Assembly: GCF_001997295.1 (NCBI RefSeq)
Contig: NZ_CP019605.1
Location: forward strand, 992,001-1,056,000
Direction: 5' to 3'
DNA: 64,000 nt
From: Tessaracoccus flavus
Lineage (GTDB): Bacteria > Actinomycetota > Actinomycetes > Propionibacteriales > Propionibacteriaceae
Shown here piece by piece: positions 1 through 64,000 of the stretch. Position 1 is the first letter of the stretch; every line of letters starts with the position of its first letter. Under the pieces are notes generated by a model. That model did no database searches. It saw only the letters and a program-made list of their open reading frames with translations, and was not told the DNA's origin. The position numbers were made by a program, and so were the translations under genes.

Positions 1-2
1 TC

Positions 3-329
3 GACCCCGACGAGGTCGCCACGCGGATCGAAGGAGAGGTCGGTGACGTGATGAGCGTCGTCGTCTCAGGGCCGCGCGACCTCGACCTCAATCAGCCGGG
101 CGTGACCAAGGCGTTCGGGCTGGGTCTGCTCCTTGACCGGTGGGGCGTCTCCTGGGACGACGTTGTCGCGTTCGGCGACGGAGGCAACGACGTCGAACTG
201 CTGCAGGCCGCCGGGCGCGGGTATGCCATGGAGGGTGCGCGCGACGAACTCGTGGCGGTGGCCAGTCATCGGACGGGCCGCAACACTGATGACGCCGTGC
301 TGACGCTGATCGAGGAGATCCTCCACTGA
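3..329 (+). CDS. HAD-family (Cof-type) phosphatase, C-terminal part
   Basis: The reading frame is open from the window edge, so the true start lies upstream and only about 108 C-terminal residues are seen. The stretch VVAFGDGGNDVELLQAA is the motif IV signature of haloacid-dehalogenase phosphatases (GDGxND, Mg2+ binding). The sequence after it (AMEGARDELVAVA, then a C-terminal helix) is typical of Cof-like sugar-phosphate or FMN phosphatases. The substrate cannot be told from this fragment. The gene converges on the nuclease gene and the two share a hairpin terminator. Confidence 0.85.
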   Translation, partial: DPDEVATRIEGEVGDVMSVVVSGPRDLDLNQPGVTKAFGLGLLLDRWGVSWDDVVAFGDGGNDVELLQAAGRGYAMEGARDELVAVASHRTGRNTDDAVLTLIEEILH

Positions 330-343
330 CCTGACAAGGCAAA

Positions 344-371
344 GTGCCCCGCCGCTGACGCGGCGGGGCAC
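344..371. terminator. Bidirectional hairpin terminator
   Basis: A perfect 12-bp GC-rich stem (344-355 with 360-371) with a TGAC loop lies between two convergent genes. On the plus strand it is followed by CTCTGGTTT and on the minus strand by TTTGCC, so it can serve both the HAD phosphatase and the secreted nuclease gene. Confidence 0.8.
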
Positions 372-391
372 CTCTGGTTTAGCAGGGAGTG

Positions 392-3300
392 TCAGCTGAC
401 CGTCGGCCGTTCGTAGTTACCGAACAGCACGAGGTTGTTGAACACCCACTTGTTCTCCTGGGTGAAGTTGTACCTTCCGGTCTTCTCGGACTTGACCGCG
501 TTGTACACGGTGGTCCAGCGGTAGGTGCGGCAGCCGTTGCCACCGGTGGCTGCGGTGTCGCACTCGGTGCGCCACTGCTGGCCGTCGGTGCCGACGAAGG
601 TGCCGGTCTTGCCGAGGGGGTTGTCCGCCCACTGCGCACGGGTCATGTACGGCAGGTAGGTGAGGTTGTTGAAGGCCCAGCCACGCTCGATGGTGAAGGT
701 CGTGCCGGTGCGCTTGACCACGGAGGCCCAGATCTCGGTGCGGCAGCGCTCGGTCTGCGAGTAGTCCTCGCAGGTGGTGCGCCACAGACGACCGTTGAAG
801 TCGTGCGTCCCAGGCATGGTGTAGGGAATGGTGCGCACGTACTCGCCGCCGCCAGGGGTCACCGGCTCAGCAGTGACCGTCAAGGCCAGTTCGGTCTCGG
901 CGGTGGCGCCGAAGCTATCCTGCACCATGATGACCGCGGTGTAGCTCCCTGCCTCAGCAACGCTTCCCGTGATGAGGCCGGTCGCCGCGTCGATCTCGAG
1001 GCCATCGGGCAGTCCGGTGGCGGAGTAGGTGAGAGTGTCACCGTCGGCGTCGGACGCCACGACCTGGATGCTCACCGGAGCGCCCTCGACGACCGAGGCC
1101 GCCGGGATCGTCTCGATGACCGGGGCCGTGTTCGGTTCGGTCAGGGTAAGGCCGACGAGAACCGGGTCATGGTCGGAGGAGCGGTACGGGTTGGGCGCCC
1201 AGAGAGCGTCCTCCGCCGGCTGCTTGAAGCTCATGTCGTAGTCGTACAGGTCCGACTCGTCCGCGTTGATGTGCCAGGAGGCGGTACCGGTGACGTAGGG
1301 GGTGAGCGTGTCGTCGGACAAGGCGTAGTCGAGGTAGCCGACCATGCCGTCGAAGACGTAACCGTAGGCCGTTTCGCCGCTGAACTCCTTCTCGAGATCC
1401 GTGTAGCCGGCCTCAATGAAGACGTCGATCGGGTCCTCGTGGTCGTAGGCGTTCATGTCGCCGAGCACCAGCGTGCGGGTTTCGCCCTGGTCGGTGGGGT
1501 CGCTCGCGAGCCACTCCACCATCTGCTCGACCGCATCGACGCGGGTGAGGTTGCAGTTGCCCTGGCCGTCGCCGAGGTCGGGGTCGCCTTCGCAGGCCGA
1601 ACCCTTCGACTTCAGGTGGTTGACGGCCACGTTGAACATCTCGCCGGTCTCGATCTCCGCGAACGTCTGAACGATCGTGGGACGGTTCTTGCCGTCGTTG
1701 TAGTCGAGGGCCGCCCAGTCGCCGACGGGCTCCACCACGGCGGGCTGGTAGATGATCGCCTGGATGATGGCGTCGCTGCCGACCACGCCGGTGTTGATCG
1801 CGGCGTAGCGGTCCTCGTCGAGGTGCGAGTTGAGCGCGGTGACGAGGTTCTCAACCGCCGTGCCGTTGTTCTCGATCTCCATGAGGCCCACGACGTGGGC
1901 GTCGAGCTCGGCGAGGGCCGCGACGATCTTGGCCTGCTGACGCTCGAACTCCTCGACGGTGTCGGCGCCGCGGGCGTTGCGGTCCTCGCTGCGCAGGGTC
2001 GTGAAGTAGTTGAGCACGTTCATCGAGGCGACGCGCACGTCCCCCTCGACGTCGGGGACGGCCGGGCGCTCGTTGACGCGGGTGTAGTCCGCGCCCTCGG
2101 TGGGCTGCACCTTCCAGGCGCCGAAGTTGTAGGTGAGGATGCCGGTGATGTCGGTGACCGTGTCACCACCGCGGAAGTAGTTCTCCTGGCTCATCGGCTC
2201 GCCGTTGGGGTGGATCGCCGGAGTCGGGTTCTGGCCCGTGCGGCCGTCGTCGACCACGAGGCGGTTGGCGAGGTTGACGGCGAGCAGATCCTGGGCGGGC
2301 TGCCCGGGCTCGACCACGGCGGTCGGGGTGTACTGGCGCGAGCTGCCGTAGACGATTTCACCGTAGCGGTCGAAGTTGAAGTACTCGATGATCGTCAGTT
2401 CCTGCGGGAACGTCACCCACATCGACTCGTACTGCTCCTGGTCGACCAGGGGCACCGTCAGCTCCGTGGGGGAGACCGTGAGGTCCTCCTCAAGGGTGAC
2501 GACGGCGGTCGGGGAGATCTGCGTCTGCCCGTTGTATTCGCTCACGGTGCCGGTCACCCGCACATGGGTCCCGACCGGCACCTCTGCGGCGCCGGGGGCG
2601 TAGACGAAGATGCCGTCGGAGGTGTCCGCCTTGTCGTCACCGGCGTCCTGGATGTAGTAGCCGTTGAAGCCGCCGGTCTGGAAGTTGCCCGTGACGACGC
2701 CTTCGACGGCGACCGTCTGGTCCTTGTAGGGAGAGACATCAGTGGTGCCCTGCACGGTTCCGATGGGCAGCACCGCCGGCGGATCGGTGGGATCCGTGGG
2801 GTCCGTCGGGTCCGTGGGATCGGTCGTGCCGTCGCAGGAGAACGTCCCGAGTACGTCGAACGTGTCGGAGGGGTGCTCGACCCACTGGGCGGACGGATCG
2901 AACGCATCGGTCGGGTCCGTGTCGACCACGCAGGAGGAGCGCACCAGTGTGCGGTCGAGGGTAGTGACGCCGCCTGCGGTCCACGCGGTGCCCGGGTCTT
3001 CGCCGGTCCGGCCGAAGGAGTCGACGACGGCGCCGTCCAGCCAGAGCTGGATGGCGTCGTCGCCGTTCCAGTTGGTCTGCGTGCTGATGTCGTCGGCGTA
3101 CGCCCGGAGTTCCGGGCTGGCCTGGTTATAGACGACCACGAGGTGCTCGCCGGCACCCAACGTGCCCTCAAGGACCCAGGCCGGGGCGTTGTTGCTGCCA
3201 CCGTTGGAGAAGCGCTGGAGGGTGTAGCCCCCGAGATCGATCGCTGCGTCGGTGGGGTTGTAGACCTCGAGGGCCTTGTTGTTGCTGCTGCCCTCGATGT

Positions 3301-3418
3301 AGGTGCTGATCATCAGCGTGGTCGGGGCGGCAGCCGCGGTGCCGGGTATAGCGGCGGTCAGCCCGCCGATGAGGGCGGCCGCCGAGGCTACTGCCACGGC
3401 GCGTTTGGTGAATGACAT
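392..3418 (-). CDS. Secreted ExeM/NucH-type endonuclease, multidomain
   Basis: A 1008-residue extracellular nuclease. The start at MSFTKRAVAV is chosen because GGGAG lies just upstream; an in-frame ATG 15 bp further up is less likely. Order of parts: Sec signal peptide (about 1-31, ending in AAAA); lamin-tail domain (LEVYNPTDAAIDLGGYTL); Thr-Asp-Pro repeat linker; OB-fold-like domain; endonuclease/exonuclease/phosphatase domain with SMNVLNYF, LMEIENNG, VNHLKSKGS, LGDMNAYD and SSDHDPV; an Ig/cadherin-like domain (VVASDADGDTLTYSATG); and a Cys/Trp-rich C-terminal module from about residue 860. The EEP motifs supply the metal- and phosphate-binding residues expected for DNA hydrolysis. The final module also ends the unrelated secreted protein at 26257-28071. 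Likely role, by family: degrading extracellular DNA for nutrients or biofilm turnover. Confidence 0.88.
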   Translation of the reverse strand: MSFTKRAVAVASAAALIGGLTAAIPGTAAAAPTTLMISTYIEGSSNNKALEVYNPTDAAIDLGGYTLQRFSNGGSNNAPAWVLEGTLGAGEHLVVVYNQASPELRAYADDISTQTNWNGDDAIQLWLDGAVVDSFGRTGEDPGTAWTAGGVTTLDRTLVRSSCVVDTDPTDAFDPSAQWVEHPSDTFDVLGTFSCDGTTDPTDPTDPTDPTDPPAVLPIGTVQGTTDVSPYKDQTVAVEGVVTGNFQTGGFNGYYIQDAGDDKADTSDGIFVYAPGAAEVPVGTHVRVTGTVSEYNGQTQISPTAVVTLEEDLTVSPTELTVPLVDQEQYESMWVTFPQELTIIEYFNFDRYGEIVYGSSRQYTPTAVVEPGQPAQDLLAVNLANRLVVDDGRTGQNPTPAIHPNGEPMSQENYFRGGDTVTDITGILTYNFGAWKVQPTEGADYTRVNERPAVPDVEGDVRVASMNVLNYFTTLRSEDRNARGADTVEEFERQQAKIVAALAELDAHVVGLMEIENNGTAVENLVTALNSHLDEDRYAAINTGVVGSDAIIQAIIYQPAVVEPVGDWAALDYNDGKNRPTIVQTFAEIETGEMFNVAVNHLKSKGSACEGDPDLGDGQGNCNLTRVDAVEQMVEWLASDPTDQGETRTLVLGDMNAYDHEDPIDVFIEAGYTDLEKEFSGETAYGYVFDGMVGYLDYALSDDTLTPYVTGTASWHINADESDLYDYDMSFKQPAEDALWAPNPYRSSDHDPVLVGLTLTEPNTAPVIETIPAASVVEGAPVSIQVVASDADGDTLTYSATGLPDGLEIDAATGLITGSVAEAGSYTAVIMVQDSFGATAETELALTVTAEPVTPGGGEYVRTIPYTMPGTHDFNGRLWRTTCEDYSQTERCRTEIWASVVKRTGTTFTIERGWAFNNLTYLPYMTRAQWADNPLGKTGTFVGTDGQQWRTECDTAATGGNGCRTYRWTTVYNAVKSEKTGRYNFTQENKWVFNNLVLFGNYERPTVS

Positions 3419-3528
3419 AGACGGTACTCCCATGAGTGTCGGTTGGGCTCGGCGTTGAGCCTAGGGAACGTACCTTAACGCGGGGTTGACCCAGAATGAA
3501 ACACCGTCACGCTAAAACCGCTAGCCGT

Positions 3529-4137
3529 TTACGTTTCGGAATTCGGGGCCGGGGGTGTGGCCACGGCCTTGGGGGAGACGGGCCAGTCGTCGGGGTAGCG
3601 GAACGCCACCTCCGAGACCTTGGTGTTCAGTTGCCGACGGGAGCGCGCCGACAGCCGGTCGCCGAACACGGTGCCGTTGAGATGATCCGTTTCGTGCTGG
3701 AGACACCGGGCCAGCAGACCGGTTCCCTCCACGACGATGTCGTTGCCGTTCTCGTCCTGCCCACGGCAGACGGCGAAGTCCGGGCGGGCGAGCGACTGGT
3801 ACCCGCCCGGGAACGACAGGCAGCCCTCGTCGGCGGCCTCGAGCCTGCGGTCCTTGCCCTCCGGCACGGTGACCACCGGGTTGCACACCACTCCGCGGTG
3901 GATGACGTCGTCGGCGTCCGGGCACTCGTAGATGAAGACCGCGAGGCCCACACCCACCTGCGTGGCCGCCAGGCCGACGCCGTCGGCCGCCGCCATCGTG
4001 GCGAACATGTCGCGGATGAGCTCGTGCAGCTCCTCGTCGAACTCAACCACGGGTGCCGTCTTCTGGTGCATGACGGGGGTTCCCCAGCGGGTGATGGGAC
4101 GGACCGTGCCACCCCGGGTGAGGTCTGCGTCTGCCAT
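3529..4137 (-). CDS. def: Peptide deformylase
   Basis: Removes the formyl group from the N-terminal methionine of new proteins. The 202-residue product has the three family motifs: GVGLAATQ (53-60), EGCLSFPG (104-111) and HETDH (148-152), which together hold the Cys and two His metal ligands and the catalytic Glu. The start is set by AGGAG shortly before ATG and by the usual N-terminal length. The C-terminus carries an extra tail of about 20 residues ending PPAPNSET, low in complexity. It is transcribed divergently from xerC, with about 90 bp between the two starts. Confidence 0.95.
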   Translation of the reverse strand: MADADLTRGGTVRPITRWGTPVMHQKTAPVVEFDEELHELIRDMFATMAAADGVGLAATQVGVGLAVFIYECPDADDVIHRGVVCNPVVTVPEGKDRRLEAADEGCLSFPGGYQSLARPDFAVCRGQDENGNDIVVEGTGLLARCLQHETDHLNGTVFGDRLSARSRRQLNTKVSEVAFRYPDDWPVSPKAVATPPAPNSET

Positions 4138-4228
4138 GAGACATCTCCTAGATCGTTGGCCGAGGCAAGTATGCCGCACCGGGTGTCGCTGGTCCCATCG
4201 GGCCAGGTACCCCTGGGAGACTGGGGTC

Positions 4229-5134
4229 ATGGATCTTCCTCCGGGCTGGGACGGGGTGCTCGACGATTACGGCGCGCACCTCGGCCGCGAGCGTGGCTTG
4301 TCCGAGCACACGGTGCGGGCGTACCTGGCGGATCTGCGGGGACTGGCGCGGCACGCCGACGTCGCGCCGCAGCGGGTCACGCTCTCGAGGCTGCGCAGCT
4401 GGTTGGCCTGGCTGGGCGACGAGGGGGCTTCGTCGGCGACGATCCAGCGACGCGTGGCGAGCGTCCGCGGGTTCTTCACCTGGGCGGACAGAGAAGGCTT
4501 CGTGACACCCAACCCGTCGCTCCGGCTCAAAGCCCCCCGCAAGACGAGACGCCTGCCGCACGTACCGACGGCCACCGCCGTGGCGACGACCCTCGGATCG
4601 GCGGAGGCCCGCGCGACTGAGGAAGGCGATCCCGAGGCGCTGCGGGACCTCGCGCTCGTGGAGCTGCTGTATTCATGCGGGCTCCGCGTCTCGGAGGCGT
4701 GCGCCCTCACGATGAGGCAGATCGATCGTGACCGGAGGTCCGTGACCGTGGTGGGCAAGGGAGGCAAGGAGCGCGTGGTGCCCCTCGGGTTGCCGGCGCT
4801 GCGAGCACTCGACGCCTGGCTGCTGGTGCGCCCCACCATCGCGACGGACAGGAGCCCTGACACCGTGTTCCTCGGCGTGCAGGGCGGACCCCTCGATCCG
4901 AGGGTGGCGCGGCGCGTCGTCCACTCCGCGACGGCCGCGGCCGGGCCGGGCGCGGAGGTGGGGCCGCACGGACTGCGCCACGCGATGGCCACCCACCTCA
5001 TCGAGGGCGGGGCCGACCTGCGAAGTGTCCAGGAGATGCTCGGTCACTCGTCTGTGGCCACGACGCAGCTCTACACCCACGTCACGTCCGAGCGCCTCCG
5101 CCAGGCCTTCCGCGACGCCCACCCACGGGCCTAG
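4229..5134 (+). CDS. xerC: Tyrosine recombinase XerC
   Basis: Site-specific recombinase that with XerD resolves chromosome dimers at dif. The 301-residue length is normal. The N-terminal SAM-like DNA-binding domain (GLSEHTVRAYLADLRGL) is followed by a catalytic domain with all active residues visible: R153 (SCGLRVSEA), K177 (VGKGGKER), H247 and R250 (HGLRHAMATHL), H273 (LGHSSVATTQ) and the nucleophile Y282 (LYTHV). The position just before the M23 peptidase and rpsB is common in actinobacteria. It could in principle be a XerD-like enzyme; the call rests on location and size. Lack of neighbouring integrase cargo argues against a mobile-element integrase. Confidence 0.85.
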   Translation: MDLPPGWDGVLDDYGAHLGRERGLSEHTVRAYLADLRGLARHADVAPQRVTLSRLRSWLAWLGDEGASSATIQRRVASVRGFFTWADREGFVTPNPSLRLKAPRKTRRLPHVPTATAVATTLGSAEARATEEGDPEALRDLALVELLYSCGLRVSEACALTMRQIDRDRRSVTVVGKGGKERVVPLGLPALRALDAWLLVRPTIATDRSPDTVFLGVQGGPLDPRVARRVVHSATAAAGPGAEVGPHGLRHAMATHLIEGGADLRSVQEMLGHSSVATTQLYTHVTSERLRQAFRDAHPRA

Positions 5135-5147
5135 GGAACCACGCGGC

Positions 5148-6026
5148 TCACCCCATCGGGTCGACGACGGCGCCGTCCCGCCAGGCCATCCAGTGCAGAT
5201 GGCACCCCGTCGACAGGCCGCTGGAGCCGACGGTGCCTATGCGATCGCCGCCCGCCACGACCTGGCCCCGGCGCACGTGAGCCTGCTGCAGGTGGGTGTA
5301 GCCCGTAGCGCGCCCGCCGCCGTGGTCGACGACGACGCGTCGCCCGTAGGCGGGGTGGTGGTCGACGCGGGTCACCGTTCCGCCATTGGGGACGACGACC
5401 GGAGTGCCGCAGGGAGCGGCCAGATCCACTCCGTCGTGCAGCCTGAACACCCCGAGAACGGGGTGCAGGCGAGGTCCGAACCGTGACGTGAGCCGCCCCC
5501 GCAGGGGAAGTCCGTCGAGCGCCCCGACGGTGGCCGCGGCAATGCGGGGGAGCGGAGGCGGAGCAGAACCGGCGGGTACCAGCCGGACCGGCGGCAGGCG
5601 GAGGAAGGCGAGCGGGTTGGCGTAGGTCTCGCCGTCGGTCAGTCCCCAGTGCAGGCAGGCCCCGGCGCAGTGGCCCGCCAACAGTGAGCCGATGGCGTCA
5701 CCCGCCTCGACGACGTCGCCAGCCCCGACCGTCGCGAGAACGGGCTGGTATGTGGTGCGCCAGCCGTTGCCATGGTCGACCGACACAGTGCCCCGGCCGG
5801 CGACGTTCCCGGCGAACAGCACCCGACCCGCCGCGGCAGCCCGCACCGGATCGCCGGTGGACCCTCCCAGGTCCACCCCTCTGTGGCCTGCGGCGAACCG
5901 GCCCACGTCGTCGTAGCCCCTCACCGCCGGCCCAGGGATCGGAGCCACGAGTTCGAACCCGGCGGCGCCGGCAGGGGCGGGGATGGCCAACAACAGCACC
6001 ACGACCATCGGCAGCAGGAGTCTCAT
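5148..6026 (-). CDS. Secreted M23-family protein with two LytM domains
   Basis: 292 residues with a signal peptide (MRLLLPMVVVLLLAIPAPAG). Two LytM/M23 folds follow in tandem. The C-terminal one is complete: H197 and D201 (HDGVDL), H245 (YTHL), H276 and H278 (CHLHW). The N-terminal one keeps the zinc ligands H48, D52 and H126, but the two catalytic His are replaced by Q94 and C124, so it is probably inactive or regulatory. Family role: peptidoglycan endopeptidase or amidase activator in the wall. The gene converges on xerC and is divergent from rpsB. A longer version starting at a TTG 60 bp upstream is less likely, because it would put charged residues before the signal peptide. Confidence 0.85.
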   Translation of the reverse strand: MRLLLPMVVVLLLAIPAPAGAAGFELVAPIPGPAVRGYDDVGRFAAGHRGVDLGGSTGDPVRAAAAGRVLFAGNVAGRGTVSVDHGNGWRTTYQPVLATVGAGDVVEAGDAIGSLLAGHCAGACLHWGLTDGETYANPLAFLRLPPVRLVPAGSAPPPLPRIAAATVGALDGLPLRGRLTSRFGPRLHPVLGVFRLHDGVDLAAPCGTPVVVPNGGTVTRVDHHPAYGRRVVVDHGGGRATGYTHLQQAHVRRGQVVAGGDRIGTVGSSGLSTGCHLHWMAWRDGAVVDPMG

Positions 6027-6114
6027 GCCGAGCACTCTCGGCGGGCGGGCGGCCCTTTTCCCGGGACGATGGTGTCCTGTGGACAACCTCGGCGAGCAAC
6101 GGTTCGGCGGAGGT

Positions 6115-6144
6115 TTGGACGCCCATGGTCGCGCAGTCTAGGAT
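6115..6144 (+). promoter_or_regulatory. Promoter of rpsB-tsf
   Basis: TTGGAC (6115-6120) and TAGGAT (6139-6144) are separated by 18 bp, a good match to the housekeeping sigma consensus. The predicted start near 6151 gives an untranslated leader of about 160 nt before rpsB. Confidence 0.6.
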
Positions 6145-6150
6145 GGGGCC

Positions 6151-6313
6151 CGCAACCCGTCTGGGTTGACATCGCATGCGCCGCTCACGGCCGCCGCGTG
6201 GTCTCGCTTCGGCGAGTGCGGCGAACCGGGCGCATCAGGCACCTAACCACCAGTGGGCTTCGAAGGCCCGCCATGATCAGGTGGGGCTCAGCCCTGCCGC
6301 GAAAGGACCGGCC
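6151..6313 (+). promoter_or_regulatory. rpsB 5' untranslated leader with hairpins
   Basis: About 160 nt of non-coding leader between the promoter and the rpsB start. It contains at least two compact hairpins, one around CTCGCTTCGGCGAG and one around GGGCTTCGAAGGCCC. A long structured leader upstream of rpsB is consistent with S2 autoregulation, which is known in other bacteria, but no conserved family can be assigned by eye. Confidence 0.35.
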
Positions 6314-7264
6314 ATGGCCGTCGTCACCACTCGCCAGCTGCTCGAATCGGGCGTTCACTTCGGGCATCAGACCCGTCGTTGGAACCCCAAGATGAAGCGG
6401 TTCATCTTCACCGAGCGCAACGGCATCTACATCATCGATCTCCAGCTGTCGCTCAGCTACATCGACAAGGCGTACCACTTCGTCAAGTCGACCGTCGCGC
6501 GCGGCGGCCAGGTGCTCTTCGTCGGCACCAAGAAGCAGGCCCAGGAGGCCATCGCCGAGCAGGCCACCCGCGTCGGGATGCCCTACGTCAACCAGCGTTG
6601 GCTCGGCGGCATGCTCACGAACTTCCACACCGTCACCAAGCGGATCCAGCGCCTCAAGGAGCTCGAGGGCATGGATCTCACGGAGTCCAGCACCAGCGGC
6701 CTGACGAAGAAGGAACTGCTGCAGCTCGAGCGCGAGAAGACCAAGCTCGACCGCACCCTCGGCGGCATCCGCGACATGGCCCGCACCCCGCAGGCCGTCT
6801 GGATCGTCGACACCAAGAAGGAGCACCTCGCCGTCGACGAGGCCCGCAAGCTGAACATCCCGATCGTCGGCATCCTCGACACCAACTGCGACCCCGACGA
6901 GGTCGACTACGCCGTGCCGGGCAACGATGACGCGATCCGCTCCGTCGGGCTGCTCACCCGCATCATCGCCGACGCCGTCGCGGAGGGCCTCATCGAGCGC
7001 TCCTCCGGCCGCACCGGCGAAGAGGCCGTGGCCGAGCCCATGCCCGATTGGGAGCGCGAGCTCCTGGGTGCCGACCAGGCCGAGCAGGTGGAGGCAGCCG
7101 GTGACAACCCGGTCGTCGAGCGCGACGACGCCAACGCCATCGAGGCCGAGGCGACCGCCGAGGTTGACGAGGCCGCAGCCGAGGACGCCGTCGCCGAGCG
7201 CGCGGAGGAGGTCTCCGAGACGGAGGCCGAGACCGTGGCTGCCGACGAGACCCCCGCCAACTGA
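6314..7264 (+). CDS. rpsB: 30S ribosomal protein S2
   Basis: Structural protein of the small subunit. The start follows GAAAGGA at good spacing, and the N-terminus ([23 protein letters not shown]) is the family signature. At 316 residues it is longer than the usual 230-260, because of an acidic Ala/Glu-rich tail of about 60 residues ([19 protein letters not shown]). Such a tail is common in actinobacterial S2. Forms an operon with tsf, 26 bp downstream. Confidence 0.97.
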
Positions 7265-7290
7265 TCTACGAAGAGGAACCAACGATTTCC

Positions 7291-8097
7291 ATGGCTATCA
7301 CTGCCGCTGATGTGAAGAAGCTCCGCGACGCCACCGGCGCGGGCATGATGGACGCCAAGAAGGCCCTCACCGAGGCCAACGGCGATTTCGACCAGGCCGT
7401 TGAGGGCCTGCGGATCTCGGGTCTGGCCAAGCAGGCTAAGCGCGCCGACCGCGAAGCCACCAACGGCATCGTCGCGGGCCGCGGCGGTGCGCTGATCCAG
7501 TTCGCAGCCGAGACCGACTTCGTGGCGAAGAACGCCGAGTTCGTCGGGCTTGCCGACGAGATCCTGTCTGCTGTACTCGAGTCGGGCGCGACCGACGTCG
7601 CCTCCACCAACGCGGCCACGCTGCCCTCGGGCACGACCGTCGAGGACGCCGTCAAGGAGCTGGGCGCGAAGATCGGCGAGAACATCTCCGTGGCCAACGC
7701 TGCCAACTTCGACGGCGAGACCCACCTGTACCTGCACCGTCGCGCTGCTGACCTGCCCCCGCAGGTCGGCGTCCTCGTCGAGTACACGGGCGACTCCGCT
7801 GCTGCCCACCAGGTGGCCATGCAGATCGCCGCGATGTCGCCGCAGTACGTGACGCGCGAGGATGTCCCCGCGGATATCGTCGAGAACGAGAAGCGCATCG
7901 CCGAGGCCACCGCCAAGGAGGAGGGCAAGCCTGAGGGCGCCATCCCGCGCATCGTCGAGGGCCGTGTCGGTGGCTTCTACAAGGACGTCGTCCTGGTCGA
8001 CCAGCCCGCCGTCTGGGAGGACAAGAAGACCGTCGGCGACGCCCTCAAGGCGTCCGGCACCGAGGTCCAGCGTTTCGTGCGCTTCTCGGTCGGCTGA
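7291..8097 (+). CDS. tsf: Elongation factor Ts
   Basis: Guanine-nucleotide exchange factor for EF-Tu. The 268-residue product begins [26 protein letters not shown], an N-terminal UBA-like domain, followed by the conserved ETDFVAKN sequence that contacts EF-Tu. AAGAGGAACC upstream supplies the ribosome-binding site. Second gene of the rpsB transcript; a hairpin follows before pyrH. Confidence 0.97.
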
Positions 8098-8123
8098 CCG
8101 GCAGTCTGCACAAAGATTGCGGG

Positions 8124-8156
8124 ACGTGCGTCGTGGCCATCGGCCGCGGCGCACGT
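8124..8156 (+). terminator. Hairpin terminator after tsf
   Basis: The 7-bp arms 8124-8130 and 8150-8156 enclose a further GGCC/GGCC stem and are followed by TTCGCGTTCTC. It sits 26 bp after the tsf stop. The T-tract is weak, as often in high-GC genomes. Confidence 0.5.
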
Positions 8157-8211
8157 TTCGCGTTCTCGGGCCACGGGTCACACTCCGGAGCAGCGGGGGG
8201 TGCACTTCCAG

Positions 8212-8217
8212 TAGAGT
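8212..8217 (+). promoter_or_regulatory. Possible -10 box for pyrH-frr-cdsA
   Basis: TAGAGT lies 64 bp before the pyrH start and after the tsf hairpin, so pyrH may have its own transcript. No convincing -35 box is seen. Confidence 0.35.
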
Positions 8218-8281
8218 GGCGGGAGCCGCGTCCCACCATGCGGTAAACCTCGCCATGTTCCCGGTCCAGGAGGAGTCCCAA

Positions 8282-9004
8282 GTGGCCTACCAACGCGTAC
8301 TACTGAAGCTGTCGGGAGAGGTGTTCGGCGGTGGCAAGCTGGGCGTCGACCCCGTGGTCGTCGCCAGCATCGCCAAGGAGATCGCCGAGGTCGTCCGGTC
8401 CGGCACCCAGGTTGCGGTCGTGGTGGGCGGAGGCAACTACTTCCGGGGCGCGGAGCTCACCACCACCGGCATGGCGCGCGACCGGGCCGACTACATGGGG
8501 ATGCTCGGTACCGTCATGAACTCGATCGCGCTGCAGGACTTCTGCGAGAAGGCCGGCATTGAGACCCGGGTGCAGTCCGCGATCAATATGGCGCAGGTCG
8601 CCGAGCCGTACATCCCGCGTCGCGCGGAGCGTCATCTGGAGAAGGGGCGCCTCGTCATCTTCGGTGCAGGCTCGGGCATGCCCTACTTCTCCACCGACAC
8701 GGTCGCCGCCCAGCGCGCGCTCGAGATCGGCGCCGAGGTGCTGCTCATGGGCAAGCAGGGCGTCGACGGCGTCTACAACAAGGATCCGCAGGCGCATGCC
8801 GACGCGGTGAAGTTCGAGAATCTGACGTACGACCAGTTCCTCACCGAGGACCTCAAGGTCGCTGACGCCACCGCGATCTCGCTCGCCCGGGACAACGACC
8901 TCAACATCGTCTTCTTCAACCTGTCGGTGCCCGGCAACATCGCACGCGCGGTGGCCGGCGAACCGATCGGTACCCTCGTCAGCCGAAACCCAGCACAACA
9001 GTAG
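8282..9004 (+). CDS. pyrH: UMP kinase
   Basis: Phosphorylates UMP to UDP in pyrimidine nucleotide synthesis. The 240-residue product has the amino-acid-kinase fold signatures [11 protein letters not shown] (phosphate-binding Lys), [10 protein letters not shown] and [13 protein letters not shown]. The GTG start is preferred because AGGAGG precedes it by about 8 bp. An in-frame ATG 27 bp upstream would place that site inside the gene. Followed 7 bp later by frr. Confidence 0.96.
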
Positions 9005-9011
9005 GAGCATC

Positions 9012-9569
9012 ATGATCGCCGAAATCCAGAAGGAAGCCTCGAACAAGATGTCGTACGCGGTCGACCACGCCCGCGAAGACCTGGCCACGATCCGGACCGG
9101 ACGTGCCCATCCCGCGATGTTCAACAAGATCCAGGCCGACTACTACGGAGCGCCCACGCCGCTGCAGCAGCTGGCGACCTTCACGTCGACCGACCCCCGC
9201 TCGATGATGATCACCCCCTTCGACCGCAGCGCCATCGGCGCAATCGAGAAGGCCATCCGCGAGGCCGACCTCGGCGTGAACCCCAGCAACGACGGCAACG
9301 CCGTCCGCATCGTCATGCCGCAGCTGACAGAGGAGCGCCGCAAGGAGTACATCAAGATGGCCAAGGCCAAGGCTGAGGACGCCCGCATCGCGGTGCGCAA
9401 CGTCCGTCGCCACTCCCACGATCAGCTCAAGAAGCTGCAGAAGGACGGCGAGATCAGCGAGGACGACCTGAGCCGGGCTGAGAAGGCGCTCGACGCGTCG
9501 ACGAAGAAGTTTGTCGAGAGCATCGACGAGATCCTCAAGCACAAGGAAGCCGAGCTCAACGAGATCTGA
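9012..9569 (+). CDS. frr: Ribosome recycling factor
   Basis: Splits post-termination ribosomes together with EF-G. The length of 185 residues and sequence are typical: RTGRAHPAMF near the N-terminus and RRHSHDQLKKLQKDGEISEDD in the long helical domain. Its TGA stop overlaps the ATG of cdsA by one base, implying co-translation. Confidence 0.97.
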   Translation: MIAEIQKEASNKMSYAVDHAREDLATIRTGRAHPAMFNKIQADYYGAPTPLQQLATFTSTDPRSMMITPFDRSAIGAIEKAIREADLGVNPSNDGNAVRIVMPQLTEERRKEYIKMAKAKAEDARIAVRNVRRHSHDQLKKLQKDGEISEDDLSRAEKALDASTKKFVESIDEILKHKEAELNEI

Positions 9570-10429
9570 TGAGCGACGCGCCGGCGACCAGACCGACCTC
9601 GCGCGCCGGCCGGGACCTCCCGGCGGCGATCGGGGTCGGTGTGGCGTTGTTCGCTGTGCTCGCGATCGGACTCATCTGGGTCCACTGGCTGTTCATCGCG
9701 CTCGCCACCGTCGCCCTGTGCCTGGGGGCCATCGAGGTGGCACGTGCCCTCAGGCTCAAGCACATGCACGCGGAGACCGTCCCCATCGTTGTGGGAACCG
9801 GTCTGAGCGTGCTGGGCGGCTACCTGGCCAGCGTCATCGATCTCAGGATCGAGCCGACGACCTTCGTCGTGATCTGTCTGGCGGGAACCCTGTTCGCCTC
9901 GTTGGCCGCGCGCCTGCCACGCGGTGCCCACGGGTTTGTCCGGGACGCGGCGGCCAGCGCCTTCGTGATCGCCTACATCCCTCTGCTGGGGGTCTTCATC
10001 CCACTGCTCCTGGGCTCGAGCCTCGGGGCTCTGCGGATGCTGACGGTGATCGGTTGCGTCGTGGCAGCCGACGTCGGCGCCTACGCGTTCGGAGTGTTGT
10101 TCGGCCGGCACAAGATGGCCCCGACCATCAGCCCCAGCAAGACCTGGGAGGGGCTCGCCGGAGGCGTGATCACCGCCATGGCGGTGGGAGTGCTCGCCTC
10201 GGTCTTCCTGCTGGGGGCGCCCTGGTGGGTAGGCCTGCCGCTCGGCCTGTTCGTGTCGCTCGGAGCGGTGCTGGGGGACCTCGTCGAGTCGCTCATCAAG
10301 CGCGACGCGGGGCTCAAAGACATGTCCAACTTCCTGCCCGGACACGGCGGGGTCATGGATCGACTCGATTCGATGCTGCTGGCCGTCCCGGTAGGCTGGC
10401 TGATCCTGCACCTCGCGCTCGGCCTCTGA
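9569..10429 (+). CDS. cdsA: Phosphatidate cytidylyltransferase
   Basis: Makes CDP-diacylglycerol from phosphatidic acid and CTP, the precursor of phosphatidylglycerol, cardiolipin and phosphatidylinositol. The 286-residue protein is strongly hydrophobic with about eight membrane segments. It carries the family signature near the C-terminus ([13 protein letters not shown], then [34 protein letters not shown]). The first 20 residues are a short polar cytoplasmic stretch. The place between frr and rlmN is the usual actinobacterial one. Confidence 0.95.
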
Positions 10430-10445
10430 CCCGAAAGGCACGCCA

Positions 10446-11570
10446 ATGTCTGGCTCCCCGCTTCCCCTTGTCTTCGATGCGCCCGCGCGCGGCAAGGCGC
10501 CCAAGCACTGGCTCGATCTGACCCCCGACGAGCGGCGCGAGACCGCGGAGAAGCTCGGCCTGCCGCGATACCGCGCCGACCAGATCTCCCGCCACGTCTT
10601 CGACCGACTCGAGGACGACGCGACGCACTTCACCGATCTTCCCGCTGCCATCCGGGAGGACCTCGCCGAGCAGATCTTCCCGTCACTGCTGGAACGGGTG
10701 ACCACTCGAACGGCCGACAAGGGGGCCACCGTCAAGACGCTGTGGAAGCTCCACGACGGCTCGCTGTTGGAGTCGGTCCTCATGCGCTACCCCAACCGCT
10801 CCACCCTGTGCATCTCGTCCCAGGCGGGCTGCGGCATGGCGTGCCCGTTCTGCGCCACCGGCCAGGGGGGCCTCAAGCGGAACCTCAGCCAGGCCGAGAT
10901 CACCATCCAGGCGCTCGCCGCCAATCAGATGCTGACCAGGGGTGAGGTGCCCGGGACGACCGGGCGGCTCAACAACATCGTGTTCATGGGCATGGGCGAG
11001 CCGTTGGCCAACTACAGGGCGGTGCTCGGCTCGATCCGAACGCTGCTGGCACCGAGCCCGGACGGCTTCGGCATGAGCGCCCGCGGGATCACCGTGTCGA
11101 CGGTCGGCCTGGTCCCGCAGATCAGAAAGCTCACGGAGGAGGAACTGCCGCTGACGCTCGCTGTGTCGTTGCATGCCCCCGACGACGAGTTGCGCGATGA
11201 GATCGTACCCGTCAACAACCGCTGGAAGGTCGCGGAGGTCGTCGATGCGGCTTGGGACTACGCACGCACGACGAAGCGCCGCGTGTCCATCGAGTACGCG
11301 ATGATGCGCGACATCAACGACCAGGTGTCTCGCGCCCACCTCCTCGCCGACATCCTGAAGCGACGCGGCGACTGGGGATGGGTCCACGTCAACCTCATCC
11401 CGCTCAACCCCACCCCAGGGTCCAAGTGGACCGCCTCCCGCAAGGAGGACGAGCGTGCCTTCGTCGCCACACTGGAACGCAGGGGAGTCCCCGTGACGTT
11501 GCGCGACACCCGAGGATCCGAGATCGACGGCGCCTGCGGCCAGCTCGCCGCCACGGTCGAGGCGTCCTGA
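10446..11570 (+). CDS. rlmN: 23S rRNA/tRNA adenine-C2 methyltransferase RlmN
   Basis: Radical-SAM enzyme methylating A2503 of 23S rRNA and A37 of some tRNAs. The 374-residue product has the [4Fe-4S] motif CGMACPFC (C129, C133, C136) and the conserved [17 protein letters not shown] and [13 protein letters not shown] sequences. The last includes the C-terminal Cys that forms the methyl-transfer intermediate. Last gene of the pyrH-frr-cdsA-rlmN run. Confidence 0.96.
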
Positions 11571-11614
11571 GGAGAGGGTCCAGTCTCACTCCTCGTCGAA
11601 TCATGGGCGGCTGA

Positions 11615-13716
<2,102 letters not shown>

Positions 13717-13770
13717 GCCCACGATCATGGCAGGCCGGGTCAAGTGATCCGTCGCTCTAGGAGCGTTCCC

Positions 13771-13776
13771 TAGACT
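13771..13776 (+). promoter_or_regulatory. -10 box immediately before dxr
   Basis: TAGACT ends 6 bp before the GTG of dxr, and no Shine-Dalgarno site lies between. This suggests a leaderless transcript. Confidence 0.5.
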
Positions 13777-13782
13777 GATGGG

Positions 13783-14985
13783 GTGCGCACCATCGTCCTT
13801 CTCGGCAGCACCGGCTCGATCGGTACCCAGACCCTCGACGTCATCTCCTCGCGACGCGACCAGTTCAGGGTCACCGGCCTGTCAGCCTCCGGCGGAAACC
13901 TGGAGCTGCTGGCGCGGCAGATCATCGAGTTCAAGCCGGACGTCGTGGCTCTTGCGAGGGCGAGCGCAGCCCAGGAGCTCCAGCGGCTGCTCTACGCGGA
14001 GGCCGACAGGCACGAGTGGAACCAGGGCGGTTACCAACTGCCCAAGCTGCTCCTCGGGCCCGACGCGTCCACCACCCTCGCCGCGCAGGGCGCCGACGTC
14101 GTCGTCAACGCCATCACCGGTGCCGCCGGCCTCGGCCCGACCCTGGCCGCTCTGAAGGCCGGGAGCACTCTGGCGCTGGCGAACAAGGAATCGCTGGTCA
14201 TCGGTGGGCGGCTGGTGACGCAGGCAGCCGCCCCGGGTCAGATCGTCGCGGTCGACTCTGAGCATTCCGCCTTCGCCCAGGCGTTGCGTTGCGGCCGAGC
14301 CGACGAAGTCCGCAGGCTCATCCTGACGGCCTCGGGCGGTCCGTTCCGGGGAAAGACCGGCGAGGAACTCGTCGACGTCACTCCCCAACAGGCGATGGCC
14401 CATCCCACCTGGGACATGGGCCGCGTCATCACGATCAACTCCTCGACGCTGGTGAACAAGGGTCTCGAGCTCATCGAGGCGGCACTGCTGTACGACGTCG
14501 ACTTCGACGACATCGTTGTGACCGTCCATCCCCAGTCGATCGTCCACTCCATGGTGGAGTTCCATGACGGTTCCACGATCGCGCAGGCCTCGCCGCCCGA
14601 CATGCGGCTGCCCATCGGCATCGCGCTGACCTGGCCCGAGCGCCTCGCAGACGCCGCACAGCCCTGCGACTGGAGCACGGCCAGCAGCTGGACGTTCGAG
14701 CCCCTCGACTCCGAGACCTTTCCCGCCGTGGAGATCGCGCGGGTGGCAGGCAAGGCCGCCGGCACAGCCCCCGCGGTGTACAACGCAGCGAACGAGGCCT
14801 GCGTCGACGCCTTCTGGGAGGGCCGCATCGGCTTCCTCGACATCACCCGGATCGTCGGCCAGTGCGTCGACGAGCACCTCGACCGCGGTCACGTGACCGA
14901 TGACAGCCTCACCGTTGACGACGTGCTGGCTGCGGACGCGTGGGGCCGCGCGCGGGCGGCCGAGATCTGCGGGGTCGCGGCGTGA
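13783..14985 (+). CDS. dxr: 1-deoxy-D-xylulose 5-phosphate reductoisomerase
   Basis: First committed step of the methylerythritol phosphate isoprenoid pathway, converting DXP to MEP with NADPH. At 400 residues it is normal. Signatures: N-terminal nucleotide-binding [26 protein letters not shown], the metal-binding [11 protein letters not shown] and the flexible-loop region AHPTWDMG. Overlaps rseP by GTGA. dxr-rseP-ispG is the standard actinobacterial order. Confidence 0.97.
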
Positions 14986-16268
14986 CCGTCCTGCTGACGG
15001 TGCTGTTCGCGCTGCTGTTCTTCGCCCTGATCATGGCCTCGATCGCCCTGCACGAGGTCGGTCACCTCGTCCCCGCGAAGCTCTTTGGGGTGAAGGTGAC
15101 GCAGTACTTCGTCGGCTTCGGCAAGACGCTGTGGTCCTTCCGCCGGGGCGAGACCGAGTACGGCATCAAGGCGTTCCCGCTCGGCGGCTACGTCCGCCTC
15201 GTCGGCATGTACCCGCCCCAGAGGCACCGTGCGGACGCGAAGGGACGGCTGGAACGCCTCGCCGACCAGGCCCGCGCCTACGAGTGGGAGGACATCCGGC
15301 CCCAGGACGACGGCCGCCTCTTCTTCCAGAAGAAGACGTGGCAGAAGGTCATCGTCATGCTCGCGGGGCCCGCGATGAACGTGCTCATCGCCTTCGTCCT
15401 CTTCCTCGGCATCAACGTCTTCCACGGAAGCTACGAGCCGACGCTGACCGTGGAGCAGGTGTCCGAGTGCGCGGTGCGCGCGGACCGCGCCGATCAGACC
15501 TGCACCCAGGGCGATCCATCGACCCCCGCAGCCCTCGCCGGCGTCTCGACCGGTGACGTCCTCGTGTCGTTCAACGGCACCGAGCTGACGTCCTGGGAGC
15601 AGATGGGCGACCTCATCCGCGACAATCGCGACCAGCCCGCGACGGTCGTCGTGGAGCGCGACGGGGAACTCGTCGAGCTGCCCACGGTCAACACCGTGCT
15701 CAACTACGTCCCCGACCGGCTCGACCCGACACGGATGGTCGAGGCCGGCTTCTTCGGCGTCTCGCCCGCCACGGCGTTGGTGCGCGGCGGTCCGGTGGCC
15801 ACGGCTCAACAGATGTGGACGCTGACGAAGCAGTCCGCCGTCGCTCTGGCCAGCTTCCCGGTGCGGATCTACAACGTGGCCGCGGATCTGGTCACCGGCC
15901 AACCCCGCGACGTCAACTCTCCGCTCAGCATCGTCGGCGCCTCCCGCGTCGCGGGAGAGATCGGCACCACCGACAGCCTGGAGGCCACCGAGAAGGTGGT
16001 GACCTGGGTGTCGCTGCTGGCCGCGGTCAACCTCTTCGTGGCGCTGCTCAACCTCGTGCCGCTCCTCCCGCTGGACGGCGGGCACGTCGCGGGTGCGGTG
16101 TACGAATGGCTGCGGCGGGTCCTGGCCAGGATGAGCGGACGGCCCGACCCGGGACCGGTCGATACGGCCAAGGGCCTGCCGATCACCTACCTGGTCGGCG
16201 GCTTCCTCCTCCTGGGCGGTGTGGTGCTGATCCTGGCCGACATCATCAGCCCCATCCGCCTGTTCTGA
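14982..16268 (+). CDS. rseP: Site-2 intramembrane metalloprotease (RseP/Rip1 type)
   Basis: M50-family zinc protease that cuts anti-sigma factors or signal proteins within the membrane. The 428-residue product has HEVGH (24-28) in the first membrane helix, a central PDZ domain ([19 protein letters not shown]), and the C-terminal LPLDGGH motif in a membrane helix that provides the third zinc ligand. About four membrane segments in all. Starts at a GTG overlapping the dxr stop by four bases. The substrate here is unknown; in mycobacteria the homologue is Rip1. Confidence 0.93.
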
Positions 16269-16331
16269 AGCCGCGGGGGCTCACTCCCGGCGGGCGTCGC
16301 GCTGGAGGATCGGAACCCACCGCGCGCGCGA

Positions 16332-16337
16332 TAGGCT
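16332..16337 (+). promoter_or_regulatory. -10 box immediately before ispG
   Basis: TAGGCT ends 7 bp before the ispG ATG without an intervening ribosome-binding site; probable leaderless start. Confidence 0.5.
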
Positions 16338-16344
16338 TGGTCGC

Positions 16345-17487
16345 ATGTCAGTGAAACTCGGTATGCCCGCCGCACCTGCTCCTACCCTGGCCCCTCGCCG
16401 GCCCACCAGGAAGATCCAGGTCGGCAAGGTGGCCGTCGGTGGCGATGCGCCGATCAGCGTCCAGTCCATGACCACCACCAAGACCACCGACATCAACGCC
16501 ACGCTGCAGCAGATCGCGGAGTTGACCGCGACCGGCTGTGACATCGTCCGCGTGGCCGTGCCGAGCCAGGACGACGCGGAGGTGTTGCCCATCATCGCGA
16601 TGAAGTCGCAGATCCCCGTCATCGCCGACATCCACTTCCAGCCGAAGTACGTTTTCGCTGCGATCGACGCCGGCTGTGCCGCAGTGCGGGTGAACCCCGG
16701 CAACATCAAGCAGTTCGACGACAAGGTGGCCGAAATCGCCAAGGCCGCCGGCGACGCAGGGGTGAGCCTTCGCATCGGCGTCAATGCCGGCTCGCTCGAC
16801 AAGCGACTGTTGGCCAAGTACGGCGCACCGACGGCGGAGGCGCTCGTCGAGTCCGCCCTCTGGGAGGCGTCCCTGTTCGAGGAGGTCGGCTTCTACGACT
16901 TCAAGATCTCCGTCAAGCACAACGATCCCGTCGTCATGGTGCGCGCCTACGAGCTCCTGAGCGAGAAGTGCCAGTACCCCCTCCACCTCGGCGTCACCGA
17001 GGCCGGCCCCGCCTTCCAGGGGACGATCAAGAGCTCCGTCGCCTTCGGTGCGCTGCTCAGCCAGGGCATCGGCGACACGATCCGTGTGTCGCTGTCCGCC
17101 CCTCCCGCCGAGGAGGTCAAGGTCGGGCTCAAGATCCTCGAGTCACTCAACCTGCGCCCCCGCAAGCTGGACATCGTCTCCTGCCCCTCCTGCGGACGCG
17201 CGCAGGTGGACGTCTACACGCTCGCCGAGCAGGTCACCAAGGGGCTGGAGGGCATGGAGGCCCCGCTCCGCGTCGCCGTCATGGGCTGCGTGGTCAACGG
17301 ACCGGGAGAGGCGCGTGAAGCCGACCTCGGAGTGGCCTCCGGCAACGGCAAGGGCCAGATCTTCGTCAAGGGTGAGGTCATCAAGACCGTCCCCGAGGAG
17401 GAGATCGTCGAGACACTGCTGTTCGAGGCGCGCAGGCTCGCCGCCGAGATGGGCGAACTGGGCCAGCCCGAGGTCTCCGTCTCCTAG
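16345..17487 (+). CDS. ispG: 4-hydroxy-3-methylbut-2-enyl diphosphate synthase (IspG)
   Basis: [4Fe-4S] enzyme of the MEP pathway, making HMBPP from MEcPP. 380 residues. Iron-sulfur ligands are visible in [14 protein letters not shown] (CxxC) and [14 protein letters not shown] (third Cys). The TIM-barrel part has [11 protein letters not shown] and [12 protein letters not shown]. No ribosome-binding site precedes the ATG; a -10 box sits 7 bp upstream instead. Its stop codon overlaps the -10 box of the next gene. Confidence 0.97.
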
Positions 17488-17490
17488 AGT
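17485..17490 (+). promoter_or_regulatory. -10 box before the DUF4081-GNAT gene
   Basis: TAGAGT begins with the TAG stop codon of ispG and ends 8 bp before the next ATG; a probable leaderless start inside the ispG end. Confidence 0.45.
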
Positions 17491-17498
17491 TATCCTCC

Positions 17499-18332
17499 AT
17501 GACACCCCGGTTGCGCGCACTCGGAGGCGCCGACCGGCACGAGGCGCTCGCCTTCCTCGCAGAGAGCCCGATCGAGAACCTGTTCCTCGCCAGCAAGATC
17601 GCCGCGTACGGGATCGACCGTCGTCGGCTGGGCAACATCCACGCCTTCGAGCGTGACGGGCGCATCACGTCGCTGCTCCTGGACGGAGGGACGGTCTTCG
17701 TCGCAGGCTTCGACCCGGAGGCGCTGCCTGCGTTCGTGGGCCAGTTGGGGCCCGTCCGACGCTGCTCGTCCATCCTGGGGCCGTCGGTGTCCGTCCTGGG
17801 ACTCTACGTCGGTCTGTCGGAGCGGTGGAAGGGGTCCTGGGGCAACGTCAGCAATATCCGCAAGCGTCAGCCGTTGATGCTCCTCGAGCAGCCGCCCGAG
17901 GCCGAAGCGGACCCGAGGGTTCGCCAGCTCACGCGCGACGACTACACCAGCTACCTCGACGCCTCCGTCCACATGTACACCGAGGAGATCGGCAGTTCGC
18001 CGTTCAAGTACGGCAGCGGCTACGAACGCTTCGTGATGCAGCGCCTGGTCGACCGCGACGCCTACGGCATCGTCGAGGACGGCAAGGTGATCTTCAAGGC
18101 AGATCTGGGGCCGAAGCTCGGCCGCCAAGCCCAACTGCAGGGGGTCTGGGTGGACCCGGCGCTCCGTGGCACCGGGCTGAGCGTCCCCGCCCTGTCCGGC
18201 ATGCTGCGCCTCGCCATGGTCCGCTACCCCCAGATGAGCCTCTACGTCAACGACTTCAACGCGCCCGCCATCCGAGCCTACGAGCGTCTCGGGTTTGCGG
18301 AGATCGGCGCCCTGGCGACGGTCCACTACTGA
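17499..18332 (+). CDS. DUF4081 plus GNAT acetyltransferase-like protein
   Basis: 277 residues. The N-terminal half (to about 130) resembles the actinobacterial DUF4081 domain, and the C-terminal half is a GNAT fold. LQGVWVDPALRGTGLSVPAL is the acetyl-CoA-binding segment and LYVNDFNAPAIRAYERLGF the last strand-helix. The arrangement ispG-DUF4081/GNAT-proS recurs in actinobacteria, but the acceptor substrate is not known. The stretch VHMYTEEIGSSPF at the domain junction is conserved-looking and may line the active site. Confidence 0.85.
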   Translation: MTPRLRALGGADRHEALAFLAESPIENLFLASKIAAYGIDRRRLGNIHAFERDGRITSLLLDGGTVFVAGFDPEALPAFVGQLGPVRRCSSILGPSVSVLGLYVGLSERWKGSWGNVSNIRKRQPLMLLEQPPEAEADPRVRQLTRDDYTSYLDASVHMYTEEIGSSPFKYGSGYERFVMQRLVDRDAYGIVEDGKVIFKADLGPKLGRQAQLQGVWVDPALRGTGLSVPALSGMLRLAMVRYPQMSLYVNDFNAPAIRAYERLGFAEIGALATVHY

Positions 18333-18370
18333 CGGTCCGCGCTGCGCGCGGCCGGGCCCGATCGTCCCGC

Positions 18371-18376
18371 TACAGT
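18371..18376 (+). promoter_or_regulatory. -10 box immediately before proS
   Basis: TACAGT ends 7 bp before the GTG start of proS and there is no Shine-Dalgarno site; probable leaderless transcript. Confidence 0.5.
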
Positions 18377-18383
18377 TGGGCGC

Positions 18384-20159
18384 GTGATATCGAAGCTCTC
18401 CACCCTGTTCGTCCGTACCCTCCGCGACGACCCTGCGGACGCGGAAGTGCCGAGCCACCGCTGGCTGGTCCGTGCGGGCTACATCCGGCGCGCCGCTCCC
18501 GGCATCTACTCCTGGCTCCCGTTGGGGCTGAAGGTGCTGCAGAAGGTGGAGCGGATCGTGCGCGAGGAGATGGACGCGATCGGTGCTCAGGAGGTGAGCT
18601 TCCCGGCGCTGCTGCCGCGCGAGCCCTACGAGGAGACCGGCCGCTGGAACGAATACGGCGACCTCCTCTTCCGCCTCAAGGATCGCAGGCAGGCCGACCT
18701 GTTGCTGGGCCCGACGCACGAGGAGATGTTCACGCTGCTCGTCAAGGACCTCTACTCCTCCTACAAGGACCTGCCGATCTCGCTCTACCAGATCCAGACC
18801 AAGTACCGCGACGAGGCGCGTCCCCGCGCGGGGCTGCTGCGCGGGCGCGAGTTCATCATGAAGGACTCCTACTCGTTCGACATCGACGAGGCGGGTCTTG
18901 AGCAGAGCTACCAGCTCCACCGCCAGGCCTACCAGCGAATCTTCGAGCGTCTCGGCCTCGACTACGTGATCGTCTCCGCCATGGCCGGCGCCATGGGCGG
19001 CTCGCGCTCGGAGGAGTTCCTCGCCGTGGCGGACAACGGCGAGGACACGTTCGTGCGCTCGGCTGGTGGCTATGCGGCGAACGTGGAGGCCGTCCGCTTC
19101 GCCGCCCCCGAGGCCCTGCCCATCGCCGACGCGCCGGCCATGGCGGAGGTGGCCACCCCCAACGCTGGCACGATCGCCGGCGTGGTGGAGATCCTCAACC
19201 GCGACGTGCCGCTGGCCGACCGTGCCTGGACCGGCGCCGACACGCTGAAGAACGTGCTGTTCAAGGTGACCGAGCCCGACGGCCGCGTCCGCGCGCTCGC
19301 CGTCGGCCTCCCCGGCGACCGCGAGGTCGACGTCAAGCGGCTCACCGCAGCCCTCGAGCCCGCCGAGGCCGAGCCCTTCACCGCCGACGACTTCGCCGCC
19401 TACAGCGACCTGGTGGGGGGCTACATCTCGCCGGTCTCCCTCGACGGCACCCGGGTGCTGGGCAAGGAATCGACCACCCGCATCGAGTACCTCACCGACC
19501 CGCGCGTTGCGGAGGGCACGTACTGGGCCACGGGCGCGAACCGTCCCGACACCCACCTCACAGGGGTGACGGTGGGTCGCGATTTCACCCCCGACGGCGT
19601 CATCGACGTCGCGGAGGTCCGCGAGGGCGACCCGGCCCCGGACGGGTCGGGCCCCCTCACGCTCGCCCGCGGGATCGAGATGGGCCACATCTTCCAGCTC
19701 GGACGCAAGTACGCCGAGGCCCTCGGCCTCAAGGTGCTGGACCGCAACGGCAAGCTCGTGACCGTGACGATGGGCTCCTACGGCGTGGGAGTCTCCCGTG
19801 CCGTCGCCGCCGTCGCCGAGGCCACCTGCGATGACAAGGGCCTGTCCTGGCCCCTGGCGCTGGCGCCGTACCAGGTCCAGCTGCTGGCCACCGGCAAGGA
19901 CGCGTCGGTCTTCGAGGAGGCCGAGCGGATCGCCGGGGAACTGTCGCAGCAGGGCCTGGACGTGCTCTACGACGATCGCAAGGCCAGCCCCGGGGTCAAG
20001 TTCGCCGACTCGGAGATCATGGGAATGCCGCTGATCGTGGTCGTCGGGCGCGGCCTGGCGGACGGCAAGGTCGAGTTGCGCATCCGCTCCACGGGGGAGA
20101 AGCGTGAGATCGCCGTCGCCGACGCGGTCGCCGAGGTGCTAGCCGCGGCCGGACGGTAG
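18384..20159 (+). CDS. proS: Prolyl-tRNA synthetase (bacterial type)
   Basis: Charges tRNA-Pro. The 591-residue length with an insertion between motifs 2 and 3 marks the bacterial form carrying a cis-editing domain. Class II motifs: motif 2 around [27 protein letters not shown], motif 3 around [15 protein letters not shown]. The C-terminal anticodon-binding domain starts near [10 protein letters not shown]. The 3' end overlaps the convergent membrane-protein gene by 21 bp. Confidence 0.97.
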
Positions 20160-20552
20160 GGCCCCGGGCAGGGCCGGCCTCGCGGTCTGGGTCCACAGTC
20201 CGGCGGCGACCACCATCGCGGCGACAGCCAGGCCCGCCCACAGCGTCAGCCCTCCCGCCATGACCAGGGCGACGGCTGCCAACACCCCTGAGACCAGGGA
20301 CCAGATGGCGGGCGCCCAGACGAACCGCTGCCCGGCGGACCGCCACTTCAGAAAGCCCAGCACGGCGGCGGCCACCGCCGCCAGCGCGGCGGGAAGTGCG
20401 AGGAACGCGCCGTCGGTCACCAGCGTGGGAGACCACCACGAGTGCCCCGCGTCGCCGTGGGGGAAGGTGGGCGCAACCATCAGCCCCAGGCCCACCAGGG
20501 ACGAGGTGAGGCCGCCGATCATCCAGCTCTTGCGTGATTCCGCGATAGTCAT
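20139..20552 (-). CDS. Four-helix membrane protein of unknown function
   Basis: 137 residues with four predicted membrane segments (about 12-30, 45-65, 78-100, 103-122) and a polar C-terminal tail. No known domain was recognised. Its ATG overlaps the TGA of the upstream lipoprotein gene (ATGA), so the two are probably co-translated; this overlap also fixes the start. The C-terminus overlaps proS by 21 bp on the other strand. A link to the lipoprotein is the only functional hint. Confidence 0.7.
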
Positions 20553-21481
20553 GCGACCCATCCTGGCCAATATTCCAGCGCCGCGCCGAAGTTCTGAGCT
20601 GCCGGCACCTGCAGCAGGAACGTCTCACGCCACTGCGGGGCCGGGTCAGCGGCCACCAGGCGACCGAACGCCTCCAGCAGTCGCAGTTCCAGCTCCGCCC
20701 ACCCTGCGCGAATCGACTCCGCCGTGTCCATCGCCGTGGGAAGCGCGAACGCTGCGGGCTGCCCTGGTTCGGCCGTCGCCGGCAGCATCTCACGGAGGTC
20801 GTTGCGCAGCACCCGTGCCTCGTCCAGGCGCTCAGACCCGGCGCCGATGAGGGGATCGTCGCGGTCGAGCCGTCCGAGCCCCACTCCGAGGCCGTAGATG
20901 AGCGCCCACACGTGCCCCAGCACGACCGGAAGCGACGCCTCGAGAGTCGTGTCCTGCAGGGGTCGCGGCTGGGCGTCTCCCGCCACGGGGGCCTGCGCCC
21001 GCGAGCGGAGCCCGACGGTGGCGGCCGCGACGGAGGCGTACAGGAGCCGTAGCTCGGGATCCGGCGCGGCGGCGGCTGCCGCCTCGAGCGGGGGGAGCGT
21101 CCCGTCGATGGAGGAGGCCAGCGCCGTCTCGGCGGCGGCGAGGTCGGTGTAAGTGGTCGGCGTCGGAACCGTCACATCGAAGGACTCCCGCGGTTCAGCG
21201 CCGAGCGGATCGAGCGCCACAAGCCTGCCCAGATGGTCGTCCGTCTGGGCCTTCGCGGCGACGGCCCAGGGCTGCTCCGGCCAGACCGGGCTGTCGATCA
21301 ACGAGCCGAGCACTGCGGCGAGCTCCGCCACCGAGGCTGCCGCCTCGGCCGCCTCGGGAGCCTGGACGGGCGGTGTGGGGGAGGGTGCCGGTCGGGGAGT
21401 CCCTGTGACGACCGGGCTCGCCGCGCAGCCGGACAGCGCAGCGACAGCAGCGCCGAGGGCGGCTCGACGGGTCAGGGACAT
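20549..21481 (-). CDS. Lipoprotein with ferritin-like DUF4439-type domain
   Basis: 310 residues. The N-terminus has paired Arg (SLTRRAALGAAVAAL) and a lipobox (ALSGC), so it should be lipid-anchored outside the membrane, perhaps exported by Tat. A Pro/Ala-rich linker follows. The rest is Ala-rich and helical, with paired ExxxxY/H-like spacing that resembles the DUF4439 four-helix bundle family of actinobacteria. That assignment is by general resemblance and location next to rimP, not by a diagnostic motif. The start at 21481 was chosen because upstream extensions lack coding character and would bury the lipobox. Confidence 0.7.
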   Translation of the reverse strand: MSLTRRAALGAAVAALSGCAASPVVTGTPRPAPSPTPPVQAPEAAEAAASVAELAAVLGSLIDSPVWPEQPWAVAAKAQTDDHLGRLVALDPLGAEPRESFDVTVPTPTTYTDLAAAETALASSIDGTLPPLEAAAAAAPDPELRLLYASVAAATVGLRSRAQAPVAGDAQPRPLQDTTLEASLPVVLGHVWALIYGLGVGLGRLDRDDPLIGAGSERLDEARVLRNDLREMLPATAEPGQPAAFALPTAMDTAESIRAGWAELELRLLEAFGRLVAADPAPQWRETFLLQVPAAQNFGAALEYWPGWVA

Positions 21482-21524
21482 GCGCCCCAGGGTAGTGGCA
21501 ATCGCGGGTGGGGGCGGGCGCAGG

Positions 21525-21530
21525 TATGCT
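21525..21530 (+). promoter_or_regulatory. Possible -10 box for rimP-nusA
   Basis: TATGCT lies 45 bp upstream of the rimP ATG, in the 94-bp gap that separates the divergent lipoprotein gene. No clear -35. Confidence 0.4.
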
Positions 21531-21575
21531 GGGACATTCACAACTGGGCCCACAACCGGATAAAGGAGCGCGTAC

Positions 21576-22061
21576 ATGCAGGACAGCCAACTCGCCTCAG
21601 TCATTGAGCCGATTCTTGCCAGCCACGGGCTGGAACTTGACAGTCTCGACGTCACCCCCGTCGGGAAGCGTTCCATCTTGAGGATCACGGTCGACGGCGA
21701 CGGCCCCAGCGGGCGCGGCCCGCTCCTCGACGACATCGCCTCCGCCTCCTCCGCCATCTCGGCGGCCCTCGATGAGAGCACGGCCGTCGGCAACTCGCCC
21801 TACACGCTGGAGGTCAGCTCGCGAGGAGTGTCGAAGCCCCTGACCGAGGCCAAGCACTACCGGCGCAACACCGGACGGCTCGTCAAGCTCAACCTGGCCG
21901 ACGAAACCCTCACCGGGCGGATCCAGGAGGTTGCCGACGACACCGTCACCATCGAGATCGACGGGACCCAGCGGGTCATCGCGCTGGCGGACATCACCAA
22001 GGCCGTGGTCCAGGTTGAACTCAACCGCCCCGCCGACGACTTTGACGGAGAGGACGACTGA
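21576..22061 (+). CDS. rimP: Ribosome maturation factor RimP
   Basis: Needed for 30S subunit assembly. 161 residues: an N-terminal alpha/beta domain with [19 protein letters not shown] and [12 protein letters not shown], then an SH3-like C-terminal domain, and an acidic tail (DDFDGEDD). AAAGGAG lies upstream of ATG. The nusA ATG follows one base after the stop. Confidence 0.95.
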
Positions 22062-22062
22062 C

Positions 22063-23037
22063 ATGGATGTGGATCTGGCTGCCCTTCGCGCCATCGAGCG
22101 CGACAAGGAGATCTCCTTCGACTACCTCATCAAGGCGCTGGAGGACGCGCTACTCAACGCCTACAAGAAGACCCCGCACGCGCTGCGCGGCGTCAAGGTC
22201 GAAGTGGACCGCAAGACCGGCAAGGTCTCGGTGCTCGCCCCCGAGTTCGATGACGACGACGAGGTCATCGGCTTCTACGACGACACCCCCGACGACTTCG
22301 GCCGGATCGCCGCCGCCACCGCGCGTCAGGTGATCTTCCAGCGCCTCCGCGAGGCCGAGGACGACCAGAAGTTCGGTCACTTCGCGGGCTCCGAGGGCGA
22401 CATCCTCGTCGGCACCATCCAGCAGGACCGCGATTCGAAGGCGGTGCGGGTCGACCTCGGCACGCTGGAGGCCATCATGCCCCTGGCCGAGCAGGTTCCC
22501 GGCGAGGACTACTCGCACGGGCGCCGGCTGCGCGTCTACGTGGTGGCGGTCCGCCGGGAGATGCGTGGCCCGCAGGTTGTGGTCTCTCGCACCCACCCGA
22601 ATCTGGTGCGCAAGTTGTTCGCACTGGAAGTTCCGGAGATCGCTTCGGGCATCGTTGAGATCATGGAGGTGGCCCGCGAGGCGGGGCACCGCACGAAGAT
22701 CGCCGTTCGCTCCAATCACGCGGACGTCTCGGCGAAGGGCGCCTTCATCGGGCCCATGGGCCAGCGGGTCCGCGCGGTGACCAACGAACTGGGCGAGGAG
22801 AAGATCGACATCGTCGACTACTCGGACGATCCCGCCCGTTTCGTCGCGGCCGCGCTGTCCCCGGCCAAGGTGCTCTCGGTCCAGATCCTCGATCCGGACG
22901 CCCGCGCCTGCCGGGCCATCGTCCCCGACTACCAGCTCTCGCTGGCGATCGGTCGGGAGGGGCAGAACGCCCGACTGGCGGCGCGACTGACCGGGTGGCG
23001 GATCGACATCCAACCAGACACGGCACCCCAGCGCTAG
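22063..23037 (+). CDS. nusA: Transcription termination/antitermination factor NusA
   Basis: Binds RNA polymerase and nascent RNA to modulate pausing, termination and rRNA antitermination. The 324-residue form has the N-terminal RNAP-binding domain, an S1 domain ([22 protein letters not shown]) and two KH domains ([25 protein letters not shown] and [24 protein letters not shown]). It lacks the C-terminal acidic repeats of E. coli NusA, as usual in actinobacteria. It is followed within 7 bp by a hairpin terminator instead of by ylxR-infB. Confidence 0.97.
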
Positions 23038-23043
23038 ACCTTA

Positions 23044-23067
23044 CTGAGATTTTCTCAGAGTATTTTT
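23044..23067 (+). terminator. Rho-independent terminator after nusA
   Basis: CTGAGA and TCTCAG form a perfect 6-bp stem (23044-23058, loop TTT), followed by AGTATTTTT. The A+T content is far above the surrounding sequence. It ends the rimP-nusA transcript 6 bp after the stop, and its last T residues overlap the -35 box of the rpf promoter. Confidence 0.7.
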
Positions 23068-23094
23068 GGGATTCGTTCAGCCAGTTGTTACTCT
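23066..23094 (+). promoter_or_regulatory. Promoter of rpf
   Basis: TTGGGA (23066-23071) and TACTCT (23089-23094) are 17 bp apart. The predicted transcript would have a leader of about 45 nt before the rpf ATG, including the ribosome site CTAGGAG. Confidence 0.5.
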
Positions 23095-23143
23095 TAGAGG
23101 GCCGGTCGCCTCCGGTGACCCCCTGACTAGGAGATCTTGCTAC

Positions 23144-24316
23144 ATGGCACGCAGCTACCTCATCCCCGTTCTCGCCGGCGTCAGCGCGCTCGCGCTGGTC
23201 GGTGGAGCGACGGCCGTCTCGGCCCTCGAGAAGAACGACGTCACCCTCGTCGTTGACGGCACCGCCAAGACAGTGGCGTTGCGCGAAGACACCGTGGCTG
23301 AGGTTCTTGAGCTCGAAGGGATCGAACTCGGGTCGCACGACGTGGTCCTGCCCGCGGCGGACTCCGAGATCGTGGACGGAATCGAGATCAGCGTCGCCTA
23401 TGGCCGGCCGCTCGACGTGACGGTGGACGGCGAGAGCCGACGGGTCTGGACGACTGCGCGCAGCGTCGGCGAGGCGCTGCGGATGCTGGACCTTGATGCG
23501 TCCACCTCGCTCGTGTCGGCATCCCGTTCCCAGTCCATTGGACGCGCCGGCCTCGAGGTGGACATCCAGACGGCGAAGGACGTCCAGCTCATCGCCGCGG
23601 GATCGACGACGTCGATCACGCTTGCCGGCACCGTGCAGGACGTCCTGGACAAGGCCGGGGTCGCGCCCGACGCCGATGACAAGGTGAGCCCGGCGCCCAC
23701 CACCGCACTGGCCGACGGCATGACCATCCAGGTGGTGGCTGTCGAGGTGAAACAGAGCACCAAGACCGTGGAGCTCCCGTACGAGAAGACCAGCGTGAAG
23801 ACCGACAAGCTCTACACGGGGGAGCAGAAGGTCACCACCAAGGGTGTCGTGGGGGTCAAGACCGAGACCTACACCGACATCTACGAAGACGGCGTGCTGG
23901 TCAGTTCTGAACTGGCCGGCTCCGAGGTGACGAAGCAGCCCGTGGCTCAGGTGACGTCGATCGGGACCAAGGCGAAGCCCAAGCCGAAGCCCGCTCCTGC
24001 CCCTGCCCCGCAGAAGACTGAGTCCAAGTCGAGCTCCAGCTCGTCGACCCCTGCGGCGTCGACCTCGTCCAGCGGGCTCAACCTCGCCCGCGAGGCCATG
24101 TGGGTGCGGATCGCAGAGTGCGAGTCGAACAACCGCTGGAACATCAACACCGGCAACGGCTACTACGGCGGACTCCAGTTCAACCTGCCCACCTGGCGCT
24201 CCGTCGGTGGCACCGACTTCGCCCCGTACCCGCATCAGGCTTCCCGCGCCGAGCAGATCACCGTCGCCAACCGTCTCTACGCCCAGCGGGGCACCCAGCC
24301 CTGGTCCTGCGCCTGA
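23144..24316 (+). CDS. rpfB: RpfB-type resuscitation-promoting factor
   Basis: Secreted muralytic enzyme that stimulates regrowth of dormant actinobacteria. 390 residues: signal/anchor segment (to about 28); DUF348-type repeats each containing a short VALREDTVAEVL-like pattern; a G5 domain (ELPYEKTSVKTDKLYTGEQKV through TYTDIYEDGV); a Pro/Lys then Ser-rich linker; and a C-terminal transglycosylase domain. That domain has WVRIAECESNNRWN, where E327 is the expected catalytic Glu, and GYYGGLQFNLPTWRSVGG. The order is that of RpfB. Next to it is an LTA-synthase-like gene, so the neighbourhood is envelope-related. No c-di-AMP riboswitch is seen upstream. Confidence 0.93.
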   Translation: MARSYLIPVLAGVSALALVGGATAVSALEKNDVTLVVDGTAKTVALREDTVAEVLELEGIELGSHDVVLPAADSEIVDGIEISVAYGRPLDVTVDGESRRVWTTARSVGEALRMLDLDASTSLVSASRSQSIGRAGLEVDIQTAKDVQLIAAGSTTSITLAGTVQDVLDKAGVAPDADDKVSPAPTTALADGMTIQVVAVEVKQSTKTVELPYEKTSVKTDKLYTGEQKVTTKGVVGVKTETYTDIYEDGVLVSSELAGSEVTKQPVAQVTSIGTKAKPKPKPAPAPAPQKTESKSSSSSSTPAASTSSSGLNLAREAMWVRIAECESNNRWNINTGNGYYGGLQFNLPTWRSVGGTDFAPYPHQASRAEQITVANRLYAQRGTQPWSCA

Positions 24317-24349
24317 CCGTCGCGCCGGGACCCGCTCCCGGCGGTGACG

Positions 24350-24355
24350 TAAGCT
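24350..24355 (+). promoter_or_regulatory. -10 box before the LTA-synthase-like gene
   Basis: TAAGCT ends 8 bp before the ATG with no ribosome-binding site between; possible leaderless start. Confidence 0.4.
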
Positions 24356-24363
24356 TGTCGTCG

Positions 24364-26235
24364 ATGCCTGTCAACCCGCCGTTCACCCAGCGCCTGCTCC
24401 GCCCCCCACACAAGTGGGGGCGGTTGCTCGTCGCGCTCCTCCCCGTGACCGTGCTGGGCATCTGGCTCAAGATGTACCGGATCGGAGCCTTCTTCCCGGG
24501 GGCGGATGCCTGGCAGACGACGGTGTCGGTGGCTTCCGACGTCGCCTTCGGTACCTCTTGGGTTCTGCTCTGGGTGGCCCTGGCGGCCTTCGGTCCCATC
24601 TGGCTGCGGACGCTGAACTTTTTCCTGGCGCACCTCGCCACCGGCGTACTTGGGATCTTCCTGATCGTCAACCACGAGTTCATGTTGCGCACGGGGACCC
24701 CCTTGACGCTCGATCGGCTGGTCTACGGCTGGGAGAACCGGGAGGGCCTCAACGAGCTCATCGGGTCCCAGATGAACGCCGTGACCATCGGCCTTCTCGT
24801 CGGAGTCCTCCTGAGCGTCAGCGTCCTTCCGCTCCTGCTCGGCCGCTATGTCTCATCCTTCCTGGTCCGCCGACCCAGACCCGCTGTCCGTCGCCTCGGC
24901 GTGGTCTCGGCTGTCGCTCTGCTTGTGGCCTCCTTCTGGACTGCGCCGTCCACGTCGGCTGCATTCTCGCTGGCCGCTCCGGTCCAGTTCGCCGTCGCCG
25001 AGGTCCGCGAGTCAGCGGCGTACCCGGACCATCTGGCGCCCGCGGGGGAGTTGCCGGACCTTGCGGCCACGACGCTCGATCCGCGGACGGATGAACGACG
25101 CAACCTGGTGGTCATCATGCTGGAATCCCAGCGCGCCACCTCGACGCTGCCTCCGACCCGTGAGCCGGTCACGCCGGTACTGGATGCGCTCGAAGCCGAG
25201 TCGCTCACGGTGACCCGGGCGTACACCGTCCTGCCCCACACGTCGAAGGCCGTGACCGCCATCCACTGTGGCGTCGCCCCGCCGCTGGACTCCGAGAACA
25301 CCGAGGCCGACGACGAGGGTCTGCCGGCTCGCTGCCTGCCCGAACTGCTGGCCGAGCAGGGCTACCGGACCGCCTTCTTCCAGTCCGCAACGGAGAACTT
25401 CGAGCGCCGCCGCAGCACCGTGCGGAACCTCGGGTTCGACTACTTCCGCGCCGTCGACTCCATGGACAAGCAGGGTTACCACAAGGCCAACTACTTCGGC
25501 TATGAAGACGACATCATGCTGCCGCACCAACGGGAATGGCTCGAGCAGAACGCCGATCGCGGCCCCTTCATGCTGAGCATGCTGACCGTCACCGCGCACC
25601 ACGACTACGTGCTGCAGGGCTACGAGAAGATCGACTTCGTCGACGACCCCATGTTCAACGAGTACCTCAACAGCGTCCACTACCAGGACCGTTTCGTGGG
25701 CAAGGTGCTCGACCAGTTCCGCGACCTCGGCCTCTACGACGACACTGTCTTCGTGATTGTCGGCGACCACGGTGAGGGCTTCGGTGAGCACCGGGTCTAC
25801 CAGCACGACAACACGATCTATGAGGAGGGCGCGCGCGTGCCCCTGCTCATCCACGACCCCCAGCGTGCGGGCGAGGTCGTCGAGGGTCCCGTGAGCCAGG
25901 CGGCGATCCTGCCGACAGCCGTCGACGCGCTCGGTTTCGATCTGCAGGCCGAGTACGACTACAAGCCGTCGCTGTACAGCGGGGAGGAACAGGGGCCGGT
26001 CATCGCGACCTGCTTCGCCCGGGCGCTCTGCACCACCACCCTCGACGGTGATCTGAAGCTCATCCATCACTTCGGCGACCGGCGCGACGAGGTGTACAAC
26101 ATCGCCGAGGACCCCTTCGAGCTGAACGACCTCGCGGACACGACCGACCCCGCCTGGATGGCTGAGCAGCGGGATCATGCGCTCCGCTGGTACCTCGAAT
26201 GGGAGACGGTCCACGAGCGCTTCCGCCAGCGCTGA
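24364..26235 (+). CDS. LTA synthase-family sulfatase (membrane glycerophosphotransferase)
   Basis: 623 residues. The N-terminal third has about five membrane segments; the rest is an extracellular alkaline-phosphatase-superfamily domain. VVIMLESQRATS holds the first metal-binding acidic residue. T293 in LPHTSKAVTAIHCG is at the nucleophile position of LtaS-like enzymes, and GDHGEGFGEH (D468, H469) is the metal motif near the end. By family it transfers glycerol-phosphate or phosphoethanolamine units to an envelope polymer, or hydrolyses them. The polymer in this organism is not known; a lipoglycan or a polyprenyl-linked glycan is possible. Placed between rpf and a secreted protein inside the split nusA-infB locus. 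Confidence 0.85.
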   Translation: MPVNPPFTQRLLRPPHKWGRLLVALLPVTVLGIWLKMYRIGAFFPGADAWQTTVSVASDVAFGTSWVLLWVALAAFGPIWLRTLNFFLAHLATGVLGIFLIVNHEFMLRTGTPLTLDRLVYGWENREGLNELIGSQMNAVTIGLLVGVLLSVSVLPLLLGRYVSSFLVRRPRPAVRRLGVVSAVALLVASFWTAPSTSAAFSLAAPVQFAVAEVRESAAYPDHLAPAGELPDLAATTLDPRTDERRNLVVIMLESQRATSTLPPTREPVTPVLDALEAESLTVTRAYTVLPHTSKAVTAIHCGVAPPLDSENTEADDEGLPARCLPELLAEQGYRTAFFQSATENFERRRSTVRNLGFDYFRAVDSMDKQGYHKANYFGYEDDIMLPHQREWLEQNADRGPFMLSMLTVTAHHDYVLQGYEKIDFVDDPMFNEYLNSVHYQDRFVGKVLDQFRDLGLYDDTVFVIVGDHGEGFGEHRVYQHDNTIYEEGARVPLLIHDPQRAGEVVEGPVSQAAILPTAVDALGFDLQAEYDYKPSLYSGEEQGPVIATCFARALCTTTLDGDLKLIHHFGDRRDEVYNIAEDPFELNDLADTTDPAWMAEQRDHALRWYLEWETVHERFRQR

Positions 26236-26256
26236 CGCGGCTCAAGGGTTCGGGCG

Positions 26257-28071
26257 TCAGGCGAAGCGGACGATGTTGTTGAACAGCCAGCCGTTCGTCC
26301 ACCGGTAGGACCGGTGTCCTGACGGCGACAGGGTGCTCTCGATGTAGCTCGCCCAGATGTAGCTGCGGCAGCCGTTGCCCCCGGAGGCCGCCGAGTCGCA
26401 CTCGGTGCGCCAGTTCCGCCCGTCGCGGGTGAAGGACCCTGTGTATCCCAGCGGGTTCGCGCTCCAGGCTTGCCGCGCAAGCGGAAGGTACGTCAGGTTG
26501 TTGAAGGACCAACCCGTGGTCGGGACGAACGTGGAACCGGACTGGCGGACCGTGGTGGCCCAGATCTCCGTGCGGCACCGCGAGGTCTGCGAGTACGGCT
26601 CGCACGCCGTCCGCCAGAGTCGGCCGTTGTGCTCGTGGGTCCCCTCCTCCGTGTAGACGTCGAACGGCTTGGGGACTGCGGGCGGATAGAAGTCGGCGTA
26701 GTTCGGCTGTTCGACGTGCCGGAGCCCGAGCGGTCCGGCGGCTGCCTCCGTGATGATGGTCCCCACGACGCGCTCGACGAACGCGACAGACTCGGCGGGA
26801 TAGCCCCGTCCCGGGGCCAGCGCGTAGGCGAACCCCATCGTGCCGAGGTTGAGCACGCCGGCCCCCGAGGGCGCCACGTAGTACGTGATGTCGGACACAT
26901 TCGCCCCGCTCCGACAGACGTAGTCGCTGTGCGCCGCGATGTGCACGTTGGCGGGCGAATCGGGACCAGCCTTGTCGATCTCGTGCCCGACGAGCTTGGG
27001 ATACCGGCTCCCGCGCTGGGCCCCGGTGCCGGCGAAGGCCCAGAAATCAGGGTTGCTGATGATGAGGTCTGTCTGGGCGTTCAGATCTCCGTAGCACACG
27101 TACTGAGACCCGACGAGTCGTTCCTCGGGATCGGGGAACGGCGAGGAGCGGAAGGTTCCGGTGGACTCCCGCGTCTGCACGGGGTCGAGGTAGCTCAGCT
27201 TGTAGGAGGTGACCTTCGAGTAGTCCTCGCTCCAGCGGGTGCGGTAGTAGCTGGAGTTGGCGCCGAGGAAGATGAGGTTGATGCCGTCGTCCCTCAGCGT
27301 CGTGGCGTGATCGCGCATGGCCACCGACCAGTACTCGTCGTGACCGAGCATCACGAGAGCGCGGGCACCCGCGTAGACGTCGGACCCCCGATCGAGTTCC
27401 GCGTTGGTCGTGTACGACAGTGGGACGCCCAGCGACTCCAGATGCTGGATCAGGCCGAGTTCGTAGCTCCAGATCTTGTCGGCACCGTTGGCCCGGCTCG
27501 GGCGGTTCAGGCTCACGGTGTAGGCACGATCCCCGGCGTCGCCGCTCGGGCCTTTGTACAGCGAGTAGTCGCCGAAGTTGTTGTACGCGGCGTGGGTCGA
27601 GGTGGCCGACATGACGACGACCCGGCCCCGGTGGTCGGGGGATCGGAGCACGGTCCCCACATAGTGCTGGCGGCCCAGATCGTCGGTGAGCAGGGTCAGG
27701 TACAGTCCGGGCTCCCAGCCCACAGTGTCGAACGTCTGGGTGACTGCCCATGACGAGCAGTCGACGGTGCGCTCGATCTCCGTGCAGGGCGGCTGCGCCG
27801 CGAGCTCAACCCCGTGCTGCTCAGCCACCAGCAGAGCCCCCGCGCCGTCGTAGTGCCCCATCCGGAACGTGTGGATGCTGACCTCGGAGGCGGTGCCGGC
27901 GATCTTCAACCGGAGCGGCTCGCCGGGAAGAAGGCTCTCTCCGACGGAGTAGCCCCCGAGGTCGGTGGGCGACGCCTGTCGGGTCATCCGCCAGTCCGGC
28001 GTGTCGGCGCGTGCGCCGGGAGCGAGCGTGAAGCTCAGCAGGAGTGCTATGAAGAATGAAGCGATGCGCAT
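26257..28071 (-). CDS. Secreted DmfA2-like protein with Cys/Trp C-terminal module
   Basis: 604 residues with a signal peptide (MRIASFFIALLLSFTLAPGARA). The body to about residue 465 resembles the large-subunit fold of N,N-dimethylformamidase (glutamine-amidotransferase-like): VMSATSTHAAYNNFGDYSLY, VMLGHDEYWSVAMRDH, FLGANSSYYRTRW and LGTMGFAYALAPGRG. Most such secreted relatives have no known substrate, so amidase activity is only a guess. Residues about 470-604 match the C-terminal module of the secreted nuclease at 392-3418: NGRLWRT, SQTxRCRTEIWA, NNLTYLP, WRTECDxAAxGGNGCR. AGGGGGGA precedes the ATG. Converges on the LTA-synthase-like gene with 21 bp between. Confidence 0.82.
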   Translation of the reverse strand: MRIASFFIALLLSFTLAPGARADTPDWRMTRQASPTDLGGYSVGESLLPGEPLRLKIAGTASEVSIHTFRMGHYDGAGALLVAEQHGVELAAQPPCTEIERTVDCSSWAVTQTFDTVGWEPGLYLTLLTDDLGRQHYVGTVLRSPDHRGRVVVMSATSTHAAYNNFGDYSLYKGPSGDAGDRAYTVSLNRPSRANGADKIWSYELGLIQHLESLGVPLSYTTNAELDRGSDVYAGARALVMLGHDEYWSVAMRDHATTLRDDGINLIFLGANSSYYRTRWSEDYSKVTSYKLSYLDPVQTRESTGTFRSSPFPDPEERLVGSQYVCYGDLNAQTDLIISNPDFWAFAGTGAQRGSRYPKLVGHEIDKAGPDSPANVHIAAHSDYVCRSGANVSDITYYVAPSGAGVLNLGTMGFAYALAPGRGYPAESVAFVERVVGTIITEAAAGPLGLRHVEQPNYADFYPPAVPKPFDVYTEEGTHEHNGRLWRTACEPYSQTSRCRTEIWATTVRQSGSTFVPTTGWSFNNLTYLPLARQAWSANPLGYTGSFTRDGRNWRTECDSAASGGNGCRSYIWASYIESTLSPSGHRSYRWTNGWLFNNIVRFA

Positions 28072-28137
28072 GGTCCCCCCCTTGGACGGGCCACACGCTA
28101 GCAGCGCAGCTCGCCTGAGCAGGGATGGGGGCACCGT

Positions 28138-28143
28138 TATGAT
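28138..28143 (+). promoter_or_regulatory. -10 box immediately before ylxR
   Basis: TATGAT ends 6 bp before the ylxR GTG, with no Shine-Dalgarno site. It would restart transcription of the infB operon after the inserted genes. Confidence 0.5.
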
Positions 28144-28149
28144 GGCCGG

Positions 28150-28413
28150 GTGAGTCCCATACGCACGTGCATTGCCTGCCGCGAGCGTGCCGAACAGGGC
28201 AGCCTCATTCGGTTGGTTCGGGTGGGGGACAGGATCGTCGACGCCACCGAACCACGGCTCGCGGGCCGGGGAGCCTACCTGCATCGCGACTGCTTCGACC
28301 TCGCACTGGCACGGCACGCGTTCCGGCGTACCTTCGGCCCCGGGGCCGTCGTCGAGGGGCTGTTCAGCGGGGGCGAATCGCACGAAGTGGAAGCATCGCC
28401 CGCAGCGCGATAG
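28150..28413 (+). CDS. ylxR: YlxR family RNA-binding protein
   Basis: 87-residue DUF448 protein. The signature RTCIACRERAEQGSLIRLVR and the later GRGAYLHRDCFDLAL are the family's RNA-binding and structural sequences. It normally sits between nusA and infB; here it still precedes infB but is separated from nusA by 5 kb. Proposed family roles include nucleoid-associated regulation and RNase P interaction, neither shown here. Confidence 0.9.
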   Translation: MSPIRTCIACRERAEQGSLIRLVRVGDRIVDATEPRLAGRGAYLHRDCFDLALARHAFRRTFGPGAVVEGLFSGGESHEVEASPAAR

Positions 28414-28574
28414 AGTATCCCTTGGCCTGCGTGCGCGCAGACACATCGTTCCACGCCCGGTCGGGCGACAACCAGAAGGTGGGCCAGAAGCTCATGACCA
28501 CTCGATGAGTACCCAACGATGACCAACATCAACTAGGTCCGTACCTTGGAGGTCGGGCCGCACAAAGGAGAGCA
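28414..28574 (+). other. ylxR-infB spacer with no gene
   Basis: 161 bp without a credible reading frame; overlapping short frames are alternative readings of the ylxR end. TAGAGT at 28411-28416 could be a -10 box for an infB promoter. AAAGGAGAG just before 28575 is the infB ribosome site. Confidence 0.4.
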
Positions 28575-31451
28575 GTGGCTAAGCCCCGCGTCCATGAGAT
28601 CGCCAAGGAAATCGGGATCACAAGTAAAGAACTACTAGCCTGGCTGGGCGAGAACGGCGAATACGTCCGTGGTCCCTCGTCGACGCTGGAGGCCCCCGTC
28701 GTGCGCAAGGTGCGCGAGACGCTGGCCAAGCCGTCCGACGACAAGCCCCAGGCACCAGCCGCCCCCGCGGCAACCACCCCCTCCACACCGGCACCCTCGG
28801 CACCCAAGCCGATGGGCAAGCCCGGGGCCGCCAAGCCCGCCCCGGCTGCGCCGAGCGCCCCCGCGGCCCAGCCGGAGGAGGCCGCGCCTGTGGCGAAGGC
28901 CCCCGAAGCGCCGCGTCCCGCACCGGCGCCGTCGGCACCGGCACCATCCTCACCCGCAGCTGACACCCCGCGCCCGCCTGCGCCGCGTCCCGGTGCTCCG
29001 AGGCCTGCCGCTCCCGGCCGGCCTGCGCCGTCCCAGCAGCGTCCCGCCGCGGGCGCCCCGAGCGGTCGTCCCGGCGGTGCCCCCGGCCGTCCCGGCGGTG
29101 GGGCCACCCCCGGCTCCGTCGGCCCGCGCAAGCCGAGCGCACCCCGCCCCGGCAACAACCCCTTCGCGTCGTCGCAGGGCATGGGAACGCAGCAGCGCCG
29201 CCCAGCCCGTCCCGACGCACCCCGCCCCGGGGGCGCCCCCAGGCCGGGTGCGCCCGGCGGCGGCGACCGGATGCCGCGTCCCGGCGGAACCGGCGGCCTT
29301 CCCGGCATGCCCCGCCCCAACCCGGCGATGATGCCCAAGACGGCGAACACACAGCTCGGCGGTGCCCCCGGTGGCCGTGGCGGTCGTCCCGGCGGCGGTC
29401 CCGGCCGGGGCCGTCCCGGAGCTGCCGGTGGTGGCGCAGGTCGCCCCGGTGCAGGCGGACCCCCCATGGGCGGTGGCCCGATGGGAGGACCCGGCGGTCG
29501 CGGTGGCGGCCGGGGACGCGCAGGCGGCACCCAGGGCGCCTTCGGGCGCGGCGGAGCTGCCAGCAGGCGCGGACGCAAGTCCAAGAAGCAGCGCAGGCAA
29601 GAGTTCGATCAGATGGAGGCCCCGTCGATCGGCGGTGTGCGCGTCCGCAAGGGCGACGGCCAGACGGTTCGTCTTCGCCGCGGCGCTTCGCTGACCGACC
29701 TCGCCGAGAAGATCGGCGTCGAGCCGGCGTCGCTGGTGCAGGTGCTGTTCCACCTGGGCGAGATGGTCACCGCAACCCAGTCTGTCGCGGACGACACCCT
29801 CGAGGTGCTCGGCGCTGAACTCGACTACAACATCGAAGTCGTCTCCCCGGAGGACGAGGACCGCGAGCTTCTCGAGAGCTTCGACCTCGAGTTCGGTGAG
29901 GACATCGGCGATGAGGACGATCTCGCGGCCCGTCCGCCCGTCGTCACCGTCATGGGCCACGTCGACCACGGCAAGACCAAGCTGCTTGACGCCCTGCGCC
30001 ACGCCAACGTCGCAGGGAAGGAAGCAGGCGGCATCACCCAGGCCATCGGCGCCTACCAGGTGGTCACGGAAGTGGACGAGAACGAGCGGGCCATCACCTT
30101 CATCGATACTCCCGGTCACGAGGCGTTCACCGCCATGCGTGCCCGGGGCGCCAAGTCCACGGACATCGCGGTGCTGGTCGTCGCGGCCGATGACGGCGTG
30201 ATGCCCCAGACCATCGAGGCGCTCAACCACGCCAAGGCCGCCGAAGTTCCGGTGGTCGTCGCGGTCAACAAGGTCGACAAGGACACTGCCGATCCCACCC
30301 GTGTTCGCGGCCAGCTCTCCGAGTTCGGCCTCGTGCCCGAGGAGTACGGCGGCGACACCCAGTTCGTGGACGTCTCGGCCATCACCCGCCAGGGTCTTGA
30401 CGAACTGCTCGAGGCGATCGTGCTGACGGCCGACGCGGCACTGGATCTGCGCGCCAACCCGGACATGCCCGCTCAGGGTGTCGCCATCGAGGCGCACCTC
30501 GACAAGGGCCGCGGCCCCGTGGCCACCGTCCTGGTGCACCGCGGCACGCTGCGCATCGGCGACTCCATCGTCGCCGGCTCGGCGCACGGCCGTGTCCGCG
30601 CTCTGGTCAACGATCAGGGTCAGACCGTCGACGAGGCGCTTCCGTCCATGCCGGTGCAGGTCCTCGGCCTGACGTCCGTGCCGGGCGCCGGAGACAACTT
30701 CCTCGTTGTCGACGACGACCGCATGGCGCGCCAGATCGCCGACAAGCGTGAGGCGCGGATGAGGGCTGCGATGCAGGCCAAGACGAGCCGTCGCAAGACC
30801 CTCGACCAGCTCTTCGAGCAGCTTGAGAAGGGCGAGACGCAGGAACTGCTGCTCATCCTCAAGGGCGACGGGGCTGGCTCCGTGGAGGCACTGGAGGATG
30901 CCCTCAGCAAGATCGAGGTCGGCGAGGAGGTGTCGCTCCGGGTCATCGACCGCGGCGTCGGCGCCATCACCGAGACCAACGTCTCGCTGGCAGCAGCATC
31001 CAAGGCCGTCATCATCGGCTTCAACGTGCGGCCCACGCCGCACGCAGCCCAGATGGCGGACCGCGAGAACGTGGATATGCGTTTCTACTCGGTCATCTAC
31101 TCGGCCATCGACGAGATCGAGGCGGCTCTCAAGGGCATGCTCAAGCCGATCTTCGCCGAGGAGATCCGTGGTCAGGCGGAGATCCGCGAGATCTTCCGCT
31201 CCTCGAAGTTCGGCAACATCGCCGGCTGTATGGTCACCGACGGCACCATCAGGCGCAACGCCAAGGCGCGCCTGCTGCGTGACGGCGTGGTGGTCGCCGA
31301 CTCCTCCATCGCGTCGCTGCGGCGCGAGAAGGACGATGCAACCGAGGTCCGCGAGGGCTTCGAATGCGGCCTGACGCTGCACAACTACAACGACATCAGG
31401 ATCGGAGACGTCATCGAGACGTACGAGATGGTCGAGAAGGAGCGTGTGTGA
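28575..31451 (+). CDS. infB: Translation initiation factor IF-2
   Basis: GTPase that places initiator tRNA on the ribosome. The 958-residue protein starts with the IF2-N domain ([19 protein letters not shown]). About 300 residues of low-complexity Pro/Ala/Gly/Arg sequence follow (roughly 55-335), typical of actinobacterial IF-2. Next come a second IF2-N-like segment and the G domain: [16 protein letters not shown] and NKVDK. The C-terminal domains bind fMet-tRNA. GTG start after AAAGGAG. Its TGA overlaps the rbfA ATG. Confidence 0.97.
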
Positions 31452-31891
31452 TGGCGAACCCGCGTAACGCCAAGTTGGCTGACCAGATCCAGGTCATCCT
31501 TGCGAGCACCATCGAGCGGCGGGTCAAGGACCCACGCCTCGGATTCGTCACGATCACGGAGGTGAGGCTGACCGGCGACAACCGGGAGGCCACCGCCTTC
31601 TACACCGTGCTCGGCGACGAGGAGGCGCGGGCCGGGACTGCGGCCGCTCTTGAGTCGGCCAAGGGCATGCTGAGGTCGACGGTGGGTTCCCAGCTGGGCA
31701 TGAAGTTCACGCCGAGCCTGAGCTTCGTCCTCGACGCCACGCCGGAGACGGCGCGTCACATCGAGGACCTGCTCGCCCAGGTGCAGGCCGACGATGCCCG
31801 GGCCGCGGCCGCGGCTGCGGGCCGGACCTTCGCCGGCGACGCCGATCCCTACCGCAAGCCGCGGGAGGAGTCGGAGGACGACGAAGAGTGA
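31451..31891 (+). CDS. rbfA: Ribosome-binding factor A
   Basis: Assists maturation of 16S rRNA and the 30S subunit. 146 residues with the KH-type core ([29 protein letters not shown]) and an extended acidic tail (EESEDDEE). It begins at the ATG overlapping the infB stop and overlaps truB by GTGA. Confidence 0.95.
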
Positions 31892-32751
31892 CCGACGCCT
31901 CGGGGATGGTGATCGTCGACAAGCCGTCGGGGATCACCTCCCACCAGGTGGTCGGGCGCCTCCGGCGTCTCCTCGGCACCCGCAAGATCGGTCACGCCGG
32001 GACTCTCGATCCCATGGCGACAGGGGTCCTCATCCTGGGTGTGAACCGGGCGACGAGGCTTCTGGGCCATCTGGCCCTGCACGACAAGCGGTACGTCGCC
32101 ACAGTCCGTCTCGGCGAATCCTCGCCCACTGACGACGCCGACGGTGACGTGGTCCCCGTCGCGGACGCCTCACATCTCACGCGGCAGGAGATCGACGCCG
32201 CCCTCGGCGCGCAACGCGGCGACGTGCTTCAGATACCGAGCTCCGTCTCTGCGATCAAGGTCGATGGTGTGCGCTCCTACTCCCGCGTGCGGAAGGGGGA
32301 GACCGTCGAGCTGAAGGCACGACCCGTGACCATCAGCGCCCTTGACGTGCTCTCCGTGCGGCCCGGCGGGGCCACGGTCGATGTCGAGCTGGACGTTGAG
32401 TGTTCGTCCGGGACCTACGTCCGGGCGATCGCCCGCGACCTCGGCGCTGCGCTCGGCGTGGGCGGCCACCTCACCGCTCTGCGCCGCACGCGGATCGGCG
32501 GCTACTCGCTCGACGACGCCGTCGCGCTGGGCGACGAGGCGCCGAGCCTGATGAGCATGGCGGAAGCAGCACGGCGGAGCTTCCCTGTCGTGCACCTGAC
32601 TGCAGACCAAGCCCGGGACGTCACCTTCGGACGGCCGCTGGCACTCGACGTGCCTGGACGGCCCACCGGGCTGCTGTCGCCGGGGGGCGAGCTCCTGGCG
32701 CTGTACGAGCCTTCCGGCTCGGGCGCGCGCCCAGTTGCGGTGTTCGTGTGA
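31888..32751 (+). CDS. truB: tRNA pseudouridine-55 synthase
   Basis: Makes pseudouridine 55 in the T loop of tRNAs. 287 residues; the catalytic Asp is in [25 protein letters not shown] and [19 protein letters not shown] are the other family motifs. A C-terminal PUA-like part contains [15 protein letters not shown] start overlaps the rbfA stop. Confidence 0.96.
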
Positions 32752-32786
32752 GCGTGCCAGATTTGCCGGGGACGGAGGAGTCGACG

Positions 32787-33668
32787 ATGCAGACGGTAGT
32801 GGTGATCGGTAACTTCGACGGTGTCCACCGTGGACACCGCCGGGTTCTGGCGGAGGCTGTCCGCGATGTCGACCACCCCCTGGTGGTCATCACGTTCTGG
32901 CCGCACCCGGTGACGGTGCTGCGCCCCGAGTCGGCGCCCAAGCTGCTGAGCGATCTCCACACCCGCATCGAGCTCCTCAAGGAGGCCGGCGCACACGAGG
33001 TGCGGGTCATCCGGTTCAACGAGGCGGTGGCCGCGATGAGCCCCCATGACTTCATCGACCGGTTCCTGCTGCCGCTCAACCCCGTGCGGGTCGTCGTCGG
33101 GGAGAACTTCAGGTTCGGGCATGCCGCCGCCGGGGACGTGCAGTTCCTGGCCGAGGTGGGGGAGGGCCGGTTCGACGTGATTCCGCTGCCGCTGGAATCA
33201 GTCCGCGACGAGATCTCCTGCTCGACCCGCATCCGCGAGCTTCTGGCCGTCGGCGACGTGGCGGGCGCAGCCGAGCACCTGGAGCGGCCGTTCCGCTTCC
33301 GCGGCGTGGTGGTCCTCGGGGACCAACGCGGCCGCGACCTCGGGTATCCCACTGCCAACCAGTCGGTGCCGGTGGACATGGCCGTGCCGGCCGACGGCGT
33401 TTATGCGGGCTGGGTCACCAGACTCGACGAACCCGGTGCGATGCCCATGGCGGCCGCCATCTCGGTCGGCAGCAACCCGACGTTCGACGGGTCTGATCGT
33501 CGGGTGGAGTCCTACGTCATCGATCGCACGGACCTTGAGCTTTACGGTGCGGAGATCGCCGTCGACTTCGTTCAGCGGCTCCGTGGCCAGGTGCGATTCT
33601 CCGACGTCGACGAACTGGTGCTCCAGATGGGTCGTGACGTGGAGCAGGCGCGACGCGTCCTCAGCTGA
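32787..33668 (+). CDS. ribF: Bifunctional riboflavin kinase / FAD synthetase
   Basis: Converts riboflavin to FMN and FAD. 293 residues: an N-terminal nucleotidyltransferase with IGNFDGVHRGHRRVL and the CSTRIRELLAVGDV motif, then the flavokinase domain with GRDLGYPTAN and GSNPTF. GGAGGAG lies 7 bp before the ATG, favouring it over a GTG at the end of truB. Converges on tetR; the original tetR frame would have overlapped this gene's stop (see findings). Confidence 0.95.
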   Translation: MQTVVVIGNFDGVHRGHRRVLAEAVRDVDHPLVVITFWPHPVTVLRPESAPKLLSDLHTRIELLKEAGAHEVRVIRFNEAVAAMSPHDFIDRFLLPLNPVRVVVGENFRFGHAAAGDVQFLAEVGEGRFDVIPLPLESVRDEISCSTRIRELLAVGDVAGAAEHLERPFRFRGVVVLGDQRGRDLGYPTANQSVPVDMAVPADGVYAGWVTRLDEPGAMPMAAAISVGSNPTFDGSDRRVESYVIDRTDLELYGAEIAVDFVQRLRGQVRFSDVDELVLQMGRDVEQARRVLS

Positions 33669-33740
33669 CGCGCCAGGTGGCGACCGACCTGTTGAGGAGG
33701 TCGTCGAAGGATCGGTCGATCTCCTCGCTCGACCTGCCCG

Positions 33741-34268
33741 TCACCTCGGGGTGAGCAGACCCATCAACTCCAACGAGACGTGACCGTGGACCGTGGCCCA
33801 CAGCTGACAGGCCATGACCTCGATCGACTCGGCGTCGCGGAGCTCGCCGGCCTCGATGCAGCGCCGGAGCGCCGCGATGAGCCGGTCGATGGTCGGCATC
33901 GCGAGGGCGCGGCGCTGCTCCGGCCCCGAGCCGGCGGGCCCCATGAACATCACCGGGTACAACTGCGGGTTGGACAGCGCCCAGCGTCGGTACTCCCGGC
34001 CCATCCGGAACAGGTCACTCATGGGGCGGTCGGTGACGGGCAACTCCTGCGCGGAGCGCTCGAAGCTGGCGAGAGCCCGCTCGTACACGGCGAGCAGCAG
34101 GGCCTCTCTGCTCCCGTAGAGCGAGTACACGGCTGACGTGGAAGTGCCGACGGCGTCGGTCAGCTTGCGCAGGCTGAGCGCGTCCGGACCGCCTTTGGCA
34201 ACGATGACAGCGGATTGCTCGAGCAGCACTTCCGCGAGCCGCTCATCATGAACCTTGGGCCTAGCCAT
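33741..34268 (-). CDS. TetR-family regulator, C-terminus altered by frameshift
   Basis: 175 residues as it stands. The N-terminal helix-turn-helix is intact (ALSLRKLTDAVGTSTSAVYSLYGSREALLLAVYERAL). The ligand domain resembles the WHG/TetR_C group (ACQLWATVHGHVSLELMGLL). Right after that, the frame ends at LTPR-stop. In the neighbouring frame a coherent tail continues (PEVTGRSSEEIDRSFDDLL) for 29 more residues to a stop at 33661. One missing base in a four-base G run (33748-33751) explains both, and the restored length of 202 is typical of the family. The regulator may still bind DNA. The target is unknown; the GNAT gene upstream on the same strand is a candidate. Confidence 0.8.
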   Translation of the reverse strand: MARPKVHDERLAEVLLEQSAVIVAKGGPDALSLRKLTDAVGTSTSAVYSLYGSREALLLAVYERALASFERSAQELPVTDRPMSDLFRMGREYRRWALSNPQLYPVMFMGPAGSGPEQRRALAMPTIDRLIAALRRCIEAGELRDAESIEVMACQLWATVHGHVSLELMGLLTPR

Positions 34269-34399
34269 GTGTTATCCATCTCCCAGTGTGTGGGCGTGCG
34301 CAGGTGCAGCCCGCCCCCGTCGCACCGGGGAACTGTAGTCTCCCGTCGCGTCAGCGACAAGCAACTGGGCGGGCGAAGTGCGCCAACGGACGCAATCAC

Positions 34400-34879
34400 T
34401 CAACGTGCAGTGAGCGACTTCTTGTAGATCGCGTAGTGCGTGCTGGCCTGCTGGCCGTCGTCGACCTGATCGATCTCCGGGGCTTCGACGAAGAGGTGCT
34501 CCCCGGTCGGGTAGTACTCCAGCGACACGTAGAGCGGCACGGCCTTCGCGTTGTTGGGGTCAACAGCCAGGTAGACGGCCGCGTGCCCAGCCTGGCGGGC
34601 CAACTCCTCGATGTAGGTGGTCAACGCACGACCCGCGCCGCGACGCCGCGCCTCGGGATAGACGTACATATTGCGGAGCTCGGGCATCATCTGGCCTTCG
34701 CTGAGGTCGAGGATCGCCGTGCCCAGAGGTTCGCCGTCCTCGAAGGCGACGGCGTAGATGAGCGTGCCATCCTCCTGCGCCTCGAAGTGCTTATCGACAA
34801 GGCCGAGTTCGGGGCGTGCCTGCTTGGCGCGCAACTGGTCCAGGTCTGCCGCTTCTGCGGGACGAACGCTGATCGCCAT
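34400..34879 (-). CDS. GNAT-family acetyltransferase
   Basis: 159 residues of a single GNAT fold. ELRNMYVYPEARRRGAGRAL is the acetyl-CoA-binding strand-loop-helix (R/Q-x-x-G-x-G/A), and AVYLAVDPNNAKAVPLYVSLEYYPTGEHLF the C-terminal part. AGGAG lies 6 bp before the ATG. Transcribed toward tetR (131-bp gap) and divergently from rpsO. The substrate is unknown. Confidence 0.85.
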   Translation of the reverse strand: MAISVRPAEAADLDQLRAKQARPELGLVDKHFEAQEDGTLIYAVAFEDGEPLGTAILDLSEGQMMPELRNMYVYPEARRRGAGRALTTYIEELARQAGHAAVYLAVDPNNAKAVPLYVSLEYYPTGEHLFVEAPEIDQVDDGQQASTHYAIYKKSLTAR

Positions 34880-34910
34880 AGGTGCTCCTCGAGATTCGCT
34901 GTATGGCCCT

Positions 34911-34916
34911 ACCCTA
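34911..34916 (-). promoter_or_regulatory. Possible -10 box for the GNAT gene
   Basis: Read on the minus strand, TAGGGT lies 31 bp before the start at 34879. No strong -35 is seen. Confidence 0.3.
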
Positions 34917-34983
34917 GCGCTTTGGGCGGACCCGGAAATCGGTGGCTCGAGGCTCGCGCCGCTCCCGCGCGACGGAGTGTCGA

Positions 34984-35014
34984 TTGGCCTCGCGTGTCGC
35001 GCCGGTGCTAAGGT
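34984..35014 (+). promoter_or_regulatory. Promoter of rpsO
   Basis: TTGGCC (34984-34989) and TAAGGT (35009-35014), 19 bp apart. The transcript would have a leader of about 85 nt, which is where S15 autoregulation acts in other bacteria. Confidence 0.45.
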
Positions 35015-35107
35015 CTTGCGGTTGCCGTTAGATCGGCCACGGTCCAGTAAGAGCCCCGACAGCATCAGCGACTGGGGCGCCGTGCAGCGAGCCGAAGGAG
35101 CCCCATC

Positions 35108-35371
35108 GTGGACGCTGAATTGAAGAAGAAGACCATCGAAGAGTACGCGACGCAGCCGGGCGACACCGGTTCGCCCGACGTGCAGATCGCACTGCTGACC
35201 AAGCGGATCGCTCACCTGACCGAGCACCTCAAGGAACACAAGGGCGACCACCACAGCCGCCGTGGCCTGATGCTCATGGTGGGCCAGCGCCGTCGCCTGC
35301 TCAACTACGTTGCCAAGCAGGACGTCGAGCACTACCGCGAGCTGATCGCGCGCCTCGGCCTTCGTCGCTGA
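35108..35371 (+). CDS. rpsO: 30S ribosomal protein S15
   Basis: 87 residues, normal length. Typical S15 sequences [37 protein letters not shown] and [13 protein letters not shown] start after GAAGGAG. Followed by a strong terminator. rpsO and pnp are usually adjacent; here the minus-strand putA lies between them. Confidence 0.97.
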
Positions 35372-35392
35372 GCAACCGAGCGCACCCACTGC

Positions 35393-35418
35393 AAAGGCAC
35401 CCCGATCGGGGTGCCTTT
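35393..35418 (+). terminator. Rho-independent terminator after rpsO
   Basis: AAAGGCACCCC and GGGGTGCCTTT form a perfect 11-bp stem with loop GATC. The A/T ends let it act in both directions, for rpsO and for putA reading the other way. Confidence 0.85.
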
Positions 35419-35432
35419 GTCATGTCCGCACC

Positions 35433-38400
35433 TCAGAAGAGGACTTGATCCACAGGGTGCCCGTAGCGGTGGTTGGTGATGGAGACGGCCTGCTCCCGGA
35501 CGTAGGGCAGGAACGCCAACCTCCCCGGCACAGGCATCCCGCCGTAGACGGTCGCGTCGATCGAGCCCTGCAGCGCCCCGTTCAGCGAGCGGGAGCCGAG
35601 ATGGCGGATCCGTCCAGAGGCCGCCTGGTCGAAGACCTCGTCGCTCTCCACCGCCACGCTGCACCCCGCCGAGGCCAGTGCCCCTGCGAGCGGACCCTCC
35701 GGTAGCTGACGGAAGCTGAACCGTGGCCGTGATCCGACGAGCAGCGCGGCCATCGCCTCGTGCCGCACGTCACCGGGTGACGCATCCTCCACCCGCACGG
35801 TGACGGGCGCCGGCAGGTAGCGCAGCACGTTGATCTCGGCCGTCAGCGCGGACGGATCGTGACGGTCGAGGAACTCGACGGCGTCCTCGCGGGTCGGCAA
35901 AGCGCAACCGGCGGGGGACTCCGCCACCCAGTCCACAAGCGATGCCACGTAGTTGGGTCCGCCCGCCTTCGCGCCGGGTCCGACGGCCGAGCGCTTCCAG
36001 CCCCCGAAGGGCTGCCGTCGCACGATTGCGCCGGTGATCGAGCGGTTGACGTAACAGTTGCCCGCCTCAACGCGGTCGAGCCAGTGCGCGATCTCCCCCC
36101 GGTCCAGAGAGTGGAGTCCCGCCGTCAGCCCGTAGACGGTGCCGTTTTGCCACTCGATCGCCTCGTCAAGGTCCCGGGCCGACATGAGGCCCAGCACCGG
36201 CCCGAAGTACTCGGTCTGGTGGCAATCGCTCCCAGGCTGGACACCGACCCGGATCCCAGGGCGCCAGAGTCTCTCGTCGATGCGCCGAGGCTCGACGAGC
36301 CACGACTGCCCGGGCTCGGGGGTGCCGAGCCCCCTCTGCAGCTTCTCGCCGGGTGGTTCGGTCAGGGGACCGACCTGTGCCGCCGGGTCGTCGGGCCAGG
36401 CGACGTGGAGCGACGACACGGCGTCGACGAGCTGCTGCCGGAACCGCTCAGACCGCGCGACGGAGCCGACGAGGATGGCCAGCGAGGACGCGGAGCACTT
36501 CTGGCCGGCGTGGCCGAAGGCTGACGACACGACGTCAGCGACGGCCTGGTCGAGGTCGGCCGACGGAGTGACGACGATCGCGTTCTTGCCGGACGTCTCG
36601 GCGAACAACCTGAGGTCGGGGCGCCAGGATCTGAAGAGTTCGGCGGTCTCCGCGGCACCCGTGAGGATCACTGTGTCGACACGATCGTCGTCGATGAGCC
36701 GACGCCCCACGGGTCCGTCGTCGACGACGACGAACTGGACGAGGTCTGCCGGCAGTCCAGCCCTCCGGCAGGCCTCGTGGAGCAGGGCGGCTGTCCTGCG
36801 CGCGGGCGGCGCCGGCTTCAGGACGACGGCCGACCCTGCGGCCAGCGCCGCAGCGACGCCACCCAGCGGGATGGCGATCGGGAAGTTCCACGGCGGGGCA
36901 ACCACGGTGAGGCGCGGCGGAACCGCGACGACGCCCGGATGCGGATCCAGCGCGCGCTCCGCGTAGTACGCGGCGAAGTCGCACGCCTCGGATACCTCGA
37001 CGTCGGACTGGTCGATGAGCTTGCCCACCTCGTCCGCGGCCACCGTCACGAAGTCCGTGCGCAGGCGTTCGATCTCGCCGGCCAGCCGCCTGAGCGCCTC
37101 GGCGCGGCGTTCCGCCGGGACCGCGGCCCATGCCTCGCCCGCGATCCGGCCACGGTCCAGCACGTCGTCGACCTCGGCATGGGTGCCGATCGCGGCAGCG
37201 TGCACGCGGTGAGAGCCGAGTTCGGGCTCGGGGAGCCGGGCGCGGATGCGGTCGGCCCAGACCTGGTTGTGGCGGAGGGCGGGGTTGGTGTCGACGGCGT
37301 TGGCGAACCCGGGGTCCGGCTCACCGGGGTCCCGTAGGGATCGGTGCTGGGTGGCCCAGTCGTCGGGGCGGGAGAGCGGCGCGCGGGCCGCGGCTGCACG
37401 GAAGCGGGCTTCCTCGCGGTCGAGGAACGCGGCGTCGGAGCCGAGCGCATGCGCGCCGGACATGAAGTTCTCAGGTGCGGCGTTCTCCTCGAGCCGACGG
37501 ACGAGGTAGGCGATGGCCGAGTCGAATTCGCGGCGCGGGACGACGGGGACGTACAGCCGCAGGCGCCCGATCTCCTGCTGGAGCACGCGCTGGAGGGGTA
37601 CTCCCATGCCGGACAGCATCTCGACGTCCATCGCGTCGGCGACCCCCCGCTCCCGCGCGAGTTCCCACGCCGCCGCCAACGAGAAGACGTTGTGGCTGGC
37701 CACGCCGACCCTCATCCGGTCGGCCCTCCCCGGGCGGAGGCAGAAGTCGAGGGCTTCGAGGAAGCTGGCGTCCGTGTCGGCCTTCGTGGGGAGGACAGGG
37801 TCGTCCCAGCCCCGCAGCTCGGCCTGGACCCGCTCCATCGCGAGGTTCGCACCCTTGACCAACCGCACCTTGATCGGCTCGCCGCCGCGGGAGCCGCGAG
37901 CGGCGGCAAACTCGTCGAGCCGGCGCAGCACGAGGTGCGACTCCTTGAGATAGGTCTGGACCGCGACCCCCGCCCGAAGCCCCAACAACCGGTCCTCCAG
38001 CAGCAGCCGCTCGACGACGTCGAGGGTGAGGTGGAGGTCCCTGTACTCCTCCATGTCGAGGTTGACGAACTTGCCGAGCCCGGCGGCGGTGAGCAGCAGC
38101 GGTCGCAGCCGTTCCATGGCCCGCTCCACCGCAGCGCCGTGTCCGAAGGGTGCATGGGGGCCGAGCACCGCGGACACCTTCACCGAGACGTAGTCCACCT
38201 CCGGCCGCTCCAGGAGCCCCATGGTGGCGGCCAGCCGGCGCTGGGCGTGCCCGTCGCCGAGGACCGCCTCGCCGAGGAGGTTGACGTTGAGATCAGCGCC
38301 GTATCGCCGCAGCCGGTTCAGCGTCGGACCCAGCGACCGACCCACGTCCACGACCAGGTCACCGACCAGCGCCTCGAATGCACGACGGGCGGCTGGCAGA

Positions 38401-38681
38401 GCCAACGCCGGGGCCATGCCAGCGGCACGGAGCCCCAGCTGAAGCGGCATCGGTAGGAATCCGGCGGGTCGTGTGGAAAGCTCGCGGAGCGCCGAGGCCC
38501 CGACCCCGGGATCTTCGGGTCTCAGCACGCCGTCGACGAAATCGAGGGTGAAGCGCAGGCCGCCAGGGTGGCTGAGCGTGCGTGCCAGCAGGGTGGCGGC
38601 GGGGGGCTCCGGATGATTCAAGCTCTCCCGGGCCCATCGGCGTGCGGTGGCGATGGCGGCATAGGAGTGCAACAACGGCAT
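35433..38681 (-). CDS. putA: Bifunctional proline dehydrogenase / P5C dehydrogenase
   Basis: Oxidises proline to glutamate in two steps. 1082 residues: a FAD-dependent (beta-alpha)8 proline dehydrogenase in the N-terminal 400 (VRLVKGANLAMERV, VGVASHNVFSL, VEMLSGMG), and an aldehyde dehydrogenase from about residue 480 (VVAPPWNFPIAIPLGG, ETSGKNAIVV, catalytic Cys in GHAGQKCSASS). A C-terminal tail domain ends YGHPVDQVLF. No N-terminal ribbon-helix-helix repressor domain is present, so it is not an autoregulator. The start at MPLLHSYAAIA follows GATGGG. The same window holds proB and proA, the opposing biosynthetic steps. Confidence 0.94.
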   Translation of the reverse strand: MPLLHSYAAIATARRWARESLNHPEPPAATLLARTLSHPGGLRFTLDFVDGVLRPEDPGVGASALRELSTRPAGFLPMPLQLGLRAAGMAPALALPAARRAFEALVGDLVVDVGRSLGPTLNRLRRYGADLNVNLLGEAVLGDGHAQRRLAATMGLLERPEVDYVSVKVSAVLGPHAPFGHGAAVERAMERLRPLLLTAAGLGKFVNLDMEEYRDLHLTLDVVERLLLEDRLLGLRAGVAVQTYLKESHLVLRRLDEFAAARGSRGGEPIKVRLVKGANLAMERVQAELRGWDDPVLPTKADTDASFLEALDFCLRPGRADRMRVGVASHNVFSLAAAWELARERGVADAMDVEMLSGMGVPLQRVLQQEIGRLRLYVPVVPRREFDSAIAYLVRRLEENAAPENFMSGAHALGSDAAFLDREEARFRAAAARAPLSRPDDWATQHRSLRDPGEPDPGFANAVDTNPALRHNQVWADRIRARLPEPELGSHRVHAAAIGTHAEVDDVLDRGRIAGEAWAAVPAERRAEALRRLAGEIERLRTDFVTVAADEVGKLIDQSDVEVSEACDFAAYYAERALDPHPGVVAVPPRLTVVAPPWNFPIAIPLGGVAAALAAGSAVVLKPAPPARRTAALLHEACRRAGLPADLVQFVVVDDGPVGRRLIDDDRVDTVILTGAAETAELFRSWRPDLRLFAETSGKNAIVVTPSADLDQAVADVVSSAFGHAGQKCSASSLAILVGSVARSERFRQQLVDAVSSLHVAWPDDPAAQVGPLTEPPGEKLQRGLGTPEPGQSWLVEPRRIDERLWRPGIRVGVQPGSDCHQTEYFGPVLGLMSARDLDEAIEWQNGTVYGLTAGLHSLDRGEIAHWLDRVEAGNCYVNRSITGAIVRRQPFGGWKRSAVGPGAKAGGPNYVASLVDWVAESPAGCALPTREDAVEFLDRHDPSALTAEINVLRYLPAPVTVRVEDASPGDVRHEAMAALLVGSRPRFSFRQLPEGPLAGALASAGCSVAVESDEVFDQAASGRIRHLGSRSLNGALQGSIDATVYGGMPVPGRLAFLPYVREQAVSITNHRYGHPVDQVLF

Positions 38682-38705
38682 TAACCCATCTTGTCGCAAG
38701 CGGGG

Positions 38706-38711
38706 TAGACT
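38706..38711 (+). promoter_or_regulatory. Possible -10 box for pnp
   Basis: TAGACT, with TTAACC 19 bp upstream as a weak -35. It would give a long pnp leader of about 185 nt. PNPase commonly controls its own leader in other bacteria. Confidence 0.35.
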
Positions 38712-38901
38712 GCACGCGAAACAACTTCATAAAGACAGTTACCATCCCGCCGCCCAGCGCAGTATCCAGTCTGGTCCTCGGTAGTGGTTTTCGGGTGCCG
38801 AACACGGTCCCCCGCGAGCCTCGATCGAAGACCGGCAGGTGCAGATTTCAAAGGGCGTCATTGCCCTGCGCGGGTGGCACACACCCGAAAGGAGCCTGTC
38901 C

Positions 38902-41103
38902 GTGGAAGGACAAGGCATCGAGTTCGCCGAGGCCGTTATCGACAACGGTAAGTTCGGCAAGCACACAGTACGTTTCGAGGCGGGCCACCTGGCCCAGCAG
39001 GCCGATGGTTCGGCTGCCGTCTACCTCAACGGCGACACCATGCTTCTGTCGGCGACGACCGCCCAGAAGACCCCCCGCGAGTCCATCGACTTCTTCCCCT
39101 TGACGGTCGACGTCGAGGAGCGCATGTACGCCGCGGGCCGCATCCCCGGCTCGTTCTTCCGGCGCGAGGGTCGCCCCGGCGAGGGCGCCATCCTCGCCTG
39201 CCGACTCATCGACCGGCCGCTGCGCCCGGCCTTCGTCAAGGGCCTCCGCAACGAGGTTCAGGTCGTCGTCACCATCCTCGCGCTCAACCCGTCGGTCATG
39301 TACGACGTGGTCGCGGTCAACGCCGCCTCCATGTCCACGCAGATCGCCGGTCTGCCGTTCTCCGGTCCCATCGGCGCCGTGCGCGTCGCTCTGATCGACG
39401 ACCAGTGGGTCGCTTTCCCGACCGTGGAGCAGATCGAGAAGTCCGCTTTCCAGATGGTCGTGGCGGGCCGCGTGCTGGCCGACGGCGACGTCGCCATCAT
39501 GATGGTCGAGGCCGGCGGCACCGAATCGACCTGGGAAGTTGTCCGCTCCGGCAAGACCGCCCCCACCGAAGAGGTCGTCGGCGAAGGGCTCGAGGCGGCC
39601 AAGCCGTTCATCAAGGCCCTCTGCGACGCGCAGTCCGAGCTGGCCGCGAAGCTGCCCAAGGAGACCTACGACTTCCCGGTCTTCCGGGACTACGAGGACG
39701 ACGTCTTCGAGGCCGTGTCCGAGCTGGCGCACGACCGCGTCGCCGAGGCGATGCAGATCGCCGGCAAGCAGGAGCGCGACGAGGCCACCCACGCCATCCG
39801 CATGGACGTGACCGAGCAGCTCACCGAGCGCTTCCCCGAGCGCCTCAGCGAGGTCTCCGCTGCCCTCAAGGCTCTGACCAAGAAGATCGTGCGTCACCGT
39901 TCCCTCACTGAGGGCGTCCGCATCGACGGGCGTGGCCCGAGCGACATCCGCACGCTTTCTGCCGAGGTCGAGGTCATCCCGCGCGTCCACGGTTCCGCTC
40001 TGTTCCAGCGCGGCGAGACCCAGATCCTCGGCGTGACGACGCTCAACATGCTCGACATGGAGCAGAAGATCGACACGCTGTCGCCGGAGAACACCAAGCG
40101 CTACATGCACAACTACAACTTCCCGCCGTACTCCACGGGCGAGACCGGCCGCGTCGGTTCCCCGAAGCGCCGCGAGGTTGGCCACGGTGCGCTGGCGGAG
40201 CGCGCGCTGATCCCAGTGCTTCCCCCTCGCCAGGAGTTCCCCTACGCGATCCGTCAGGTGTCCGAGGCTCTCGGCTCCAACGGTTCGACCTCCATGGGCT
40301 CGGTGTGTGCCTCCACGCTGTCGCTGCTCAACGCCGGTGTCCCGCTCAAGTCCCCGGTCGCCGGTATCGCGATGGGGCTCATGAGCGAGGAGGTCGACGG
40401 CGAGACCAAGTACGTCGCGCTGACCGACATCCTGGGCGCGGAGGACGCGCTCGGCGACATGGACTTCAAGGTCGCGGGCACCCGTGACTTCGTCACCGCG
40501 CTCCAGCTCGACACGAAGCTGGACGGCATCCCCGCCGTCGAACTCCAGAAGGCACTGCTGCAGGCTCGCGACGCCCGCCACACCCTCCTGGACGTGATGG
40601 GCGAGGCCATCGACGCTCCCGACGAGATGAGCCCCTACGCACCGCGGATCATCTCGCTGCGCGTCCCGGTGGACAAGATCGGCGAGGTCATCGGCCCCAA
40701 GGGCAAGGTCATCAACCAGATCCAGGACGAGACCGGCGCCAACATCGCGATCGAGGACGACGGCACCGTCTACGTCGGCGCGGACTCCGGGGAGGCTGCG
40801 GAGGCGGCCGTCGCGGCGATCAACGCGATCGCCAACCCCCACATGCCGGAGCGTGGCGAGCGTTACCTCGGCACCGTCGTCAAGACCACGACGTTCGGCG
40901 CCTTCGTGTCGCTCATGCCGGGCAAGGACGGGCTGCTGCACATCTCGAAGCTCCGCCCGCTCGCGGGCGGCCAGCGCGTCGAGAGTGTGGACGACGTCGT
41001 GTCGGTGGGCCAGAAGCTCCAGGTCGAGATCTCCGACATCGACGATCGGGGCAAGCTGTCGCTGATCCCCGTCATTGACGAGAAGGATGACGCCGAGGCC
41101 TGA
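38902..41103 (+). CDS. pnp: Polynucleotide phosphorylase
   Basis: 3'-5' phosphorolytic exoribonuclease, also a polymerase adding RNA tails. 733 residues: two RNase PH cores separated by a helical domain, a KH domain ([27 protein letters not shown]) and an S1 domain ([28 protein letters not shown]). The GTG start ([11 protein letters not shown]) is backed by AAAGGAG 8 bp upstream. Pairs functionally with RNase J at 43648. Confidence 0.97.
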
Positions 41104-41129
41104 GCCTGAGCGTCGACCGCAACCTGGTA

Positions 41130-41161
41130 GGGGGCGGGTCCGGGAAACCGGACCCGCCCCC
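41130..41161 (+). terminator. Rho-independent terminator after pnp
   Basis: A perfect 14-bp G+C-rich stem (41130-41143 with 41148-41161), GAAA loop, followed by TCCTCTTTGT. It isolates pnp from dapB. Confidence 0.85.
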
Positions 41162-41234
41162 TCCTCTTTGTCGGGTCTGATTGACTGGTCCCAGCCGTCC
41201 AGGCGGAAAAAACATCCAAGCGAGGGGAAGTACC

Positions 41235-41975
41235 GTGCGCGAGATCCAGGTCGGAATTTTCGGCGTCAGCGGAAAGATGGGCAGCGAGGTCGTCCGTGCG
41301 GTGACGCGGGCCGATGGGATGACGACGGTCGGCGGTGTCGACATCAACGAGGACCGGGACAAGATCGGGCGCGCCCAGGTGGTGGTCGACTTCACCCACC
41401 CCGATTCGGTGATGGACAACATCGAGTGGTGTCTCCAGCTCGGCATCCACATGGTCATCGGGACGACCGGCTTCACCGAGGAGCGGCTGGAACGCGTCCG
41501 GGAGCTCTGCGAGGCGCATCCGGAGGTGGGCGTGCTCATCGCGTCGAACTTCTCCATCGGGGCCGTGCTCATGATGAAGTTCGCAGCGCTCGCAGCTCCG
41601 TTCTACGAGTCCGCCGAGATCGTCGAACTACACCATCCGAACAAGGCCGACGCCCCGTCGGGCACCTCCGCGACGACGGCTCGTCGGATCGCCGCAGCCC
41701 GAGCAGAGGCGGGGCTGGGGGAGGTGCCGGACGCCACCGTGCACGACGACGGGGCGCGGGGCGCGGTCGTCGACGGTATCCACGTCCACGGCGTGCGCCT
41801 GCGCGGGCTCGTGGCCCACCAGGAGGTCCTTTTCGGGGCGGAGGGGGAGACGCTGACGATCCGGCACGACTCCTTCGACCGGGTCTCGTTCATGCCCGGG
41901 GTGGTGGCTGCGATCCGCCACGTGGTGGAGCAGCCAGGGCTAACCCTGGAGATGGAGCAGGTCCTCGGGCTCTAG
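41235..41975 (+). CDS. dapB: 4-hydroxy-tetrahydrodipicolinate reductase
   Basis: Reduces HTPA in the diaminopimelate/lysine pathway. 246 residues: VGIFGVSGKMGSEV is the nucleotide-binding loop, FTHPDSVMDNIEWC and GTTGFTEERL line the active site, and ELHHPNKADAPSGTS carries the catalytic His/Lys. GAGGGGAAG precedes the GTG. dapA, often found between dapB and rnj in actinobacteria, is absent here; the decayed transporter lies there instead. Confidence 0.96.
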   Translation: MREIQVGIFGVSGKMGSEVVRAVTRADGMTTVGGVDINEDRDKIGRAQVVVDFTHPDSVMDNIEWCLQLGIHMVIGTTGFTEERLERVRELCEAHPEVGVLIASNFSIGAVLMMKFAALAAPFYESAEIVELHHPNKADAPSGTSATTARRIAAARAEAGLGEVPDATVHDDGARGAVVDGIHVHGVRLRGLVAHQEVLFGAEGETLTIRHDSFDRVSFMPGVVAAIRHVVEQPGLTLEMEQVLGL

Positions 41976-43012
41976 CCGTTGGGCCGTTCGAGCACCCGTT
42001 CAGCGGTGTCGCGAACGAGTTCCCGTCGGGTGGCCCGATCCTGGGCCGCCTGCCACTGCGCATGGTCGGCGCGCAGCGCCTTTACCGTCGCGAAGGCCAT
42101 CGCGACCATCACGAGTGAGAAGGGTGTTGCGGCCAGCAGCGTGAGCGCCTGTAGGGCGGCCATCCCCACGGTGTTGGCTCCAGGCATGTCCGAGGAACTA
42201 TTGGCTCCCGCCCAGATCAGCACCGCTGCGATCGATCCGGAGAGCACCGCCCACATGACACGGGACCAGACCGGTGGAGTGGGATTGCCACCGTTAGCGA
42301 GCATGTCGACCACAAAGGCACCGGAGTCCGCGCTCGTGACGAAGAAGATAACCACGAGGGTGATGGCGATACCAGAGAGGAGCGCCGATCCCGGCATCGT
42401 GGCGAGCAGGTCGAACAGGGCCGTGTCGGTGTCGACCGCTCCGTCGTCGATGATGCCTCCGCCGCCGAAGATCTCGCGGTGCAGTGCCGCTCCACCCAGC
42501 ACCGAGAACCAGACGATGGTCATGAGCGTAGGCACGAGCAGCACTCCGACGAGGAACTCCCGGACGGTGCGCCCGCGTGAGATCCGAGCGATGAACACCC
42601 CGACGAACGGCGACCACGAGATCCACCACGCCCAGTAGTTGGTGGTCCACCCCGCGAGCCACGACGCCCCCGCCTCGCCGTAAAACGGGAAGGTCTGGAA
42701 GGAGAGCGAGACGAAGTTCTGCACGTAGTTGCCGATGCTGGCGATGAGGTCGCGGAGGATGAAGAGAGTCGGTCCGAGGATGAGGACTCCGACCAGGAAG
42801 AGAGCGGCCAGCGCGAGGTTGGCACGGGAGGGGAACGCGATTCCCTTGTCGAGTCCCGTGACCACGGAGACGGTGGCCAGCGCCGTGATGATCGTGATCA
42901 GCACAACCTTGATCCCAGGCGTCGCTTCGAGAACGCCGAGGTGCTCCAGCCCGGCCGTGATCTGGTTGATGCCGAAGCCCAGCGAGGTGGCGACGCCGAA
43001 GAGTGTGCCTAG
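41972..43012 (-). pseudogene. BCCT-family transporter, 5'-truncated remnant
   Basis: The frame encodes only the C-terminal part of a betaine/choline/carnitine transporter. WTTNYWAWWISWSPFVGVFI and ARISRGRTVREFLVGV are the highly conserved helix-8 region, and FVTSADSGAFVVDMLANGG is the later sodium/substrate segment. Family members have about 500-600 residues and 12 membrane helices; about 345 residues remain. Homology runs upstream to LGTLFGVATSLGFGINQITAG and then stops at 43012, five codons before an in-frame TAG. There is no start codon or ribosome site at the break and only about 50 bp before the next gene. Whether a shorter product starting at a GTG at 42904 is made is doubtful. Confidence 0.8.
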
Positions 43013-43065
43013 GTCGGGGTGGCCGCCCTACCTTGCCACGGAAATCCCTGGTCGCGAAGTCGGGC

Positions 43066-43602
43066 TCAGGCGGTCGGGGTGGAGATGTCGGTATGGAGCC
43101 GGATGAGCTTGAGGGTCGTCCCGCCGTCCTGGGCGCCGACCTCCTGGTGGGCGCCGTCCGGGCCCCAGCCGCAGGACGAGAGGAAGGCCCGCAGCGAGTC
43201 GTTGGTGGTCGGCAGCCACATGGTCGCCACGAGGTAGCCGTCCTGCCGCAGCGTGTCGACCGCGGCATTGATGAGGCGGGAACCGTGCCCCGCGCCGCGG
43301 TGGCGCGGATCGACGACGAATTCGGCGATCTGCCCGACCCGCTCCTGCTGGTCCGGGTCCGCGCTGGGTCCGGTGACGGCGAAACCGACCACCCCAGCTT
43401 CGGCGATCGCCACGAGCACGCGCTGGTGCGCCAGTGCCGGCTTGACGATGGCGTCGTGCCAGGCACGCGTGGCCTCGTCGGCACTGAAGCTCTCGGCGGC
43501 AGCGCTGAGCAGGCCCGAGTCGGACCACACCCGCCGCTGGATGCGGGCGATGTCGACGGCTTCAGCGGGCAGCGCAAGGCGCACGGTATCGATGGCGGAC
43601 AT
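43066..43602 (-). CDS. GNAT-family acetyltransferase
   Basis: 178 residues, one GNAT domain: IAEFVVDPRHRGAGHGSRLINAAVDTL is the acetyl-CoA site. The N-terminus VRLALPAEAVDIARIQRRVW is typical. No ribosome-binding site; a TACTAT -10 box ends 6 bp before the ATG on the minus strand. Divergent from rnj with only 45 bp between starts. Function unknown. Confidence 0.82.
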   Translation of the reverse strand: MSAIDTVRLALPAEAVDIARIQRRVWSDSGLLSAAAESFSADEATRAWHDAIVKPALAHQRVLVAIAEAGVVGFAVTGPSADPDQQERVGQIAEFVVDPRHRGAGHGSRLINAAVDTLRQDGYLVATMWLPTTNDSLRAFLSSCGWGPDGAHQEVGAQDGGTTLKLIRLHTDISTPTA

Positions 43603-43608
43603 GCGGCC

Positions 43609-43614
43609 ATAGTA
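43609..43614 (-). promoter_or_regulatory. -10 box before the minus-strand GNAT gene
   Basis: TACTAT on the minus strand, 6 bp before the ATG; probable leaderless start facing the rnj start. Confidence 0.4.
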
Positions 43615-43634
43615 GAGGGAGCAGGCTGATCCAC

Positions 43635-43640
43635 TAGCCT
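43635..43640 (+). promoter_or_regulatory. -10 box immediately before rnj
   Basis: TAGCCT ends 7 bp before the rnj ATG and no Shine-Dalgarno site is present. Confidence 0.45.
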
Positions 43641-43647
43641 GAGCCCT

Positions 43648-45324
<1,677 letters not shown>

Positions 45325-45330
45325 CCCGGT

Positions 45331-45359
45331 TTGACCCGCTAGCGCTCGCCACGTAGAGT
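45331..45359 (+). promoter_or_regulatory. Promoter of rplU-rpmA
   Basis: TTGACC and TAGAGT with 17-bp spacing, the best match to the housekeeping consensus in the window. An 80-nt leader precedes rplU, possibly the site of L21-leader regulation. Confidence 0.75.
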
Positions 45360-45444
45360 GGTCCATCGGTGCTTTGCCGCCTCCGCTTCGGCGTGAGGTT
45401 GGGTTCACCCGCAGCTTTTCACATGAAACGAAGGTAGGTCAGTC

Positions 45445-45753
45445 GTGTACGCGATCGTGCGCAACGGTGGTCGTCAGCACAAGGTTGCTGTCGGCGACGT
45501 CCTGGACATCGATCTGGTGTCCGAAGAGGTCGGCGGTACCGTCTCCCTGCAGCCCCTGCTGCTGGTCGACGGCGACGAGATCACCTCTGATGCCAAGGGA
45601 CTCGACAAGGTGTCCGTCACCGCCGAGGTCCTTGGCGAGAAGAAGGGTCCGAAGATCCGGATCCTGAAGTACAAGAACAAGACCGGCTACAAGAAGCGCC
45701 AGGGGCACCGCCAGCGGTACACCCAGGTCAAGGTCACCGACATCAAGGCCTGA
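45445..45753 (+). CDS. rplU: 50S ribosomal protein L21
   Basis: 102 residues. [19 protein letters not shown] at the N-terminus and [18 protein letters not shown] at the C-terminus are diagnostic. GAAGGTAGGTC lies upstream of GTG. Co-transcribed with rpmA 10 bp downstream. Confidence 0.97.
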
Positions 45754-45763
45754 GGAGTTTCAC

Positions 45764-46015
45764 ATGGCACACAAGAAGGGCGCGTCCTCGACGCGCAACG
45801 GTCGTGACTCGAACGCGCAGCGTCTGGGCGTCAAGCGCTACGGCGGCCAGGTCGTCGGCGCCGGCGAGATCCTGGTCCGCCAGCGCGGCACACACTTCCA
45901 CCCGGGTGACGGCGTCGGTCGCGGTGGCGACGACACCCTGTTCGCTCTGGTCCAGGGCGAGGTGCAGTTCGGCGTGAAGCGCGGACGTCGCGTCATCAAC
46001 GTTCTGCCCGCCTGA
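45764..46015 (+). CDS. rpmA: 50S ribosomal protein L27
   Basis: 83 residues. [19 protein letters not shown] begins without the cleavable extension found in Firmicutes; [20 protein letters not shown] is the family core. Its N-terminal tail reaches the peptidyl-transferase centre. A terminator follows 20 bp after the stop. Confidence 0.97.
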
Positions 46016-46035
46016 CCGGCAGATCACATTCCTCG

Positions 46036-46059
46036 AGAACGGCCCTCCGGGGCCGTTCT
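46036..46059 (+). terminator. Rho-independent terminator after rpmA
   Basis: AGAACGGCCC and GGGCCGTTCT form a perfect 10-bp stem with loop TCCG, followed by TGCTTTC. It partly separates rplU-rpmA from obg, which has a possible TACACT -10 box at 46071-46076. Confidence 0.75.
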
Positions 46060-46103
46060 TGCTTTCTCGCTACACTCCCAGTGATCCCTTAGGAGGCACC
46101 GAC

Positions 46104-47594
46104 ATGGCGATTCCCTCATTCGTCGACCGAGTCAAGCTGACGGTCGAGGCGGGAAATGGCGGGCATGGCTGCGCCTCCGTCCACCGTGAAAAGTTCAAGC
46201 CTCTCGGCGGTCCCGACGGCGGCAACGGCGGCGACGGCGGCTCGATCATCTTCCGCGTGGACGATTCGCTGTCCACGCTGGTCGAATACCACCGTCAGTC
46301 GGTGCGTCGCGCGGTCAACGGGCAGCCCGGTCGCGGAGACCACCAGCACGGTGCCCGTGGCCAGGATGTGGTGCTCGCTGTCCCCAGCGGCACGATCATC
46401 TCCGACGCCGACACCGGGGAGGTGCTCGCCGACCTCACGGAGATTGGCGCTGAGTTCATCGCCGCCGAAGGTGGCAAGGGCGGACTGGGCAACGCCGCGC
46501 TGGCATCCGCGAGTCGCAAGGCGCCGGGCTTTGCGCTGCTGGGAGAAGAGGGACAGTCCCGGGCCGTCCAGTTGGAACTGAAGGTCGTCGCCGATGTGGG
46601 GCTGGTCGGGTTCCCGTCGGCCGGGAAGTCGTCGCTCATCGCCGCGATCTCCCGCGCCAGGCCCAAGATCGCGGACTACCCGTTCACCACCCTCGTGCCG
46701 AACCTGGGCGTCGTCGTCGCCGGAGACGTGACCTACACGGTCGCCGATGTGCCCGGGCTCATCGAAGGCGCATCGGAGGGCCGCGGCCTGGGCTTCGACT
46801 TCCTCCGCCACATCGAGCGCTGCCAGGCGATCGTCCACGTCATTGATCTCGGCACCTACGAGCCCGGACGCGACCCCATCTCGGATCTGGAGGTCATCGA
46901 GGCCGAACTGGCTGCGCACGGGGGCCTCGAGGACCGGGTGAGGATGATCGCGCTCAACAAGATCGACCTGCCCGACGCCCCCGACCTGGCCGATATCGCC
47001 CTGCCTGAGTTGAAGAAGTTCGGCCACAGGATCTTCCGTATCTCCACGAAGACCGGAGAGGGACTGCCGGAGTTGAAGTTCGCGATGGCCGAAGTCGTCG
47101 CGGCCCGTCGCGCTGCACTGCCCGCCGCGGCTGCCCCGAAGAAGGTGCTGCGGCCCTCTCCCGTGGCGAGCAAGGGCTCCCAGGAGGAGTTCACGATCGT
47201 CAAGAAGGGCGACGGCGAGGGCGGCTTCGTCTGGCGGGTGCGCGGCGCCAAGCCCGAACGGTGGATCAGGCAGACCGACTTCAACAACGCCGAAGCGGTT
47301 GGTTACCTGGCCGACAGGCTCAACAGGCTCGGCGTCGAGGACAAACTCCTCGAGATCGGCGCCCGTCCGGGCGATGCTGTGGCCATTGGTGGCGAGGATG
47401 CGGTCGTGTTCGACTTCGCCCCGCAGGTTGATGTGGGGGCCGAGATTCTCAGCCGTCGCGGCGAGGACACGCGGCTGGAGGAGCAGCGACCCGCCGTCAC
47501 CCGGCGTCGACGCATGGATGCCGAGTACCACGCGGCCAAGGCGGTGGACTACGCGACCGGCGGTTACCAGCCCGAAGCCGACGATGAGGAGTGA
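46104..47594 (+). CDS. obg: GTPase Obg (CgtA)
   Basis: Ribosome-associated GTPase for 50S assembly and stress sensing. 496 residues: Gly-rich Obg fold ([16 protein letters not shown]), G domain with [20 protein letters not shown] and NKIDLPD, and a C-terminal OCT domain followed by an extension rich in charged residues. TAGGAGG precedes the ATG. The end overlaps proB by 11 bp. Confidence 0.96.
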
Positions 47595-48681
47595 GATCGC
47601 CGACGCCAAGCGCGTCGTGGTGAAGGTGGGATCCTCGTCCCTGACCGGCCCGGATGGGCATCTCGACCACGGCCGGGTGCGCGAGCTGGCACGGCTGCTG
47701 TCGGCGCTGCATGGCCGCGGCGCGCGCGTCGTGTTGGTGACCTCGGGCGCGATCGCCGCCGGCCTCCTGCCGCTGGGACTCACGCGCCGCCCCCGCGACC
47801 TGGAAACGCAACAGGCGGCTGCTGCCGTGGGGCAGGGACTGCTGGTCCGGCATTACGCGGACGCGTTCGCCGAGCACGGGGTCACGGTGGCGCAGTTGCT
47901 CCTGACCGTCGAGGACGTCCTGCGTCCCAGGACGTACCGCAACGCGCTCAACACGATCTCGCGGTTGTTCCGGCTTGGGGTGGTGCCCATCGTCAACGAG
48001 AACGACACGGTGGCAACCCATGAGATCCGGTTCGGCGACAACGACAAGCTGGCAGCCCTCATCGCCCATCTCGTCCGTGCCGACGCGCTGCTGCTCATGA
48101 GCGACGTCGACGGGCTCTACACCGCCCACCCTGATACCCCAGGGGCTCGCCGGATCGACAGGGTCGACGACCTCACCACCCTGGACGTGGATACGTCACG
48201 CGTAGGGTCGAAGGTCGGCACGGGTGGCATGCGGACCAAGCTGCAGGCGGCGGACATCGCCACCCAGGCCGGGGTCAGCGTCGTGTTGGGCCATGCCGAC
48301 GACCTCGAGCGTGCTCTGGCCGGCGATGAGGTGGGCACGTTCTTCGCGCCTGTTCGCAAACGCCGCCCGCGCAGGCTGCTCTGGCTGGCTTTCGCGGCCG
48401 AGCCACGCGGCTTCCTCCACGTGGACGCCGGCGCGCGCGATGCTCTGCTGCACGGCAAGGCCTCCCTCCTCGCCGCTGGCATCCGTGAGGTGCGGGGGGT
48501 CTTCTCCGAGGGCGAGCCGGTGGAGATGATCGGCCCGGACGGGCACCCGGTCGGTCGCGGCTTCGTCGCCTACTCGAGCGCTGACCTTGAGCACGAGATG
48601 GGTCACTCGAGTTCGGAGGCGGGGCACCGCCACCAGCGCCCCGTTGTGCACCGCGACCACATGATGTTGGCCACCGACTGA
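47584..48681 (+). CDS. proB: Glutamate 5-kinase
   Basis: First step of proline synthesis. 365 residues: amino-acid-kinase domain ([56 protein letters not shown]) and a C-terminal PUA domain ([13 protein letters not shown]). The start lies inside the obg end and has no strong ribosome site, so translational coupling is likely. proA lies downstream but is separated by the repeat region and the PQ-loop gene. Confidence 0.95.
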
Positions 48682-48772
48682 GCTGCGCACCTCAGCTTCC
48701 TTTGTAGCTGTCTGGATCCACCGATGGGTCGCTCCGCGAGCAGCCTGCGCGTGAATCGACGCGACGACGCGT
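48682..48772 (+). other. Spacer after proB, no gene
   Basis: 91 bp before the repeat array. A weak hairpin (CTGAG/CTCAG, 48678-48695) followed by CTTCCTTTGT may end the proB transcript. Nothing else is recognised. Confidence 0.35.
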
Positions 48773-49034
48773 ACGCCAACAGACAGGACCAAACGTCAAC
48801 AGGCAGGACGGAACGCCAACAGGCAGGGCCGAACGCCAACAGGCAGGGCCGAACGCCAACAGGCAGAGCCGAACGCCAACCGACATCCTCTAACGCCCGC
48901 GAGACCCATCGACGCCCGCGAGATCTCGCGGGCGTCGATGAGCCTCGTCGGCGTCGAGGCTTCTCGGTTGGCGTTGCGGCCTGCCCGTTGGCGTTTGTGA
49001 CTATCGCTTGGCGTGTGCGGTAAACCGTTGGCGT
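48773..49034. repeat. Mirrored array of an 8-bp motif with 20-bp period
   Basis: The motif ACGCCAAC begins at 48773, 48793 (ACGTCAAC), 48813, 48833, 48853, 48873 and 48893 (ACGCCCGC), always exactly 20 bp apart. Its reverse complement begins at 48947 (GTCGGCGT), 48967, 48987, 49007 (CTTGGCGT) and 49027, again every 20 bp. One more copy of each orientation lies inside a central palindrome (48912-48919 and 48928-48935). Reflection about 48923.5 maps each of 48813, 48833, 48853, 48873 and 48893 exactly onto a right-hand copy. The 12-bp spacers on the left are nearly identical to each other (unit ACGCCAACAGGCAGGGCCGA), while those on the right have diverged. A 20-bp period is not a multiple of three and cannot be a protein repeat. 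Confidence 0.9.
48907..48940. repeat. Perfect 34-bp palindrome at the array centre
   Basis: Two 17-bp arms with no loop, centred on AGATCT, starting CATCGACGCCCGCG and ending with its exact complement. It contains one degenerate array motif (ACGCCCGC) in each arm. It could be a dimer-binding operator, a cruciform, or the tip of an RNA hairpin. Confidence 0.92.
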
Positions 49035-49258
49035 GCCCCGTGAGGGACGGACGGTCGCCCGTCCACGTTTTCCGATACGCCCGCTCGTTCCTCGCTCGCA
49101 ACTCAGTGCGACGTTGGGGCGGTTCCTCGCGTCGGGAGGCGGGGGCGGCTCGCTTTCTCGCGTCGGGGAGACGGGAAGGCTCGTTCCCTTGGCCGCTCGT
49201 GGGTCACCGGGGGCGTGCACGTTTTGGTCGGCCGTGAAACAAGGCTTAGTCTCAAGCG
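49035..49258 (+). other. Non-coding spacer between array and PQ-loop gene
   Basis: 224 bp with no convincing gene. A hairpin GGACGG/CCGTCC (49045-49064) followed by ACGTTTT may be a weak terminator reading out of the array. An 11-bp direct repeat CTCGCGTCGGG occurs at 49126 and 49157. The segment just before 49259 should hold the promoter of the PQ-loop gene, but no good -35/-10 pair is evident. Confidence 0.4.
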
Positions 49259-49858
49259 GTGTTCATTGAGGTTTTCGGGTGGGTGGCTGCTGCCCTCGGG
49301 GTGTCGTCCAACCTTCCCCAGTTGATCCGCATCCTCAGGGAGCGCACGAGCGCGGGGGTGTCGGTTCAGCTGTGGCAGGTGACCGCCGCGTCGACGGCCG
49401 CGTGGTGCGTCCACGGCTTCCTCGTGAGCGCCCCCCAGATGCAGTGGCCGAACCTGCTCATGGCCGCGCTCTCCTCGCTCATCGTGGTGATGGTGCTGCG
49501 CGACCGCGGGGAGCCGGTCCTGCGGCAGTTTCTCCTGCCCACCGCCGTCGCTGCGCTTCTCATCGGATCCAACCTGTGGCTCGGTGCGCTGGTCTTCGGC
49601 CTGCTCGTCGCGGTGCCGCAACTCGTCGGACAGTTCTCCCAGCTGCGCCTCATGATCGGCGCGCCGGACCTGACCGGGGTCTCGCTCGGGTACCTGAGCG
49701 TGATCCTGCTGGTGCAGACGATGTGGTTCATCTTCGGGCTCGCCACAGTCGACTGGGCACTCATCGTGTGCGCGGGCTCGATGGTTGTGATCTGCTCGAT
49801 CAACCTCGCGGTCTACCTCGTGCGCCGCGCCCAGCACCGGGTCGCCCTCGCCGCCTGA
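49259..49858 (+). CDS. PQ-loop (SWEET/SemiSWEET-like) membrane protein, two repeats
   Basis: 199 residues with about six to seven membrane helices. Two PQ motifs are seen: SSNLPQLIRILRERTSAGVS near the N-terminus and VAVPQLVGQFSQLRL in the second half, each followed by helices typical of a triple-helix bundle. Bacterial SemiSWEETs usually have one bundle (about 90 residues), so this looks like a fused double-bundle form. Sugar or small-solute transport is the family expectation, but the substrate is unknown. GTG start; no clear ribosome site. Lies between the repeat array and proA. Confidence 0.8.
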   Translation: MFIEVFGWVAAALGVSSNLPQLIRILRERTSAGVSVQLWQVTAASTAAWCVHGFLVSAPQMQWPNLLMAALSSLIVVMVLRDRGEPVLRQFLLPTAVAALLIGSNLWLGALVFGLLVAVPQLVGQFSQLRLMIGAPDLTGVSLGYLSVILLVQTMWFIFGLATVDWALIVCAGSMVVICSINLAVYLVRRAQHRVALAA

Positions 49859-49901
49859 GCCCCGGGCTGAGATCGCGCCAGGTCCCGGGCGGTTCGGAGC
49901 C

Positions 49902-49907
49902 TAGACT
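49902..49907 (+). promoter_or_regulatory. -10 box immediately before proA
   Basis: TAGACT ends 8 bp before the proA ATG and no Shine-Dalgarno site is present; probable leaderless transcript independent of proB. Confidence 0.5.
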
Positions 49908-49915
49908 CTGGACCT

Positions 49916-51157
49916 ATGGAATTCCGCGATCAAGCCATCGCCGCGCGAGCGGCCGCCGTCGAACTCGCCACGCTGCGCCGATCGCAGAAGGACGCCGCGC
50001 TGAACGCGATGGCGGACTCCCTGGCTGCTGCTGAGAGCGAGCTCCTCGAGGCCAACGCGGTGGACGTGGCCCGCGCTCGTGAAGCGGGCACGGAGGAGTC
50101 CATCGTCGACCGGCTGTCGCTGAACCCCGATCGCATCAGGGGAATGGTGCAGGGGCTGCGTGACCTAGCGGCGCTGCCGGACCCCGTCGGCGACGTCGTG
50201 CGTGGCTGGAAGCTGGGCAACGGAGTCTCCGTGACGCAGGTTCGTGTTCCCTTCGGCGTCGTGGGCATCATCTACGAGGCGCGCCCCAACGTGACCGCCG
50301 ACGCCGCCGGCATCTGTCTCAAGTCGGGCAACGCTGCCTTGCTGAGGGGTTCCTCATCCGCTCTCCAGACGAACAGGGTGACGGTGGAGGCACTCCGACG
50401 CGGGCTGAAGGACGCGGGGGTCACCGAGGACGCGGTCCACCTCATCGAGGGCGATCGTGACGCCACCACGGAGTTGATGCGCGCGCGTGGGCTCGTGGAC
50501 GTGCTCATCCCACGGGGCGGGGCAGGCCTCATCCAGGCCGTCGTCGACGGATCGACGGTGCCCGTCATCGAGACGGGGACCGGCAACTGCCACATCTACG
50601 TCGACGCCGACGCTGACGTCGACCAGGCGCTGGCGATACTGCTCAACGCGAAGACGCAGCGGCCCAGCGTGTGCAATGCGGCCGAGACGCTGCTCGTCCA
50701 CTCCGCAGCCGCGCCCGATTTCCTGCCGAGGGCGCTGAGCGCGCTCCGCCAGGCGGGCGTGACTGTCCACGGGGACTCCGCGACGGCGGGCTACGGCGAG
50801 GGTGTGGTGCCAGCGCGCCCCGACGAGTACGACGCCGAGTACCTGACCCTCGACCTCGCCGCGAAGGTCGTCGGGTCCATGGATGAGGCTCTCCAGCACA
50901 TCCGGGAGCACACGACCGGCCACTCGGAGACCATTGTCACGCGCAGCCGCAGCGCGGCGGACCGGTTCGTCGCCGAAGTGGATGCCGCAGCCGTGCTGGT
51001 CAACGCCTCCAGCCGGTTCGTCGACGGCGGGGAGTTCGGGTTCGGCGCCGAGATCGGCATCTCCACCCAGAAGCTGCACGCACGCGGGCCCATGGGATTG
51101 CAGGAGATGACCAGTTCGAAGTACGTCGTAGAAGGCGACGGCCAGGTCCGGTCGTAG
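49916..51157 (+). CDS. proA: Gamma-glutamyl phosphate reductase
   Basis: Second step of proline synthesis, making glutamate semialdehyde. 413 residues of the aldehyde dehydrogenase superfamily: [48 protein letters not shown] and the catalytic Cys in [17 protein letters not shown]. The C-terminus has [25 protein letters not shown]. Confidence 0.97.
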
Positions 51158-51161
51158 TTGC

Positions 51162-51167
51162 TAGGAT
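51162..51167 (+). promoter_or_regulatory. -10 box before the 45-residue membrane peptide gene
   Basis: TAGGAT ends 8 bp before the ATG; with no ribosome site it suggests a leaderless transcript covering the small gene and nadD-rsfS. Confidence 0.45.
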
Positions 51168-51175
51168 CTGCACCC

Positions 51176-51313
51176 ATGAGCCTTCTGCTGGAGACCGCTG
51201 CGGCCGCGCCCGCTGTTCCGACCTGGGTGATGGGAGCGCTGACGCTGCTCGTGTTGCTGGGGGTCATCGCCTGGATCGTCGGCTTCGGGTCCGGCCGCCC
51301 GCACTCCAAGTGA
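51176..51313 (+). CDS. 45-residue single-span membrane peptide
   Basis: A small gene between proA and nad[18 protein letters not shown], then one hydrophobic helix ([19 protein letters not shown]) and a short basic tail (GSGRPHSK). The stop overlaps the nadD GTG (GTGA), and a -10 box sits 8 bp before the ATG, both of which support it being real. No function is known; the overlap hints at co-translation with nadD. Confidence 0.65.
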
Positions 51314-51978
51314 CGACGACCGAGCTGGGCATCGCCCGGGCCGAGCGCCAGGGCCGGTACCGGCTCGGGGTCATGGGCGGCACGTTCGACCCCATCCACC
51401 ACGGTCACCTCGTCGCCGCCTCGGAGGTGGCGTCGAAGTTCGCCCTCGATGAGGTGGTGTTCGTGCCCACCGGCGTTCCCTGGCAGAAGCGCAACCGCCA
51501 GGTTTCGCTCGCCGAGGACCGGTACCTGATGACGGTCATCGCCACCGCGTCCAACCCGCGCTTCTCTGTCTCCCGCGTCGACATCGACCGCCCGGGTGAC
51601 ACCTACACCGTCGACACCCTCAAGGATCTCCGGGCGGAGCGGGGCGCGCAGACCGACCTGTTCTTCATCACCGGCGCAGACGCGTTGCGGCAGATCCTCA
51701 CCTGGCGCGGCGCGGACGAGCTGTTCAACCTCGCGCACTTCGTCGGGGTGACCCGACCCGGCGTACCCCTGACCCAGAGTGACCTCGCCCACCTTCCTGA
51801 GGGAGGCGTCACTCTCCTCGAGGTGCCTGCGCTGGCCATTTCCTCCACGACGTGCCGTGAGCGGGTGCGCGCGCAGCATCCCATCTGGTACTTGGTCCCC
51901 GACGGTATCGTCCAGTACATCGCCAAGCGCGGTCTCTATCCGGCCGCAGAAACAGGAGTGCCAGATGACAGTGAGTGA
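51310..51978 (+). CDS. nadD: Nicotinate-nucleotide adenylyltransferase
   Basis: Makes deamido-NAD from nicotinate mononucleotide and ATP. 222 residues. [21 protein letters not shown] holds the nucleotidyltransferase HxGH motif; [10 protein letters not shown] near the end corresponds to the ISSTxIR motif. GTG start overlaps the small membrane gene; the 3' end overlaps rsfS by 14 bp. Confidence 0.95.
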
Positions 51979-52360
51979 CGACGTGCTGCGGCCGGTCCGG
52001 ATCGCCGCCCAAGGGGCGGCGGACAAGTTGGGGCACAACATCGTCGCCTTCGACGTGTCAGAGCAGCTCGCCATCACCGACGTCTTCCTCATCGCCTCGG
52101 CCAACACCGAACGCCAGGTCGGCGCCATCGTCGACGGAGTTGAGGAGGCGCTCCTCAAGCACGGCTACAAGGCACTGCGAAGGGAGGGCGACCGCGAGAA
52201 CCGTTGGGTCCTGCTTGACTACGTCGACTTCGTCGTCCACGTGCAGCATTCGGAGGAACGCACGCTGTACAGCCTTGAGCGGCTCTGGAAGGACTGCCCT
52301 CAGATCCCGCTGGACCTCGATCTGCCTCCCGCGGCGGACCCGTCCGACGACGAGCAGTGA
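51965..52360 (+). CDS. rsfS: Ribosomal silencing factor RsfS
   Basis: Binds L14 and blocks subunit joining in starvation. 131 residues with the DUF143 core: [26 protein letters not shown] and [31 protein letters not shown]. The acidic tail (ADPSDDEQ) is variable. Overlaps genes on both sides, as usual in the nadD-rsfS-phosphatase cluster. Confidence 0.95.
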
Positions 52361-53022
52361 CGCCGCGGCCCGACACCCAGCTCGTGGTGTTGCGGCACGG
52401 CGAGACGGATTGGAACCGCGATCGGCGCTTCCAGGGCCATGCAGACATCCCTCTCAACGACGCCGGCCGCCAGCAGGCGGTGAAGCTCCGCAGCGCGCTG
52501 GCCCAGTGGCACTTCGACGCTGTCTACGCTTCCCCGCTCAGCCGCGCATTGGAAACCGCGCAGCTGGTCCGGCCCGGCAGTCACGTTGTCACGGACCCCA
52601 GGCTGAGTGAGATCGACGTCGGTTCGTGGGCTGGGCTCTCCCGCGACGAGGTGATCGCCGAGATGCCCTCCTACCCGGAGCACTACGCCAACGGGGTGGA
52701 CTTCAGACGGTCGCCGACCGGGGAGCGGCCGAGCGAGATGGTCGCCCGTGCGATGCCCTTCTTCGACGAACTCGGGCTCCAACCGGCGGGGGCATCAATC
52801 CTCGTGGTCTCGCACGGCCAACTCCTGAACAGGGTTCTGCACGCCCTGCTCGGCATCGAGGGCCGGGTGCTCGGCGGACTGATGAACGCGCACTTCTCGC
52901 AGGTCCTGCACCATCACGGCGCGTGGCGCCTGCTCGCCCACAACGTCGGCGGGTCTAGCCGTTTCGTTCCCGCGTCGGCTGGCGGGCGATCCACTCCGCA
53001 AGCTCGACCCGCTGTCCAGTGA
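52357..53022 (+). CDS. Histidine phosphatase family protein
   Basis: 221 residues of the phosphoglycerate-mutase-like superfamily. LVVLRHGETDWNRDRRFQGH carries the phosphorylated His (RHGE); ASPLSRALETAQ, LSEIDVGSWAGLS and LVVSHGQLLNRVLHAL with the second catalytic His follow. The substrate is unknown; in some actinobacteria the gene in this place is annotated glucosyl-3-phosphoglycerate or broad-specificity phosphatase. The C-terminal 22 codons overlap hemQ on the other strand by 68 bp. Confidence 0.88.
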   Translation: MTPRPDTQLVVLRHGETDWNRDRRFQGHADIPLNDAGRQQAVKLRSALAQWHFDAVYASPLSRALETAQLVRPGSHVVTDPRLSEIDVGSWAGLSRDEVIAEMPSYPEHYANGVDFRRSPTGERPSEMVARAMPFFDELGLQPAGASILVVSHGQLLNRVLHALLGIEGRVLGGLMNAHFSQVLHHHGAWRLLAHNVGGSSRFVPASAGGRSTPQARPAVQ

Positions 53023-53680
53023 AGAAGGGCGTCTCCTCGCGCACGTGGAGCCGTGCTTCGACGCCGCGCTGGTGACGCATGGCGTCGGTGAGACGGTGGA
53101 GCTCGTCGGCCTCGAACGCGAGGATCCACTCGTAGTCGCCCAGCGCGAAGGCCGACAGCGTCGATGCGATGACGTCGGGGAACTCCCGTCCGGCCACGCC
53201 GTGCTCGTACAGCATCCGCGACCGGTGGTCATTGTCGAGGTAGTACCAGTCGTAGCTGCGCACGAACGGGTAGACGGTCAGCCACGGTCGCGGAGCGAAG
53301 CCGGCGAAGCAGCTGGGGACGTGCGTCCGGTTGAATTCCGCGGGCCGGTGCACGCCCATGACGGACCAGACCGGGGCCAGGTGCTCGCCCAGGGCCGTGC
53401 GCCGCAGAGCGTGATAACCGGCTTGGAGTTCGGCGGGATCGTGGGCGAGTAGCCACACCATGAGGTCGGCGTCGGCGCGGAAACCGCCAACGTCGTAGAA
53501 GCCGCGGACCGACGCGCCGGCGCCAGTGATGGCCTCCTCGACGTCCTCGAACAGCTCACCCGCGGGGAGCGCTTCCGGGAGGGCGAAGACCGAGTAGAGG
53601 GCGTACAGGGGAGTGGCGTTGATGGCTTCCAGATCGACGTCGTGCTCGTCGCGCTCGTCGCGTCCCGGGTGCTTGCTCAT
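52955..53680 (-). CDS. hemQ: Coproheme decarboxylase HemQ (ChdC)
   Basis: Last enzyme of the coproporphyrin-dependent pathway; converts coproheme III to heme b with peroxide. 241 residues, dimeric chlorite-dismutase fold. YPFVRSYDWYYLD contains the catalytic Y137, and H160 (MLYEHG) is the likely proximal heme ligand. Start after AAGGAATCC. Third gene of the minus-strand hemA-hemH-hemQ operon, 8 bp after hemH. Confidence 0.94.
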   Translation of the reverse strand: MSKHPGRDERDEHDVDLEAINATPLYALYSVFALPEALPAGELFEDVEEAITGAGASVRGFYDVGGFRADADLMVWLLAHDPAELQAGYHALRRTALGEHLAPVWSVMGVHRPAEFNRTHVPSCFAGFAPRPWLTVYPFVRSYDWYYLDNDHRSRMLYEHGVAGREFPDVIASTLSAFALGDYEWILAFEADELHRLTDAMRHQRGVEARLHVREETPFFTGQRVELAEWIARQPTRERNG

Positions 53681-53688
53681 GGATTCCT

Positions 53689-54729
53689 TCAGGTGGTGAT
53701 CGGGCGCGGCAGGCAGCAGCGGCCGGTGGAGAACTGGCAGAGGTTACGGGGTGCCGCCTCGCCGCGGGCGGCGGCCGCCTGCTCCAGCAGCCGGTCGACG
53801 AGCAGCGACACGAACTCGGGGTCCGGCCCGACCGTGGCCGCGCGCTCGTACGGGAGGCCGAGCTCTGCGGCGGTCTCGTTGGCCTGCGTATCGAGGTCGT
53901 AGATGACCTCCATGTGGTCGGAGATGAACCCGATCGGTGCTGCCACGACGCCGGCAACCCCCTCGGCCTGCACTTCGGGCATGCGGTCGTTGACGTCAGG
54001 CTCCAGCCACGGCACATGCGGCGAGCCTGAGCGTGAGCAGAAGGTCAGCTCCCAGGTCAGCTGCTCACCGAGCTCCTCGCCGGCCTCGGCTGCGACGGCG
54101 CCGGCCACCCGCAGGTGTTGCGCGTCGTACCGGTTCTCGGGCTGGCCGGTGTGTGAGGCCTCGTTCATCGCCGTCGGGATCGAATGCGTCACGAAGAGCA
54201 CGCGAAGGGTCTGATCCCCGATCCGGGCGCGGAGGGTGCGGACAGCCTCGACGAGGGCGCGGGCGTTGGCGGAGACGAACTCGCGGCTCTCGCCGAAGGG
54301 ATCGATCTTGTCGATCGTGATCGGCTTGCCGTCGGACGCCCCGGCCAGATCCTCGCAGTACTGCCGACAGTTGGAGTAGGAGGAGTAGGCGGAGGTCGCC
54401 ACGGCAACGACGCGCTCGTGCCCCTCGGCCACGAGCTCGTCGACCGTGTCGGCGAAGTAGGGGTGCCAGTTGCGGTTGCCGATGACCACCGGAACATCGA
54501 TGCCTCGGCGGGCCAACTCGACGCGTACGTCCTCCATGAGGGCTGCGTTCAGCTCGTTGATGGGGGAGCGGCCCCCGAACATCTCGTAGTGCTGGCTCAC
54601 CTCGAGCAGCCGCTCGTCAGGGATGCCGCGGCCGCGGGTGGCGTTGCGCATGAACGGGAGTACGTCGGCGGACTCGTTGGGGCCGCCGTAGGAGGCGAAG
54701 AGAACTGCCGAATAGGGTGCGATGCTCAC
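53689..54729 (-). CDS. hemH: Coproporphyrin III ferrochelatase (CpfC/HemH)
   Basis: Inserts iron into coproporphyrin III. 346 residues. VLFVTHSIPTAMNEASH holds the catalytic His and PIGFISDHMEVIYDLD the Glu. Actinobacterial enzymes carry a [2Fe-2S] cluster; the needed cysteines are visible at SNCRQYCED in the middle and CQFSTGRCC at the C-terminus. The GTG start has GGAGG upstream and overlaps the hemA stop (GTGA); longer starts inside hemA are not needed. Confidence 0.94.
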   Translation of the reverse strand: MSIAPYSAVLFASYGGPNESADVLPFMRNATRGRGIPDERLLEVSQHYEMFGGRSPINELNAALMEDVRVELARRGIDVPVVIGNRNWHPYFADTVDELVAEGHERVVAVATSAYSSYSNCRQYCEDLAGASDGKPITIDKIDPFGESREFVSANARALVEAVRTLRARIGDQTLRVLFVTHSIPTAMNEASHTGQPENRYDAQHLRVAGAVAAEAGEELGEQLTWELTFCSRSGSPHVPWLEPDVNDRMPEVQAEGVAGVVAAPIGFISDHMEVIYDLDTQANETAAELGLPYERAATVGPDPEFVSLLVDRLLEQAAAARGEAAPRNLCQFSTGRCCLPRPITT

Positions 54730-55994
54730 ATGGCCTCCTGGGATTGGGAGCTGTCGAGGTCGCACACCTTGAGGTGGGTGACGGGGCAACGCTCAGTTTC
54801 GAGATCGTCGGGGTCGACATCGGGGCCGATTCCGTACAACTCCTGCATGGCATGCAGGTACTCGTGGGTCCTGCCGTGCTCGGCGGCCGCTCGGGCCTTG
54901 GTCGACGGCACGTGCAGCAGGCGGGTCGCCAGGCGCCGCAGCGCGAGGGCGGCGTCGTCGTGGCTGAGCTGCCGCTGGGGCAACCTCCCGATCTCGTCGG
55001 CCACCATGGCCATGACGGTCTCGCGGAGGCCCACGACGGCGGGGTCGACCACGCGGGAACGGAGCTTGGTGAGGGTCTGTGACACCCCGAGCTCAACCAG
55101 CGCCTCCGCCCTGCGCGTGTCCGCGGCGTAGGCGGGCCCGACCGCTGACTGGATGGTGGCGAGATCGACGAGCCTCACGCCAGGCAGGGATCGCACCTCC
55201 TCGGCGACGTCGCGATGGAGCGACAGGTCGAGGAAACGGGCGGGTCCCTGCACCTCCGCGGGCCCGATGACGGGCCGCCCGAGGCCCCGGCACGTCACGA
55301 CAAGGTCAGCCTCGCGCAGCGCCTCGCACAGTTCTTCGGCGTGCTCGCAGGAGTGGCTGGCGGCGAACTCCGCCGCCCTGCCGCTGGACGAGTGGACCTG
55401 CAGCGACTGCACCCCCCGACCGCGCAGCGCGGCCACGACAGCACCGGCATAAGAACCGGTACCGACGATCAACGCTCGCGTGCTGGCCCAGTCGTCGATC
55501 CCCACGTGGTCGAGCCCGACGCCGACGACCGAGCGCCCGGCCCCCTCAAGGGAGGTCTCGCGCGCGATCCGGCGCGAAGTCTTGAGCGCTTCGTCGACGG
55601 CGATGTACAGGGGGAGCGACGTGTGTCCCGCCGCCTGCGCATCGGTCAGGCAGCGGCGGAGCTGTCCCGCGATCTCCCTCTCACCGACGACCATGGAGTC
55701 CAGACCCGCCGCGACGCGGAACACGTGCTTCAACGCCACCTCGCCGAGGAACACGTCCCAGGCCGGTGCCTCCTCGTAGTGCGCGGTCAGCGCGCCTCGC
55801 AGGCGGTGGGTGGTGACAGTGTCGTCAGTGTCGAGGATGACCTCGACCCGGTTGCAGGTGCTGAGCACCATCACGCCCTCGACGCCTGGGTGCTCGAAGA
55901 GGTCTGCGGCGATGTCGCTGGCCGTCGTGCTGGTGCGTTCAACCTCCGACAAGCCTTGCCGGTGGTGGGAGATGGAAAAGACTCGCATAGTCAT
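54726..55994 (-). CDS. hemA: Glutamyl-tRNA reductase
   Basis: First committed step of C5 heme synthesis, reducing glutamyl-tRNA to glutamate-1-semialdehyde. 422 residues. The catalytic C47 is in STCNR; GLDSMVVGE (97-105) is the second signature. A Rossmann segment (LIVGTGSYAGAVVAAL) and the C-terminal helical dimerisation domain follow. Divergent from hemE with a 53-bp intergenic region; heads the minus-strand operon. Confidence 0.95.
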   Translation of the reverse strand: MTMRVFSISHHRQGLSEVERTSTTASDIAADLFEHPGVEGVMVLSTCNRVEVILDTDDTVTTHRLRGALTAHYEEAPAWDVFLGEVALKHVFRVAAGLDSMVVGEREIAGQLRRCLTDAQAAGHTSLPLYIAVDEALKTSRRIARETSLEGAGRSVVGVGLDHVGIDDWASTRALIVGTGSYAGAVVAALRGRGVQSLQVHSSSGRAAEFAASHSCEHAEELCEALREADLVVTCRGLGRPVIGPAEVQGPARFLDLSLHRDVAEEVRSLPGVRLVDLATIQSAVGPAYAADTRRAEALVELGVSQTLTKLRSRVVDPAVVGLRETVMAMVADEIGRLPQRQLSHDDAALALRRLATRLLHVPSTKARAAAEHGRTHEYLHAMQELYGIGPDVDPDDLETERCPVTHLKVCDLDSSQSQEAM

Positions 55995-56047
55995 GACTGG
56001 CCCCTATTCAAGCACCCTTTGCTGGATAAGGCAGAATCAATCCCGAC
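55995..56047. promoter_or_regulatory. Divergent hemA/hemE promoter region
   Basis: A 53-bp, comparatively A+T-rich gap between the two heme operons. Both promoters must fit here or overlap the coding starts, so a single bound regulator could control both. No certain -35/-10 pair or operator is identified. Confidence 0.45.
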
Positions 56048-57055
56048 ATGAGTGCATTGCTTACCGCCCTGAGTGGCCAACGCCCCGAGAAGCTGCCCGT
56101 CTGGTTCATGCGCCAGGCGGGACGCTCACTCCCCGAATACAAGAAGGTACGGGAGGGCACAACGATCCTCGAGGCCTGCCTGAAGCCGGAGCTTGCCGCC
56201 GAGATCACCCTGCAGCCGGTGCGCCGTCACGGCGTGGATGCGGCGATCTTCTTCTCCGACATCATGATGCCGCTGGTGCTGGCCGGAGTGGGCGTGGAGA
56301 TCCACTCGGGCGTCGGTCCCGTCATCGACGAGCCGATCCGCACGGCTGAAGATGTCGACGCGCTGGTCGGGCGTGAGATGGCCGATCCGTCAGCCATCAG
56401 CGAGGCGGTGCGGCTGGTCGTCGACGAGCTCGGAGACGAGACCCCACTCATCGGCTTCGCAGGCGCGCCGTTCACGCTCGCGGCCTACCTGGTGGAGGGG
56501 AAGGGCTCCCGGGACCACCTGGCGGCGCGGACGATGATGCACGCCGACCCGCACTCCTGGCAGCGGCTGCTCGCCTGGTGCGCGGAGCTCTCCGGCGAAT
56601 TCCTGCGTGTGCAGGTCGACGCCGGCGCCCGTGCGGTGCAGCTCTTCGACTCGTGGGCGGGCGCGCTCACCCGCGCCGACTACGTCGAGCGGGTGGCTCC
56701 GCACTCCGCGGCGGCCCTCGCCGCCGTCGAAGGTCTCGTGCCGCGCATCCACTTCGGGACCGGCACCCGGCACATTCTGGACGACATGGCCGCCTGCGGC
56801 GTCGAGGCCATGGGCATCGACTACCGCACCCCGCTCGACGAGGCCGCGTGGCTCCTGCCGGGGCTGCCCCTTCAAGGCAACATCGATCCTGCACTGCTTG
56901 CCGCCGGCTGGGACGCCCTTGAGCGGCACGCCCTGGACGTCGTCGAGCGTGGCAAGGCCGCCCCTGCGCACATCGTCAACCTCGGCCACGGCGTGCCCCC
57001 GACCACCGACCCGGGGGTGCTGACCGACCTGGTTGCCCTCCTCCACGCGCTATGA
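56048..57055 (+). CDS. hemE: Uroporphyrinogen III decarboxylase
   Basis: Converts uroporphyrinogen III to coproporphyrinogen III. 335 residues. PVWFMRQAGRSLPEY is the N-terminal signature with substrate-binding Arg; FFSDIMMPLVLAG and GFAGAPFTLAAYLVEG are the others. Start of the plus-strand operon; overlaps hemY by ATGA. Confidence 0.96.
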   Translation: MSALLTALSGQRPEKLPVWFMRQAGRSLPEYKKVREGTTILEACLKPELAAEITLQPVRRHGVDAAIFFSDIMMPLVLAGVGVEIHSGVGPVIDEPIRTAEDVDALVGREMADPSAISEAVRLVVDELGDETPLIGFAGAPFTLAAYLVEGKGSRDHLAARTMMHADPHSWQRLLAWCAELSGEFLRVQVDAGARAVQLFDSWAGALTRADYVERVAPHSAAALAAVEGLVPRIHFGTGTRHILDDMAACGVEAMGIDYRTPLDEAAWLLPGLPLQGNIDPALLAAGWDALERHALDVVERGKAAPAHIVNLGHGVPPTTDPGVLTDLVALLHAL

Positions 57056-58335
57056 CCGCCATCGTCGTCGGCGGAGGCCTGGCGGGCCTCGTCGCCGGCT
57101 ACCGGCTGGCCAAGGCAGGGCGTCGGGTCACCGTCATGGAGGCCACGACGCGGCTGGGCGGGATGATCCACCCCGTCGAGGTGGGAGGCGTTCGGGTCGA
57201 CGCCGGCGCCGAGGCCTATGCCATCCGCGGCGGTGCCGCCCGGGCACTGTGCGAGGAGCTTGGGCTGGAACTCGCCGCCCCTGCGGGCCAGCCCCACCTG
57301 TGGTGGCCCCGCGGCACCTGGCCCATGGCCGAGGGCGTGCTCGGGATCCCCGCCTCCCTGGACGATCCGGCGCTCGGGGCTCTCGATCCCGATGAGCTCG
57401 AGACGCTCACCCGCGACGGGGAGCTGCCGGCATCGGTCGGGGCCGACGCCTCGACTGTCGGTGAGCTGGTCCGTGCACGGCTGGGAGACGGGGCGGTCCG
57501 GCGTCTGGTGGCGCCGGTCGCGCATGGCGTCTACGCGCTCGACCCCGACAGGATGCCGCTCAACGCGTTCGCCCCCGGACTGCTCGCGGCCCTGGCCGAG
57601 CATGGTTCGTTGCTCGCGGCCGTCGCGTCGATGCGACATCCCGGAAGGGCGGCTGTGGAGCAACCCGTCGGGGGCATGTACACCCTCATCGACACTCTCG
57701 CGGAGCGGATCGTCGACCTGGGCGGAGAGGTGCGCACAGCGTCCCCGATCGTTGCCGTCGCCCACGCGGGCCCCGACTTCGTGGTCGGGCTGCCGGGCGG
57801 CGAGAAGTTGCGGGCCGACCGGCTCGTGCTGGCCACTCCCGGCGCTGCCGCGGTCTCCCTCCTCGGCCGTCTGGCGGTCGACGTCGCGGCGCCCCCCATC
57901 AAGAAGGCGCGGCAGGCGGTGCTGGCGGTCGAGCATCCGGGACTCGCGGACGGCCCGGTCGGCTCGGGGCTGTTGGTGGGCGAATCCGATCCGTCCATCG
58001 GCGCCAAGGCGCTGACCCATTACTCACTCAAATGGCCGTGGGCACGCAGGGGAGACCAGGAGATCTTCCGTCTGTCCTATCCCGAGAACCACGTCCCGAG
58101 CAGGACCGATGTCATGGCCGACGCCTCGCGGTTCCTCGGCGTGGAGCTGCGAGACGCGCAGATCACTGGCTTTGCCGCCGTCACGTGGGACGCGATGCCC
58201 GGCAGGCTGGACGCGCCGGTTCGCGAGTTCGTTCTCGACACGGTCGCGAAGGCCGGGATCGACGTCGTGGGAGCGTGGCTGGACGGCAACGGCATCACCG
58301 CCGTCGTCGCCGGCTGCGATCGGGTCACCGGATGA
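57052..58335 (+). CDS. hemY: Coproporphyrinogen III oxidase, FAD-dependent (CgoX/HemY)
   Basis: Oxidises coproporphyrinogen III to coproporphyrin III in Gram-positive bacteria. 427 residues, rather short for the family (usually about 450-500). IVVGGGLAGLVAGYRLAKAG is the FAD-binding dinucleotide loop, VMEATTRLGG and a C-terminal AWLDGNGITAVVAG segment complete the FAD site. Annotated historically as protoporphyrinogen oxidase; with HemQ and CpfC present the copro route is the likely one. Confidence 0.92.
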   Translation: MTAIVVGGGLAGLVAGYRLAKAGRRVTVMEATTRLGGMIHPVEVGGVRVDAGAEAYAIRGGAARALCEELGLELAAPAGQPHLWWPRGTWPMAEGVLGIPASLDDPALGALDPDELETLTRDGELPASVGADASTVGELVRARLGDGAVRRLVAPVAHGVYALDPDRMPLNAFAPGLLAALAEHGSLLAAVASMRHPGRAAVEQPVGGMYTLIDTLAERIVDLGGEVRTASPIVAVAHAGPDFVVGLPGGEKLRADRLVLATPGAAAVSLLGRLAVDVAAPPIKKARQAVLAVEHPGLADGPVGSGLLVGESDPSIGAKALTHYSLKWPWARRGDQEIFRLSYPENHVPSRTDVMADASRFLGVELRDAQITGFAAVTWDAMPGRLDAPVREFVLDTVAKAGIDVVGAWLDGNGITAVVAGCDRVTG

Positions 58336-59966
58336 GGTTGCGCCTGGGGACCAGGGGGTCCGCCCTCGCCGTCGCCCAGTCCGAGCAGATGGCAGGACTC
58401 CTGCGCGACCGGGGTCATGACGTCGAGCTGGTCCGCATCAAGACCGGCGGAGATGTGGCGAAAGGCTCCCTCACCCGGCTCGGGGGCGTGGGTGTGTTCG
58501 CGGCGGAGCTGCGCACCTCACTCCTCTACGGTGCGGTGGACTTCGCGGTCCACTCGCTGAAGGACCTGCCGACGACTCCCGTGCCCGGCCTGCACATCGC
58601 AGCCATCCCCCCTCGGGCCGACGCCCGGGACGTCCTCATCGCCGTCGACGGACAGAGGCTGCAGGATCTTCCGCCCGGGGCGACGGTCGGCACAGGGTCG
58701 CCGCGCAGAGTGGCCCAGCTGCGCGCACTCAGGCCTGATCTGAGCTACGTCGACGTCCGGGGCAACATCGGCACGCGCCTGGCGCGGGTCGCTCCCGGGG
58801 ATCTCGATGCGGTGGTGCTCGCCGCCGCCGGGCTGGCCCGCCTGGGTCTGCTCGATCGGGTCACCGAGTTTCTCGACATCCTTCCCGCCCCCGGGCAGGG
58901 CGCGCTGGCGTTGGAGTGCCGCACGGATGACCCGGGCGTCGCGGAGGCGCTGGCGGAACTCGACGACCCTGCCACCCGCCTCGAGGTGGAGGCCGAGCGT
59001 ACGGTGCTGGCAGCGTTGGGCGGTGGGTGCGCCGCCCCCATCGCGGCCTGGGGGCGCGGGGAGCTGTTGACCGCCGGGGTGTTCGCACTCGCTGGGACAG
59101 GGTCCCGGCGCACTCAGCTGCCCCTGACTGGACACTCCGGGGCCGATGCCGCCCGCATTCTCCTCGACGACGGGGCCGCTGAGATCGCGGATCTGGTGGC
59201 CTCTCGACCCTCCCGACTCGCCGACCTGCACGACGACGCCTCCCTCTGGCGGGGAGAGACCACGCTGGCGGGGATCAACGTGCTGCTGCCTCGGGAGGGT
59301 GGCCGGCTGGGCGAGGCGCTGCGGGCGGCCGGAGCCGAGGTCACCGAGACCCCGCTGCAGCGCCGCGTCACGCTGCACCCCGCCACCGGCGTGGAGGGGT
59401 ACGACTGGATGGCCGTGACGTCACCCGCCACCGTGACGGTGCTCGGTGAGCTCGGTCTGAGGCCGTCGGCCGAGACCCGGATCGCGGCCGTGGGGCGAGC
59501 GACGGCCGGGGCCGTGTCGGATGCCGGGTGGCGCGTCGACCTGGTGCCGGAGGGACCCTCCACCGCCGAGGCGCTCGCGGAGGCCTGGCCGGCGGGGGCA
59601 GGCCGCGTGGTCATCCCCGGATCGGCGCTCTCGTCACCCGTCCTGGCCGAGCGTCTCCGGGCCAAGGGGTACGAGGTTGACACCCTCCCCATCTACACGA
59701 TGGAGGCGCTTGCCGAACCTCCGCAGGAGCTGGCACGCGGCGTCGTCGATCGCGCCTACGACGTGATCGTCATCACGTCCGGCTCCATGGCCCGCGCCGT
59801 CGACGAGCTTCTAGGGTGGCCCCCGGCGACAGCCGTGGTGGCGTTCGGCCCGCCGTCGGCCCGCGCCCTGGCGGCGCTCGGAGTTCCGGTGGCCGCCACG
59901 GCCCAGACCCAGGATTCAGACGGCCTCATCGCCGCCGTCGCCTCCATCCGAAAGGACACGAGATGA
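58332..59966 (+). CDS. hemCD: HemC-HemD fusion: hydroxymethylbilane synthase / uroporphyrinogen III synthase
   Basis: 544 residues. Residues 1 to about 305 are porphobilinogen deaminase with all key positions: TRGSALA, K77-D78 (LKDLP), RR at 125-126, R143 and N145 in VRGNIGTRL, and the dipyrromethane-cofactor Cys C233 in LGGGCAAPIA. The rest is uroporphyrinogen III synthase (VTSPATVTVLGELG, AAVGRATAGAV, YTMEAL, ITSGSMARAV, FGPPSARAL). The fusion passes the unstable hydroxymethylbilane directly to ring closure. ATGA overlaps on both sides show tight translational coupling. Confidence 0.93.
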   Translation: MRLRLGTRGSALAVAQSEQMAGLLRDRGHDVELVRIKTGGDVAKGSLTRLGGVGVFAAELRTSLLYGAVDFAVHSLKDLPTTPVPGLHIAAIPPRADARDVLIAVDGQRLQDLPPGATVGTGSPRRVAQLRALRPDLSYVDVRGNIGTRLARVAPGDLDAVVLAAAGLARLGLLDRVTEFLDILPAPGQGALALECRTDDPGVAEALAELDDPATRLEVEAERTVLAALGGGCAAPIAAWGRGELLTAGVFALAGTGSRRTQLPLTGHSGADAARILLDDGAAEIADLVASRPSRLADLHDDASLWRGETTLAGINVLLPREGGRLGEALRAAGAEVTETPLQRRVTLHPATGVEGYDWMAVTSPATVTVLGELGLRPSAETRIAAVGRATAGAVSDAGWRVDLVPEGPSTAEALAEAWPAGAGRVVIPGSALSSPVLAERLRAKGYEVDTLPIYTMEALAEPPQELARGVVDRAYDVIVITSGSMARAVDELLGWPPATAVVAFGPPSARALAALGVPVAATAQTQDSDGLIAAVASIRKDTR

Positions 59967-60928
59967 CCCAGATCAGGCCCAGGCGCCTGCGCACCAGCCC
60001 CGCGATGCGCGCCCTCGTGCGCGAAGTGGCCGTCCGGCCGTCCCAGCTCGTTCTCCCGACCTTCGTGGCCGACGAACCCGGCGACATCTCGTCGATGCCG
60101 GGGGTCAACCGGCTCACCGTCGACGACGTGGCGCGGCAGGCGGAGCGTGCAGCAGCGCTCGGGTTGGGCGGGATCATGCTCTTCGGTGTGCCGTCCGACG
60201 ACGTCAAGGATGCCGACGGCACCCAGGGCTGGGCCCCGGACGGCATCCTGCAGCGCGCGCTCCGTTCTGTCCGCTCGGCGGTCGGCGACGACATCGTCGT
60301 GATGGCCGACACCTGCCTTGACGAGTTCACCTCGCACGGCCACTGCGGCGTACTGGGGGAGAGCGGGACGGTCGATAACGATGCGACGGTGGCCCACTAC
60401 GTCTCCATGGCCGTGGCCCAGGCGGAGGCGGGGGCCCACGTGGTCTCGCCGTCGGGGATGATGGACGGCCAGGTGGCGGCGATCCGCTCCGGTCTGGACG
60501 ACGCCGGACTGCAGGACACGGCCATCCTCGCGTACTCGGCGAAGTACGCGTCGGCCTTCTACGGGCCGTTCCGCGAGGCGGTGACCTCCTCTCTGGTGGG
60601 AGACCGGCGGACCTACCAGCAGGATCCCGCCAACCGTCGGGAAGGGCTTCGCGAGGCGTTGCTCGATCTCGCCGAGGGCGCGGACATGGTGATGGTCAAG
60701 CCCGCCGGGTACTACCTCGACGTGCTCTCCGACGTCGCAGCAGCCTCGCAGGTGCCGATGGCTGCCTACCAGGTGTCGGGGGAGTTCGCCATGATCGAGG
60801 CCGCCGCCGAACGGGGCTGGATCGACCGGCGCCCGGCGGTGGAGGAATCCGTGACGGCGATCGTGCGGGCCGGGGCTGACATCGTGTTGACGTATTGGGC
60901 TGAGGAATTGGCAGGGTGGTTGCGGTGA
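59963..60928 (+). CDS. hemB: Porphobilinogen synthase
   Basis: Condenses two 5-aminolevulinate to porphobilinogen. 321 residues. Active-site lysines K194 ([14 protein letters not shown]) and K246 ([10 protein letters not shown]). The metal region [14 protein letters not shown] has Asp where Zn-dependent forms have a second Cys, so it is probably of the Mg-dependent class. ATG overlaps the hemCD stop. Confidence 0.95.
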
Positions 60929-62211
60929 ACGCAGATCAGGATCTGTTCGAGCGGGCGCGGAAGGTCATCCCCGGTGGGGTGTCATCCCCGGTGCGGGCCT
61001 TCGGATCGGTCGGTGGCGCCCCGGTCTTCGTGTCGCGCGCGAGCGGCCCCTACATCGTGGGGGCGGACGGCGTCGAGTACGTGGACCTGGTGTGTTCCTG
61101 GGGGCCGGCGTTGCTGGGGCACGCCCACCCGGAGGTGGTCGAAGCCGTCCGCGGGGCCGCCGGGCGTGGCCTCTCGTTCGGCGCCCCAACGGAGGCCGAG
61201 GTCGAGCTGGCCGAAGCCATCCGCAGCCGCGTCCCCGCCGCCGAACTGGTCAGGTTCGTCTCCACCGGCACCGAGGCCACGATGACGGCTGTCCGGCTGG
61301 CGCGCGGCGCCACTGGCCGCGACATCATCGTCAAGTTCGCCGGTTGCTACCACGGTCACTCGGATGCTCTGCTCGCCGCCGCCGGGTCCGGGGTGGCCAC
61401 GCAGGGGCTGCCGGGATCGGCGGGGGTCACCGCCGCCGCTGCGGCGGACACGATCGTGGTCGGATACAACGACCCGACCGCGCTCGACGCTGTGTTTGAG
61501 CGGATGGGAGACCGCATCGCTGCGGTGATCACGGAAGCGGCCCCCGCGAACATGGGGGTGGTGCCACCCTCGGCCGGGTTCAACGCGCTCATCCGTGAGC
61601 TGACGGCGCGCCACGGAGCCCTGATGATCCTCGACGAGGTCCTGACGGGGTTCCGCGTGGGTCCTGCCGGATGGCTCGGGCTCGAGGGCGGCTATCGGCC
61701 GGATCTCATCACCTTCGGCAAGGTGGTCGGGGGAGGCATGCCGCTGGCGGCCCTCGGCGGGCGGGCCGATCTCCTGGGAATGCTGGCCCCGCTCGGCCCC
61801 GTCTACCAGGCTGGGACCCTGTCGGGTAACCCCTTGGCCACGGCGGCCGGGCTCGCCACTCTCCGCCTCGCGGACGACGCGGTGTACGAGCACGTCAACA
61901 GGCGCTCGGCTGAACTCCAGTCCGCCGTGGGGGAGGCCCTCAGCCGCGCCGGCGTTCCGCACGTCGTTCAGAACGCCGGCAACCTGTTCTCCGTGTTCTT
62001 CCGCGCCGAGCCGGTGCGCACCTACGACGACGCGAAGGATCAGGACACGGCGGCCTTCGCCCGCTTCTTCCACTCGATGCTGGATTCGGGGATCGCCCTG
62101 CCGCCGTCGGCCTTCGAGGCCTGGTTCCTGTCGGCGGCACACGACGACCGTGCGATGGCCCGGATCACGGACGCCCTTCCGCAGGCGGCACGGGCTGCGG
62201 CGGATTCGTGA
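60925..62211 (+). CDS. hemL: Glutamate-1-semialdehyde 2,1-aminomutase
   Basis: PLP enzyme making 5-aminolevulinate. 428 residues. K266 in [12 protein letters not shown] binds [16 protein letters not shown] has the cofactor Asp. The GTG at 60925 is chosen because it overlaps the hemB stop as GTGA like its neighbours; a GTG at 60916 is also possible. Confidence 0.95.
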
Positions 62212-62248
62212 GAAGCTAGGGCAGCACAGACATTCAGGAGGATCAACG

Positions 62249-63916
62249 GTGAAGCTTCGGTTGGGTACGCGCGGTTCGGCGCTGGCGATGGCGCGTTCGG
62301 AGGCCGTGGCGGAGATGCTGCGGGGTGCTGGACACGAGGTGGAGATCGTCAAGGTCTCCGGGCACGACACCGACACCATCCATATGCCCGAGGGGTACTC
62401 GCTGGGCGAGTTCGCCAAGGTGCTCCGCGGCTCCCTCGAGGATGGCCAGTGCGATGTTGTGATCCACTCGGTCAAGGACGTGCCGCTGACGTACAAGCCC
62501 GGCGACCTGGTCTTCCCTGCGGTCCTGAAGCGCGGCGACCACCGCGACGCACTCTGCACCACCTCCGGTGTCCCGCTCTCTGCGCTTCCGCGAGGATCCA
62601 GGGTCGGCATCACCTCGCTGAGGCGCCTTGCCCAGCTCAAGGCCCTGCGCCCGGACCTCACGTTCGTCGACGTCGTCGGGACACTGGTGGACCGCCTGCG
62701 TCTGCTTGCACCCGGCGAACTCGACGGCATCGTGGCCTCCGCCGCGGGCATCCAGTCGCTCGGCCTCGAGGACCGGGTGGCCGAGTATCTGCCGATCATG
62801 ACCGCGCCGGGCCAGGGCGCCCTGGCGCTGGAATGTCGGGCGGCCGACGAGGACGTGGTCGCCGCACTTGCCGAGTTCGACGACATCGAGACCCGCATCT
62901 GCATCGACGCCGAGCGGGCGGTACTGACCGGCCTCAAGACCACCTACATGGCGCCGGTGGCTGCGATCGCCACCCGCAGAGGCATCCTCGGGCTCAAGGC
63001 GGGCGTCTTCTCTGTGGACGGCGCCAAGCGCAACGTCCTCGAAGTGGGTCTGCCGACCTCGCTCTACCACGCCCAGCGAACCGGCTTCAACGTCGCCAAC
63101 GCGCTCCTGGCGCGCAAGGCCGAGCGGTTCATCTCTGAGGAGGCCATCGCCTCCTTCAAGATGACGGCCGACCATGCGGAGGATTCTTCCTTCATCGAGT
63201 TCGAGGACGACGACAGGCTCCGCGTTCTGTTGCCCCGGCCGGAGGGCCGCATGTCGCAGGCCCTGCGGGCCAATGGGCTGCGCGTCGACTGTGTGGCGCT
63301 CCAGGAGGCGAAGCTGGTGTCCGCAGACAACCGGCTCGACTGGGGCGACTGGGTCGTGGTCCCGTCTGCGCAGACCGTCTGGGCGCTTCGTGAGAGGGGA
63401 TGGGACATCCCCGGCGACGCGAAACTTGCGGCCATGGGCACGACCACCCGGCTCGTCGTAGAGGAGGCCGGCAGGAACGTCGATCTGTGCCCTGAAGGTC
63501 CCGCGAGCTCGCAGAAGCTGGTGGAGCTGTTCCCGAAGGCCGAGGGCAAGGTGCGCGTGGTGATTCCCTGCGCCGACCAGTTCGCCACGCGGCTGGAGGA
63601 CGGGCTCCGCGCCAAGGGGTACGAGGTTCTCCGGCTCGAGGTCTACACCATGGCCGACCTGGACGAACCGGACGCGAAGCTGAAGGAAATGTGGGATGAG
63701 GGGGCCTGGAATGCAGTCTTCCTCGTCACCCCGTCGCAGGTGCGCCCTTACATGGAACTTCTCGGCCATCGCGACGACGTGCAGGTGGTGGTGTGGGACG
63801 ACGACACCGCCAGCGCCGCGAGGGCAGCAGGGCTACCCGTGCTGGCCGTGGCCGTCCAGAAGGACGACTACGGCGTGGCTGGCCTTGCCCGGGCGCTGGA
63901 GCGTACCCGTAGCTAG
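62249..63916 (+). CDS. Degenerate HemC-HemD paralogue
   Basis: 555 residues with the same two-domain layout as hemCD at 58332, and clearly homologous over its length (TRGSALA, VKDVP, ITSLRR, APGQGALALECR). But the cofactor-binding Cys is Tyr (Y233 in TTYMAPVAA), and VRGNIGTRL is changed to VVGTLVDRL, so R143 and N145 are lost. It should not bind dipyrromethane, and porphobilinogen deaminase activity is unlikely. The HemD-like half (from about residue 325) keeps the fold but also differs at several positions. The frame is intact, with AGGAGG before GTG and normal codon use, so it is not a simple pseudogene. It could be a regulator, a scaffold, or a tetrapyrrole-binding protein with a new role. 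Confidence 0.85.
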   Translation: MKLRLGTRGSALAMARSEAVAEMLRGAGHEVEIVKVSGHDTDTIHMPEGYSLGEFAKVLRGSLEDGQCDVVIHSVKDVPLTYKPGDLVFPAVLKRGDHRDALCTTSGVPLSALPRGSRVGITSLRRLAQLKALRPDLTFVDVVGTLVDRLRLLAPGELDGIVASAAGIQSLGLEDRVAEYLPIMTAPGQGALALECRAADEDVVAALAEFDDIETRICIDAERAVLTGLKTTYMAPVAAIATRRGILGLKAGVFSVDGAKRNVLEVGLPTSLYHAQRTGFNVANALLARKAERFISEEAIASFKMTADHAEDSSFIEFEDDDRLRVLLPRPEGRMSQALRANGLRVDCVALQEAKLVSADNRLDWGDWVVVPSAQTVWALRERGWDIPGDAKLAAMGTTTRLVVEEAGRNVDLCPEGPASSQKLVELFPKAEGKVRVVIPCADQFATRLEDGLRAKGYEVLRLEVYTMADLDEPDAKLKEMWDEGAWNAVFLVTPSQVRPYMELLGHRDDVQVVVWDDDTASAARAAGLPVLAVAVQKDDYGVAGLARALERTRS

Positions 63917-63985
63917 GAGCCTGCTGAACAATCATGCCTCGGCTGCGGCGCACCGGAGGCAGCATTGTTCAGCACCCTCCTAGCT
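63911..63985. repeat. Inverted repeat spanning the hemCD2 stop codon
   Basis: Two 35-nt arms (63911-63945 and 63951-63985) with 5-nt loop. Outer 9 bp and then 11 bp (TGCTGAACAAT) pair perfectly, separated by a symmetrical 2-base mismatch; an inner 6 bp pair follows. Both ends carry GCTAG/CTAGC. The TAG stop of the preceding gene is inside the left arm. It may be a terminator (no strong T-tract) or a small transposon remnant with CTAG target copies. Confidence 0.7.
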
Positions 63986-64000
63986 CGAAACCGCGATGCT

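What the first reader, a model, noticed from the sequence alone, without database searches (positions are those of the whole stretch)
48773..49034. Phased, mirror-symmetric 20-bp motif array around a perfect palindrome
Fourteen copies of an 8-bp motif (ACGCCAAC and variants) lie in a 262-bp non-coding stretch. On the left they start at 48773 + 20n (seven copies), on the right the reverse complement starts at 48947 + 20n (five copies), and two sit in the central 34-bp palindrome. Reflection about 48923.5 superimposes five left copies exactly on the five right ones. The motif is kept on the right side while the 12-bp spacers there have diverged, which points to selection on the motif and its phase. 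About two helical turns per unit would put all sites near one DNA face, as expected for a cooperatively binding protein. I do not recognise it as a known plasmid iteron, parS, DnaA-box or REP class. Alternatives: a long RNA hairpin with regularly spaced 8-bp stems, or a lineage-specific interspersed repeat.
Basis: seen in the sequence. Interest (0 to 1): 0.88.

Follow-up and report, generated by a model that had tools for sequence, protein, structure and literature searches.

The report
Phased mirror arrays at gene ends
This bacterial chromosome carries about 80 copies of a mirror-image DNA element between genes, built from an 8-letter site repeated every 20 letters on both sides of a palindrome; in two related species these sites change more slowly than the DNA between them, so they are likely landing sites for a protein that has not been identified.

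Summary
It is one of 80 copies (core pattern, up to 3 mismatches) in a 3.22-Mb genome: a palindromic core with outward arms of ACGCCAAC boxes, 19 bp for the first step and 20 bp after that, in one mirror orientation. A second type, with the same box, steps and mirror but a different core that is 10 bp longer, is dispersed in two sister species of the genus (G020, G033), with one copy in G019. Of 293 sampled genomes of the order only these two and the own genome match an exact box-box-mirror-box pattern. In seven orthologous G020/G033 elements the boxes differ at 4 of 262 sites, the spacers at 18 of 199 and the inner core at 15 of 126; the two indels are of exactly one and two units. Arms fold no better than chimeras, so an RNA hairpin through the arms is not supported. 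Elements sit mostly between convergent genes or just after a stop codon, and the proB site is empty in relatives. The best reading is a REP/BIME-like dispersed element with phased, selected protein sites. The protein and its role at gene ends are inferred. My paper searches found no description of it.

The parts
48773..48900 (+). Left arm: seven ACGCCAAC boxes (two are variants) at 48773+20n
   Evidence: phase shared by the family
48907..48940 (.). Perfect 34-bp palindromic core with two degenerate boxes (48912-48919 and 48928-48935), 19 bp from the next box on each side
   Evidence: 80 cores genome-wide
48947..49034 (-). Right arm: five GTTGGCGT boxes (two are variants) at 48947+20n, the mirror image of the left arm
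48682..49258 (.). 577-bp gap between proB and the SemiSWEET-like gene that holds the element; -1 to 240 bp (to the start of the protein match) in the 20 of 28 tabulated relatives that have a proB stop directly upstream
47584..48681 (+). proB (glutamate 5-kinase; name recalled from sequence and gene order); its stop is 91 bp before the array
49259..49858 (+). PQ-loop/SemiSWEET-like membrane protein (name recalled), used as anchor in the relatives
49084..49106 (+). Copy of another interspersed intergenic family (CTCGTTCCTCGC...ACTCAG) next to the array

Best explanation
The window's array is one of about 80 copies of a dispersed extragenic element, a palindromic core with two outward arms of the 8-bp box ACGCCAAC in 19/20/20-bp steps, which is likely bound by an unidentified sequence-specific protein that would assemble from the core outwards along one DNA face and is predicted to act as a two-way roadblock or insulator at gene ends. 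Shown: copy number, the tight phase, the mirror orientation, slower change of boxes than of spacers in orthologous elements of two related species, gain and loss of whole 19/20-bp units, lack of arm-to-arm pairing signal, location after stop codons and between convergent genes, and empty sites in relatives. Inferred: that a protein reads the boxes, that it binds cooperatively, that the core is the nucleation site, and that the effect is on transcription or DNA supercoiling at gene ends. The element also spreads and is lost, by an unknown route.
For: Phase: of 526 exact boxes within 400 bp of 81 cores, 432 sit exactly at 23.5+20k bp from the centre and 503 within 1 bp of it. F boxes lie left of the core (2 of 267 lie right, more than 260 bp away), R boxes right (0 of 259 left); one core has no exact box. 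Of 686 outer units (up to 2 mismatches) walked in 81 elements, 613 steps are 20 bp, 22 are 19 and 31 are 21. A detector that knows no motif finds 61 mirrored arrays in the 1.6 Mb of own sequence held, 59 of them with step 20, and 0 at steps 13-17 and 23-28. Selection: boxes 4/262 against spacers 18/199 and inner core 15/126 substitutions in 7 G020/G033 orthologous pairs. Inner boxes 0/112 against the 18-bp core between them 15/126, p 5e-5; outer boxes 4/150 against spacers 18/199, p 0.015; with G033 as reference 2/160 against 25/223, p 7e-5. A simulation of neutral change that allows for the way the pairs were found expects 15-18 box changes; P of 4 or fewer is 0.0003 or less. Indels: in 587 aligned element columns only one of 19 bp and one of 38 bp; 20 of mixed sizes in 1,848 flank columns. 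An own-type element differs from its orthologue (92.8% identity over 1,567 bp) by exactly one 20-bp unit in the left arm. The two core types keep the 19/20 steps and differ by 10 bp in total. Place: 39 of 81 between convergent genes against 87 of 510 junctions with a gap of at least 60 bp (p 5e-9); 4 of 81 divergent against 137 of 510 (p 2e-6). 32 of 38 tandem cases lie nearer the upstream stop.
Against: No binding protein was found and none of the protein-related steps was tested. Location after genes also arises if insertions elsewhere are harmful. In G020 and G033 the convergent bias is weaker (7 of 22 and 3 of 13 convergent; 2 and 2 divergent). Elements turn over: of 22 G020 elements, 7 are matched in G033, 5 have an empty or remnant site and 10 could not be decided, so no single copy looks essential. 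The selection test rests on 7 pairs; the members of each pair had also been found by a box-N12-box pattern with up to 1 mismatch, so their boxes were partly pre-selected (allowed for); and it was made in G020/G033, not in the window's own species. One right-arm spacer differs by 2 bp in the own-type orthologue. The window's array folds better than shuffles as RNA (z -9.8).
Confidence: 0.5

Rival explanations
1. A selfish miniature element: the boxes are recognition sites of a transposase or recombinase, and the copies are products of transposition with no host role.
For: At proB the site is empty in the 20 relatives (of 28 tabulated) with proB directly upstream (G020, G033 and G019 read). Empty or remnant sites between sister species whose flanks are about 92-98% identical. 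Patchy spread in the genus. Two core subfamilies (GCG/GCG 32 and TCG/TCG 20 of 81) and 9 of 81 elements whose outer flank is shared with another element directly from the array end. Arrays grow by tandem duplication (adjacent spacers 0.533 identical against 0.390 for random ones).
Against: Fixed copies should decay evenly, but boxes change more slowly than spacers at orthologous sites. The conserved part is the centre, while the outer ends vary in unit number. No Y1/RAYT-type transposase in the genome (PF01797; other transposase families were not searched). No transposase was apparent by eye among the gene products listed between 11 close element pairs.
Confidence: 0.27
2. A supercoiling or nucleoid site: a gyrase or a nucleoid protein binds or wraps the phased DNA between convergent genes, as proposed for BIMEs of enterobacteria (recalled).
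For: Convergent enrichment; helical phase along the arms; mild depletion around the presumed terminus (KS p 0.007-0.013).
Against: An 8-bp sequence-specific box with a free 12-bp spacer points to base-specific recognition rather than bendability. The terminus was placed only roughly from GC skew. No gyrase or nucleoid binding data.
Confidence: 0.15
3. An RNA hairpin: a transcribed long stem with 8-bp helices works as terminator or mRNA 3' stabiliser.
For: The window array folds at -154.4 kcal/mol, z -9.8. Location at 3' ends. Core halves co-vary (0.812 within against 0.772 across elements, 0 of 1,000 permutations as high), one outer spacer (71-83 bp) reaches nominal p 0.027 and the first box p 0.047 among nine regions tested. 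Unit numbers of the two arms correlate weakly (Spearman 0.28, p 0.011).
Against: Real elements fold no better than chimeras with another element's right arm (-116.59 against -116.33, p 0.81; arms alone p 0.42). Of 95 box positions with a departure, 1 is compensated in the mirror box. Over all units mirrored spacers are no more alike than those of random elements (0.391 against 0.390). Some elements have exact boxes on one side only (0 F and 7 R; 5 F and 0 R). The core co-variation may reflect the two subfamilies. The scan finds no T-tract terminator at the array.
Confidence: 0.06

Closest known systems
REP / BIME interspersed extragenic palindromes (GTAG REPs and RAYT transposases)
   Same: Many extragenic copies with palindromic units, mainly between convergent and tandem genes and near the 3' end of the upstream gene, uneven among relatives (PMC3733652; abstract and passages seen)
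   Different: Long arms of 8-bp boxes in a tight 20-bp register, no GTAG tag in the core consensus, no Y1/RAYT transposase in the genome, boxes held while spacers drift
CGTC-tagged REPs
   Same: The core ends in ...CGTC; no dedicated transposase is known for that family (PMC3733652, abstract)
   Different: That family has an unpaired CGTC tag, an 8-9-bp stem, a 4-5-bp loop and a CCA-like tail (passages). Here CGTC is paired inside a palindrome of 26 bp or more without a loop, and arms are added. The word Actinobacteria does not occur in that paper's main text
Plasmid and phage iterons (recalled)
   Same: Directly repeated boxes about two helical turns apart beside an inverted repeat
   Different: About 80 chromosomal copies at gene ends instead of one origin; no match to the window array in plasmid or phage records, none of the two patterns in viral contigs
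Transposon ends with several transposase sites (Tn7/Tn402 type, recalled)
   Same: Repeated sites of about 19-22 bp in mirror orientation
   Different: Here the conserved part is the centre, outer ends vary, and nothing but the short core lies between the arms in the elements read

Membership tests
REP (GTAG) / BIME | Dispersed extragenic palindromes, many per genome | tested here: met
   80 cores; gene context
REP (GTAG) / BIME | Terminal unpaired GTAG tag | tested here: not met
   consensus has no GTAG at the core end
REP (GTAG) / BIME | Y1/RAYT transposase in the genome | tested here: not met
   PF01797 absent from own genome; 5 of 14 control genomes rang
CGTC REP | 8-9-bp stem, 4-5-bp loop, unpaired CGTC and CCA-like tail | tested here: not met
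   core is a palindrome of 26 bp or more without loop and CGTC is paired
MITE | Inverted repeats and dispersed copies absent at orthologous sites | tested here: met
MITE | Defined ends with target-site duplication and a parent transposase | tested here: inconclusive
   no clean duplication seen by eye at the aligned empty sites; parent element not found, only Y1 searched genome-wide
Intrinsic terminator | GC-rich hairpin followed by a T tract | tested here: not met
   no such site at the array; one site at 48678-48695 before it, at chance level (1 found, 0.7 in shuffles)
Plasmid iteron / replication origin | One locus per replicon with a Rep gene | tested here: not met
   about 80 loci in one chromosome, ordinary genes between 11 close pairs by eye
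Protein-binding phased array | Sequence-specific protein bound to each box | not testable with these tools
   only indirect: box conservation and phase

The most novel reading that the evidence does not exclude
A new class of bacterial chromosomal element: a palindrome-nucleated, helically phased box array, present in scores of copies and recognised by a dedicated, still unknown polymerising DNA-binding protein that seals gene ends or partitions the chromosome; at least two versions with the same box and register exist in one genus.
Probability: 0.3. Interest if true: 0.85.

Novelty: new variant of a known kind. Interest (0 to 1): 0.66.

Why it matters
Interspersed palindromes such as REPs are usually discussed as hairpins or transposition debris. 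Here the elements keep an 8-bp box in a tight 20-bp register while the spacers drift, which is what one expects if a protein reads a scaffold on one DNA face. With about 80 natural copies of different arm length in one genome, and two core types in one genus, the question of what such intergenic arrays do (roadblock, insulator, supercoil sink or selfish element) becomes directly testable by pull-down, ChIP and 3'-end mapping.

Tried and rejected
Chance or a simple tandem repeat: rejected (0 in the reversed control; the eight loci of other taxa with the three-unit pattern are one-sided arrays without an exact mirror box in the stretch held). RNA hairpin through the arms: rejected as the main constraint although the window copy folds strongly. 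Rfam: no family at the array at gathering thresholds; the only match in the window is Actino-pnp at 38770-38836. RAYT: absent. Plasmid, phage or viral source: no match. Composite transposon: products between 11 close element pairs look like housekeeping genes by eye. Other genus members with other boxes: a motif-free detector found 0 in 100 kb each of G030, G021, G061 and G031 (about 7.6 expected in 400 kb at the density of the own genome, my arithmetic). A first tree and first gap table were wrong for minus-strand loci and were redone. That single-gene tree is weak (12 of 26 inner branches open); carriers fall in three places, so one gain with losses or several transfers remain possible. Papers: searches (61 papers hold both octamers; 20 listed, none looked related; 0; 23; 12 listed; 2; 0; 2; 95; 8 listed; 1) gave no description of this element in the listings; only PMC3733652 was opened (outline with abstract, and passages).

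Full report
What is there. Seven boxes stand at 48773+20n, five mirror boxes at 48947+20n, and a perfect 34-bp palindrome at 48907-48940. Counted in bases from the centre, box inner ends are the 5th, 24th, 44th, 64th... base, so the first step is 19 bp and later ones 20 bp. It lies in the 577-bp gap between proB and a SemiSWEET-like gene.

It is a family. ACGCCAAC-N12-ACGCCAAC occurs 151+155 times in the own 3.22-Mb genome and 0 times when the pattern is read backwards. The core pattern GACGCCCNNGANATNTCNNGGGCGTC occurs at 80 places with up to 3 mismatches, control 0. I held 1,605,500 bases of the genome as stretches, mostly chosen for elements, with 81 cores at up to 4 mismatches. Two further groups of three boxes without such a core are in the held part (767155 and 2434779). 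Of 526 exact boxes within 400 bp of the 81 cores, 432 sit exactly at 23.5+20k bp from the centre and 503 within 1 bp of that; 2 are on the wrong side, more than 260 bp away, and one core (1783664) has no exact box. Walking outwards with up to 2 mismatches gives 0 to 11 outer units per arm (mean 4.2 on each side, 686 in all), with 613 steps of 20 bp. By distance from the centre, the first outer box has 0.86-0.98 identity at each position, the second 0.81-0.90 where printed, and spacer positions mostly 0.34-0.60 with four at 0.75-0.84. In the held sequence outside elements the box is at its expected frequency (117 seen, 113.8 expected), so it is not avoided elsewhere.

How arrays change. Neighbouring spacers in one arm are alike (0.533) while mirrored spacers (0.391) are no more alike than random ones (0.390), so arms lengthen by tandem duplication and then drift. 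Contig 268 of the MAG G060 carries an orthologous element (92.8% identical over 1,567 bp; the contig is probably mis-binned because the SemiSWEET of that MAG is only 54% identical). There the own element differs by exactly one 20-bp unit in the left arm, and by 2 bp in a right spacer.

A second version in the genus. G020 and G033 carry CAG-ACGCCAAC-N12-ACGCCAAC-N11-ACGCCAAC-GATATTCGCGCGAATATC-GTTGGCGT-N11-GTTGGCGT-CTG elements: 24 and 13 cores at up to 3 mismatches, and one in G019. The box, the 19/20 steps and the mirror orientation are the same. The centre differs in sequence and is 10 bp longer in total, about one helical turn. In 293 genomes sampled from the order (37 genera) only own, G020 and G033 match box-N12-box...mirror box exactly. 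In the genus the own core (up to 2 mismatches) is otherwise seen once in G060 (exact) and once each in G010 and G025 (2 mismatches) out of 38 other genomes.

Selection on the boxes. For seven orthologous G020/G033 elements I counted substitutions: boxes 4/262, spacers 18/199, inner 18-bp core 15/126, flanks 224/2900. Split up, inner boxes show 0/112 against 15/126 in the core between them (p 5e-5), and outer boxes 4/150 against 18/199 (p 0.015), or 2/160 against 25/223 with G033 as reference. A caution: both members of every pair had been found by a box-N12-box pattern with up to 1 mismatch and by a loose core-and-inner-box filter, so boxes were partly pre-selected. A simulation of neutral change under those filters still expects 15-18 box changes; P of 4 or fewer is at most 0.0003. 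Indels inside these elements are only 19 and 38 bp, in 587 columns; the flanks have 20 of mixed sizes in 1,848 columns. So sequence and phase are both held, but the sample is seven pairs and is not from the window's own species.

Not an RNA stem. The window array folds well, as an inverted repeat does. But swapping in another element's right arm changes the mean energy by only 0.26 kcal/mol (p 0.81), 1 of 95 box departures is compensated, and some one-sided arms keep exact boxes. Signals the other way are weak: one of four spacer regions at nominal p 0.027 and one box region at p 0.047, and a weak correlation of arm lengths (0.28, p 0.011). The core halves do co-vary, which two subfamilies (GCG and TCG cores, 32 and 20 of 81) could explain.

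Where they sit. With a simple codon-model gene finder of my own, 39 of 81 are between convergent genes, 38 tandem (32 nearer the upstream stop; medians 54 and 163.5 bp) and 4 divergent. For comparison, junctions with a gap of at least 60 bp in a set of stretches mostly not chosen for elements are 87 convergent and 137 divergent of 510; in those stretches the elements are 12 convergent and 0 divergent of 27. Three pieces of that set were chosen for an element (the window and the stretches around 2825095 and 2882569). G020 and G033 show a weaker form (7 convergent, 13 tandem, 2 divergent of 22; 3, 8, 2 of 13). This resembles the location pattern reported for REPs (PMC3733652, passages).

Gain and loss. 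In the 20 of 28 tabulated relatives with a proB stop directly upstream of the SemiSWEET gene the gap is -1 to 240 bp; G020, G033 and G019 have no element there either. Of 22 G020 elements, 7 are matched in G033, 5 have an empty or remnant site and 10 stay undecided. In the own genome 17 of 81 elements share an outer flank of at least 50 bp with another element, 9 of them directly from the array end. Several of the intergenic regions read are mosaics with other repeat families. No Y1/RAYT transposase was found in the genome.

Reading. The combination of a drifting spacer, a held box, a held register, a mirror centre and unit-sized indels is best explained by a protein that reads each box on one DNA face and assembles from the centre. 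Given the location, I commit to a bidirectional roadblock or insulator at gene ends, but this last step is the weakest. A selfish element is the main rival and may also be how the copies arise. By kind it is nearest to REP/BIME elements; it fails the defining tags and the transposase test, so I file it as a new variant rather than a member.

Noticed in passing
window 49084-49106; CTCGTTCCTCGC 54 copies, 52 intergenic, in 1.6 Mb held: A second interspersed intergenic repeat family (CTCGTTCCTCGC...GCGGCCGCTACTCAG) lies right of the array and beside several other elements.
   Followed up: partly
own genome, 88 copies in 1.6 Mb held, e.g. near 160825, 2977900, 3080844: A third interspersed family with the word CCTGAGCTTGTCGAAGGG; seen in flanks of elements, its overall gene context was not counted.
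   Followed up: no
left of 101639, 481532, 804591; right of 547818-548062 and 1914474-1914676: A shared block around a variable palindrome like ACGACCACAGTGGTCGT (2 exact copies held) that accompanies several elements.
   Followed up: no
window 38770-38836 +: Actino-pnp RNA, above the Rfam gathering score.
   Followed up: no
L179 (G060:C268): Contig 92.8% identical to own 3113157-3114723 inside a MAG whose SemiSWEET is 54% identical: probably mis-binned.
   Followed up: partly
G033:C1 2344185 and 2344900 against G020:C1 about 771184-771601: G033 has a second element about 0.7 kb from the shared one; the matching G020 stretch (about 771543-771601) has none (G033 side read).
   Followed up: partly
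own genome 1.0-1.6 Mb: Elements are sparser around the presumed replication terminus (KS p 0.007-0.013; ori placed only from GC skew).
   Followed up: partly
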